This document shows, piece after piece, positions 1-64,000 of a stretch of 64,000 nucleotides of DNA. The notes under the pieces were generated by a model that did no database searches, had not been told where the DNA came from, and saw nothing but the letters and a program-made list of their open reading frames with translations. Source of the stretch: Gallionella sp. (GTDB lineage Bacteria; Pseudomonadota; Gammaproteobacteria; Burkholderiales; Gallionellaceae); contig JAQVVH010000002.1 of NCBI GenBank assembly GCA_028699065.1, forward strand, positions 350,175-414,174, given 5' to 3'. The translations under genes and the position numbers were made by a program. The stretch's first letter is position 1, and every line of letters begins with the position of its first letter.

Positions 1-2
1 GC

Positions 3-317
3 GGCAACTTTCAGGTCGGCAAAGGCGTTCTGCACGGGCTGGACCTGGTAGCTTCCGCTCGGCAGCGCGCCGCAGAAGTTCCCGCGGAAGCCCGTACGGA
101 ATTTGATTCAATGCGCGGGGAAATCGAGCTCGTTTCCGGTCAGTTGGGGCTGCGCGGCGTAAGCCTGCAATCAGCGCTTCTGAATGTCATGGGCACCGCC
201 GACATTCGCGACCAACAACTCAGCGGCACCCTCTTGGTGAATTACAACAGACTCAGCGGATTGCGCAGCGCACAGTTCCGGCTGGAGGGCTCGGTAACCG
301 AACCGCGGCTACGCTGA
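3..317 (+). CDS. C-terminal fragment of an AsmA-like family protein (5' end outside window)
   Basis: Open frame runs upstream of the listed ORF to the window edge (GNFQVGKGVLHGLDLVASARQ...TEFDSMRGEIELVSGQLGLRGVSLQS...); resembles the AsmA C-terminal pattern of T-x-F followed by G/L-rich repeats. Confidence 0.5.
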   Translation, partial: GNFQVGKGVLHGLDLVASARQRAAEVPAEARTEFDSMRGEIELVSGQLGLRGVSLQSALLNVMGTADIRDQQLSGTLLVNYNRLSGLRSAQFRLEGSVTEPRLR

Positions 318-359
318 ATTTTCAAATCCGTGGCTATCCGCCCCGGATTTTAGCTTGCA

Positions 360-1553
360 CTAGGCCAAGGCGGCAGCGATACGGGCCAGCGCGGCCTGCA
401 GATTTTCCATGGACGTTGCGAAAGACAGGCGAACATAACCTTCGCTGCCGAACGCCGAACCCGGCACCACGGCAACGCCGGCGTTGACCAGCAGGTATTC
501 CGAAAAGGCGATATCGGTCGCCTCGGCGAGGGTGCCCTTCTGATGCAGTTTGGCAATCGCCTCACGCGCATCCGGGAAGGCATAGAACGCGCCCCCTGCC
601 TTGATGCACTTCAACCCCGGAATGGCATTCAGTCCGCTCACCACAAATTCGTGGCGATCGCGGAAGGCCTTCAGCATCGGCGTGATGCAACCCTGGTCAC
701 CGTTCAGCGCCGCTTCGGCCGCCACCTGCGAAATCGAGGTGGGATTGGAAGTGCTTTGCGACTGCACGTTTTCCATCGCGGTGATGATCGCTTCCGGGCC
801 CGCCGCATAACCGATACGCCAGCCGGTCATCGCGTAGGCCTTGGAAACACCGTTCAACACCATCGTACGGTCGTAAAGATCCGGGCAGGCATTGAGAATA
901 TTGACGAATTTCTCGTCGGTCAGCGCAATGTGTTCATACATATCATCCGTGGCAACGAGTATGCCGGGATGCTTGCGCAAAACCTCGCCGAGCGACTTCA
1001 TCTCATCCAGCGTGTAAACCCCGCCGGAAGGATTGCTCGGGCTATTGATGACCACCATTTTGGTTTTCGGTGTAATCGCGGCTTCGAGCTGCGCAGGGGT
1101 CAGTTTGAAACCCTGCTCAATACCGGCCTGCACGATCACCGGTGTGCCTTCGGCAATGATCACAATGTCCGGATACGAGACCCAGTAAGGCGCCGGGATG
1201 ATAACCTCGTCACCCGGATCAATCACCGCCAGCGCGAGATTGAAAAAGCTCTGCTTGCCGCCACAGGACACCAAAATTTGTTTGGCCGTGTAATCGAACC
1301 CATTATCCCGCTTGAATTTGGCGATGATCGCCTGCTTCAGCGAGGGCGTTCCGCCCACCGCCGTGTATTTGGTAAATCCTTTGTTGATCGCCGCTATTGC
1401 CGCGTCCTTGATGTGCTGCGGCGTATCAAAATCTGGCTCGCCGGCCCCCAGACCGATGATGTCCTTGCCCTCAGCTTTGAGCTTCGCGGCTCGGGCAGTG
1501 ACGGCAAGAGTTGGGGACGGTTTGATGGCCTGAACGCGACGGGAGAGAGACAC
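360..1553 (-). CDS. aspC: Aspartate aminotransferase (class I PLP aminotransferase)
   Basis: 397 aa; motifs GLGAGEPDFDTP, SPSNPSGGVY, NGVSKAYAMTGWRIGY (PLP lysine). Confidence 0.9.
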   Translation of the reverse strand: MSLSRRVQAIKPSPTLAVTARAAKLKAEGKDIIGLGAGEPDFDTPQHIKDAAIAAINKGFTKYTAVGGTPSLKQAIIAKFKRDNGFDYTAKQILVSCGGKQSFFNLALAVIDPGDEVIIPAPYWVSYPDIVIIAEGTPVIVQAGIEQGFKLTPAQLEAAITPKTKMVVINSPSNPSGGVYTLDEMKSLGEVLRKHPGILVATDDMYEHIALTDEKFVNILNACPDLYDRTMVLNGVSKAYAMTGWRIGYAAGPEAIITAMENVQSQSTSNPTSISQVAAEAALNGDQGCITPMLKAFRDRHEFVVSGLNAIPGLKCIKAGGAFYAFPDAREAIAKLHQKGTLAEATDIAFSEYLLVNAGVAVVPGSAFGSEGYVRLSFATSMENLQAALARIAAALA

Positions 1554-1642
1554 GATATTTCCTTGATTAGGGTGAATGTAAATGCCGAAATTATACCCGT
1601 CCTGATAACCGCGGGAATGGGGTGAGCGCAGTATTTTAGGCG

Positions 1643-2419
1643 CTAGGGCAAATTCCGGCTGCGCTTGATCAAGTCATACGCTAGCTGGATCTCCTTGGTC
1701 TGCTCGGTCGCCAGTTTGATCATATCTTCCGGCATCCCCTGCCCCGTCAGCTTGTCCGGATGGTACTGGCTCATCAGCTTGCGATAGGCACGTTTAAGCT
1801 CCTGATCGCTGCTTTCCGCTTGCACGCCCAGGGCCTTGTAAGCATCGGCCAGCGCATGTTCGCTATTCACCTGCCCCGCCCCGAAATGGGTCTGGTTCAG
1901 CACCATGTCCAGCAGCGCTTTGAAGGCCTGCGGGCCATAGCCCAGACGTCCGGCAACCTGGGTCAGCAGGGCCTCTTCATCCGGATGATAATGGCCGTCG
2001 GCCATCGCCATGACGATGAGATAGACCAGCAACATCTGTTTCAGATCGCGGGTATGACCGCAGACCGCATTGAATTTGGACAGCGCCGACTCAAGCTCAA
2101 AATCCGGGGCAGCACCGCGTTTGAACAAGGCGATCGCCTGCTGCCGGTGCTCTGCTGTCATACCAAGCTGCTGCATGAAGCGCTCGGCATGGTCGACCTC
2201 TTCCTGCGATATCCGGCCGTCAGCCTTGGCCAACATCCCCATGAGACTAAATGCAGTTTCCAGAAAAACCGCTTGCCGAAGAGCATTCTTAAGCGGATTA
2301 ACGGCACCCGCACCCAATGCCCGGATCCGGTCGATCAGTGCGCCCAGCATCAACCCCAACAAGGCCACGAAGAAGCCGCCGATCCAGAAACCCAGCGCGA
2401 AACCGATCAACTTAAACAT
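1643..2419 (-). CDS. djlA: DjlA-like co-chaperone (N-terminal membrane segment, TerB-like domain, C-terminal J domain)
   Basis: N-terminal hydrophobic GFWIGGFFVALLGLMLG; C-terminal J domain AYKALGVQ...LKRAYRKLMSQYHPDKLTG. Confidence 0.85.
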   Translation of the reverse strand: MFKLIGFALGFWIGGFFVALLGLMLGALIDRIRALGAGAVNPLKNALRQAVFLETAFSLMGMLAKADGRISQEEVDHAERFMQQLGMTAEHRQQAIALFKRGAAPDFELESALSKFNAVCGHTRDLKQMLLVYLIVMAMADGHYHPDEEALLTQVAGRLGYGPQAFKALLDMVLNQTHFGAGQVNSEHALADAYKALGVQAESSDQELKRAYRKLMSQYHPDKLTGQGMPEDMIKLATEQTKEIQLAYDLIKRSRNLP

Positions 2420-2460
2420 TTGAATTCCCTTTCCTGATGCCGGCGCGCCGGAATTGAAAA

Positions 2461-3138
2461 TTATTCGTGATTAACGTAATGGGTGGGATCGGCAACGCCC
2501 GCAGCAGCAAAACCGGCACGGCGCAACCGGCAGGAATCACATACCCCGCAGGCCCTGCCGGCAGTATCCGCCTGATAGCAGGACACCGTCTGCGCATAAT
2601 CGACCCCGGCGGCGAGACCCCGCTGAATAATTTCCGCCTTGGACAGATGCAGCAACGGCGCATGCACGCTGAGACGCTTACCCTCAACTCCGGCCTTGGT
2701 CGCAAGATTGGCCATCTGCTCAAAGGCCTCGATAAAAGCCGGACGGCAATCCGGATAACCCGAGTAATCCACGGCATTCACACCGATAAAAACATCCTGC
2801 GCCTGCAGCACTTCGGCCCAAGCCAGCGCGAGAGACAGCATGATGGTATTGCGTGCAGGCACATAAGTCAGCGGAATGCCCACGCTGGGCTGCTGCGGCA
2901 CGGCAATGCTGTTATCGGTCAGCGCTGAACCGCCGAACGCAGTCAGGTCGATGCTGATAACACGATGCTCCCTGGCGCCCAACAGCATCGCCACACGCTG
3001 TGCAGCATCCAGTTCGGAGTGATGCCGTTGGCCGTAATCCACGCTCAGCGCAAAACACTGAAAACCCTGCGCGCGCGCCAGCGCCAGCACAGTAGCGGAA
3101 TCTAGTCCGCCCGACAGCAGAACGACTGCATTTTTCAT
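2461..3138 (-). CDS. queC: 7-cyano-7-deazaguanine synthase QueC
   Basis: [23 protein letters not shown]-loop; C-terminal zinc cysteines [10 protein letters not shown]; start trimmed from the listed ORF to the ATG overlapping the queE stop. Confidence 0.93.
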
Positions 3139-3797
3139 CAGCGCCCCCGCTCCGCCGGCCACAGGATTTTGTGCAACTGCACCTGCATGCGCACCGGCAA
3201 CCGGTCGCGCAATATCCATTCGGCGAGGTCAGTCGGACTCAGGCGATCCTGCACGGGCGAGAAGGTGACAGCGCACTTTTCCTCCAGCCGTTGTTGCCGC
3301 AACAATGCAACCGCCCAGACATAATCGGCCTCATCGCAGAGCACGAATTTAATCTCGTCATGCGAATTGAGCCGCGGCAGATTATCCCAGCAGTTTTTGT
3401 CCATTTCACCCGAAGCCGGCGTCTTGATATCCAGCACCCGCATGACACGCGGATCGACTTCGCCAATCGGCAATGCTCCTCCGGTTTCGAGCGAAACCCG
3501 GTACCCGGCATCACACAGGGCACGCAACAGCGGCAGGCAATTTTTCTGGGCCAGAGGCTCACCGCCGGTTACCGTCACATAGCGCGGCGCAAACCCGGAA
3601 ACCTGCTGCAAAAGAGATTCGAGCGTGCGGTTTTCACCCCCGGAAAAAGCATAGCTGGTATCGCAATAGGTACAGCGCATCGGGCAACCGGTCAGGCGAA
3701 TAAACACCGTCGGCAGGCCGATGCGGCGGGTTTCGCCCTGAATCGAATAGAACACTTCGCTCACGCGGAGCTGGATTTCTGCGGAGGAATGGGTCAT
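3138..3797 (-). CDS. queE: 7-carboxy-7-deazaguanine synthase QueE (radical SAM)
   Basis: [36 protein letters not shown] with CxxxCxxC cluster motif. Confidence 0.93.
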
Positions 3798-3803
3798 GCG
3801 GGA

Positions 3804-4541
3804 CTACTTTTTGGCGGCTAGCAATTTTTTCGCGGTCGCCGCCTGGGCACTGCCAGGATATTTGGCGACGATCTGTTTAAGTGTCTTCTTCGATGCATCC
3901 GTCTTTTTCAGACTGGCCTGACACTCGGCAATCCGCAACATCACATCGGGCGCTCTCGGTGTTGCCGGATAAACCCTGATCAAGTCCTCGAAAGTGGCGA
4001 GCGCGCCTTCGTAATCTTTCAGTGTCAGCAACGCGGTTCCCAGCCAGTAGCTGGCATTCGGCACATGCACGGAATGTGGATAGGCCTGAATGAAATCCTG
4101 AAAAGCTTTTGCGCCTCTGGCCGGTGAGCCTTCCTTGTAAAGCTTGTAGGCAGCCTCATAGGCGCGATTCTGCGTGACCGGATCTTCGGGATCCTCGGTG
4201 GCCGCCGCGTTCGCATCCGGTATGGGTGGGGTTGTTTCAAAACGCCGCAGACGCGAATCCAGATCCACGTAAAAATCCTTCTCGCGCTTTTCGGCTTCCT
4301 GCAGGCCATGCGCCAGCTCTTCGTTCTGGCCGCGCAACTGGCGAATCTGTAAATTCAAGTCATCGATCTGACTCATCAGATCGAGCATGGATTGGGTATT
4401 TTTTTTGTCGCCTGCTTCAAGCGATTTGACCCGCTCCTCCAGTTGTTGGATCTGCTGCCGCGCCTCGTCGTCCGAAAACAATCCGGCAGACGCGGGCGTT
4501 GCAACCAAACAAACCAGCAAAAGAAGGGAGCGGTATCTCAT
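3804..4541 (-). CDS. cpoB: Cell division coordinator CpoB / YbgF (coiled coil plus TPR)
   Basis: Signal peptide, coiled coil QQIQQLEERVKSLE, TPR repeats YKLYKEGSPARGAKAFQDFIQAYP; adjacent to pal. Confidence 0.88.
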   Translation of the reverse strand: MRYRSLLLLVCLVATPASAGLFSDDEARQQIQQLEERVKSLEAGDKKNTQSMLDLMSQIDDLNLQIRQLRGQNEELAHGLQEAEKREKDFYVDLDSRLRRFETTPPIPDANAAATEDPEDPVTQNRAYEAAYKLYKEGSPARGAKAFQDFIQAYPHSVHVPNASYWLGTALLTLKDYEGALATFEDLIRVYPATPRAPDVMLRIAECQASLKKTDASKKTLKQIVAKYPGSAQAATAKKLLAAKK

Positions 4542-4549
4542 TCAGCCAC

Positions 4550-5050
4550 TTACTTGGCGTAGTTCAGATCGGTACGGCGATTCTGCGACCATGCCGCTTC
4601 ATCATGGGTAGAAGCACGCGGCTTTTCTTCACCGTAGCTGACACTTTCCAACTGGCCGGCCTTGGCGCCGCTGAGTTCCAGCATTTTCTTCACGCCATCG
4701 GCACGACGTTGCCCCAGTGCCAGGTTGTATTCGTTGCTGCCGCGCTCGTCACAATTGCCTTCCAGACGAACCTTGCGATCCGCATGCTCGGCCAGATACT
4801 TGCCGTGGGCCTGAACCAAAGGCTTGTCGGCTTCCTGAACCGTGGATACATCAAACGGGTAATACACGCTGCGACCGGCCAGGATGCTGGCCGGATCATT
4901 CAGAGGATCAACAGCCACCGGTGCGGGCGCAGGCGCTGCAACCGGTGCAGGCGCATCCGCAACAGGCGCGGGGGCTTCCGCAGGTGGCTGACTGGCGCAG
5001 GCGGCCAGCAGATTCACTAACACAACACTCATCACGAGCTTCTTCATCAT
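4550..5050 (-). CDS. pal: Peptidoglycan-associated lipoprotein Pal
   Basis: Lipobox LLAACAS; OmpA-like VYYPFDVSTVQ...LEGNCDERGSNEYNLALGQRRAD. Confidence 0.93.
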   Translation of the reverse strand: MMKKLVMSVVLVNLLAACASQPPAEAPAPVADAPAPVAAPAPAPVAVDPLNDPASILAGRSVYYPFDVSTVQEADKPLVQAHGKYLAEHADRKVRLEGNCDERGSNEYNLALGQRRADGVKKMLELSGAKAGQLESVSYGEEKPRASTHDEAAWSQNRRTDLNYAK

Positions 5051-5070
5051 TCAATCTCCTTGCAGGTTGG

Positions 5071-6336
5071 TTACGGAAGAGGTCCCCACACCGGCTCGCG
5101 CGCGTCACCACTTTGCGTGAACATGTGCTGCTTAACACGACCGTCGCTGGAAACGGTTGCCAATATACCACGGCCCCGTCCCTCGCTCGCGTAAAGGATC
5201 AACTTTCCGTTCGGTGCATAAGTGGGTTTTTTCTCCCAGCCGCCCGCGGTCAACAACTCCATTTGTCCGCTCTGAAAATCCTGTGTCGCGATATAAAACT
5301 GGCCACTTTCACGATGCGTAAAAACGAAAGCTTTACCGTCATGCCGATAACGCGGCGAATAATTATTTCCCCCGCCAAAGGTCATCCGTTCCGCCGGGCC
5401 ACCGCTGACCGCCATCCGGTAAATCTGCACGCTGCCGCCCCGATCCGAGGCAAACAAAAGGTGCTGACCATCCGGCGAAAAATGCGGCTCCGTATCAATC
5501 GCACCGCTAAAGGTCATGCGCCGCAAATTACTCCCGTCCGGGCGAACAAGATAAATCTGCGAACTGCCATCGCGCGTCAGCACGACCGCCATCAGCGCAC
5601 CATCCGGCGACCAGGCCGGCGCACTGTTGCTGCCCTCGAAATTCGCGATCAGCTTGCGCTGACGGGTGTACAGGGACTGCACATAAACAGCGGCATGACC
5701 ATTCTCAAAACTGACGTAAGCCAGATGACTACCATCTGGCGACCAAGCCGGCGACATGATGGGTTCGTTGAGCGAGAGCAAGACCTGCTCGTTATAGCCA
5801 TCGCTGTCCGCTACGATAAGTTTGTATCGCGAATCCTGCCGGTTGACATAGACAATCCGCGTGCTGAATACGCCACGATCGCCGGTCAGTTTTTCATAGA
5901 TCAAATCGGCAATCCGGTGCCCGACGGCACGCACCTGCCCCTTTGCTGCAGAAACGGCATGCCCACCCAGATCGGTTTGCTTGACGGCATCCAGCAGGCG
6001 AAAACCGGCCTCAATACGGCCATCCGGCAATGTCTGAACAATACCAATACTTAGTGCATCCGCGCCGCGCACCTGCCAGTCGGCGTAATCCACCTCACCG
6101 GGTTCATGCGGTGATTTTCCTGCCGAATCCACAAGGCGAAACAAACCGCTGCGCTGCAAATCGGCTGCGACGATCCCGTTAATTTCCGCTGCCAGTTTTT
6201 CATCCCCGCCAAACGGCACCAGCGCAATCGGAATCTGATTCTCACCCGCGCCGATAATTTCGATTTCCAGCACTGCCGCCGCCAGACTGCTGTAGGCCAA
6301 CAGCAAAACGGCCAATCCATGACGCAAAAATCGCAT
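5071..6336 (-). CDS. tolB: Tol-Pal system beta propeller protein TolB
   Basis: Signal peptide and repeated SPAWSPDGSHLAYVS / APAWSPDG / EPHFSPDGQHLLFASDRGG blades. Confidence 0.93.
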   Translation of the reverse strand: MRFLRHGLAVLLLAYSSLAAAVLEIEIIGAGENQIPIALVPFGGDEKLAAEINGIVAADLQRSGLFRLVDSAGKSPHEPGEVDYADWQVRGADALSIGIVQTLPDGRIEAGFRLLDAVKQTDLGGHAVSAAKGQVRAVGHRIADLIYEKLTGDRGVFSTRIVYVNRQDSRYKLIVADSDGYNEQVLLSLNEPIMSPAWSPDGSHLAYVSFENGHAAVYVQSLYTRQRKLIANFEGSNSAPAWSPDGALMAVVLTRDGSSQIYLVRPDGSNLRRMTFSGAIDTEPHFSPDGQHLLFASDRGGSVQIYRMAVSGGPAERMTFGGGNNYSPRYRHDGKAFVFTHRESGQFYIATQDFQSGQMELLTAGGWEKKPTYAPNGKLILYASEGRGRGILATVSSDGRVKQHMFTQSGDAREPVWGPLP

Positions 6337-6341
6337 TCGTA

Positions 6342-7034
6342 TTACCCCTCTTCTTTGGGCCGAAAACCCAGTTTCATTTCACGGAAACGGTTGAACATAG
6401 CGGAATCCGACGGTAACGGCAGTGGTTGCGCTTTAATAATGGCCCGCTCGACCGCATCATCATAGACGCGGAATCCGCTGGACTTGACCAGTCGCACATT
6501 CAGCACCTCGCCCCCCGGTAACAACGTCACCCTGAACTCTGCCCGCGCCTCGTCCGGCACTCCGGGTGGCATCACAATCCGGCTGCGAATTCTCGCAATG
6601 ATTTTTGCCGTGTATTCATCCACCACGCGTCCAGTCGCGGCGGCCTGTTCGGCGCGCGCCGCCTCTTCGAGCGCCAACTGCCTTTCCAGTATGCTGCTTT
6701 GCGCCGGCTGGACACGAGCCTTCTGTGGCACCGCAACCGGCTTGGCTTCGGGCTTTTTCTTGTCCGGCATCACAATGTCGGGCTTGGTCTGCGGTGTCAC
6801 TACTGGCTTCGGCGGCGGCATTTCCACGCGCTCTGCCGGCGGTGGCGGCGCCGGTAGGGGTGCGGCATTTTTAAGCTGCGGAATACTGTCCCAAAGCTCG
6901 ACACTCATACTGGCGGCCGGTTGCGACTGCCAGGAAAAACTGAAGTACAGCAGCGAAAAAAACAGCGCATGCACCAGCGCCGCCAGCAAACCTGCCGGCA
7001 GGCGATACGGTTCGCGGATCAACACCGCATTCAT
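6342..7034 (-). CDS. tolA: TolA-like cell envelope protein (compact, 230 aa)
   Basis: N-terminal TM, Pro/Lys-rich linker, C-terminal TonB/TolA-like domain; located between tolB and tolR. Confidence 0.85.
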   Translation of the reverse strand: MNAVLIREPYRLPAGLLAALVHALFFSLLYFSFSWQSQPAASMSVELWDSIPQLKNAAPLPAPPPPAERVEMPPPKPVVTPQTKPDIVMPDKKKPEAKPVAVPQKARVQPAQSSILERQLALEEAARAEQAAATGRVVDEYTAKIIARIRSRIVMPPGVPDEARAEFRVTLLPGGEVLNVRLVKSSGFRVYDDAVERAIIKAQPLPLPSDSAMFNRFREMKLGFRPKEEG

Positions 7035-7453
7035 TGGCGCGTCTGGGTGAGCAGTCCGACCTTGCGGATCTGCTGTTGCTGCAGCATGTCCATCACGTTA
7101 ATCACTTCCTCGTAGCGCACATTTTTGTCAGCGGAAATAACGACGGGCTGTTCGGCGAATTCATGCTGCCGGGATTTCAGAATGGCCAGCAATTCCTGCC
7201 GGCCGACGCGGCTCTCCTTCCCGCCGCGGGCGTGATCGCGCAACGCCAGACTGCTATCCTTGCGAATAATGACTTCCAGCGGCGCCACCGGCGGCGGCAG
7301 CGATTCACCGACTTGCGGCAAATCAATCTGACCGGGATTCATCAGCGGCGCGGTAATCATAAAGATGACGAGCAGCACCAGCATCACGTCGATATAAGGC
7401 ACGACGTTGATCTCGTTCATCTGCCGGCGCGAAGAGCGGCGCAAGGTTTTCAT
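7031..7453 (-). CDS. tolR: TolR (ExbD/TolR family)
   Basis: INVVPYIDVMLVLLVIFMITAPLM; 4-nt overlaps with neighbours. Confidence 0.92.
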   Translation of the reverse strand: MKTLRRSSRRQMNEINVVPYIDVMLVLLVIFMITAPLMNPGQIDLPQVGESLPPPVAPLEVIIRKDSSLALRDHARGGKESRVGRQELLAILKSRQHEFAEQPVVISADKNVRYEEVINVMDMLQQQQIRKVGLLTQTRQ

Positions 7454-8127
7454 GCCTGTTGTTGCAATACGTTGGAGAATTCTTCGGTAAAGCTGTCAAA
7501 GCGGCTGGACAGCCGGTCGATCTGGTGCGCATAGCGGTTGTAGGCCACCACGGCCGGAATCGCCGCAAACAGACCCATCGCCGTGGCCACCAGCGCTTCG
7601 GCAATCCCTGGTGCCACATGGGCCAGCGTCGCCTGGCCAACGTTGGCCAGACCGCGAAACGCATTCATGATGCCCCACACCGTGCCGAACAAACCCACAT
7701 AAGGACTGACCGACCCCACCGTCGCCAGAAACGACAGATGCGATTCCAGCTGATCCATTTCACGCTGATAGGTTGCCCGCATCGCGCGGCGCACGCCATC
7801 CATCACGGCGGCGTTTACAACGCCCTGCTGCTTTTTGAGTTTGGCAAATTCAAGAAATCCGGCGGCGAATATGCGCTCCAGCGCACCCACCTGTCCCGGC
7901 TTGGCGGCAGCAGCCTGCTTGTAGAGCTGGGTCAGATCCGAATTACCCCAGAATTTTTCCTCGAAGCGGCTGGTCATACGAATCTCGGCGCGCACGGCGA
8001 ACATCTTGATAAAGATGAACCACCAGGACATCAGCGACACCAGCAGCAGCAAACCCATCACCAGTTGCACCAGCACGCTGGCGTTACTGATCAGATGTAT
8101 GAACGACAAATCCTGCGTCACTTCCAT
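7450..8127 (-). CDS. tolQ: TolQ (MotA/TolQ/ExbB family)
   Basis: LSFLATVGSVSPYVGLFGTVWGIMNAFRGLA...APGIAEALVATAMGLFAAIPAVVAYN. Confidence 0.92.
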   Translation of the reverse strand: MEVTQDLSFIHLISNASVLVQLVMGLLLLVSLMSWWFIFIKMFAVRAEIRMTSRFEEKFWGNSDLTQLYKQAAAAKPGQVGALERIFAAGFLEFAKLKKQQGVVNAAVMDGVRRAMRATYQREMDQLESHLSFLATVGSVSPYVGLFGTVWGIMNAFRGLANVGQATLAHVAPGIAEALVATAMGLFAAIPAVVAYNRYAHQIDRLSSRFDSFTEEFSNVLQQQA

Positions 8128-8128
8128 T

Positions 8129-8539
8129 TCATTCCTTCCATTGCGATCTCAAAATATCCGGCACGCTCACCGGTTTGAACGTTGCGACGTCCACGCACAC
8201 CAGATGAATCTCGCCCTCGGCGAGCTTCTCCTCCCCGCGCAGCACGGTCTGTGACAGGGTCAGACGGCTCCGCCCCAATCCCGTCACCGCTGCTGTCACC
8301 TGCAACAAATCATCCAGCAGCGCCGGCCTGAAATACTCCAGACGGAGCGAACGCACCACGAACACCACCCCCAGGGTCTTCATCAGCCCGGCATTGCTAA
8401 AACCGAAAGTGCGCAGCCATTCTGTCCGCGCGCGCTCCATGAAGTTCACATAGCTCGCGTGATACGTCACGCCGCCTGCATCCGTGTCCTGAAAATACAC
8501 GCGCACCGGCCAGGAGAAAACCTCCGGTGACTCACTCAT
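8129..8539 (-). CDS. ybgC: Tol-Pal associated acyl-CoA thioesterase YbgC
   Basis: [30 protein letters not shown] hotdog thioesterase motif; start trimmed to [10 protein letters not shown]. Confidence 0.9.
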
Positions 8540-9578
8540 CCCACAACTCCTGATTGCTGCGCGGCTGCGCCAGACCGAAATGGCGGTAGGCATTGGCCGT
8601 GGCAATGCGCCCGCGCGGCGTGCGCTGCAGATAGCCCTGCTGGATCAGATAAGGCTCCAGCACATCCTCGATGGTGTCGCGTTCCTCACCGATCGCTGCC
8701 GCAAGATTATCCACACCGACCGGTCCGCCCATAAATTTCTCGATGACCGTCTGCAACAGTTTACGATCCATTACATCCAGACCTCGCGCATCCACATCCA
8801 GCATCGTCAGGGCCGCATCAGCCACTTCGCGCGAAGCATCACCCGCCGCCTTCACCTCGGCAAAATCGCGCACCCGGCGCAGCAACCGGTTGGCGATGCG
8901 CGGCGTACCGCGCGAACGGTGCGCGACTTCCATCGCACCTTCGGGCGAGAGATTCATTTCCAGCAATCGTGCCGAGCGCAAGACAATGCGCTGCAACTCT
9001 TCCGGCGTATAAAATTCCAGCCGCGCAACGATACCAAACCGGTCGCGCAGCGGATTGGTCAGCATCCCGGCACGGGTGGTGGCGCCCACCAGCGTGAACG
9101 GCGGCAAATCCAGTTTCACCGAGCGGGCCGACGGCCCCTCACCGATCATGATGTCGATCTGGTAATCCTCCAGCGCGGGATACAGAATTTCCTCGACGAC
9201 GGGCGAAAGCCGGTGAATCTCATCGATAAACAGCACATCATTGGGCTCGAGATTGGTCAGCAGCGCGGCCAGATCGCCCGCCCGCTCCAGCACCGGGCCG
9301 GAGGTGTGGCGAATATTGACGCCCATCTCGCGCGCCACGATTTGCGCCAAAGTGGTCTTACCCAAGCCGGGCGGCCCGAACAACAGGACATGATCGAGCG
9401 GTTCGCTGCGCCCGCGTGCAGCCTCGATGAAGATTTCCAGCTGTCCGCGAATTTTCTCCTGCCCGACATATTCATCCAGCTGGCGCGGACGCAAGGCGCG
9501 TTCCAGCGCCTCTTCCCGGGGAGAAGCCGCGACGGGAGAAATTACCCGATCTGTCGAAAGGTCGTCGTTTTCAATCAT
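8532..9578 (-). CDS. ruvB: Holliday junction branch migration helicase RuvB
   Basis: [12 protein letters not shown]...[20 protein letters not shown]...LFIDEIHRL. Confidence 0.96.
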
Positions 9579-9603
9579 GCCGGGGATGATAACTTAAGTC
9601 GCA

Positions 9604-10185
9604 TCAGGATTTCGACAAGAGCTTGAGCGCCTGCCGAATCCCCTCGGAAACACCGCAATCCGCAGGCAGCTGCTTCGCCGCCCAGCCAGCTTCCTTCTCG
9701 TTGTAACCCAGCGCGAGCAAGGCATTGACCACATCGTCGCCCGCCGACGTTGCGGCAACCCCCGCCGAACCTGCAAGCCCTGTCGCCACAAATTTTCCCT
9801 GCAGCTCCAGCAACAGGCGTTCGGCGGTTTTCTTGCCCACGCCCGGCACTTTGGTCAGGCGCGTCGCGTCCTTGCCGGACACCGCCGCGGCGAGATCCGC
9901 GAGACTCATGCCGGACAACACGGCCAGCGCCATTTTGGGTCCGACGCCGCTGATCTTGAGCAGCTGCCGGAACACGCCGCGCTCATCCCGGGTGGCAAAA
10001 CCGAACAGGAGATGCGCGTCCTCGCGCACAATCAACTGCGTGTGCAGCACGATCTTTTCGTTGAGCGCCGGCAGATTGTAAAAAGTGCTCATCGGCACAT
10101 CCACCTCGTAACCCACGCCCTGCACGTCCAGCAAAATCTGCGGCGGATTCTTTTCCAGCAAAATGCCGGTCAGCTTGCCTATCAT
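9604..10185 (-). CDS. ruvA: Holliday junction DNA helicase subunit RuvA
   Basis: [35 protein letters not shown]; start trimmed from 10302 to 10185. Confidence 0.95.
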
Positions 10186-11132
10186 GAAACCCCCTTGGTC
10201 AAAATCAGTGCCAGCGACAGCAACGCCCCATGCAATAGCATGGCCGCGATAGTCAACCGGATGGCGTCGCCCAGTTGTTGCGGCTGTTCGGCGTAGCGCC
10301 ACAATTGGCGGGCCGCGTTAAAACTCAGCGGCGCCGACAGCAATGCTGCCAGTGCCGCCGCCGGCAGCATCCCGCCGATCACCATCGCCAGCAGCCAACC
10401 GTACGCCAGCAGTGCGATGAGCGCATACCCCCGGCGCGCCGTATTCACTTCCAGCCGCGCCACCCAGTGCAGCTTGCCGGCCGCAATGTCCGCCGTGCGA
10501 TCCGGGAACTGGTTGATGTACAGCAGATTCGCTGTCAGCAGCGCATAAGGTAATCCGGCGACAAAGGGCGCAGCATCAAAACCTTTTCGCTGCACAAAAT
10601 CCGCACCCACACTGATCGACAGAATACCGGCTGTCACGCACACCTCACCCAGGCCGCGCCCGACCAGTTTGAACGGCGGCGCGGAATAGGCCCAACCGAT
10701 GAATAACCCTGCCAATCCGATGTACAGCAGCCGCGCCTCCGTGTGCGCCATCAGCCACAGTCCGGCGACGATCACACCGAGCAGCAGCGCGAATCCGAAA
10801 TTGCGTGTCTGCGCCAGCGTCAGCACGCCGTTCTGAATGAAGCGGCTGCCGCCGGTAAAAGGAAAAATGCGACCGGCGTTCTGCGCATCGGTGCCATTGA
10901 GCGCATCGTAATAGTCGTTCAACACATTCACGCCGGCGTGTGCCATCAAGGCGAACACCAGCGTAACCAGCGCCAGCGGCACATCGAATGCCAAATTGCT
11001 GTGCCGGAAAATCGCCAGTCCGAGCAGGCAGGCCATCAGACTTGCCGTCAGAAAAGCGGGCCGGGTCGCCGCGAAATAACGCGCAAGCGGATTGGCGAAA
11101 AGCGTTAGTGTCGGTTCCTGTGGCCGGCTCAT
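10182..11132 (-). CDS. UbiA/MenA-superfamily membrane prenyltransferase
   Basis: [15 protein letters not shown] (NDxxDxxxD-type) and [12 protein letters not shown] (DxxxD) motifs, multiple TM helices; start trimmed to [10 protein letters not shown]; overlaps ruvC stop and ruvA start. Confidence 0.85.
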
Positions 11133-11689
11133 ATCAGCCGCCCGCCTTTCACGCGAAAGCCCCGGGTCGCAAGGTTCCCCAGCCCCTGACCACCGTGTGC
11201 GTGACAAATGGCGGCCGCCAGTGCATCCGCCGCATCCGGACTCGGCGTGCCGGTCAGGGCCAGCAAACGCTGCACCATGCTCTGCACCTGTTCCTTGTCG
11301 GCGTGGCCGTTCCCGACCACGGCCTGCTTGACTTGCAACGCCGTATATTCGGCTACCGGCAAATCCGCCAGCACGGCCGCGCAGATCGCGGCACCCCGCG
11401 CCTGCCCCAGTAACAAAGTGGATTGCGGATTGACGTTGACGAAAACTTTTTCCACGGCAACCTCGGCCGGCTGATGTTGCGCGATGACCTCGCGCAGGGA
11501 ATTCAGAATGACTTTCAAACGTTCGGGCAAACCAGCGTCCGGCGGCGTCCGGATACACCCGCTCGCGACGTACCTCAATTGCTGGCCCTGTTTCTCGATA
11601 ATGCCGAAACCGGTGATCCGCAGACCGGGATCAATACCAAGAATTTTCGTCGCGGGAATTGGCGCGGAAGCCGGCTGACTCATCGGCAT
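11129..11689 (-). CDS. ruvC: Crossover junction endodeoxyribonuclease RuvC
   Basis: [17 protein letters not shown]...[23 protein letters not shown]...[14 protein letters not shown]. Confidence 0.95.
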
Positions 11690-11732
11690 TCAGCGGGGCC
11701 CAGCATCGCCCCTCCCACTTCGACCCGCACCC

Positions 11733-12458
11733 TCACTCCCCGATGACAGCAGTAGTGTAGACGTCCTGCACGTCATCGAGATTTTCCAGCGCGTCGAGCA
11801 ACTTTTGCATCTTGACGCCATCCTCGCCGTTGAATTCCACCTCATTTGCGGGCTTCATGGTCACCTCGCCAAATTCCGGCTTGTAACCGGCCGCTTCGAG
11901 CGCCTGCTTGACCGTGACAAAGTCGTTGGGTGCGGTAATAACCTCGATGCTACCGTCATCATGGGTTGCAATATCCTCGGCACCTGCGTCCAGTGCCACC
12001 TCCATCAGACCGTTTTCATCCGTCCCCGGCGCAAAAATCATCTGGCCGCAATGTTTGAACAGGAAAGACACCGAACCATCGGTACCCATATTGCCACCAT
12101 GCTTGCTGAACGCGTGGCGCACTTCGGCCACGGTGCGTGTTTTGTTGTCGGTCATGCAATCCACCATCACGGCCGCCCCGTTGATACCATAACCCTCATA
12201 GCGCAGCTCTTCATAATTCACGCCTTCGAGCTGGCCGCTGCCGCGCTTGACCGCATTTTCCACGGTATCTTTCGGCATGTTGTTTTCACGGGCTTTTTCC
12301 ATCGCCAGACGCAGGCGCGGATTGGCGCCCGGATCGCCGCCGCCCATGCGCGCAGCCACAGTGATTTCCTTGATCAGACGAGTGAAAACTTTCCCGCGCT
12401 TCGCATCCTGCTTGCCCTTGCGATGCTGGATGTTCGCCCATTTGCTATGACCTGCCAT
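11733..12458 (-). CDS. yebC: YebC/PmpR family transcriptional regulator
   Basis: [32 protein letters not shown]. Confidence 0.95.
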
Positions 12459-12527
12459 GTTGCTCTCCAAAAAAATAGTGGCGCGATGGTATCATTTTCG
12501 CCCACCAATCCCAATACAGACGCCGCC

Positions 12528-13973
12528 ATGACTGCTCCGCTGCTGATTGCGAAAAACGACTTGCACACCCTCACACTGCTGCCGCAAATGGCCAACCGGC
12601 ACGGGCTGATCACCGGCGCCACCGGCACAGGCAAAACGGTCACGCTGCAAACCCTGGCGGAAGCCTTCAGCCGCATTGGCGTGCCGGTGTTTCTGTCCGA
12701 CATCAAGGGCGACCTGTCCGGTCTGGGCAAGGCCGGCGGCGGCAATCCCAAGGTCGCGGCGCGCGTCGAACAATTGCGGCTTGAACATGAATACCGCGCT
12801 TGGCCGGTAACTTTCTGGGATGTCTTCGGGGGAAACGGTCATCCGCTGCGCGCGACGATCTCCGACCTCGGGCCCTTGCTGCTGGGGCGCATGCTTAATC
12901 TGAATGACACGCAGCAAGGCGTGCTGGCGCTGGTGTTCAAAATTGCCGACGACAACGGCCTGCTTCTGCTCGACCTCAAAGATCTGCGCGCCATGGTGCA
13001 GCATGTCGGCGAAAACGCGCGGGACTACACCACCGAATACGGCAACATCTCCACCGCCAGCATCGGTGCCATCCAGCGCGGCTTGTTACAGATTGAAACC
13101 CAGGGCGGAGACCGGTTGTTCGGCGAACCCATGCTGAATATCGACGACCTGATGCAGACCGATGCCGAAGGCCGCGGCATGATCAACATCCTCGCCGCCG
13201 ACCGGCTCATGCAATCTCCCAAGGTTTATTCCACCCTGCTACTGTGGCTGCTGTCCGAATTGTTCGAGCAGCTGCCGGAAACCGGCGACGTCGACAAACC
13301 CCGGCTGGTGTTCTTCTTCGACGAAGCGCACCTGTTGTTCAACGATGCGCCGGCCGCGCTGCTGGACAAGATCGAGCAGGTCGTCCGCCTGATTCGCTCC
13401 AAGGGTGTTGGCATTTACTTCGTGACCCAAAATCCCGCAGACGTGCCGGACAAGGTGCTCTCTCAGCTCGGGAATCGGGTGCAGCATGCCCTGCGCGCCT
13501 TCAGCCCGCGCGACCAAAAAGCCGTCCGCGCCGCCGCCGAAACCATGCGCGACAATCCGGAACTGGACGAACAATCCGCGATTACCGAACTCGGCGTGGG
13601 CGAAGCCTTGGTGTCCTGCCTTGACGAGAAAGGACGACCGGGCATTGTCGAGCGCGTTTTCATCGTGCCGCCCGCCGGACAGATCGGACCGCTAAGCCCG
13701 GCCGAACAGCAATCGCTCATGCAACAGTCCCTGTTGGCGGGACACTATGAAGTGGCCGTGGATCGGGAATCGGCGTATGAAATCCTGCGCCGGCGTGCGG
13801 CGGAAAAAACGGCGGCGGCCACCCCGCAACACACAGCGGAACGCCCCGCAGGCCGGCAACGCGAAAGTGCGGCGGAAGCGCTGGCCAAGAGTGCCGCTCG
13901 CGCCATTGGATCGGAAGTGGGTCGCCGTCTGATACGCGGAATTCTGGGTTCCCTGCTCGGCGGGCGGCGTTAG
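12528..13973 (+). CDS. HerA/FtsK-like P-loop ATPase (DUF853 family helicase)
   Basis: [43 protein letters not shown]...[17 protein letters not shown]; start trimmed to ATG at 12528. Confidence 0.88.
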
Positions 13974-14353
13974 CCCAGCCAGCTCATCGGCGTATGCCGG
14001 ACGGCTGCGCCAACCATGTAAGCGAACACCGCAAGGGCAGCCAGCCAGGCCAGCAAACGGCTCCGGGGCGTTTTTCCGCGCCGCAGGGCCATGCTGCCCA
14101 GCACAATATATAAAAACAGCGCGGCAATCTTGGCGAGCAGCCAGGGCGTTTCCAGCACGGGTAGTCCCAATGCCAAAACCAGTGCGACAGCGCTCGCGAG
14201 CAACCCCGTATCCACCAGATGCGGTGCAATCCGCACCCAGCGCCCGCGCTGCGCCAGCGTTCCCTGCAGCATCCACAGACCGCGCAGAAAAAACAGGGTA
14301 AAGCTCAGAACAACGCTGGCAATATGCAGATGCCGAATGATTGAAATATCCAT
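13970..14353 (-). CDS. SirB2-family membrane protein
   Basis: 127 aa, four predicted TM helices; [21 protein letters not shown] pattern. Confidence 0.7.
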
Positions 14354-14356
14354 GAC

Positions 14357-15247
14357 TTACGCGCGCCCCTCCCCCGCCGGATACATTTTCCCGGACAACA
14401 AACTGGCCGAGATAATCAAAAACGCCCCCAACCACTGCAGCGCATCCATCGCCTCGTCCGCCAGCCACCAGGAAGACAGCGCGGCCACGATCAGCTCGGA
14501 AAGAAACAATAGGATCGCGCGGTTGGCCGGAACCCGTGACACCCCATATTGCACGGCATAACTGGTCGCGCAAATCGTCACCCCCAACAGCGCAAGCAAC
14601 AGCCATGACCCGCCGCCGATCGCCGAAAATGGCAGCCCGTTTTCACCCTGCCACAACAGCAACGGCAAAGTCAGCAGCAGGGTGCCTGCCCACACGCTAA
14701 AACTTTTCATTTCGATGCTGAGATGCGCCGCGCGGCGCGAAACCACATTCGACAGCGCGAATCCCATCCCCGCCGTCAGCCCGATCCACTCGGCTTCAAC
14801 CCGGGGCAAAGGCAAACCGGATGCCGGTTGCCACAACATCACCACGGCACCGCAAAGCGATAGTGCGATGACGCCATAACCGTAAACATTGAGCCGTTCC
14901 GCCAGCAGCCAGCGGGAAAACAGCACCGTCCAAAGGGGCGCGAGATAAAACAGCAGCAACACCCGCATCACCTCGCCTTCGAGCATGGCCAGCACGTAAC
15001 CGAAATTGGCCCAGCCCGCGCTCAAGACCAGCAAAACCGCCCATCCGCCTGCACGGGGCAATTCGCGCCAAACCCGGGGCAGCATGAAAATGCCGGCCAG
15101 AATCGCGAAACCATAGGTCAACAGCGTGGCCGTGGGACCGTATATCCCCGCCGTTTCGAGCACACGGTAGGGATACCAGATCAGTCCCCAGACCAGCGCA
15201 CCGCTCAGCAATCCGCCGACAGGCCACAGATTTTGTTTTGTTGGCAC
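14357..15247 (-). CDS. EamA/DMT-family transporter (RarD/RhaT-like)
   Basis: Ten hydrophobic helices, two EamA-like halves; start uncertain (ATG 15271 or GTG 15247). Confidence 0.8.
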   Translation of the reverse strand: MPTKQNLWPVGGLLSGALVWGLIWYPYRVLETAGIYGPTATLLTYGFAILAGIFMLPRVWRELPRAGGWAVLLVLSAGWANFGYVLAMLEGEVMRVLLLFYLAPLWTVLFSRWLLAERLNVYGYGVIALSLCGAVVMLWQPASGLPLPRVEAEWIGLTAGMGFALSNVVSRRAAHLSIEMKSFSVWAGTLLLTLPLLLWQGENGLPFSAIGGGSWLLLALLGVTICATSYAVQYGVSRVPANRAILLFLSELIVAALSSWWLADEAMDALQWLGAFLIISASLLSGKMYPAGEGRA

Positions 15248-15267
15248 CCGTCCCGCCCTTATATAAT
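15238..15267 (+). promoter_or_regulatory. Candidate sigma-70 promoter for dapC
   Basis: TTGTTG (15238-15243), 18-nt spacer, perfect TATAAT (15262-15267), about 30 nt upstream of the dapC ATG. Confidence 0.5.
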
Positions 15268-15298
15268 GCACGCCACTTTTCGCGTTTTAATTGCCGTC

Positions 15299-16492
15299 AT
15301 GAACCCGGATCTCGCCAAGCTCCATCCCTATCCGTTCCAGAAACTCGCCCGATTGTTCGCAGACATCACGCCCAACCCGGCGCTGCGCCCCATCGGTCTG
15401 ACCATCGGCGAGCCCAAACATCCTACCCCGGCTTTTATCCGGGAGGCTTTATGCAACGGTCTGGACGGGCTCGCAAATTATCCCACAACCGCCGGGACGG
15501 ACGCTTTGCGCGGCACGATTGCCGATTGGCTGTCGCGCCGCTACGACATTCCTCCCCCCGATGCCCGCGTGCAGGTTTTACCGGTCAACGGCAGCCGCGA
15601 GGCGCTGTTCTCCTTTGCCCAGGCCGTGGTCAATCGCACACGGCCGGATCCCGTGGTGGTCAGCCCCAATCCGTTTTACCAGATTTACGAGGGCGCCGCG
15701 CTGCTGGCGGGCGCGACACCGGAATTCCTCAACACCCTGCCGAAACAGGATTTCGCGCTGGATTTCAGCCAGCTGCCCGAGTGCGTCTGGCAACGCACCC
15801 AACTGATCTATGTCTGCTCGCCGGGCAACCCCACGGGCCGGGTCATGTCACTGGACGAATGGCGCACGCTGTTCGAAATGAGCGACCGCTACGGTTTTGT
15901 CATCGCCGCCGACGAGTGTTATTCGGAAATCTATTTCGGTGCGGATCAGCCGCTGGGCGCCTTGCAGGCCGCGCACCACTTGGGCCGCAACGACTACAAA
16001 AATCTTGTCGTGTTCTCCAGCCTGTCGAAACGATCAAATGTGCCCGGCATGCGCTCCGGCTTCGTGGCCGGCGACGCCGAGGTCATCCGCCAGTTCACCC
16101 TGTACCGAACCTACCACGGCTGCGCGATGAATCCGGCGGTGCAGACCGCCAGCATTGCGGCCTGGAATGACGAAGCGCATGTCGCAGAAAACCGCCGGCT
16201 GTATGCGGAAAAGTTCGCGCGCGTCACGGAAATCCTCAGATCCGTGCTGCCGGTGCAATTGCCCGATGCCGGCTTTTATCTCTGGGTACGCACGCCGCTG
16301 GCCGATACCGCGTTCGCCCAGGCACTTTATCGCGACTATAATGTCGCCGTTTTGCCGGGCAGCTATCTCGCGCGTGAAGCGCGTGGCGTCAACCCCGGCG
16401 AAAATTTTGTGCGCATGGCGCTGGTCTCCACGACCGAAGAAGCCGTGGAGGCCGCGCGTCGCATTGCCGAATTTGTCACCCATCTCAAATAG
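15299..16492 (+). CDS. dapC: Succinyldiaminopimelate transaminase DapC
   Basis: [27 protein letters not shown]...[11 protein letters not shown]; adjacent to dapD. Confidence 0.9.
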
Positions 16493-16500
16493 GAATCATC

Positions 16501-17322
16501 ATGGAACAGTTGCAGAAAATCATCGACACCGCCTTTGAACGCCGCGCCGAAATCACCCCGCGCAATGCCGACGCCCAACTCAAGGAAGCCGTGGACAGCG
16601 TCATCAACCTGCTGGATCAGGGGAAATTGCGCGTCGCCGAAAAAATCGACGGCCAGTGGGTTACGCACCAATGGCTGAAAAAGGCCGTTTTGCTCTCCTT
16701 CCGTCTCGAAGACAACTTCTTTATCAAAGGCGGCTTCACCAATTATTACGACAAGGTGCCGTCGAAATTCGCCGACTACAACAGCCGCGATTTTCGCGAG
16801 GGCGGTTTCCGGGTGGTCCCGCCGGCCGCGGCACGCAAGGGCAGCTTCATCGCCAAAAATGTGGTGCTGATGCCGTCCTACGTCAACATCGGCGGCTATG
16901 TCGATGAAGGCACTATGGTCGACACCTGGGCCACCGTGGGGTCCTGCGCGCAGATCGGCAAGAACGTACACCTCTCCGGCGGCGTGGGCATCGGCGGGGT
17001 GCTGGAACCGGTGCAGGCCAACCCGACCATCATCGAAGACAACTGCTTCATCGGTGCACGCTCCGAAATCGTCGAAGGCGTCATCGTCGAGGAAGGCGCG
17101 GTCATTTCGATGGGCGTGTATATCGGCCAGTCCACCAAAATTTATGACCGTGAAACCGGCGAAGTGCATTACGGTCGCGTGCCCGCGGGCTCGGTCGTGG
17201 TCAGCGGCAACCTGCCTTCCAAGGACGGCAGCTACAGCCTCTACTGCGCCGTCATCGTCAAGAAAGTCGATGCCAAGACGCTGGGCAAAGTCGGCATCAA
17301 CGAATTGCTGCGCGGCATTTGA
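16501..17322 (+). CDS. dapD: Tetrahydrodipicolinate N-succinyltransferase DapD
   Basis: Left-handed beta-helix hexapeptides [25 protein letters not shown]. Confidence 0.95.
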
Positions 17323-17370
17323 CCTGTCTGACTTTTGCGACCTGTCGCGTTTCCTGATTAAGGTGAGCCG

Positions 17371-18525
17371 ATGATCATTACCCCCCTGCTACAACTCGCC
17401 GCAGACAAAAACGCGTCCGATCTGTTTTTCTCGGTGGGCGCGCCGGTCAACATCAAAATCGACGGCATCGCCATGCCGGTCAACGCGCAGGTGTTGGATC
17501 GCGAGATGGTGGAGCGCATCGCCTTCGAGCTGATGTCGCCCAAGCGCTTGGCCGAGTTCGAGGCGGACATGGAAATGAATTTTTCCTTCCGCGCCGACGG
17601 CATCGGCAATTTCCGCGTCAACATCTTCCGCCAGCGCGGCAATATCGCCATCGTCATACGCCACATCAAAAACAAGATCGGCAATGTCGAAAGCCTGCAT
17701 CTGCCGGCAACCCTGAAAGAACTGGTGATGGAACGGCGCGGCCTGATTCTGGTCGTGGGCGCCACGGGTTCCGGGAAATCCACAACGCTTGCCTCGATGA
17801 TCGAGCATCGCAGCGCAGCGCGCAGCGGCCACATCCTGACCATCGAAGATCCGATCGAATATCTGTTCGAGCACGGCAAGTCCCTCGTCAACCAGCGCGA
17901 GGTGGGGACCGATACGCTGAGTTATGAAAGCGCCCTGTCGAGCGGCATGCGCGAAGCGCCGGACCTGGTGATGATCGGCGAAGTGCGCGACCGCGACACC
18001 CTGCATCAGGCCCTGGTCTTCGCCCAGACGGGACACCTCTGCCTGACCACGCTGCATGCCAACAACAGCTACCACGCGTTGAATCGCATCGTGAATTTCT
18101 TCCCCTACGAATCCCGGCAGGGCGTGTTATCGGATTTGTCGATGTGTCTGCGCGCAGTCGTATCGCAGCGTCTGGTGCGTACGGTTCAGGGCCGCCAGAT
18201 TCCCGCTGTGGAAGTGCTGCTGAACACCTCGCTGATCGCCGACCTGATCAAAAACGACCAGATCGAAAAAATTCGCGATGCGATTGAAAAGAGTACAGCA
18301 GCCGGCGCGCAAACTTTCGAACAGGCCTTGTTCAAACTCTACAAGAGCGGGTTGATCAGCAAGGACGAAGCCATGCGCAATGCCGACTCGGCCGGCAATC
18401 TCGCCAGCCTCATCGACTTTTCCGGGGGCGGAACACCCCCCCCCGCGGCATCGCCCAGTGCTGCGCCATCTCGTCCGGCTGGTGATTTTAGCGGCATCTC
18501 ACTGAATCTGGACGAGCAGCAATGA
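17371..18525 (+). CDS. pilU: Type IV pilus retraction ATPase of PilU type
   Basis: GATGSGKSTTLASMIEHR, QREVGTDTLSYESALSSGMREAPDLVMIGEVRDRDT, PilU-like QTGHLCLTTLHANNSYHALNRIVNFFP. Confidence 0.85.
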   Translation: MIITPLLQLAADKNASDLFFSVGAPVNIKIDGIAMPVNAQVLDREMVERIAFELMSPKRLAEFEADMEMNFSFRADGIGNFRVNIFRQRGNIAIVIRHIKNKIGNVESLHLPATLKELVMERRGLILVVGATGSGKSTTLASMIEHRSAARSGHILTIEDPIEYLFEHGKSLVNQREVGTDTLSYESALSSGMREAPDLVMIGEVRDRDTLHQALVFAQTGHLCLTTLHANNSYHALNRIVNFFPYESRQGVLSDLSMCLRAVVSQRLVRTVQGRQIPAVEVLLNTSLIADLIKNDQIEKIRDAIEKSTAAGAQTFEQALFKLYKSGLISKDEAMRNADSAGNLASLIDFSGGGTPPPAASPSAAPSRPAGDFSGISLNLDEQQ

Positions 18526-18872
18526 TCACGCTCCACGGCATCCCCAATTGCGGCACGGTAAAAAAAGCGCGCACCTGGCTGGAAGTTCACGGCACTGTCT
18601 ATGAATTTCACGATTTCAAAAAACAGGGCGTCAGCGAGGCCCTGCTGGCCGGCTGGCTGAAGCAGATCGGCTGGCAAAAATTACTGAAAAAAACCGGCCC
18701 AACCTGGGGGCAATTGCCGGACAGCGTCAAAGCGTCAATAAAAGACGATACGTCCGCCCTCGCGTTAATGCTGGAAAAACCCAATGTCATCAAGCGCCCC
18801 GTGCTTGTCAAAGACGGCAAAGTCCTGGCGACCGGATTCAGCGAAGCCGACTACCACGCCCTAAAACTTTAG
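18522..18872 (+). CDS. ArsC/Spx-family reductase-like protein (YffB-like)
   Basis: MITLHGIPNCGTVKKARTWLEVHG; ArsC-type fold signature with single Cys. Confidence 0.85.
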   Translation: MITLHGIPNCGTVKKARTWLEVHGTVYEFHDFKKQGVSEALLAGWLKQIGWQKLLKKTGPTWGQLPDSVKASIKDDTSALALMLEKPNVIKRPVLVKDGKVLATGFSEADYHALKL

Positions 18873-20009
<1,137 letters not shown>

Positions 20010-20013
20010 AGAC

Positions 20014-20919
20014 ATGAACATCAACCACTTTTCCGAGGCGGTCTCCTCGCTCAAAACGGTGCGTGACTGCCTGCGTTTTGCGGTCAGCCGTTTCAACCAG
20101 GCCCAGCTGTTTTTCGGACACGGCAGCGATGACGCCTATGACGAAGCCGCCTATTTGATCCTGCACAACCTGCACCTGCCGCTCGACCGGCTCGAACCTT
20201 TTCTGGACGCCACCCTGACGCGACCCGAACTGCTCGGCATTTTGAATACGCTGGAAAAACGCGTGGAACAGCGTATCCCCGCCGCCTACCTGACCAATGA
20301 AGCTTTTTTGGGTGACTTCAGTTTTTATGTGGACGAGCGGGTCATCGTGCCGCGCTCCTTCATTGCCGAACTGCTGCGCGAACAGCTGGCGCCCTGGGTT
20401 ATCGATCCCGAATCGGTTGATTCGGTGCTGGATCTTTGCACCGGCAGCGGTTGCCTCGCCATTCTCGCTGCGCACGCATTCCCGAGTGCACACATCGACG
20501 CGGCAGACCTGTCCGCAGATGCCCTGGCCGTTGCAAAACGCAATGTGTCCGATTACGATTTGCAGGAAAAAGTGCAGCTGATTCGCTCCGATTTGTTCGG
20601 CGAACTGGCCGGTAAAAAATACGACATCATCATCAGCAACCCGCCTTATGTGGATGCACCCTCGGTTGCCGCCCTGCCCAAAGAATATCTGCACGAACCC
20701 AAGCTGGCGCTGGGCAGCGGTGAAGACGGCCTCGATGCCACCCGCATCATCCTCGCGCAGGCGGCAGAACACCTGACCGATCACGGCATTTTGGTCGTGG
20801 AAATCGGCTACAACCGCGATGCGCTCGAAGCCGCTTTTCCCGATCTGCCTTTCACCTGGCTGGAAGTCAGCGCGGGCGACCAGTTCGTCTTCCTGTTGCA
20901 CAAAAACGATCTGCGGTAA
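20014..20919 (+). CDS. prmB: Ribosomal protein L3 glutamine methyltransferase PrmB
   Basis: VLDLCTGSGCLAILAAHAFP and IIISNPPYVDAPS; HemK family; start trimmed to ATG 20014. Confidence 0.9.
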   Translation: MNINHFSEAVSSLKTVRDCLRFAVSRFNQAQLFFGHGSDDAYDEAAYLILHNLHLPLDRLEPFLDATLTRPELLGILNTLEKRVEQRIPAAYLTNEAFLGDFSFYVDERVIVPRSFIAELLREQLAPWVIDPESVDSVLDLCTGSGCLAILAAHAFPSAHIDAADLSADALAVAKRNVSDYDLQEKVQLIRSDLFGELAGKKYDIIISNPPYVDAPSVAALPKEYLHEPKLALGSGEDGLDATRIILAQAAEHLTDHGILVVEIGYNRDALEAAFPDLPFTWLEVSAGDQFVFLLHKNDLR

Positions 20920-21734
20920 TGGGCGTCGAGCATTACGAAAATTTTCCCGTTGCATCGATTCTGCTGCCCCGCCGCCTGCGCCGCGCAGTCGAAATTATCT
21001 ACCACTTTGCGCGTCAGGCCGATGACTTTGCGGACGAAGGCGACCTGCCGGAGGCAGAACGTCTCGCCCTTCTGGACAGCTTTCGCAGCGAACTGAAACT
21101 CATTGAAGCCGGCGAGTCACCAACCACGCCGCTGTTCCGCGATCTGCGCGACATCATCACCGCGCACGCCCTGCCGCTGCGGCCTTTCTACGATTTGCTC
21201 GATGCATTTTCGCAGGATGTCGTCAAAAAGCGCTATACGAATTTCGATGAGTTACAGGACTACTGCCGCCGCTCGGCCAATCCCGTCGGCCAGATTTTGC
21301 TGCATCTCTACGACGAAGCCACGCCGGTCAACCTCGCGTATTCGGATGCGATTTGCACATCGCTGCAACTCATCAATTTCTGGCAGGACGTGGCCAAGGA
21401 CTGGCGCATCGGGCGCGTCTATCTGCCGCAGGATGAGCTCGCCCAATTCGGCGTGGGCGAACACCAAATCGCCCAGGAAGATGCCAACGCTCAATGGCAG
21501 GCGCTGATGCAATTTCAGACCGTGCGTGCACGTGCGCTGATGCATGCAGGTAAGCCGCTGGGCAGCATTCTGCACGGCCGCATCGGCATTGAAATGCGCC
21601 TCATCATCGCCGGCGGCCTGCGCATTCTCGACAAACTTGAAAGCGCCCATCACGACATGTTCAATCACCGTCCGGTCTTAAAACCGCTGGACTGGTTTAT
21701 CATGCTGGTCCAATCTGCCCCGTTCCGTTTCTAA
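20919..21734 (+). CDS. hpnC: HpnC (squalene/phytoene synthase family, hopanoid biosynthesis)
   Basis: IYHFARQADDFADEGD and LINFWQDVAKDWRIGRVYLPQDE; upstream of hpnD/hpnE. Confidence 0.88.
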   Translation: MGVEHYENFPVASILLPRRLRRAVEIIYHFARQADDFADEGDLPEAERLALLDSFRSELKLIEAGESPTTPLFRDLRDIITAHALPLRPFYDLLDAFSQDVVKKRYTNFDELQDYCRRSANPVGQILLHLYDEATPVNLAYSDAICTSLQLINFWQDVAKDWRIGRVYLPQDELAQFGVGEHQIAQEDANAQWQALMQFQTVRARALMHAGKPLGSILHGRIGIEMRLIIAGGLRILDKLESAHHDMFNHRPVLKPLDWFIMLVQSAPFRF

Positions 21735-21735
21735 G

Positions 21736-22569
21736 ATGACACCCCAGAAATATTGCGAAGACAAAGCACGCCAAAGCGGCTCCAGCTTCACCGGCAGCTT
21801 CCGCTTTCTGCCGCGCGAACAGCGTGATGCCATGACCGCACTGTATGCGTTTTGCCGGGAAGTGGATGATGTGGTGGACGAATGTTCGGACGCGGGCGTT
21901 GCGCGCACCACGCTGAACTGGTGGCGCGCAGAAGTCGCCAACATCTACGCCGGCAACCCGCAGCATCCCGTTTGCCGCGCACTCGTGCCGGTGGTCCGGC
22001 GTTACCAGCTCGCGCAGGAATATCTGCTGGAAATTATCGACGGCATGGAAATGGATCTGGAACAGCCGCGCTATCCCGATTTCAAATCGCTGCAGCTCTA
22101 TTGCTACCGCGTCGCCTCGGTCGTCGGCCTGCTGTCGGCGGAAATTTTCGGCTACAAGGATCGGCGCACGCTTAAATACGCGCACGATCTCGGCATTGCA
22201 TTTCAACTTACCAACATCATCCGCGATGTCGGCGAAGACGCGCGACGCAACCGCATCTACCTGCCGATGGATGAAATGCAGCAGTTTGGCGTCACGGCGG
22301 CGGATATTCTCCAGGGACGGGAAACCGAAGGTTTCCAGAAACTCATGTCCTTCCAAATCGAGCGGGCCCACCGCTATTACGACCAGGCACTCGCGCAACT
22401 GCCGGCGGTGGATCGCAAGGCGCAACGCGCGGGACTGGTGATGGCGGCAATTTACCGCGCCACACTGGATGCCGTGGAAGACAGCGGCTGCCATGTACTG
22501 AAGCAGCGCGTATCGCTGGGCCCGCTGTACAAACGCTGGCTGGCCATCCGGGCGTGGCTCAAAAGCTGA
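21736..22569 (+). CDS. hpnD: Presqualene diphosphate synthase HpnD
   Basis: ALYAFCREVDDVVDECSD and LTNIIRDVGEDARRNRIYLPMDE. Confidence 0.9.
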   Translation: MTPQKYCEDKARQSGSSFTGSFRFLPREQRDAMTALYAFCREVDDVVDECSDAGVARTTLNWWRAEVANIYAGNPQHPVCRALVPVVRRYQLAQEYLLEIIDGMEMDLEQPRYPDFKSLQLYCYRVASVVGLLSAEIFGYKDRRTLKYAHDLGIAFQLTNIIRDVGEDARRNRIYLPMDEMQQFGVTAADILQGRETEGFQKLMSFQIERAHRYYDQALAQLPAVDRKAQRAGLVMAAIYRATLDAVEDSGCHVLKQRVSLGPLYKRWLAIRAWLKS

Positions 22570-23852
22570 ACGTCGGCATCATCGGCGCGGGCTATGCCGG
22601 TATGGCAGCTGCCGTCGAACTGGCCGCTCGCGGCATTCCCGTCACCGTCTTTGAAAGCGCGCGCCAGCCGGGCGGACGGGCGCGCGGCGTCCTGCATCAG
22701 GACACCCAGCTCGACAATGGCCAGCACCTATTGCTGGGCTGCTATCACGACACCCTGCGGCTGATCGGACAGGTTGGCGGCAATATCGAGCGGGACTTTC
22801 TGCGTCTGCCGCTGCAACTCGACCTGCACAATCACCTCACTTTGCAGGCGCCCTGCTTGCCCGCGCCACTGCACCTGTTGATGGCTCTGTTGCGCGCGGA
22901 GGGGCTGTCATTCAACGAACGCCTGCGGGCCATGCGATTCATGCTGGCAATGCGTCTGCGACATTTTCGTATCGCACAGGACACCAGCGTCAGCGAGCTG
23001 CTTGCGCAATACGGGCAGCCGCCCGCGCTGATTGAAAAACTCTGGGAACCCCTGTGCATCGCGGCACTCAACACCCCGATCGCACAAGCCTCCGCGCAAG
23101 TCCTGCTCAACGTATTGCGCGATGCATTCAGCCGGCGGCGCGCCGATTCCGACATGCTGTTGCCGCGCATTGATTTCACTCAACTGTTTCCGAAACGCGC
23201 GGTTGACTTCATCGAACGACACCACGGCAGCATACATTTTTCCTGCCGCGTGGAATCCCTCCAGCCCGCGCCGGAGGGCATCGCGCTTCACACCAGCGAA
23301 AATGTGCACACATTCACCCACATCATCTGCGCCACCTCGCCCACCGCCGCCGCCAAACTGTTACGCCCGTTGCCCGAATTGGCCGGTGTGGTGGCAAAAA
23401 TTGACGCCCTGCAAACGCAACCAATCTACACCGTGTACCTGCAATATCCGGCGCAAACCGCCCTGCCGCACGCCATGATCGGCCTGCATCAGAGCACCAG
23501 CCAGTGGCTATTCGACAAGGGGAAAATCAGTGGGCAGCCGGGCCTGATCGCCAGCGTCATCAGCGCCGAAGGCGCCCATCAGCAACTCACCCACGACGAA
23601 CTTTGCATGAAGGTGATCGCCGAATTGCGCAAACAATTCGGCATTGTCGAATTGCCACACTGGTACCAGGTCATCGCTGAAAAACGCGCCACCTTCTGCT
23701 GCGCACCCAACCTCCACCGCCCCGGGCAATCAACACCCCTACCCGGCTTATTCCTCGCGGGGGATTACACCGCCGGCGATTACCCGGCCACACTGGAAGC
23801 TGCGGTACGCAGCGGCATCACCTGCGCACGCACGATCATGAGTAAAAGTTAA
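22554..23852 (+). CDS. hpnE: Hydroxysqualene dehydroxylase HpnE (FAD-dependent)
   Basis: GTG start; VGIIGAGYAGMAAAVELAARGIPVTVFESARQPGGRARG; C-terminal LFLAGDYTAGDYPATLEAAVRSG. Confidence 0.9.
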   Translation: MAQKLNVGIIGAGYAGMAAAVELAARGIPVTVFESARQPGGRARGVLHQDTQLDNGQHLLLGCYHDTLRLIGQVGGNIERDFLRLPLQLDLHNHLTLQAPCLPAPLHLLMALLRAEGLSFNERLRAMRFMLAMRLRHFRIAQDTSVSELLAQYGQPPALIEKLWEPLCIAALNTPIAQASAQVLLNVLRDAFSRRRADSDMLLPRIDFTQLFPKRAVDFIERHHGSIHFSCRVESLQPAPEGIALHTSENVHTFTHIICATSPTAAAKLLRPLPELAGVVAKIDALQTQPIYTVYLQYPAQTALPHAMIGLHQSTSQWLFDKGKISGQPGLIASVISAEGAHQQLTHDELCMKVIAELRKQFGIVELPHWYQVIAEKRATFCCAPNLHRPGQSTPLPGLFLAGDYTAGDYPATLEAAVRSGITCARTIMSKS

Positions 23853-23881
23853 ACCCGGTATGTAAATTGCCCCCAACCACT

Positions 23882-26800
23882 TCATACCGCTGAAATTTCA
23901 TCCGCAATCATCTCTGCCTGCTTCAGCACCGTCTCGGTCGCCAGCAACTGCATGTCAGGCGGATAGCCAAATTGGCGCAGAGTGCGTTTCACGATCACCT
24001 TTAGTTTGGCCTTCACGCTTTCCTTGATCGTCCAGTCGATAGAAGCGTTCTCTCGTACCCGCTGAGTCAACACCACAGCCAACTCACGTAGCTTGTCTTG
24101 CTGCATCAATTCTTTGGCGCTCGCGTTATTTGCCACCGCCGTATAGAACGCATACTCAAAATCGCTCAATCCCAAATGCGAAGCTTCGGCATCGGAGGCA
24201 ACAATCTCCTTGCTGATCTTGATGAGCTCATCCATCACCTCGGCGGCGGTCAGCACCTTGTTGTGGTATTTCTTGATGACGTTTTCCAGCATCTCCATCA
24301 AGCTCTTACTCTGTACAAGGTTCTTCTTGGCACGCACTCGCAACTCGTCATTGAGCAGTTTCTTCAGCACTTCAAGCGCTACGTTCTTGTGCTTGAAGTC
24401 TTTCAACTCGGCGAGGAACTCATCGGACAGAACTGAAATATCAGGCTTCTTAATGCCCGCTGCATCGAATACATCAATCACCTTTTCAGACACCAGCGCC
24501 TGATCGATAACTTGTCGAATAGTGGTTTCAAGTTCTTCGTTGCTTAAGCCATTTCCCGTGCCGTCAAACTTTGCCAGTCGTGCCTTCACCGCTTGGAAGA
24601 AACCAACCTCATCCTTGGCGTCCATCGCCTGATCGTGCGGAATGGCAATGGCGAATGCCTGCGATAGCGCCGTCACTTCGTTAATGTAACGCTTGCGTCC
24701 GTCATCCAGCCCGAGGATGTGTTCTTCCGCTTCCAGTATCAGCGACAGCTTGCGTGAAGTCTCCGCCGCGAAATAATCCTCATAGGCAAAACCGCTGTAC
24801 ATCGCCGAAACCACTTCCAGCTTTTCCAGCATCAGGCTCACCGCCTGCTCCTGCGCCAGCGTCGGGTCACCCTTGCCACCCGCATCGGAATAGAACGACA
24901 GCGCTTCTTTCAGATCGGCGGCAATGCCCAAGTAGTCCACCACCAAGCCGCCGGGCTTGTCCTTGTGCACACGGTTCACTCGCGCAATCGCCTGCATCAG
25001 GTTGTGGCCCTTCATCGGTTTGTCGATGTAGAGCGTGTGCATGCTGGGCGCATCAAAACCGGTCAGCCACATGTCGCGCACAATCACCAACTTGAGCGGA
25101 TCGTCGTCATTCTTCATGCGCTCTGCCAGTGTGCGGCGCTGATCTTTGGTGGTGTGGTGCTTGGCCAGCAACGGGCCATCACTGCTTGCCGCCGTCATCA
25201 CCACCTTGATCATGCCCTTGTTCAAATCGTCGTCGTGCCATTCCGGCTTCAGCCGCACGATCTCCGCATACAACTCTGCCGCAATGCGCCGCGACATGCT
25301 CACGACCATGCCCTTGCCAGCAAACACCTGCTGCCGCGCCTCGAAGTGCGCCACGATGTCTTTGGCAATATTCTTGATACGCTGCTCGCTGCCGATCAGC
25401 GCTTCCATCTTGGTCCACTTGGCCTTGGCTTTCTGCGTCTCGGTCAGTTCGTCCTGATCAAGCTCTTCGTCCAGCTCGGCGATTAGTTTCTTGCCTTCGT
25501 CGGAGAGGCCCACCTTCGCCAAGCGGCTCTCGTAATAGATGCGCACCGTCGCGCCGTCTTCCACCGCTTGCGCGATGTCGTAGATGTCCACGTAATTGCC
25601 GAACACCGCCGGGGTGTTTACGTCGGTCTTTTCAATCGGGGTGCCGGTAAAGCCCAGATAGGTCGCGTTCGGCAACGCATCGCGCAGATATTTGGCGAAG
25701 CCGTACACTACCTTTTTGCCGATCACCTCGCCGCTGGCATCCTTGTCGTCCACCGTCTTGGCGCTGAAGCCGTATTGCGTGCGGTGTGCCTCGTCGGCGA
25801 TCACCACAATATTTTTGCGGGCGGACAACTGCTCGTACACATTGCCCTCTTCCGGCTGGAATTTCTGGATGGTGGAAAAGATCACTCCGCCAGAACCGAC
25901 TTTGAGCAATTCCTTCAACTGCTCGCGACTCCCTGCCTGCACCGGTTCCTGCCGCAGCAACTGTTTGGAAGCTGCGAACGTGTCGAACAACTGGTCGTCC
26001 AGATCGTTGCGGTCTGTGATCACCAGTATCGTCGGGTTATCCAGCGCCAGCACGATCTTGCCGGTGTAGAACACCATCGACAACGACTTGCCCGAACCCT
26101 GCGTATGCCACACCACCCCGGCCTTCTTGTCGCCCTTGGGCTGTTGCGCCACACCGGGCAGGCCGTAGCTGGCCGGAGACTGCGCCGCTTTCAGCTCGGC
26201 CATGTCTGCCGCGCGCAGCGTGGAAGCCACCGCCGCGTTCACCGCGTAATACTGGTGATACGCTGCCAGCTTCTTCACCGTGCTGATCGTGATCACCCCG
26301 GTCTTGGGGTCTTCCTTCTTCGATTTCTCGAAGACGATGAAATGGCGCACCAAGTCGAGCAGCGTCGCCTTGTTCAGCATGCCGTTAATCAGCACCTCTA
26401 ACTGACTCACCAGATGCGAAGCCTCCGCCTTGCCGTCCGCACTCTTCCAGCTCATGAAACGCGAATAGCCCGCCGAGAGTGAACCCGCCTTGGCCTCCAG
26501 CCCGTCGGAGATCACCACAAATGCATTGGACGTAAACAGGCTGGGGATGGCCTGCTTGTAGGTTTCCAGTTGCTGATACGCCGCCTTGATGGTGGCGTTT
26601 TCATCGGCGGCGTTTTTCAGCTCGATCACCACCAGCGGCATGCCGTTCACAAACAGCACCAGGTCGGGCCGCTTGTTCTGGTGGTTCTCGATCACCGTGA
26701 ACTGGTTGGCGACGACGAACTCGTTGTTCTCTGGTTTGGCGAAGTCAATCAGCCACACCCGCTCGCCGCGCTCGCCGCCATCTTTGTGGACGGATACCGG

Positions 26801-27091
26801 CACGCCCTCGGTGAGCAAACGATGGAATGCCTCGTTGTTCGCCAGCAGTTCGGGCGAATGGATACGCTGCACCTCCTTTAAGCCTGCTTGCAGCAATGCA
26901 GGCGACAGCTTGGGGTTGATGCGCTTGAGTGCCGATTCCAGCCGCCCGGTCAGCAGCACCTCGTCGTAACGGCTGCGTTCTGGCCTGTCGCCATCCGGCG
27001 CGATGTCCGGCGCATGGATGTAGTCGTAGCCCAGGCGCCCCAACAACTTGATGGCGAAGTCTTCGATGGCGGATTCGGTGAGCTTACTCAT
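23882..27091 (-). CDS. hsdR: Type I restriction endonuclease R subunit HsdR
   Basis: PD-ExK nuclease RPDLVLFVNGMPLVVIELK; translocase VVWHTQGSGKSLSM and VVIADEAHRTQYG; catalytic motifs intact. Confidence 0.95.
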   Translation of the reverse strand: MSKLTESAIEDFAIKLLGRLGYDYIHAPDIAPDGDRPERSRYDEVLLTGRLESALKRINPKLSPALLQAGLKEVQRIHSPELLANNEAFHRLLTEGVPVSVHKDGGERGERVWLIDFAKPENNEFVVANQFTVIENHQNKRPDLVLFVNGMPLVVIELKNAADENATIKAAYQQLETYKQAIPSLFTSNAFVVISDGLEAKAGSLSAGYSRFMSWKSADGKAEASHLVSQLEVLINGMLNKATLLDLVRHFIVFEKSKKEDPKTGVITISTVKKLAAYHQYYAVNAAVASTLRAADMAELKAAQSPASYGLPGVAQQPKGDKKAGVVWHTQGSGKSLSMVFYTGKIVLALDNPTILVITDRNDLDDQLFDTFAASKQLLRQEPVQAGSREQLKELLKVGSGGVIFSTIQKFQPEEGNVYEQLSARKNIVVIADEAHRTQYGFSAKTVDDKDASGEVIGKKVVYGFAKYLRDALPNATYLGFTGTPIEKTDVNTPAVFGNYVDIYDIAQAVEDGATVRIYYESRLAKVGLSDEGKKLIAELDEELDQDELTETQKAKAKWTKMEALIGSEQRIKNIAKDIVAHFEARQQVFAGKGMVVSMSRRIAAELYAEIVRLKPEWHDDDLNKGMIKVVMTAASSDGPLLAKHHTTKDQRRTLAERMKNDDDPLKLVIVRDMWLTGFDAPSMHTLYIDKPMKGHNLMQAIARVNRVHKDKPGGLVVDYLGIAADLKEALSFYSDAGGKGDPTLAQEQAVSLMLEKLEVVSAMYSGFAYEDYFAAETSRKLSLILEAEEHILGLDDGRKRYINEVTALSQAFAIAIPHDQAMDAKDEVGFFQAVKARLAKFDGTGNGLSNEELETTIRQVIDQALVSEKVIDVFDAAGIKKPDISVLSDEFLAELKDFKHKNVALEVLKKLLNDELRVRAKKNLVQSKSLMEMLENVIKKYHNKVLTAAEVMDELIKISKEIVASDAEASHLGLSDFEYAFYTAVANNASAKELMQQDKLRELAVVLTQRVRENASIDWTIKESVKAKLKVIVKRTLRQFGYPPDMQLLATETVLKQAEMIADEISAV

Positions 27092-28824
27092 TTAGCTAAC
27101 GATATTAGAAAATTCTTCTGCTCTTCAGAGAGCAGATTAGCAAGATCACCATCTTCGGATTGATCACAAAATTTTTGACATATCTGCAACTTTCGGCCCT
27201 GATCATCAATTACCAAACGGGGCAGATCAGGGTTATTTTGAGCAAGGCACTCTTCGCAGAAATTTAATATTTGCTTACCCTTGTGCGCAACCTTACTCCT
27301 TTGCTTAATCTGAGCTGCCGAAATTCCTTTGTACTTCGTTTTCTTTAGTATGGAATTGACCGCAGAAACAATTAAACTTGGCGGCAAAAAATCTTCAATT
27401 TCCCAATTTTCATCAGCATTTGCTACTGGCAAAGCCCCGTCATATCTAGGCATTGCCACTTTCGATACTTTGAGATGCTTATATGTCTTAACCTTCTTTG
27501 CTTGTTCACGCCCCTCAGGATCATTATCAAACATACAAATAAATTCAGGCTTGTATGAAAGGTCTTCTGCAAAGTTATCGTAGTATTGCAAGTACCCAGC
27601 AATTTTTGATGCACCGCCCGACCACACGATATTTGGTGTAGGTAAATTTAGGGCTGACATGAGAGTCGCGAGATACTTCTTATCCTCTTCGCCCTCAACA
27701 ATGATGTTGTAAGGCATAACCTCCCAGCCATCATTGTTACTTATGCCAAGATGGTTCTTTATGCATTGTGCCTTTTCGAAATCAGAAGTACATCTATAGG
27801 GTTTTGTATTGACCTCATAGAAAACTCTATCTGGTTTTCGACGGTAAGTTCTCTCTTCAATGGTTCCAACAAATATATGCGTGCTGTTCAGATTATTCAG
27901 ATTAATGAAATGCTGAGAGTGTGTAGTCAAAATCACCGGCTGATTCTGCTCCCCGACAATTTCATTAATGACTTGTGAAACCTTCTTTTGCAGACGGGGC
28001 TGGAGAAAAGCTTCAGGCTCATCTATTCCCCAGATAATTTTCTTTTTTGAGTTTTTTGCAATAAATTGCATCAAAGAAAGAAATACTGCTCGTTGAGCTC
28101 CGCTTCCTTTTGAAGCAATCCCATGTGTATTCCCATCAGACAAAGTAATTTGGGTCATCGTTTTAACAACATCCCTTAGCCTTTCAAACTCAGCAAACTG
28201 TATCCGAATATGCTTCCCTTTCAGAACACCATCAAAGTCCGTCAACTTATCAAAACAAATATTTATTTGCTTTTCAATGTCAGAAATCGCTTTCTGAGAT
28301 AGCGAGATAAATTCTCCGAGTTTGGCTAATGGTTCTGATTGCTTTGCTCTCTTGGTATCCAGAGGAAGCAGACCATCCCTCTCAAGTACCACTGAAATTA
28401 GTGATGGAAGGTCAATGTTGTGCGATTCAACGAATAGATAATGAAAATTGGCGAGCAACTCAATTGCTGCATCAACTTCAATAAGTTTGCCTCCCAAGTG
28501 GTATGTTATCGAGCCGTCATTTAGAAAAGTTACTTTCAAACTTGTCGATTTCTTGTCCTTCTTAAAGGTACCGATCAACTCTGTCTTTGCGCCTGCTCCT
28601 TGAGAACCATAGTAAATATGATGAGGAATATCCGCCTTCGGATCATAAACATCATCTCTAAATGGATGGTTAAAAAATACATTTAGCGCCCGTAAAAAAT
28701 TAGTTTTTCCGATATTGTTTTCGCCACAGATAGCCACTGGCAGGTTGTCATCTATGTCTATCTTTACATCCATCAACGAACGAAATCTTTTTACTTGGAA
28801 AGAAGAAAACTTGTACTCGCTCAT
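27088..28824 (-). CDS. OLD-family ATP-dependent nuclease (AAA/ABC ATPase plus TOPRIM domain)
   Basis: Walker A CGENNIGKTNFLRALN; Walker B KKIIWGIDEPEAFLQPRLQ; H-loop VILTTHSQHF; TOPRIM IIVEGEEDKKYL and CMFDNDPEGREQ. Overlaps hsdR start by 4 nt. Confidence 0.88.
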   Translation of the reverse strand: MSEYKFSSFQVKRFRSLMDVKIDIDDNLPVAICGENNIGKTNFLRALNVFFNHPFRDDVYDPKADIPHHIYYGSQGAGAKTELIGTFKKDKKSTSLKVTFLNDGSITYHLGGKLIEVDAAIELLANFHYLFVESHNIDLPSLISVVLERDGLLPLDTKRAKQSEPLAKLGEFISLSQKAISDIEKQINICFDKLTDFDGVLKGKHIRIQFAEFERLRDVVKTMTQITLSDGNTHGIASKGSGAQRAVFLSLMQFIAKNSKKKIIWGIDEPEAFLQPRLQKKVSQVINEIVGEQNQPVILTTHSQHFINLNNLNSTHIFVGTIEERTYRRKPDRVFYEVNTKPYRCTSDFEKAQCIKNHLGISNNDGWEVMPYNIIVEGEEDKKYLATLMSALNLPTPNIVWSGGASKIAGYLQYYDNFAEDLSYKPEFICMFDNDPEGREQAKKVKTYKHLKVSKVAMPRYDGALPVANADENWEIEDFLPPSLIVSAVNSILKKTKYKGISAAQIKQRSKVAHKGKQILNFCEECLAQNNPDLPRLVIDDQGRKLQICQKFCDQSEDGDLANLLSEEQKNFLISLAK

Positions 28825-28842
28825 AATGGATGCCTCAAAGTA

Positions 28843-30021
28843 TTAGTTAATCTCAACCCTTACCTCGCCGCTCATCAGCTTGGGCAGCAGGGTGTCGCGG
28901 AGCTTTTCGAGCGATTGTATCTGCTCATTGTTGGCCCACAGTTTTCTGATGTTTGGCATAACCAGCGCAGAATACTGCGCGGCCAAATCCATAGATGGCA
29001 AATTTGTTTTGATGTTGAGAATATCTTCCGGTCTTACCCTTTGATGACTTCCACTTGTACCCGACGCAGCCATCGTCAACTCATCCTTGGCATCGCCTGA
29101 GCGGAGAAAAAAATATATGTAGCCAAAAAGATTTGGGCTCTTTGGCGCGAACACCTGAAACTCGGTAGAGCAGATTGCATCACTTCCTGTTAGATCGCCG
29201 ATAGGCCATATTCGCGGAAACCTTGGATTCAACTTTGACACAAGGATTGTCCAAGGCTTGACTGCGTATTTATTGCTCAGTATTTCGCTACCAGCCTCCA
29301 TCGTCGGTCTCATTCCAGCATCAAAAGCAGGCAGGCTGTAGTGATGAAAAACCTTGTCTGGGGTTTTCGTAGGTACGACATTTCCCTTTAAATGCGTGGC
29401 GAAATCGCTAAGGCTGAACTCGTTCCAATCCTCCTGCGCCTCTTCAACGAACCATTGGCGGAACAAGGTTTCGGCCATGGCTTCGAGGGTTTTGTTCTGG
29501 CGGTGCAGCAGGTTGATTTTGTTGTCGAGGCTGCTGAGGACGGCAGCGATGGCTTTTTGTTCATTTAGCAAAACCGGTAAGCAGACCGTTAACTTCTCAA
29601 TATCTGAAGGCTTTAGGGACGGGTATGTGGATGTCGATGCTTCCGCAATAATATCCAGTTCTTCAACTATCAAATCAAACGACAAATAGTAATAAAGAAA
29701 CTTAGAGTCCAGCTTCTTTTCATCACAGGAAATAACAGCAAATCCGGTTGAGACAACTAAATTTTCAGGCGGATTTTGAATGTACCCATAGTGCCGTTGA
29801 ATTGGGCGAACAGTTGAATAGACAATGTCGCCATCCTTGACCAATCTCTTCGCTCTGCTTGGCGCACTGGAAATGGGTAGGGATTGAAGACCATCGATTT
29901 TTCCCCTCGTTATTGAGCCTGTATCCAAATATTTGATTTCCTGAAAAGGATAGGTGGCGTCGACAGTACCTTGATTTGTCTTTATAGCGCTAGCCAGCTC
30001 AATTTCCTGCCAAGCACTCAT
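28843..30021 (-). CDS. hsdS: Type I restriction-modification specificity subunit HsdS
   Basis: Two TRD halves with conserved helices [38 protein letters not shown] and C-terminal [19 protein letters not shown]. Confidence 0.95.
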
Positions 30022-31562
30022 ACCTTCACCTTCGCCAGATTCTCGGCAATGGCCTTGTTCAGCTTTGCCTCTTCCAGCAACTGCGCTTCGAATTCGGCCT
30101 TGAGTTGGGCGAAGCGCTCGGCAAAGTTAAAGTCGTCCTCTTCGTCCGGCAGGCCAACATAGCGGCCCGGCGTGAGCACGTAGTCCAGTTCTGCCACCCG
30201 CGAGAGCGGCACCGATGCACAGAAACCTTTCACGTCTTCATACGCTGCCTCGCCTGTGCGCCAGGCTTGGTACGTGGCAGTAATCTGCTGGATGTTCTCA
30301 TGCGAGAGTTCTTTGGTGCGGCGGTTGATGAGGTGGCCGAGGTTGCGTGCGTCGATGAACAGGATTTCGCCCTTGCGCCGGTGGCCATTGGTTCTCGCTC
30401 TATTCATGAACCACAGCGCCGCCGGTATCTGGGTATTGAGAAACAGCTTGGCGGGCAGGTTGACGATGCAGTCGATGAGGTTGCCATCGGCGATGAGCGC
30501 TTTGCGGATGTCGCCTTCGCCGCTGGTCTTGCTGGTGAGCGCGCCTTTAGCGAGCACCACGCCTGCTCTTCCATTGGGGGCGAGGTGGTAGATGAAGTGT
30601 TGCAGCCAAGCGAAGTTGGCATTGCCCGCTGGCGGCGCGCCGTATTTCCAGCGTCCATCGTTGCGCAGCAGTTCACCACTCCAGTCACTGACGTTGAACG
30701 GCGGGTTGGCGATGATGTAATCGGCCTTGAGGTCTTTGTGCGCATCGTTGAGGAAAGAGCCTTCGTTGTTCCACTTTACCTGCGAGGCGTCGATGCCGCG
30801 GATAGCGAGGTTCATCTTGGCTAGCCGCCAAGTTGTCTGGTTGCTTTCCTGACCGTAGATGGAGATGTCGTTGACCTTGCCCTGATGCTCGCTGACGAAT
30901 TTTTCCGATTGCACAAACATGCCGCCCGAGCCGCAGCAGGGGTCGAACACGCGGCCTTTGTAGGGCTCCAGCATGGCGACTAGCAATTCGACAATGCTGC
31001 GCGGCGTGTAGAACTGCCCGCCTTGCTTGCCTTCGGCCAGCGCAAATTCGCCGAGGAAGTATTCGAACACATGGCCCAGCACGTCGGCGCTGCGTGCCTT
31101 GGCATCGCCCAGCGCGATGTTGCCCACCAGATCGATCAAGCCGCCAAGGCTAGCGGGGTCGAGGTTTTGCCGCGCGAACACCTTGGGCAGCACGCCCTTG
31201 AGGATGGGGTTTTCTTTTTCGATGGCATCCATCGCCGCATCGACATGGCTGCCGATGTCGGGTAACTTGGCTTTCGCCAGCAAGAACGACCAGCGCGCCT
31301 CGGGCGGCACGAAGAAGATGTTCTCAGCTTTGTATTCGTCCTTGTCTTCGGGATCAGCTCCGGCCATTTCGCCTTCGCCTTTTTGCAGCGTGGTGTACAT
31401 CTCCTCGAATGAGTCGGAGATGTATTTCAGGAAGATCAGCCCGAGGACCACGTGTTTGTATTCTGCGGCGTCGATGTTCTTGCGCAGCTTATCGGCGGCC
31501 TTCCAGAGTTGTTTTTCTAGCGGTTCTTCTTTGACAATTTTTTCCTGAGACTTTTTAGCCAT
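30018..31562 (-). CDS. hsdM: Type I restriction-modification DNA methyltransferase HsdM
   Basis: [14 protein letters not shown] (motif I) and [12 protein letters not shown] (NPPF motif IV); start trimmed to [13 protein letters not shown]. Confidence 0.95.
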
Positions 31563-31682
31563 AGTTTTTATGTATAAATCGGTTTTAGAGACGGGCACTT
31601 CAACATACCCCAAGCTCACCAGACGAGCTTTGCAGGAGCAGGATAATAAACCTTTGGAAGGTCAACAATCGAATTCCGGGAG

Positions 31683-31697
31683 TAGAAATTTTTTCTA
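31683..31697. repeat. Perfect inverted repeat TAGAAA-TTT-TTTCTA in the hsdM upstream region
   Basis: tagaaattttttcta read directly. Confidence 0.6.
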
Positions 31698-31723
31698 AAA
31701 CTAAAAGCCTATATATTTCAGTC

Positions 31724-31738
31724 TATGCATATTGCATA
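31724..31738. repeat. Perfect inverted repeat TATGCA-TAT-TGCATA in the hsdM/HPP divergent region
   Basis: tatgcatattgcata read directly. Confidence 0.6.
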
Positions 31739-31820
31739 TCACATACCCTGCTACAAGAAAGGTTGAGTCCTGCCCCGCCGCGTCTTAACATGCGTGCAAT
31801 CTTGCCAGAGGCCAAAAGCC

Positions 31821-32519
31821 ATGAACGATTTCTTCAGACGTTTCCGTCCCCAGGTCAGCCCCGTTTCGCTGGCTGAAAAAGTGCGCAGCGGCATCGCGGG
31901 CGGAGTGGCAATTCTGGTGCTGGGGCTGGTGTTGCATGCACTGCCGCAAGGCCCTTACCAGATCGTGATGCTGGGTTCGATCGCCGCGTCGGCGGTGCTT
32001 TTGTTTGCGGTTCCGCACAGTCCGCTCGCGCAACCCTGGAATCTGGTTGGCGGGCATCTGATTTCCTCTCTTCCCGGCTGGTGGTTTGGCGTGTGGATTC
32101 ACGATCCCGTGCTGGCAGGCGCTGCCGCCGTGGGCATGGCCATTTTCCTGATGTATTACATGCATTGCCTGCATCCGCCGGGGGCAGCTACCGCGTTGAC
32201 ACTGGTGCTGGCGAGTCAGCAGTTTCATCCGATGGGTGAACTGTGGGCGCTGTATATCGTTGCGGCCAATGCGCTGACTTTTCTGGTTCTCGGTCTGGTG
32301 ATCAATAATCTGCTGCCGGAACGGCGCTATCCGATGCAAGCTGCCGCAGCCGCTGCACCGCCAAAACCCGGGCCGTTTATTACGCTCGAACATGCCGATT
32401 TTGAATGGGCGCTTTCCCGGATGGATAGCACGATCGACGTAAGCGAACAGGATCTGACCGTCATTTATCAGCACGCGCTGCAACACGCGCAAACGCGAAC
32501 CGAGAAGCAAAAGAACTAG
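31821..32519 (+). CDS. HPP-family integral membrane protein
   Basis: TM-rich; HPP-domain features MLGSIAASAVLLFAVPHSPLAQPWNLVGGHLISSLPG and HPPGAATAL; start trimmed to ATG 31821. Confidence 0.85.
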   Translation: MNDFFRRFRPQVSPVSLAEKVRSGIAGGVAILVLGLVLHALPQGPYQIVMLGSIAASAVLLFAVPHSPLAQPWNLVGGHLISSLPGWWFGVWIHDPVLAGAAAVGMAIFLMYYMHCLHPPGAATALTLVLASQQFHPMGELWALYIVAANALTFLVLGLVINNLLPERRYPMQAAAAAAPPKPGPFITLEHADFEWALSRMDSTIDVSEQDLTVIYQHALQHAQTRTEKQKN

Positions 32520-32605
32520 ATTCACCCGCATTTTCAGGCACGAAAGGGCTCCGGCTTACCTTATAATCGCGGCTATCTTTTCACGGCCATCCCGGAGCTC
32601 GTCCC

Positions 32606-35296
<2,691 letters not shown>

Positions 35297-35304
35297 GGAA
35301 CATC

Positions 35305-36699
35305 ATGAGCCACCGCACCGAACGCGATTCCTTTGGCACGATCGAGGTGCCCGCAGAGCGACTTTGGGGGGCGCAGACGCAGCGCTCGATTCAGTTCTTC
35401 CATATCTCGATCGAACAAATGCCGCGCGAACTCGTGCGGGCGCTGGCCTCGGTCAAGCGCGCCGCGGCACGGGTGAACCAGGATCTTGGACTGCTCGATG
35501 CCACTAAAGCCAAAGCTATCGTGCAGGCGGCGGATGAAGTACTCGCGGGTCAGCATGATGCGGAATTCGTGCTGTCGGTCTGGCAGACCGGTTCCGGCAC
35601 GCAGAGCAATATGAACATGAACGAAGTGCTGGCGAACCGTGCGTCGGAACTGCTCGGCGGCGAGCGCGGCATGGCACGCAAGGTTCACCCCAACGACGAG
35701 GTAAATCTGGGCCAGTCGTCGAACGACATTTTCCCGACCGCAATGCATGTGGCTGCCGCCGAAGCTGTCAGCCGTCAACTGCTGCCCGCTCTGCGTGAAC
35801 TGCGCGCCACACTGGCGCAGAAATCCCGCGAGTTTGCAGGGATCGTGAAAATTGGCCGGACGCATTTACAGGACGCGACGCCGCTGACGCTGGAACAGGA
35901 ATTCTCCGGCTACGTTGCCCAGCTCGATCACGCCGAGGCCGCGATAACGGCGACGCTGGGGCCGTTGCACCGGCTGGCCGTCGGGGGCACGGCGGTCGGC
36001 ACGGGGCTGAATACGCATGCCGCTTTTGGCGAACGCGTGGCCGCAGAACTCGACCAGGCGCTGGGTCTGCCGTTCGAAAGCGCTGCCAACAAATTCGCCG
36101 CGCTGGCCAGCAATGATGAATTGGTCGCGGCACATGGCGCACTCAAGACCCTCGCGGCAGCGCTGATGAAAATCGCCAATGATGTTCGCTGGCTGGCGTC
36201 CGGCCCGCGCTCGGGACTGGGCGAGATCAGCATTCCGGAAAACGAACCGGGCAGTTCGATTATGCCGGGCAAGGTCAATCCGACCCAGAGCGAAGCGCTG
36301 ACCATGCTGTGCTGCCAGGTTTTCGGCAACGATGTGGCAATCAACTTTGGTGGCGCTTCGGGCAACTTCGAGCTGAATGTCTTCCGCCCCATGATCGCGC
36401 ACAATTTCCTGCAAAGCGTGCGGCTGCTGGCCGACGGGATGGCGAGTTTCGAGGCACACTGCGCGCGCGGAATTCAGGCCAACACCGCCCGGATTGCCGA
36501 GCAGATGCAGCGCTCGCTGATGCTGGTCACGGCGCTTACGCCGCATATTGGTTACGACCGCGCCGCCGAAATCGCGAAGCGCGCACACCATGATGGCAGC
36601 ACACTGAAGGAAGCGGCGCAGGTGCTGGGTTATGTCTCCGGGGAAGATTTCGACCGCTGGGTGGTTGCCGCCGACATGGTGCACCCGCGCGGAGAATAA
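35305..36699 (+). CDS. fumC: Class II fumarate hydratase
   Basis: [49 protein letters not shown]. Confidence 0.96.
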
Positions 36700-37617
36700 C
36701 TAGCGGTGAAGACGGTCGAGGCCCTCGTCCGAAAGCGACAAGGGGTCTTCCAGCGGTTCCAGATGTGTGGTGACATGGGCTTGCGGCACAGCAAGCCGGA
36801 TATCGTGTTCGATGCGTTCCAACCAGTCGTGCCCCTGCTGCACGCTCCATTCACCCGGCACCATGACATGCAGCGTCACGAAGGCGCGCATGCCGGCCTG
36901 ACGGGTACGCAACGCGTGGAAATCCAGTCCCTGGGCACGATACTTTTCCAGCACGGCTTCAATCGCATGGCATTGTTCGTCCGGAAGCGAAGCATCCATC
37001 AAGCCGGCGGCCGAACGACGCAACAAGTGCCAGCCCGTCCAGACGATATTCGCCGCCACCAGCAACGCAATCACCGGATCCAGCCACAGCCAGCCGCCAA
37101 GCCAGACCAGCACCACCCCGAAAATTACACCCACCGAAGTCCAGACATCCGTGAGCAAATGATGGGCATCGGCTTCCAGCGTAATCGAATGATGCGCGCG
37201 ACCGACTTTCATCAGGGTTCGAGCGGTAAGTAAATTGATGATCGACGCCACGACCGAGACGGCCAAACCCACACCGACCGATTCCAGCGCTTGCGGATGC
37301 AGCAGACGATCAACCGCGGCATAGGCAATGCTCAGCGCCGCGAGGAGAATCAGGAATCCTTCGAATGCACTTGAAAAATATTCCGCCTTGCCATGACCGT
37401 ACGCATGTTTTTCGTCGGCGGGTTCGGCCGCCAGTGAAAGCATGGCCAGCGCCATCAGCGCGCCCGCCAGGTTGACGAAGGATTCCATCGCATCGGATAG
37501 CAGGCCGACGGACCCGGTCAGCCACCAGGCAATCCCCTTGAGCAGAATGGTGGCGACGGCTGCCGCAATCGACAGCCAAGCATAACGCTTTAGCGTAGCG
37601 GCTTGAACGTGACTCAT
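36700..37617 (-). CDS. Cation diffusion facilitator family transporter (FieF-like)
   Basis: [49 protein letters not shown] and [14 protein letters not shown] (HxxxD). Confidence 0.9.
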
Positions 37618-38147
37618 TCTTCCGGCACTTCGCGTTCCGGAAACAACTCGGAGGTAAAGCCGAATTTGCGCATGTCGCGCATGCGCATCGGATACAGAAT
37701 GCCGTCGAGATGATCACACTCGTGTTGCACTACGCGGGCGTGGAATCCACCGACCGTGCGCGCAATCAGCGCCCCGGTTTCGTCACGGCCCGTATAGCTG
37801 ATCTGACTGAAGCGCGGTACACATCCGCGCAAGCCGGGCAGACTCAGGCAGCCTTCCCAGCCTTCTTCGATCACGTCTCCCACGGGCGTGATCTGCGGGT
37901 TGATGAGCACGGTTTCGGGCACTTCGCCCGCATCGGGATAACGCGCGTTGTGCTTAAAACCAAAGATCACCACACGCAGCGGAACACCGATCTGGGGCGC
38001 CGCCAGGCCTGCACCGTTCGTGGCTCGCATGGTGTCGCGCATATCTTCCAGCAACCGCCGCAAGGCCTCGGTACCGAAATCGCTCACCGGCTCGGCAAGC
38101 TGTTGCAAACGTGGGTCGCCCATGCGCAAAACGTTCCGCACCGTCAT
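37614..38147 (-). CDS. def: Peptide deformylase
   Basis: [35 protein letters not shown]. Confidence 0.95.
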
Positions 38148-38150
38148 TTC

Positions 38151-38906
38151 TTAGCGCTCCTCTTCCACAGGGCAGACCACCAGATGCTCAAGAATATTCC
38201 GCACTTTTTGCATGGCTGTGTTGGCCGTTTCCTTCAGGCGTTCCATATTGATGCCGTGGCGGCTGTCACCGCGACCGGCCGCGTAATTTGCGACCACCGC
38301 GATGGCGGCATAGTTGAGATCCAGCTCCATCGCCAGTGCGGTTTCCGGCATGCCGGTCATTCCGACCATGTCCGCACCATCGCTGGCATAGCGGTTGACT
38401 TCGGCAATGCTGTCCAGCCGCGGCCCCTGGGTCGCCGCGTACACGCCACCATTCAGACAGGGCTCGTCCGCTTGGCGCGCACTTTGCAGGATACGGCGGC
38501 GCAGCCTGGGGCAGTACGGCATGGTGAAATCGATATTGCGATAGGGTTTGTCGATGGCATCAAAAAAGGTGGCGTCGCGGCCGTGGGTGTAATCCATGAC
38601 CTGATCGGGCAAAACAATAGTGCCCGGCGTCAGATCGGGACGAATGCTGCCGACGGTGGCAATCGACACCACATCGCGCACACCCTGTTCGCGCAAGGCC
38701 CAGAGATTGGCGCGGTAATTTACAAGATGCGGCGGGATGGTGTAGCCGTAACCGTGGCGCGCCAGAAAAATAACTTCCTGCTGGTTCAGCTTTCCGAAAA
38801 TGAAGGCGCCGGAGGGTTCGCCATAGGGCGTGCGCATCACCTGCCGGTGGGTAATTTCCAGATTGACCAACTGGGTTAAGCCTCGTCCGCCGATAATCGC
38901 CAACAT
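38151..38906 (-). CDS. S-methyl-5'-thioinosine phosphorylase (MTAP/PNP family)
   Basis: MLAIIGGRGLTQ...RHGYGYTIPPHLVNYRANLWAL...YAATQGPRLDS...DMVGMTGMPETALAMELDLNYAAIAVVANYAAGRG; start trimmed. Confidence 0.85.
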   Translation of the reverse strand: MLAIIGGRGLTQLVNLEITHRQVMRTPYGEPSGAFIFGKLNQQEVIFLARHGYGYTIPPHLVNYRANLWALREQGVRDVVSIATVGSIRPDLTPGTIVLPDQVMDYTHGRDATFFDAIDKPYRNIDFTMPYCPRLRRRILQSARQADEPCLNGGVYAATQGPRLDSIAEVNRYASDGADMVGMTGMPETALAMELDLNYAAIAVVANYAAGRGDSRHGINMERLKETANTAMQKVRNILEHLVVCPVEEER

Positions 38907-38907
38907 G

Positions 38908-39456
38908 TTATTGCTCCTTGAGTGCGTAAATCGCCGGCAGGTTGCGCCAGACGCCGCGAATATCCATGCCATACCCGAAGACAAACCGGTCCGGAAGTTC
39001 CAGTCCCACAAAGTCGGCCTGAACGGGCTTGATTCTACCCGTCTGTTTCTCGGCAAACACTGCGCTGTAAACCCGGGCCGCGCCCAGGGCCAGCAGCCTG
39101 TCCCGGATCGCTTGCAAGGTTTCTCCCGCATCGAGAATATCGTCCACGACCAGCACGCTCCGGCCTTGCAAGCTGCTCGCCTCCGGGAGGGACTTCCAGC
39201 TTAATGCACCGCCCTGCTCTGCCGCACCGTAGCGCGACACATGCAGGTAATCGAGCGCCAGCGGAAAAGTCAGCAAGGGCAGCAGTTGCCCGCAAAATAC
39301 CGAAGCACCGGTCATCACGGGCAACACCAGCGGAAACTGCCCAGCCAGATTTGAATTGATCCGTTGTGCCAAATCCCGCAGGGCAGACTGCACGGCTTGC
39401 GCGCTCACAATCTGCTCGGCATCGGCCAGCAATTGTTCGGCTTCGCGGGTATCCAA
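38908..39456 (-). CDS. hpt: Hypoxanthine(-guanine) phosphoribosyltransferase
   Basis: PRPP motif VLVVDDILDAGETLQAI; FVFGYGMDIRGVWRNLPAIYAL. Confidence 0.85.
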   Translation of the reverse strand: MDTREAEQLLADAEQIVSAQAVQSALRDLAQRINSNLAGQFPLVLPVMTGASVFCGQLLPLLTFPLALDYLHVSRYGAAEQGGALSWKSLPEASSLQGRSVLVVDDILDAGETLQAIRDRLLALGAARVYSAVFAEKQTGRIKPVQADFVGLELPDRFVFGYGMDIRGVWRNLPAIYALKEQ

Positions 39457-39458
39457 GA

Positions 39459-43521
<4,063 letters not shown>

Positions 43522-43575
43522 TTGCCAGACCGATCATGTATTGAAAATATGCGACGGGCCGATTATCGCAAGGGC

Positions 43576-44628
43576 TCAGGCCAAGGGCAATTCGCCATTT
43601 CGTTTGCCTATCAGATTTACCTCGGCCAGGGCTTTCAAAAACACGGGGTGTTCATGCAAATGCGCCAGATCTTCGGGATGCGGACGACCGCGCATCTGCG
43701 CCAGCCGCGCCTTGCTGGCCGCCGGCATTTCATATTCCAATCCGGCCAGCAGCGCATCTGCAGAATCCGGCTTGTTGCAGACCAGCACCATGTCACAACC
43801 TGCCGCCAGCGCGGCGTGGGCACGTTCAACAATGCCGCCCGCAACGGTCGCGCCTTCCATGGAAAGATCGTCACTAAAGATCACGCCTTCGAATCCCATC
43901 TGGCCGCGCAAAATTTGTTGCAACCAGACCGGCGAAAATCCGGCCGGGCGCGAATCTACCTTGGGATAAATCACATGCGCGGGCATCACGGCACTCAAGC
44001 CGTAATCCACCATTTGCTGAAAAGGGATGAGATCGCAAAGCTCAATATCCACAAATGCGCGCTCATCGACCGGAATGGCAAGATGCGAATCGGCCCGGAC
44101 GTAACCGTGTCCCGGAAAATGTTTGCCCACGCTGTGCATTCCGCCCTGCTTCAAACCCAGCAACAACTCATGCGCCAGCTCTGCGATGGCCTGCGGCTCG
44201 CTGTGAAAAGCCCGGTCGCCGATCACGCTGCTCTGGCCATAATCAACATCCAGCACCGGCGTAAAACTGAAATCCACCCCGCAGGCGCGCAACTCAGCAG
44301 CCAGCACATAGCCCGTCTGCCGCGCGAGATGCCGCGCCCGCTGCGGCTGCTCGTCCCAAAGGATGCCGAGTTCGCGCATGGGCGGAATCCGCGTAAATCC
44401 CTCACGGAAACGCTGCACGCGACCGCCTTCGTGATCCACCGCAATCAGCAGCGGTGGCGTACGCACCGCGCGAATCGCTGCCGTCAACTCGCACAACTGC
44501 GAGGGCGACTCGTAATTTCTGGCAAACAGAATGACACCGCCCACCCGCGGATGACGCAAACGCGCCTCGTCTTCCGGCGTCAATCGCGTCCCCAACACAT
44601 CCAGCATCACCGGCCCAAGACCCATCAC
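43576..44628 (-). CDS. nagZ: Beta-N-acetylhexosaminidase NagZ
   Basis: [26 protein letters not shown] and [21 protein letters not shown]. Confidence 0.94.
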
Positions 44629-45008
44629 GCCTCTCCTTCCAGAATAACGAATGCCAGTGCAGCCTCATGCTCGTCACTGACACTCAAATGATGGCAACAA
44701 ACACCGCGGCCCCTTAAAAACTCTGACAATCCAGCATCGAAAGTAAATCTGGGTTTACCCAAAACGTCATGCGTTACTGCCATAGCAGACAAAACCACGG
44801 GAGGACGCAAGCCAGAACCACAGGCCTTGGCAAATGCCTCTTTGGCCGCAAAACGTTTGGCAAGAAAACGGGCCGGAAAAAGTGCCTGCTGGTAGTCGTC
44901 CCATTCCGCCGGGGCAAGCAGCCGCCGGGCAAATTTCTCGCCGTGACGCTGCAGCGCCAATTCGATGCGCGCAACATTGACGAGGTCGGTACCGATACCC
45001 AGAATCAT
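44625..45008 (-). CDS. acpS: Holo-ACP synthase
   Basis: [16 protein letters not shown] and [18 protein letters not shown]. Confidence 0.94.
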
Positions 45009-45721
45009 GCGCTGACCAGCAGGGCTTTCATTCTGCGGACGGCCGCATCAAGACCGATAAACACCGATTCGGCGATGATGGCGTGGCCGATATTGAGTTC
45101 GGCGAGATGCGGAATTGCGACCACCGGCTGCACGTTGTGATAGTGCAATCCGTGTCCGGCATTGACCTGCAAGCCCAGCACATGGGCATGGGCAGTGGCA
45201 ATGCGCAACCGCTCCAGCTCGTGCGCGCGCGCGGGGACGCTATCCGCATCCGCATATTTTCCGGTGTGCAATTCGATCACGGGGGCGCCGATGCGGCGTG
45301 CGGCGTCGATCTGTTTTTCTTCCGGGTCGATGAACAGTGAAACGCGGATGCCTGCCTCGGTGCAACGTTCGGTGGCCGCTTTCACGCTGTCAAAATAACG
45401 CACGACATCGAGCCCGCCCTCAGTGGTCAGTTCTTCGCGACGCTCGGGAACGAGGCAAATGTCATGCGGCTGCAGGCGCACAGCGTTGCTGATCATTTCG
45501 TCGGTGACGGCACATTCGAGATTCATCCGGGTTTGCAGCATGCCGCGCAGAATATCGACGTCGGCGTCCTGGATATGGCGGCGGTCTTCGCGCAGGTGCA
45601 GGGTAATGGCATCGGCCCCCGCTTCCTCACAAATGAGTGCTGCGCGCACAAGATTGGGATAGCGTGCGCCGCGTGCCTGGCGCAGGGTCGCGACATGGTC
45701 GATGTTGAGTCCGAGCTTCAT
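45005..45721 (-). CDS. pdxJ: Pyridoxine 5'-phosphate synthase PdxJ
   Basis: [52 protein letters not shown]. Confidence 0.96.
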
Positions 45722-46449
45722 AGTTTTTGCAGGTCCTTGATAAGTTCGCGCGTGTGCAACGATTTCCCGTTCAAATAATGGTTCAGCAACATGCGCATCA
45801 GTTGTTTTCCTTGCTGTGCGGTCACGGGGTCGGCGTAGTCGTCGGCGGCCATTTCCAGCAGTGTTTTGCCCGATACGGGAAAGCCCGGATGACGATCGCC
45901 GGTTTCCGGTTCCGCGCCGCGCCCGATGACATAACGATAGCAGACTTCCGGCTGAATCGCCCCCCCACCCCCAGCTTCGCGAGCCAGTTCCAGACCGTAG
46001 CCCAGGGCTTGCAGCAGCCGTTTTTCGAAGCGGCGCAGGGTCGCCGCATGATCACGCTCGTGCGCCAGTCTGTGCAGTGCGTCGGTGTAGTCGTCAAATA
46101 ATTGTTCGTGCGGATCTTCGCGCGCCAGCAGGTTCATCAGCAATTCGTTGAGATAAAAACCGCACATCAGCGCACGTCCCTGCAGATACGGCTGTCCGCC
46201 CTGCCACTCGGCGCCGTGCAGCGTGCGAACTTCCCCTTTGCCGAACCAGGACAGACGCAAGGGCTGGAATCCCATAAGCAAACCGCGCAAGGCAGAACGC
46301 GGACGGCGGGCACCGCGCGCCATGATGGCGATCCGTCCGTGATGGCGACTGAAGACCTCGAGAATCAGGCTGGATTCGCTGTAGGGATAGTTGTGCAGCA
46401 CAAAGGCGGGTTCATCCTGCTGCCTGTTTTGCCGGCCGGCCAGCGTCAT
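45718..46449 (-). CDS. recO: DNA repair protein RecO
   Basis: [38 protein letters not shown]; next to era. Confidence 0.92.
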
Positions 46450-47342
46450 TCGTAACCCAGCGAGCGCAACACACGTTCGTTATCGGCCCAGCCGCTGCGC
46501 AGCTTGACGAAGACTTCAAGATAAACCTTGCCGTCGAACATCTTTTCCATGTCGAGTCGGGCCTGTGTGGCGATCTCTTTGAGCTTCTCGCCCTTGCGCC
46601 CGATCAGCATGGCTTTGTGCGCTTCCTTGTCAACCAGAATGGCGGCATGAATGCGGCGCAGCCGTCCTTCCTGTTTGAACTGTTCGATCACTACGCTGGT
46701 GGAATACGGCAATTCCTCGCCGGTGAAGCGGAAGACTTTTTCGCGCAGCAATTCCGCCGCCAGAAATCGCTCGCTGCGGTCGGTGACGTCGGCAGCGTCG
46801 TAGATCATTTCGCCTTCCGGCAAGTGCCGGCGCAAAGCGTTTAGAAGTTCGTCCAGCTTGCGGCCCTGTTTGGCGCTGACCGGCACGATATCGGCGAATT
46901 TAAAATCCTCCGCAACCCGCTCGGCAAAGGGCAGCAATTGGCCCTTGTCTGCCACTTCGTCGATCTTGTTGATGACCAGCACGACCGGACGATTGTCCGG
47001 CAGTAATTTGAGTACTTCGCGATCCCGCTCGTCGTAACGCAAGGCCTCAAGCACAAACACTACAACCTGCACGTCGCGCAGGCTGCTGGTCACCACGCGG
47101 TTCATCCCGCGGTTGAGTGCATTCATATGTTTGGTCTGAAATCCCGGCGTGTCGACGAAGACAAACTGCGAGGCTTCGTCGGTATAGATACCGTGAATCC
47201 GGTGACGGGTCGTTTGCGCCTTGCGCGAGGTGATGCTGATCTTCTGGCCGACCAGATGATTCAGCAGGGTGGATTTGCCAACGTTCGGGCGTCCGACGAT
47301 GGCAACGAAACCGCTGTGGAAAATTACAGGTTGTTCAGTCAT
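46446..47342 (-). CDS. era: GTPase Era
   Basis: [41 protein letters not shown] domain; start trimmed to MTEQPVIF. Confidence 0.96.
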
Positions 47343-48043
47343 GAGTTGGCAATCAGTTGTTCGTAAGCGGCCTGTGCGGCCTGTTGTTCGGCATTGCGGC
47401 GGCTGCCGCCCTGTCCCTGGGTAATCAGCTGTTTCGCGGGAATCGCGCATTCCACCAGAAAGGATTGCTCGTGCGCCTGCCCTTGAATTGCAACGATGCG
47501 ATAACCGGGCAGCGGTAAACGCCGGGCTTGCAGATATTCCTGCAGAAGCGTTTTCGGATCCTTGCCCAGCGTATGCACGTCGATCTGCGCCAGATAGGGA
47601 ACAAAAAGTTTCAGCACCACGCGCTCGGCCGCGGGGTAGCCCTGGTCGAGAAACACTGCTCCGAACAGCGCTTCCATCGCATCTGCAAGAATCGATACCC
47701 GCTGACTGCCCCCGCTTTTGCGCTCGCCTTCGCCCAAACGCAGAAGGCGTCCCAGACCCATCTGTTGCCCCAGCAGCGCCAGCGTTTCTTCCTTCACCAG
47801 ATTGGAGCGCAGGCGGGAAAGGTCGCCTTCATTCAGCGCGGGATAGGCCTCAAACAAATGCCGCGCAATCACCGCGCCCAGAATGCTGTCGCCGAGAAAT
47901 TCCAGACGCTCGTAATGCCCGGTGGAGTAGCTGCGATGGGTCAGCGCCCGCAGCAGCAAGTTCGGCTGGCGAAACGTGCAATCCAGCCGCTCGCACAGGG
48001 CGAGGTCATCGCGTGTCAGCAAAACGTTCCTAGTGACCGGCAC
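47339..48043 (-). CDS. rnc: Ribonuclease III (start uncertain; GTG 48043 or ATG 48076)
   Basis: [21 protein letters not shown] catalytic motif and C-terminal dsRBD. Confidence 0.94.
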
Positions 48044-48404
48044 TGCTGGGATTGAAATCAATAAGCAGGCTGACATTCGCCAGCAGCGGAATGCTGACGG
48101 TGTAATGCGCGCTCAACGACCATTGCCCGCCCTGCTGCTGAATCTCAAGATCATCGGCACGGATGGCACGAATGTCGTCGATGGATGCGCGTTTCACATA
48201 CTCGCCTTTGACCTCGGCAACGCCGGCATTTTGCAATTCGGGATCGGCCGCCACGGCAGCCATGATTTTGCCGATTTCGGCATTTTCGATGTACGCCGGC
48301 ACCATTTTCAGCCCGATGATGCTAAACAACACCAGCAACACGGCACCAAACAGGAAACCGCTGAGGCTGAGGCCGCGCTGTAAACCGTGCAAATTTGTTC
48401 GCAT
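48030..48404 (-). CDS. DUF4845-family membrane protein
   Basis: Single TM protein between lepB and rnc, a common position for DUF4845 in betaproteobacteria. Confidence 0.75.
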   Translation of the reverse strand: MRTNLHGLQRGLSLSGFLFGAVLLVLFSIIGLKMVPAYIENAEIGKIMAAVAADPELQNAGVAEVKGEYVKRASIDDIRAIRADDLEIQQQGGQWSLSAHYTVSIPLLANVSLLIDFNPSSAGH

Positions 48405-48419
48405 GTTAAGTCTCCGTGG

Positions 48420-49223
48420 TTAGTTGATCGACAACCCGACACGCTTCAGGTCGGAAAAATTCATCCAGATAAAAAAGGCTTTGCCGACAATCTGGTTGTC
48501 CGGCACAAATCCCCAGTAACGGCTGTCGCGGCTATTGTCGCGATTGTCGCCGAGCATGAAGTAATGTCCGGTGGGCACGGTGCAGCGCACCATCTCCTCG
48601 CTGTACCGGCATTGCTCCAGCCCCGGGAATTCGGCCACAGCGGACAGGTGGATGAGCGGCATTTCAGGATTCACCAGTAGCGCGTGTTTATGCTCGCCCA
48701 GCGATTCAATACGTTTTTCGGTATGCACAAAATTCAGGCCGGTCTCGACGTAATTGTAATCACCGTCGGGCGTTTGAATCTGCTCGTCGCCATTGATCCA
48801 CAAACGTTTGTTGCGATATTCCACAGTGTCGCCCGGCAAACCGATGATGCGCTTGATGTAATCCTTGGAAGGATCTTCCGGATAGTGGAACACCATCACG
48901 TCGCCGCGCTGCGGATCGTTGAGTGGGATGATTTTCCGGTTGATGATGGGCAAACGAATGCCGTAAGTGAATTTGTTGACCAGGATAAAATCGCCCACCT
49001 GCAGGGTCGGAATCATCGAGCCCGACGGGATTTTGAACGGCTCGACCAGAAACGAACGGATCAGAAACACGATCAGTATCACCGGAAAAAAACTCTTGGC
49101 ATATTCGACCCACCAGGGTTCGGTCTGATTCAAAGTCCGGCGGGCCGCCAGCAGCATTTTGTCGAGCAGCCAGATCCCGCCCGTCAGCATCAAAAGAATA
49201 AACAGAATCAGCGCAAAATCCAT
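48420..49223 (-). CDS. lepB: Signal peptidase I
   Basis: PFKIPSGSMIPTLQVGDFILVNKFTYGIRLP; GDVMVFHYPEDPSKDYIKRIIGLPGD; GDNRDNSRDSRYWGFVP. Confidence 0.96.
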   Translation of the reverse strand: MDFALILFILLMLTGGIWLLDKMLLAARRTLNQTEPWWVEYAKSFFPVILIVFLIRSFLVEPFKIPSGSMIPTLQVGDFILVNKFTYGIRLPIINRKIIPLNDPQRGDVMVFHYPEDPSKDYIKRIIGLPGDTVEYRNKRLWINGDEQIQTPDGDYNYVETGLNFVHTEKRIESLGEHKHALLVNPEMPLIHLSAVAEFPGLEQCRYSEEMVRCTVPTGHYFMLGDNRDNSRDSRYWGFVPDNQIVGKAFFIWMNFSDLKRVGLSIN

Positions 49224-49225
49224 CG

Positions 49226-51019
<1,794 letters not shown>

Positions 51020-51097
51020 GATGTCATGCCTTGCCGAAACCGGCGCTTTTACGAAGCGCGAATTCTAGCCGATTTCGGCCGGCAAAGTGGCCGCAGC

Positions 51098-52489
51098 TTA
51101 CTTGTCCTCAAGCTGTACGGCTACCCAGGAAGCGCTGTCTTCCCGCTTGACCAGCAGCGCGACATTACGCCCCTTGGGTACCTGTTTGAGGAGATTGTTA
51201 AGCTGCGTGACGCTACGCAGCGGGATATTGCCAACCGCCAGCAGAATGTCGCCCTGGCGCAAGCCGGCCGCTCTGGCTGACGTACCCTTGACGGCTTCAA
51301 CCCGCAAGCCGCCCTTAAGCTGCAAAGCCTGTAACTGTTCCTGCGCCAGCGCGCTGGCAGCGATGCCCAGACGGGAGATCATTTCCGCGATATCTTCTTC
51401 AAGTTTTTGGGTGGCCCGTGCGATCTGATTTTCTTCGGGCATTTCGGCGATAACAACGGTCAGGCGTTTGATGCCGCCTTTGCGCCAGACTTCAACATCT
51501 ACCTTGCCGCCCGGACGGGTACCCGCCACAAGACGCGGCAGGTCGGCGGAAGTGTCAATAAGCTTGCCGTCGTATTTCAAAATAACATCGCTGGGCTCGA
51601 TACCCGCCTTGTCGGCCGGGCCGTTCTTTTCAACACTGCTGATCAGTGCACCGGAAGGCTGCGCCAGCCCGAAGGATTCGGCCAGTTCGCGGGTAATTTC
51701 CTGAATCGTGACGCCAATACGGCCGCGCGTCACCTTGCCGGTCGTGCGCAATTGTTCCGCAACTTGGGTTGCCACATCAATCGGAATGGCAAACGACAAC
51801 CCCATCGAGCCGCCGGAGCGGGTGTAAATCTGCGAATTGATGCCGACAACCTCACCGTTCATGTTGAACAGCGGCCCGCCCGAATTGCCCGGGTTAATCG
51901 CCACATCGGTCTGAATGAAAGGCACGAAAACATCCTGCGGCAAAAATCGCCCCTTGGCACTGACGATGCCCGCGGTCACGCTGCTATCGAAACCGAAGGG
52001 GGAGCCAATCGCAACCACCCACTCTCCAACCTTGAGTTTGTCCGGATCGCCAACGGTCACCTTGGGCAAACCGGTGGCGTCAATTCTGAGCAGGGCAACA
52101 TCCGTACGTTTATCGGCGCCAATCACCTTGGCGGAAAACTCGCGCTTGTCGGTCAGACGAACGGTAATTTTGTCGGCGCGGTCCACCACGTGCGCGTTGG
52201 TCAGAATCAGACCGTCGCTGCTGATAATGAAGCCGGAACCCAACGATTGCGCTTCCTGTTCGCTTGGAACTTGGGGAGCAAAGCGGTGAAAAAATTCGAA
52301 GAACGGATCGTTTTCAGGCACGCCGGCAGGCCCTTGGGCGCGACGAACAATCTGGGTTGTACTGACGTTTACCACGGCAGCGCCCTGCTTCTCAACCAAT
52401 CCGGCAAAGTCCGGCAGATCGCGCGCCTGAACGGGTTGCATCAGCAAAATTCCCATTGCGCACGCGACAAAAAACAATTTTTTCAGCAT
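51098..52489 (-). CDS. mucD: DegP/MucD-like periplasmic serine protease
   Basis: Catalytic NAHVVDRADKI, DVALLRID, PGNSGGPLFNMNGEVVGIN; two PDZ domains; start trimmed to MLKKLFF. Confidence 0.94.
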   Translation of the reverse strand: MLKKLFFVACAMGILLMQPVQARDLPDFAGLVEKQGAAVVNVSTTQIVRRAQGPAGVPENDPFFEFFHRFAPQVPSEQEAQSLGSGFIISSDGLILTNAHVVDRADKITVRLTDKREFSAKVIGADKRTDVALLRIDATGLPKVTVGDPDKLKVGEWVVAIGSPFGFDSSVTAGIVSAKGRFLPQDVFVPFIQTDVAINPGNSGGPLFNMNGEVVGINSQIYTRSGGSMGLSFAIPIDVATQVAEQLRTTGKVTRGRIGVTIQEITRELAESFGLAQPSGALISSVEKNGPADKAGIEPSDVILKYDGKLIDTSADLPRLVAGTRPGGKVDVEVWRKGGIKRLTVVIAEMPEENQIARATQKLEEDIAEMISRLGIAASALAQEQLQALQLKGGLRVEAVKGTSARAAGLRQGDILLAVGNIPLRSVTQLNNLLKQVPKGRNVALLVKREDSASWVAVQLEDK

Positions 52490-52523
52490 ATTCAATCTCC
52501 GCTCAAACATTAGGATCAAATAA

Positions 52524-52946
52524 TTATTCGGGCAACCAGCGACAGCTGATGCTCGGCAGGCGGCTGACCGAACCGGCCGCCATTCGGCGCGCCAGCAGGA
52601 ATCCCGCCACCAAACCGATCAGTGCGCCCAAGATTGCCCCCGCCTCGCCCCATATCGCACTGCCGATAAGTGCCCCAGCGATAATCACCCCCAGAGGCAA
52701 GAGATAAACCAGCGCGATGCTACGCAACAACGCACCGTCGGCGATAGACACCAGAACTTCTTCACCCGGTCGGGCATCAATGGCGTTGGTGACTTCAAAC
52801 TGGCGCGGCTTGCTGCAAAACAAACGGGATAATTTGGCACTGCCGCACTCACCGCCCTGACAACGCGAACATCCGCCCGTGTGGCTGGCGCGCACGAAAG
52901 TGCGACCACCTGATTGTTCAACTACGATGGCTCGGGTTTCCAGCAT
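52524..52946 (-). CDS. rseC: RseC/MucC-family sigma-E regulatory membrane protein
   Basis: Cys-rich GGCSRCQGGECG N-terminus, two TM helices; between mucD and rseB. Confidence 0.85.
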   Translation of the reverse strand: MLETRAIVVEQSGGRTFVRASHTGGCSRCQGGECGSAKLSRLFCSKPRQFEVTNAIDARPGEEVLVSIADGALLRSIALVYLLPLGVIIAGALIGSAIWGEAGAILGALIGLVAGFLLARRMAAGSVSRLPSISCRWLPE

Positions 52947-52948
52947 TC

Positions 52949-53893
52949 CTATTTGCCGTTGTAGCGCGCGGAATCCAGCACCTGAATCAAGGCGCGAGGC
53001 GGGACTTCGCCCACGGCAGTAATCAACTTGTCACCGACCAGTTTCTGGTACAGATTGATGGCGCCGCGAGTAGAAAGCCCTTCAATATCGTCTTCATCCT
53101 TATCGTTTGGTTCGATAAAAAGCGAGACGGCACTGAGGCCATCCGTGAATACTATCTGAATGACGGGCGCATGCTGTCGCCGCATGCTGCGCTGAATTTC
53201 GGTGACTTTCCTGAATCCCGCAGGCATCGCGTCAATCACCCAGCCGCTGTTAATGTTGACGCTTTGATTTGCGGGGCCGCTTGGCTGCAGACCGACCAGC
53301 TGGCTTTTTAGTGCAGCGCGGTCAACCTCGCGTCCAATCTGAAGCTGGGTGAAAGCATATTGCTCGACAACCCGGGCTTTCTCGTCCAGCACAGCCGCTT
53401 TCAGCAACAAACCGGAATCGACATGCACCCAAATTTTGTGGGCATATCTGAGATTGTCCTTGGGCTGAAACAGAATGGCCTGGGCATTATGCCCCGCAAC
53501 ACGGTCCGTACCAGCGTCGCGCAATTCGTAATTCTCGCCGAGGATGGAGAGCTGCTCGGGCAAAAGCGCCGGAAAGGCATTACGGCCGGGACGTGTCCCG
53601 GCCGGAACTATCTTGTGGTTGACGAAGCACCAGACCTGACCATGGTGGCGAATAATTTCCCGCCGCGAACCATCCAGACTTTCCAGTTTTTCGTATTCGC
53701 TGTCGGCTTCTGCAATATGCGTAATTCGGGAAGTCTCGACGTGGTTTGCATATTGATAAACAAAAACTCCCGTGTAATCCGTCTGATGCGAGGCAAACGC
53801 CATCGTTTTCAGCCAGTCAATACTAACCGGTGTCTTCGCAAGTGCGGGACTGGCCCAGATCAGCAAACTCAGAATGACAATGGAGACTCGCAT
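52949..53893 (-). CDS. rseB: RseB/MucB-like sigma-E regulatory periplasmic protein
   Basis: Signal peptide; SIDWLKTMAFASHQTDYTGVFVYQYANHVETSRITHI. Confidence 0.9.
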   Translation of the reverse strand: MRVSIVILSLLIWASPALAKTPVSIDWLKTMAFASHQTDYTGVFVYQYANHVETSRITHIAEADSEYEKLESLDGSRREIIRHHGQVWCFVNHKIVPAGTRPGRNAFPALLPEQLSILGENYELRDAGTDRVAGHNAQAILFQPKDNLRYAHKIWVHVDSGLLLKAAVLDEKARVVEQYAFTQLQIGREVDRAALKSQLVGLQPSGPANQSVNINSGWVIDAMPAGFRKVTEIQRSMRRQHAPVIQIVFTDGLSAVSLFIEPNDKDEDDIEGLSTRGAINLYQKLVGDKLITAVGEVPPRALIQVLDSARYNGK

Positions 53894-53905
53894 AAATTCA
53901 GGCCC

Positions 53906-54412
53906 CTACGGCTTCTCGTTCAGGCTGTAAGCGACTGTACGGATGTACGCCGTACCGCCGGTCATGTCGGCAGCGGGCGAAAACTCCTGATGCGCCATCA
54001 GATAGTCATTGGATTTAGGGTGAATTGCCATTTTCACCGGGCGCATGGATGCATCCTGCATCGCCAGTTGCGGGGCCGCCTCAGGGGCAATTTGCAAAGA
54101 CATCCAAGCCACAACGCCCACAGCAACAACCGAGGCTGCCGCGGACAAGGCGACCGTCCTGACTTTCTGGGTCACGGCACGACTTCTGGGGGCCAGTACA
54201 GTCGGCTCATCCTTCATTCGCGCCTGCACACCGGCACCCAAATCCCGGTGAATATGTTCGGGCTGCCTGAGCACGTCGCCGATCAAATGATAAACAGCCC
54301 AATCGCCATGGGCGTCTCCGTCACGCCGAATCTCACCCAAAAGGACTTCAGCTTCGTCCTCATGCAATTCACCGTCCATCAAGACCGAAATTCCCTGCTT
54401 CATGCTCACCAC
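53906..54412 (-). CDS. rseA: RseA/MucA-like anti-sigma-E factor
   Basis: MKQGISVLMDGELHEDEAEVLLGEI...WAVYHLIGDVLR; central TM; overlaps rpoE stop. Confidence 0.9.
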   Translation of the reverse strand: MVSMKQGISVLMDGELHEDEAEVLLGEIRRDGDAHGDWAVYHLIGDVLRQPEHIHRDLGAGVQARMKDEPTVLAPRSRAVTQKVRTVALSAAASVVAVGVVAWMSLQIAPEAAPQLAMQDASMRPVKMAIHPKSNDYLMAHQEFSPAADMTGGTAYIRTVAYSLNEKP

Positions 54413-55005
54413 CTTTTACCCTTGCTGGTTTCCAACAACGGACGCAGATTCTCCGCTACCGCCTCTCGCGCCCTGAAAATTCTCGAGCGAACCGTCCCGA
54501 TCGGACAATTCATCACACTGGCAATTTCCTCGTAACTCAAGCCTTCGATTTCGCGCAACGTCAGCGCGCTGCGCAAGTCTTCGGGCAGCTGCTGCAACGA
54601 AGACTGCACCACATCGACCACTTGTTTGCTCATGAGTTCATTTTCCGGCGTACTCACCTCGTGCAGCAAGGTCGCATCCTCGAATGACTCGGCGTCTTCA
54701 ATATCAAATGGCGTGCTGGTCGGCGCCCGCCGCTTGCTGGCAAGCAAATAATTCTTTGCGGTATTGATGCCGATCCGATAAAGCCAAGTATAGAAGGCGC
54801 TTTCCCCGCGAAATCCGGGTAACGCCCGGTATGCTTTGATAAAAGCGTCCTGGGTAACATCCTCGGCTTCGGCGGGATCGCGGATAAAACGCGAAATCAG
54901 ACGCCCCAGCTTGCGCTGGTACTTGGTCACAAGCAAATTAAAAGCCTGCTTGTCACCGCGCTGAACACGCTCCACCAATAACTGATCGACTTCCCTGTCT
55001 GCCAT
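54406..55005 (-). CDS. rpoE: RNA polymerase sigma factor RpoE/AlgU
   Basis: DQLLVERVQRGDKQAFNLLVTKYQRKLGRLISRFIRDPAEAEDVTQDAFIKAYRALPGFRGESAFYTWLYRI. Confidence 0.95.
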   Translation of the reverse strand: MADREVDQLLVERVQRGDKQAFNLLVTKYQRKLGRLISRFIRDPAEAEDVTQDAFIKAYRALPGFRGESAFYTWLYRIGINTAKNYLLASKRRAPTSTPFDIEDAESFEDATLLHEVSTPENELMSKQVVDVVQSSLQQLPEDLRSALTLREIEGLSYEEIASVMNCPIGTVRSRIFRAREAVAENLRPLLETSKGKRW

Positions 55006-55105
55006 TTCCGAATATCCTGGTTACCGCCCGACCACAACCTGCGCGGCAGGCCGAGTATAACCCATGCTTCTCGGTTAACGTCAGTCTCGATTTGCAACCG
55101 CGTGG

Positions 55106-55133
55106 TGCGACCCTTCCGGAAAAAATAAGTTCC
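55106..55133 (-). promoter_or_regulatory. Candidate sigma-E type autoregulatory promoter of rpoE
   Basis: Minus strand GGAACTT (55133-55127), 16-nt spacer, TCGCA (55110-55106); about 100 nt upstream of the rpoE start. Confidence 0.45.
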
Positions 55134-55147
55134 CAAAATGTACCGGG

Positions 55148-55171
55148 AATGCGGCTTGATGCCGCATTTTT
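55148..55171 (+). terminator. Intrinsic-terminator-like hairpin upstream of nadB
   Basis: AATGCGGC-TTGAT-GCCGCATT, a perfect 8-bp stem with a run of five T on the + strand. Confidence 0.55.
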
Positions 55172-55211
55172 GTTATAGTTCCGGCATGAATTTCTCCGAA
55201 CCGGAATTGGC

Positions 55212-56783
55212 GTGTTGCACACCGACACTTTGATTATTGGCAGTGGCCTCGCGGGACTGGCCCTGGCACTCAAACTGGCCGACCGGCAAAAGGTCACCCT
55301 AGTCACAAAACAATCGTTGCTGGATGGTGCCAGTCGCTGGGCGCAGGGCGGCATTGCTGCCGTCACCTCGGAGAAAGACACCCCCGAGGCGCATTTTCAC
55401 GACACGCTGCTTGCCGGCGCCGGATTGTGTGACGAGACCGTCACGCGCCATGTGGTGCAGCACGGCAAGCAAGCCATCGAATGGCTGATCGCCCGTGGTG
55501 TGCCGTTTACCCGCGATATCGGCAGTGATACCGGTTATCACCTGACCCGCGAGGGCGGCCACAGCCAGCGCCGCATTATGCACGCGGCGGATGCCACCGG
55601 GGATGCCGTACAAAAAACGCTGATCTCTCTGATTTCGACACATCCGAATGTCACGATTCTGGAGCATTACCTAGCTGTCGACCTGATTACCGGCAAGAAG
55701 ATCAGCTTGGACGATAGTCGTTGCTACGGGGCCTACGCCCTGGACAGCAAAACCGGAAAGGTCATCACCATTAGTGCCGGCAATACCATTCTAGCCACCG
55801 GTGGCAGCGGTAAGGTTTATCTGTACACCACCAATCCGGACACCGCGACCGGTGACGGCATTGCCATGGCCTGGCGCGCAGGCTGCCGGGTCGCCAACAT
55901 GGAATTCATCCAGTTTCACCCGACCTGTCTTTATCATCCGCATGCCAAATCGTTTCTGATCAGCGAGGCGGTACGCGGCGAAGGCGGCATCCTCAAGCTT
56001 CCAGACGGAACGCGCTTTATGCCCCGGCATGACGAGCGTGCGGAACTGGCACCACGCGACATCGTGGCACGCGCCATTGATTACGAGATGAAAAAGCACG
56101 GGCTGGATTGTGTGTATCTCGACATCTCGCACCAGTCCGTCGAATTCATTGAGGCGCATTTCCCCAATATTTACGCACGCTGCCTGAGTCTGGGCATCAA
56201 CATTAGTCGCGAACCGATTCCGGTGGTTCCTGCCGCGCATTACACCTGCGGCGGCGTGATGACCGATCTGCATGCCCGCACCGACGTGGATCATCTGTAT
56301 GCCGTCGGGGAGACTGCCTATACGGGCCTGCATGGCGCCAACCGGCTCGCCAGCAACTCGCTGCTCGAGTGTCTGGTTTTTGCGGATGCCGCGGTTGAAG
56401 ATATTCTCTCGCACAAATCTTGTGCCACTGAAAATTTGCCGTCGTGGGACGAGAGCCGCGTGACGGATGCCGATGAACAAATCGTGATTGCGCACAACTG
56501 GGCGGAGCTGCGGCATTTCATGTGGAATTACGTCGGCATCGTTCGCACCAACAAGCGCCTGCAACGCGCCCAGCATCGCATCCGGCTGTTACAGGACGAG
56601 ATCAGCGAATTTTACGCAAACTTCCACGTCAATCCGGATTTACTGGAACTGCGCAATTTGGTTGTGAATGCGGACCTGATCGTCCGCAGCGCCCTGTTGC
56701 GCCGCGAAAGTCGCGGACTGCATTACAGTAAGGACTATCCGGACATGCTGCCGGATGCGGCTCCAACGATACTTTCTCCCTGA
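55212..56783 (+). CDS. nadB: L-aspartate oxidase NadB
   Basis: GTG start; TLIIGSGLAGLALALKLADRQKVTLVTK; HTCGGVMTDLHARTDVDHLYAVGETAYTGLHGANRLASNSLLECLVF. Confidence 0.95.
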   Translation: MLHTDTLIIGSGLAGLALALKLADRQKVTLVTKQSLLDGASRWAQGGIAAVTSEKDTPEAHFHDTLLAGAGLCDETVTRHVVQHGKQAIEWLIARGVPFTRDIGSDTGYHLTREGGHSQRRIMHAADATGDAVQKTLISLISTHPNVTILEHYLAVDLITGKKISLDDSRCYGAYALDSKTGKVITISAGNTILATGGSGKVYLYTTNPDTATGDGIAMAWRAGCRVANMEFIQFHPTCLYHPHAKSFLISEAVRGEGGILKLPDGTRFMPRHDERAELAPRDIVARAIDYEMKKHGLDCVYLDISHQSVEFIEAHFPNIYARCLSLGINISREPIPVVPAAHYTCGGVMTDLHARTDVDHLYAVGETAYTGLHGANRLASNSLLECLVFADAAVEDILSHKSCATENLPSWDESRVTDADEQIVIAHNWAELRHFMWNYVGIVRTNKRLQRAQHRIRLLQDEISEFYANFHVNPDLLELRNLVVNADLIVRSALLRRESRGLHYSKDYPDMLPDAAPTILSP

Positions 56784-57190
56784 GCAACCGGCGAAAAGCG
56801 CAACCCGACGCTCAGCCGACGGAACTCTTCCGGATCAAGGGCATCGGGGAAAATGACTCGCCAATGGATGAGCCGTGCGTTCTCGGTGCGCAAACCAAGG
56901 ACAACAAAATGCCGGCACAGCACACTTTCTCGCACTGGCAATCCGATCTGCTGGCGGCCATTGCGCTGTGTTACCACCAGCTGTTCGTCCTGCCATGCAA
57001 AGGTCTGCCACGAGCCGGGTAACCTTCCAGAGAAATCCCGCAGCAAATGAAAGATTAGACTGCCGACCAGCCCAACTCCTAGGAACAAAAGCAGCCATCC
57101 CGGCAAGGTCAGGAACCACAGGACCCCCAGCGCCGTACCATGCACCAGCATCAGCCAGAATCCAAAATGGCGCGAAGGCTTTAGCCGCAT
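56735..57190 (-). CDS. YgfX-like small membrane protein
   Basis: N-terminal paired TM segments and Trp/Arg-rich cytosolic tail in YgfX/CptA style; 3' end overlaps nadB by 49 nt. Confidence 0.45.
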   Translation of the reverse strand: MRLKPSRHFGFWLMLVHGTALGVLWFLTLPGWLLLFLGVGLVGSLIFHLLRDFSGRLPGSWQTFAWQDEQLVVTQRNGRQQIGLPVRESVLCRHFVVLGLRTENARLIHWRVIFPDALDPEEFRRLSVGLRFSPVAQGESIVGAASGSMSG

Positions 57191-57194
57191 TCGC

Positions 57195-58400
57195 TCAAAG
57201 CCGAAAAATTACGGCAATACCCGAAATGAGCAACAACAGGAGGATAACCAGTATCCAATGGCCGATTCGCCGCCGCGCCCTACCCGCATTCCCGGCGGGA
57301 TTCGGTGCGCCCGATGATGTGCGGGCCGTTTTAATTCGCTCACGCGACAGCGTATCTGAAATCGCCCGCGCATCTGCAGCACCGGTAGTCAGTGCGGCAA
57401 GGCGCATGGTCGCGGCCGTCGAATCAAATGCTGAAGAAAGCTTCAGCGTGGCAGCCATCGCATCTTTGGACTCGGCGACATCCGGCTTTTGCGCGGATTT
57501 GATTACCTTGGCAAACACCATGTCATCGCGGGCCTCGGAGGGTAAACCAATCTGACCATCCATCGTACGCAATAAAGTTTCCCGGCAAGTGCGCAAATCT
57601 TCGGCGAATTCGAGCGCAGTCTGGTAGCGGCTCTCAATATTCTTATCCAGCGCTTTGGCCAGGATGTAGTCAAGCATCTCGGGCACTTGCGGGTTCAAAC
57701 TGCTGGGTGGCGGCGGCGTCACATTCAGGGTTTGATACATGATGACATTGACGTTGTCGCCCCGGAACGGCGCCACGCCGGCGAGCATTTCATAAAGCGT
57801 CACGCCCAGCGAGAAAATATCCGAGCGCGCATCAATCGTTTTGCCCAGAACTTGTTCGGGCGACATGTATTTTGGCGAGCCGAGCACCATGCCGGTTTGC
57901 GTCCGCACAGCCGAGGTGGACATGCGTGCAATGCCGAAGTCGGTGATTTTGACGTGGCCATCACGAATCAACATGATGTTGGAAGGCTTGATGTCGCGAT
58001 GAACAACGTCATGTTCGTGGGCATATGCCAACCCGCGCGCAACTTGGGTTGCAATTGCCAGAATCTGGGGAACAGGTAGCTGCTCGCCTTCATTCATGAT
58101 GTCGCGAAGCTCTCTACCCTGCAGGAATTCCATGGCGATATAGGCAATGTCGCCGCTCTTGCCAATATCATGGATCGTCACGATATTGGGATGACTCAAA
58201 CGTCCCGCCGCACGCGCTTCCTGGTTGAAGCGCTCTTCGTCTCTGTCCTTGTCGTCCAGCTCATGACTCAGATTGATCGTTTTGATCGCGACCACCCGGT
58301 CAATGAGCGGATCGCGGGCCCGATACACCACGCCCATGGCTCCTTGCCCAAGCTCCTGCAGAATTTCGTAGCGTCCCAACTGACGGATCATCTTGACCAC
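57195..58400 (-). CDS. Eukaryotic-like Ser/Thr protein kinase, C-terminally membrane anchored
   Basis: LGQGAMGVVYRARD, VAIKTI, VHRDIKPSNIMLI, KITDFGIARM, SPKYMSPEQV; C-terminal TM GHWILVILLLLLISGIAVIF. Confidence 0.94.
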   Translation of the reverse strand: MVKMIRQLGRYEILQELGQGAMGVVYRARDPLIDRVVAIKTINLSHELDDKDRDEERFNQEARAAGRLSHPNIVTIHDIGKSGDIAYIAMEFLQGRELRDIMNEGEQLPVPQILAIATQVARGLAYAHEHDVVHRDIKPSNIMLIRDGHVKITDFGIARMSTSAVRTQTGMVLGSPKYMSPEQVLGKTIDARSDIFSLGVTLYEMLAGVAPFRGDNVNVIMYQTLNVTPPPPSSLNPQVPEMLDYILAKALDKNIESRYQTALEFAEDLRTCRETLLRTMDGQIGLPSEARDDMVFAKVIKSAQKPDVAESKDAMAATLKLSSAFDSTAATMRLAALTTGAADARAISDTLSRERIKTARTSSGAPNPAGNAGRARRRIGHWILVILLLLLISGIAVIFRL

Positions 58401-58427
58401 TCCCTGCGATACATCAAGGCAACCTCC

Positions 58428-59522
58428 TTACTTGCAGCCCTTGGGCGAAAGGTAGCGCGTTTGACCCGCCGCCAATTTTATCGTCTGGGAATTCACCCCA
58501 CCCTCGGGACTCGTGATGATGACGGTATGTTCCAAACCGGCGGCGATCTCCACTTTAAGATTGCCACGTTCGAGTTTCCCCTTGTTTGATCCGTCCACAA
58601 ACACTTCGCTGCCTTTGGCACACTGCACAATGATATGCGCCGCACCGCCCGAATGACCGGAATCCAGAACACCCTTGTACCACTTGCTTTCTTCAGGCGC
58701 TTCCAAAGAAGGGCTTTCGGCAACCGCGTGCGTTCCCGCAGATTGCGCCGGACCTGCCAATGGAAGCCAGTATTTCCACACGACAGCCAATATCAGAATC
58801 AGCGGTGCCAGTATTACGCCTGCGTAAGCAATACGCTGCATGACGCCTGCCTGTTGTAAATTCCGCACCATACGATCAACGCGGGCATCGAGGGTGTCGG
58901 CCAGCGCATTCCAGAAATGCAGTACGGTATGAAAAATCCCCGGCTGCCCAACCACGCTGCGCTGCGGGACGGCACGCCCTTCAGAGACCAGCGCATAAAC
59001 TTCGTGTTCGCGGACATGTTTGTCGGTTCGCGTGCCCAAATAATGCAGCATGCCAGCATATTCGGGGGTCAATCTGGAAACGGCATCGTGATAGGAGCGT
59101 GACACCAGAATTTGTCCGATGTCGGCAAAGGCCATGATGCGCTGGGCCACGTTAATGCCGTCACCCACAATGTTGGGCTGGCCATTGATGTCCCGGGTCA
59201 AACGAACCGGCCCGAGATTGATGCCCATGCGCAGGGACAAGCGCGGTTCAATTTCCGGGTCGGCAGTATGAAGATATCCGTCCAGCGCCAGCGCGACCTT
59301 TAGCGCATCTTCCACATCCCCCAGAAAGTTAATGGCAGCTCCATCCCCGGTATCGAGAATAATGCGGTCGGCAAGCGGGACCCGTGAAATCACGCTGGAA
59401 AGGTAAGCGTTAAACCTTTCCTTCAGCTCAATCTGCCCGGACACGGACATCCTGGAGTAATTCGGAATATCCAGGAACAGCACACTGCACATAATCGTCT
59501 TGTTATTGGCACGTTCAGGCAT
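58428..59522 (-). CDS. Class III adenylate/guanylate cyclase-like protein with TM and C-terminal PEGA-like domain
   Basis: SVLFLDIPNYSRMS, LDTGDGAAINFLGD, MGINLGPV, NIVGDGINVAQRI; TM YAGVILAPLILILAVVWKYW; C-terminal EVFVDGSNKGKLERGNLKVEIAAGLEHTVIITSPEG. Confidence 0.85.
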   Translation of the reverse strand: MPERANNKTIMCSVLFLDIPNYSRMSVSGQIELKERFNAYLSSVISRVPLADRIILDTGDGAAINFLGDVEDALKVALALDGYLHTADPEIEPRLSLRMGINLGPVRLTRDINGQPNIVGDGINVAQRIMAFADIGQILVSRSYHDAVSRLTPEYAGMLHYLGTRTDKHVREHEVYALVSEGRAVPQRSVVGQPGIFHTVLHFWNALADTLDARVDRMVRNLQQAGVMQRIAYAGVILAPLILILAVVWKYWLPLAGPAQSAGTHAVAESPSLEAPEESKWYKGVLDSGHSGGAAHIIVQCAKGSEVFVDGSNKGKLERGNLKVEIAAGLEHTVIITSPEGGVNSQTIKLAAGQTRYLSPKGCK

Positions 59523-59568
59523 TTGTATTCAGCGATTCAGTGATTGATCAAGCATTCATCCTCAGGCA

Positions 59569-60402
59569 CTAGCGCCTGGCTTTGCCACTGCGCGCTGCTG
59601 GCCCCGCACGCCGCCCGGCTTGCTGCCGAACTTCTTGCGTTTCCACCGGAGTTTCCGCCACAAATCCGGCCCACTCCAGCACCTGTTGAACCTGACTCTC
59701 TCCCAGCTCGGCAGACATGCCGCGTTTGAGTCTGGGGGGCAGGTTGATTATACCGAAGCGTACCCGAATCAAACGGCTGACAGGCAGGCCGAGCGCGTCA
59801 AAGGTTCGGCGCACAATCCGATTGCGCCCTTCTTTCAGCATGACCCGATACCAGTGATTGAATCCCTCGCCTCCCTGGTCCTCAAGCCTCTCAAAATGAA
59901 CCGGACCATCATCCAGCAAAACGCCGTCCTTCAGAACTTCACGGGTTTTTTCCGGGGGAAGCGTACCCTGTACGCGCACAGCATATTCGCGTTCCACTTC
60001 AAAACGGGGATGCATCAGACGGTTGGCCAACTCGCCCGACGTTGTAAAGATAAGCAGGCCGCTGGTATTGAAATCAAGACGGCCGATCGCAATCCATTTC
60101 TGACCGCGCAAACGCGGCAGCTTGTCGAACACATTGGCACGATTGTCGGGATCGTCGCGGCTGACGATCTCCCCCTCGGGCTTATGGTAAAGCAGCACGC
60201 GCGGAGCACGCGTTATCGCCCCCACGCGAAAACTGCGCCGTTCGGCACGAATCAGATCTCCGGCAATCACACGCATGCCCAGTGTGGCGACCTCGCCGTT
60301 CACACTGACACGGCCAGCCGCAATCCACTCTTCCATCGCGCGACGCGAGCCAAAACCGGCCTGTGCCATGACTTTTTGCAGCTTTTCGCCTTCATGGCTC
60401 AT
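59569..60402 (-). CDS. rluB: 23S rRNA pseudouridine synthase RluB-like
   Basis: S4 domain [59 protein letters not shown]. Confidence 0.9.
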
Positions 60403-60995
60403 ATCAAAATTTCCCGTCTTTCCAACATAGCTTGTGCCAGCGTACCACTATCCACCTGTTCCAGCTCACCCCCGACCGGCAATCCGCGTGCAATGCGGCT
60501 TACTTTTACGCCGGCGCTCTGCAGCAGGGTCGCCAGATAATGTGCCGTCGCATCGCCTTCAACCGTGAAATTGGTGGCAAGAATCACTTCACAGGGGTGC
60601 TCCTGTACGCGCCGTATCAAACGGTCGAGATGTAACTCTTTCGCACCGATGCCGTCGAGCGGGGACAAACGCCCCATCAGCACGTAATACATCCCCCGAT
60701 AGCATTGGGTTTGTTCCATCATTAACAAATCCGCCGGCATCTCGACCACGCAAAGCGTGCCGGCATCGCGCTTGGGCGAGGCGCAAAGCGCACAAACCTC
60801 CTGCTCGGAAAAGTTGTTGCATTTGCTACAGTGATGAATTGTTGTCGTAGCTTTTTCGAGGGCGCGGGCCAAATGCAGGGCCCCGTTTCGGTCACGCTGC
60901 AGCAAGTGATACGCCATACGCTGCGCAGACTTCGGGCCAACCCCGGGCAAACAGCGCAGCGCTTCTATCAGCGCTTCGAGTGCGGAAGGAATCAT
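60399..60995 (-). CDS. recR: Recombination mediator RecR
   Basis: [17 protein letters not shown]; zinc finger [22 protein letters not shown]. Confidence 0.96.
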
Positions 60996-61002
60996 CAGAC
61001 AT

Positions 61003-61329
61003 TCAGAACGGAAGCTTCATGCCCGGCGGCAAACCCATACCGGACGTGAACGCGCTCATGCGCTGCTGCGTGGTCGCTTCGGCTCTTTTCATGGCGTCAT
61101 TGAGTGCAAGCACCAGCAAGTCCTCCAACATTTCCTTGTCGTCGGACATAAGGCTATCGTCAATCGAAACCCGGCGAACTTCATGACTGCAAGTCATCAC
61201 CACGCTGACCATACCGTTCCCAGCCAGACCTTCGACTTCGACACCGGCGAGTTCGGCCTGCGCCTTTTGCATGTTTTGCTGCATTTGCTGGGCCTGCTTC
61301 ATCAGGCCACCCAAGCCACCCTTCATCAT
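61003..61329 (-). CDS. ybaB: YbaB/EbfC nucleoid-associated protein
   Basis: [42 protein letters not shown]. Confidence 0.94.
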
Positions 61330-61347
61330 CTTACTTTCTCCTTTTTG

Positions 61348-62964
61348 CTAAACCGGTTTGACCGAACCAGCAACGATACCGGCATCGAATTCGGTTTGTG
61401 CCGTGCGCACAAAATCGTCCTGCGCGAGTGCTGCTTCGGCATGTGCCTGGCGGCTATCGCGAGCCTGCTGCTCAAGGACTGCGGGCGTATCCAGTGCCGC
61501 CCCGCCGATAACCACGGACAGCCGGATCGGCCGGGCAAAATACCCGGTCAGCGCGGTCTGTAATTTCTCCACGGCCAGCTTGTTGCTCTGGAAGTGTTTT
61601 TGCTCCTGCGCCAACTGCAACGTAATCCGGTTATCGGATAATTCCTGCAGTACGCACTGCTTTGCCATCTGTAGTGCAATCCCCTGCAAATTCAGCTGTG
61701 TCACCAGCGTTTGCCAGTCCGGAAGTTCGCCATTCGGAATAACTGGCGGCACAACCTCAGGCTCACGCACGCCCATAGCTACAGGCGCAGAAGATTTGGT
61801 TTCTGCAACCGGCTCGGGAGCATGAATTTTACGAGGACTCACCAGCATTTTTTCACGGGGTATTTCCGCCACTTTCCGGGCGGGCTGAAACGCCAGCATG
61901 CGCAGTAGCGTCATGGTGAATCCGGCATAATCATCCGGCGCGAGCTCAAGATCATTCCGGCCGTGCAGAACAATCTGATAATAAAGCTGCAGCTCGTCGG
62001 CCGCAAAAGTTTCAGCAAGACTTGATAGCCGCTCATAGTCCGGATCGTCCTCGGCAATCGCCTGCGGAATCCGCTTGAGCAAGGCAATGCGATGCAAGAG
62101 GATGGCCAGCTCCTGCAATGCCGCATCAAACGAAATACTGCGCATCTGCATATCCTGTGCGATGGCCAGCAATGATTCGCCCTTCCCTTCAACCAGCGCT
62201 TCCATCAGTGCAAACACATGGCCACGATCAACGGCGCCCAGCATATCGCGCACGATGCTTTCGGTGACGCGTCCCGCGGAAAACGCAATTCCCTGATCCA
62301 GCAGACTCAGTGCATCCCGCATGCTGCCCTCCGCTGCACGGGCAATCAGCGCAAGTGCTGGCGCTTCGAATTCGATTTGCTCCTGCGCAAGCACATGCGA
62401 GAGGCGGTCGGAAATCAGTGCCGGCGGAAGTTGTTTGAGATTGAATTGCAGGCAACGCGACAGCACCGTCACCGGAATTTTTTGCGGATCGGTCGTGGCC
62501 AAGATGAACTTGACGTGCCCCGGCGGCTCTTCCAGCGTCTTGAGCATCGCATTGAATGCAGAGCGCGAAAGCATGTGCACTTCGTCGATGATATAGACCT
62601 TGAAGCGCGCATTTGTAGGGGCATAGAGCGCGCTTTCCAGCAACTCGCGCATGCTGTCCACCTGAGTATTGGAGGCGGCGTCCAGCTCCACAAGATCAAC
62701 GAAACGCCCGGCATCAATATCGCGACAGGCACTGCATTCGCCACACGGTGTGGCACTAACACCTTCAAGGCAATTTAGCGATTTCGCAAAGATCCGGGCG
62801 ATAGTCGTTTTGCCGACACCGCGCGTCCCGGTAAACAGATAAGCATGATGCAAGCGATTCTGCAGCAGCGCATTTTCCAACGCTCTAACTACATGCGACT
62901 GCCCCACCAGTTCGGCGAAAGTACGAGGGCGCCATTTGCGGGCAAGTACGGTGGTTGCGGACAA
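61348..62964 (-). CDS. dnaX: DNA polymerase III subunits gamma/tau
   Basis: VLARKWRPRTFAELVGQSHVVRALENAL...LFTGTRGVGKTTIARIFAKSLNC...YIIDEVHMLS. Confidence 0.96.
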   Translation of the reverse strand: MSATTVLARKWRPRTFAELVGQSHVVRALENALLQNRLHHAYLFTGTRGVGKTTIARIFAKSLNCLEGVSATPCGECSACRDIDAGRFVDLVELDAASNTQVDSMRELLESALYAPTNARFKVYIIDEVHMLSRSAFNAMLKTLEEPPGHVKFILATTDPQKIPVTVLSRCLQFNLKQLPPALISDRLSHVLAQEQIEFEAPALALIARAAEGSMRDALSLLDQGIAFSAGRVTESIVRDMLGAVDRGHVFALMEALVEGKGESLLAIAQDMQMRSISFDAALQELAILLHRIALLKRIPQAIAEDDPDYERLSSLAETFAADELQLYYQIVLHGRNDLELAPDDYAGFTMTLLRMLAFQPARKVAEIPREKMLVSPRKIHAPEPVAETKSSAPVAMGVREPEVVPPVIPNGELPDWQTLVTQLNLQGIALQMAKQCVLQELSDNRITLQLAQEQKHFQSNKLAVEKLQTALTGYFARPIRLSVVIGGAALDTPAVLEQQARDSRQAHAEAALAQDDFVRTAQTEFDAGIVAGSVKPV

Positions 62965-62975
62965 GTCAAACCACG

Positions 62976-63512
62976 TCAGAAATGATAGGTAAAGCGGATC
63001 TGATTGAAATTGATCCCCTGATTCGGCTGCTTGATACTGCCGTTTGAAAGATGCTGGTAGCGATAGCCCAGATCGTACTGATACCGCTCACCAAAACGGA
63101 ATCCGAATCCGAGATGATCGCCAAACTGAAAAGCGCTGCCAAATTTTCGGTTGGCATTAATAAACGTTGGGGAAATCAGATGGAAGCCGATAGCTGCCTC
63201 GGCATAGGGCGCCAAACCACTCAGCGCTTTTTGCTGCAAACGAAACACCGGAGTCAGACCAAAATCGACGATGGACTGATTGTTTCCATCGGCGCTCTTT
63301 CCCTTCCATTCGCCAAGGGACGCTTCCCAGAAACCTGCAATGACCCAGTCACCCTCATCGAACCAGCGCTTGTCCCAGTCCAGAGACACTGCGACCCGCA
63401 TCATATCTGTCGAATCGCCGCTGCCAACTTCCACAGCCGGATTAAGGATGCCGCCGGAAGCCGCCGCATTCGTGGCTAGCAGCGCCAAAAAAATCCCGAG
63501 CATCTTACGCAT
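62976..63512 (-). CDS. pagL: PagL-like lipid A 3-O-deacylase (acyloxyacyl hydrolase family), outer-membrane barrel
   Basis: Signal peptide; YQHLSNGSIKQPNQGINF (HxSN...KxPNxG); C-terminal Phe RFTYHF. Confidence 0.8.
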   Translation of the reverse strand: MRKMLGIFLALLATNAAASGGILNPAVEVGSGDSTDMMRVAVSLDWDKRWFDEGDWVIAGFWEASLGEWKGKSADGNNQSIVDFGLTPVFRLQQKALSGLAPYAEAAIGFHLISPTFINANRKFGSAFQFGDHLGFGFRFGERYQYDLGYRYQHLSNGSIKQPNQGINFNQIRFTYHF

Positions 63513-63540
63513 GGCAAATCCTTTCCGAGCTTCAAAACGG

Positions 63541-63638
63541 GAGGCGAGCCTGACCCCGGCACTTGCGTGTATTGACTATGGCTGCTTCCTTCCGGACCTG
63601 ACCAGTTTTGCCAAACAGCAATGCGGGGAGACCCGCCA
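63541..63638 (-). ncRNA. ffs: 4.5S / small SRP RNA
   Basis: Minus strand contains GGTCAGGTCCGGAAGGAAGCAGCCATAGTCAATACACGCAAGTGCCGGGGTCAGGC, the conserved SRP domain IV hairpin. Confidence 0.92.
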
Positions 63639-63704
63639 ATTCTTTAAACCAAACCTTGGAGCGGGATGATAAATGATGCCGCCCCTAAAATCCACGCATG
63701 TGAC

Positions 63705-63742
63705 CATAAAAACAAAAGACCCGGACAATTATCCGGGTCTTT
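63705..63742 (-). terminator. Intrinsic terminator downstream of tRNA-Lys
   Basis: Minus strand AAAGACCCGGA-TAATTG-TCCGGGTCTTT followed by TGTTTTTA; 11-bp stem. Confidence 0.8.
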
Positions 63743-63749
63743 GAATGAT

Positions 63750-63825
63750 TGGTGGGTCGTGAGTGGATCGAACACTCGACAAACGGATTAAGAGTCCGCT
63801 GCTCTACCAGCTGAGCTAACGACCC
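63750..63825 (-). tRNA. tRNA-Lys(CTT), CCA encoded
   Basis: Minus strand GGGTCGTTAGCTCAGCTGGTAGAGCAGCGGACTCTTAATCCGTTTGTCGAGTGTTCGATCCACTCACGACCCACCA; anticodon loop CTCTTAA. Confidence 0.93.
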
Positions 63826-63879
63826 GTGACTCATTAACAACAACGCCCTCTTGTGGAGGGCATTGTGTTTTACATAAGG

Positions 63880-63996
63880 CGTCTGACGATGACCTACTTT
63901 CACATGGGTAATCCACACTATCATCGGCGCGGAGTTGTTTCACGGTCCTGTTCGGGATGGGAAGGGGTGGTTCCAACTTGCTATGGTCGTCAGACA
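63880..63996 (-). rRNA. rrf: 5S rRNA (distal end of an rRNA operon beyond the window)
   Basis: Minus strand TGTCTGACGACCATAGCAAGTTGGAACCACCCCTTCCCATCCCGAACAGG...GTGAAAGTAGGTCATCGTCAGACGCC. Confidence 0.95.
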
Positions 63997-64000
63997 TAAC

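Follow-up and report, generated by a model that had tools for sequence, protein, structure and literature searches.

An OLD-family nuclease gene in the hsdS-hsdR interval of a type I restriction-modification operon from Gallionella

The window analysed here, a 64,000-nucleotide stretch of a Gallionella sp. contig, contains a complete type I restriction-modification (R-M) operon in which a gene for an OLD-family protein, an ABC ATPase joined to a TOPRIM nuclease domain, lies between the specificity gene hsdS and the restriction gene hsdR. We think it somewhat probable that this gene encodes a self-contained defence nuclease, carried as exchangeable cargo of the hsdS-hsdR (S-R) interval and serving as a backup layer beside the R-M system. 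This reading draws on the invariance of the catalytic residues, on the fold matches of the TOPRIM part, on relatives that occur without hsd genes, on the cargo present in most comparable S-R intervals and on the low G+C content of the OLD gene.

OLD proteins are already known, as are defence genes between hsdS and hsdR. Our literature search, which had partial coverage, found no paper describing an OLD protein in the S-R slot. Current OLD classes are drawn by gene neighbourhood (alone, with a helicase, with a retron, or in PARIS), and an OLD gene within an hsd operon falls outside them. For the clade described below, gene context does not follow lineage: members of a single lineage are found alone, prophage-borne or embedded in R-M operons.

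Results

The operon and its genes

On the minus strand the genes run in the order hsdM (30018..31562), hsdS (28843..30021), OLD (27088..28824) and hsdR (23882..27091). Family searches recovered HsdM_N and N6_Mtase in hsdM (PF02384, 9e-108; PF12161, 2e-26), Methylase_S in hsdS (PF01420, 4e-20), and HSDR_N, SWI2_SNF2 and T1RH-like_C in hsdR (TIGR00348, 1e-177; PADLOC REase_I, 1246 bits); all three hsd frames are intact. The likely ATG start of hsdM gives 30018-31562, while an upstream GTG would lengthen the gene to 31619. ATGA overlaps of 4 nt join hsdM to hsdS and the OLD stop to the hsdR start, and 18 nt (28825..28842) separate hsdS from OLD, all of it as the initial annotation had described.

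A promoter scan detected no promoter-like site on the minus strand within the operon, the hsdS-OLD junction included, and no consensus site in the AT-rich region upstream of it (31563..31793, minus strand), which we presume to be the promoter region. The OLD gene probably shares a transcript with the hsd genes, and its product would hence be present whenever the R-M system is. The operon is flanked by genes whose translations, by reading, resemble squalene/carotenoid-type enzymes and aconitase. A search among members of the genus for an unoccupied chromosomal site of the locus did not reveal one: next to the hpnE-like gene there was neither an aconitase nor an HPP-type flank.

The OLD protein

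The OLD gene encodes 578 amino acids in an intact frame. Its product combines an N-terminal ABC ATPase (AAA_15, 2e-29) with a C-terminal TOPRIM domain whose Pfam score lies just below the cut-off (22.7 against 23.1 bits; 1e-4), and it matches the PADLOC Old profile (8e-25). The features that define the OLD family, an ABC ATPase with Walker A, Walker B and H-loop and a TOPRIM domain with the E...DxD acidic motif, are all there. Indeed, every motif named in the initial annotation is present, and in an alignment of all seven clade members the ATPase residues G34, K40 and T41 (Walker A), D268 and E269 (Walker B) and H302 are invariant, as are the TOPRIM residues E377, D433 and D435, together with E477/D478.

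A model of the last 234 residues, comprising the TOPRIM part, reached a pLDDT of 78; its best matches, with modest scores and E-values, were a retron Eco2 protein and the C-terminal domains of Burkholderia and Xanthomonas OLD proteins. AlphaFold gave a poor model of the full-length protein (pLDDT 59.8), so the structural matches of that model were set aside.

The earlier view of this protein as a probably active member of the OLD family gains support from catalytic motifs kept clade-wide, and on these motifs the nuclease is probably active. In YbjD, however, the TOPRIM domain is dispensable for phage phenotypes (PMC13261556); conserved TOPRIM motifs alone are thus no proof of a nuclease-based effect. 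DNA and tRNA as the substrate are not distinguishable by sequence.

Relation to the known OLD classes

Class 1 OLD enzymes, defined as single genes away from other defence genes, are 5'-3' exonucleases, one of which linearises circles as well (PMC10568477). Our protein resembles those of this class (P2 Old, T. scotoductus OLD, YbjD/OldB) in being a single-gene ABC ATPase plus TOPRIM of similar length, with the Walker and acidic residues conserved and with clade members that also occur alone and in prophages; its similarity to a solved class 1 OLD (6P74) is weak, at E 1.5e-11 by profile. It departs from the class in lying inside an hsd operon rather than in isolation, though five of seven relatives lie outside. 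Class 2, the Gabija type, pairs OLD with the UvrD-like helicase gene gajB, and class 3, the retron type I-B, with a reverse transcriptase and an ncRNA. No helicase or reverse transcriptase gene adjoins our OLD gene, and Rfam gave no match, including no ncRNA, in 20000-38000 of the window, which bears out the initial assignment to neither type.

With class 4, the AriA/AriB system PARIS, our protein shares the logic of an AAA_15-type ATPase plus TOPRIM, and its ATPase half matches the general AriA profile. PARIS itself usually comprises two genes; it senses the anti-restriction protein Ocr through AriA, whereupon the TOPRIM protein AriB cuts tRNA (PMC12409363). In our protein, by contrast, Toprim is the only C-terminal Pfam family, with no AriB-type domain, and no separate TOPRIM gene adjoins.

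Where the close relatives occur

The clade comprises seven loci: the window and six others (L011 to L016). Its members are 42-63% identical, with every motif conserved. Two lie in hsd S-R slots, three in prophages and two elsewhere in chromosomes. In two tailless Vibrio prophages (L011, L012) OLD is a lone gene adjoining the integrase; prophages of this kind have variable loci in which defence genes are over-represented (PMC11630473). The third prophage-borne copy, on an IMG/VR contig (L016), lies between portal and terminase genes. A Shewanella copy (L015) stands alone in the chromosome, and the Legionella copy (L013:10001-11740), which has one in-frame TGA, is separated by about 3 kb from an hsd locus of the EcoR124 type whose own S-R interval holds an AAA_13 gene. 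Only the gammaproteobacterial metagenome-assembled genome L014 repeats the order M, S, OLD, R, with a 4-nt overlap of hsdS and OLD and with the OLD end 12 nt ahead of hsdR. One Shewanella genome (G276), possibly incomplete, gave an OLD match and no HsdR match. The expectation, set beforehand, that close homologues would sit mainly within hsd loci failed, since five of the seven OLD genes lie away from hsd operons.

Several hundred genomes of the same class, the same phylum and other hosts' groups, queried with the OLD protein, yielded no further close member. Plasmids gave nothing at 1e-10 and, under a laxer threshold, no more than distant OLDs; repeated scans of viral contigs with different queries returned L016 alone. 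The clade is therefore rare, and two of seven is a small sample. A search for RecB produced no match above the cut-off in any of four genomes. Beside the packaging genes of the OLD-bearing prophage contig we noted a DUF6088/AbiEii pair (L016:3701-5078), and near the Legionella OLD a DUF6088/AbiEi-type protein (L013:13212-13811).

The S-R interval as a cargo slot

We surveyed 80 loci with a related HsdR from the same bacterial order, 66 of them with recognisable hsdS and hsdR genes, and counted as cargo any same-strand ORF of at least 150 amino acids between the two. Such cargo was found in 55 of the 66 loci (one extra ORF in 21, more in 34) and was missing from 11, counts from mechanical ORF calling that may include spurious cargo ORFs and overlook some HsdS. 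Much of the cargo belongs to defence families. The slot houses Fic/RhuM, Schlafen AlbA, DUF3800, AbiEii, GmrSD, KwaB, SIR2, AAA_13, Mrr and HerA-like proteins, among others, and some of this cargo matches PADLOC candidate families (PDC). Carrying cargo is a general feature of the S-R interval. Our OLD clade was absent from the S-R intervals of the surveyed related-HsdR loci.

One locus whose HsdR is 80% identical to ours (L062) carries in the slot an AbiLi/AbiLii pair, AAA_21 plus RloB; like our operon it places an OLD-like ATPase there, but as one of two genes and from another ATPase subfamily. Similarly, in the RRDM island of EPEC a second defence system, DarTG2, lies between hsdS and hsdR, although this is a toxin-antitoxin pair and not an OLD protein. 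The EPEC site has been proposed as a potential recombination hotspot, and a pair of an AAA ATPase and an RNA-binding protein also occurs between hsdS and hsdR (PMC12255303).

The 4-nt overlap with hsdR had been taken in the initial annotation as a mark of tight coupling between OLD and its operon. The overlap itself is real, but it carries no special weight: in 15 of 71 loci the gene preceding hsdR shares 4 nt with it, and in some of these that gene is hsdS and the slot is empty. As this overlap is common whatever the gene, coupling is a property of the slot and nothing special to OLD.

Partial copies of the hsdR 5' end (36-206 nt, 74-92% identical, same strand) were seen upstream of hsdR in about nine of 70 loci, lying amid the cargo (L052, L054, L060, L066, L073, L076, L087, L094, L095). 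The matches concentrate within the first 300 nt of hsdR, with few in the rest of the gene; these copies look like scars of a stepwise stacking of cargo at the hsdR start. At L065, where hsdR is split into two ORFs, two such remnants (8481-8569 and 10009-10074) lie between one cargo gene and the next, as though every cargo gene had brought along a copy of the hsdR start.

OLD in two unrelated hsd families

The two hsd-borne OLD proteins, from the window and L014, are 58% identical. In contrast, identity between the same two operons is only 26% for HsdM and 24% for HsdR, in each case across part of the protein, and HsdS shows no credible similarity. OLD thus has not shared the history of the hsd genes; probably this slot took up OLD in two separate events, one in each type I family, or OLD moved between hsd families. 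A tree of the clade does not group the two hsd-borne OLDs, a topology that is compatible with two entries, but with support of 60-71% and a very distant outgroup we do not take it as proof.

The OLD gene differs in composition from its neighbours, with a G+C content of 39.4% and GC3 of 37.5% against 57.5% and 74.8% for hsdM and 57% G+C for hsdR. Similarity to close loci at the DNA level covers hsdM (71-89% identical to most of 14 close loci compared), two spacer stretches of hsdS and, beginning near the start codon, hsdR, while OLD has none. On these sequence features, OLD moved horizontally into the operon. Within hsdS, whose G+C content of 46% is below that of hsdM and hsdR, the match to close relatives is limited to the central and C-terminal spacers; the target-recognition parts therefore differ, as expected if recognition domains are exchanged.

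Discussion

If the OLD protein is a self-contained backup nuclease, cotranscription with the hsd genes would put it at hand wherever the R-M system is. The ATPase might keep the TOPRIM nuclease inactive until a phage-made signal is sensed, for which the candidates are free DNA ends, a protein inhibitor and the disturbance of a host repair complex; the TOPRIM centre would then cut phage DNA or host tRNA, and the infection would be stopped. There are points against this reading. The presence of OLD in two unrelated hsd families could mean that the two are functionally coupled, beyond the slot being a hot one, and the frame of the Legionella copy, which lies close to an hsd locus but not in it, is interrupted by a stop.

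Such coupling could take the form of a guard. The prrC gene is located within an hsd locus (PMC12707154), and our OLD gene occupies the prrC position, as the initial annotation had pointed out. By analogy, OLD would be held latent on HsdRMS and, once Ocr or Stp disables restriction, be freed to cut tRNA or DNA and kill the cell. Like PrrC in EcoprrI, it combines an ABC-type ATPase with a nuclease and is encoded inside the hsd locus. Moreover, the two apparently independent entries into S-R slots make the association more than one chance event, the AbiL-type ATPase and RloB pair occupies the same slot beside a close HsdR relative, and OLD-related TOPRIM enzymes include guards, namely PARIS, triggered by Ocr, and P2 Old, which reportedly responds when RecBC is inhibited and cuts tRNA (PMC13261556). 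Nonetheless, we regard a guard as unlikely. PrrC has an anticodon nuclease of the HEPN type in place of TOPRIM. It is described as always occurring with type Ic R-M (PMC2610378), while just two of the seven OLD loci are hsd-linked; one Shewanella genome, maybe incomplete, has OLD and no HsdR match, and the slot houses many unrelated genes. The position stands, but with most close homologues elsewhere it does not imply an effector that guards HsdRMS. In its occasional linkage OLD is closer to RloC, another ATPase-nuclease defence protein, linked to R-M in 8 of 73 cases (PMC2610378), though RloC is an anticodon nuclease with a zinc-hook coiled coil and a nuclease domain unrelated to that of OLD. 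The bolder proposal that OLD twice independently became a type I R-M guard, a TOPRIM-type counterpart of PrrC that senses phage inhibition and fires through an ATPase-TOPRIM switch, strikes us as quite unlikely.

It is more doubtful still that OLD acts as the second step of a relay, degrading as an exonuclease the DNA ends that HsdR translocation and cutting leave. Class 1 OLD enzymes do have 5'-3' exonuclease activity (PMC10568477), and OLD and hsd share an operon; yet relatives exist without hsd, and the S-R cargo is too diverse for one common biochemical step. Finally, the high turnover of the slot, the AT-rich, recent-looking insert and the broken Legionella copy would suit a mere passenger, kept only through its in-frame insertion into a mobile R-M operon, but this is very improbable given an intact frame of 578 residues, motifs all kept among relatives at 42-63% identity, and the recurrence of the gene at other sites of a mobile or defence kind.

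The two unrelated type I systems that hold the same OLD form a natural pair, in which cooperation with R-M can be tested against the mere sharing of a promoter. Elsewhere in the Gallionella genome, a second, EcoR124-type hsd locus (contig C7, L167:3020-9744) has a Bro-N domain gene in its S-R slot. On another contig (C5, L138:6592-17037), genes for an SNF2 helicase, an SMC/AAA-like protein, an N6/N4 methylase and a Res-like helicase lie head to tail, a four-gene set that is probably another defence locus.
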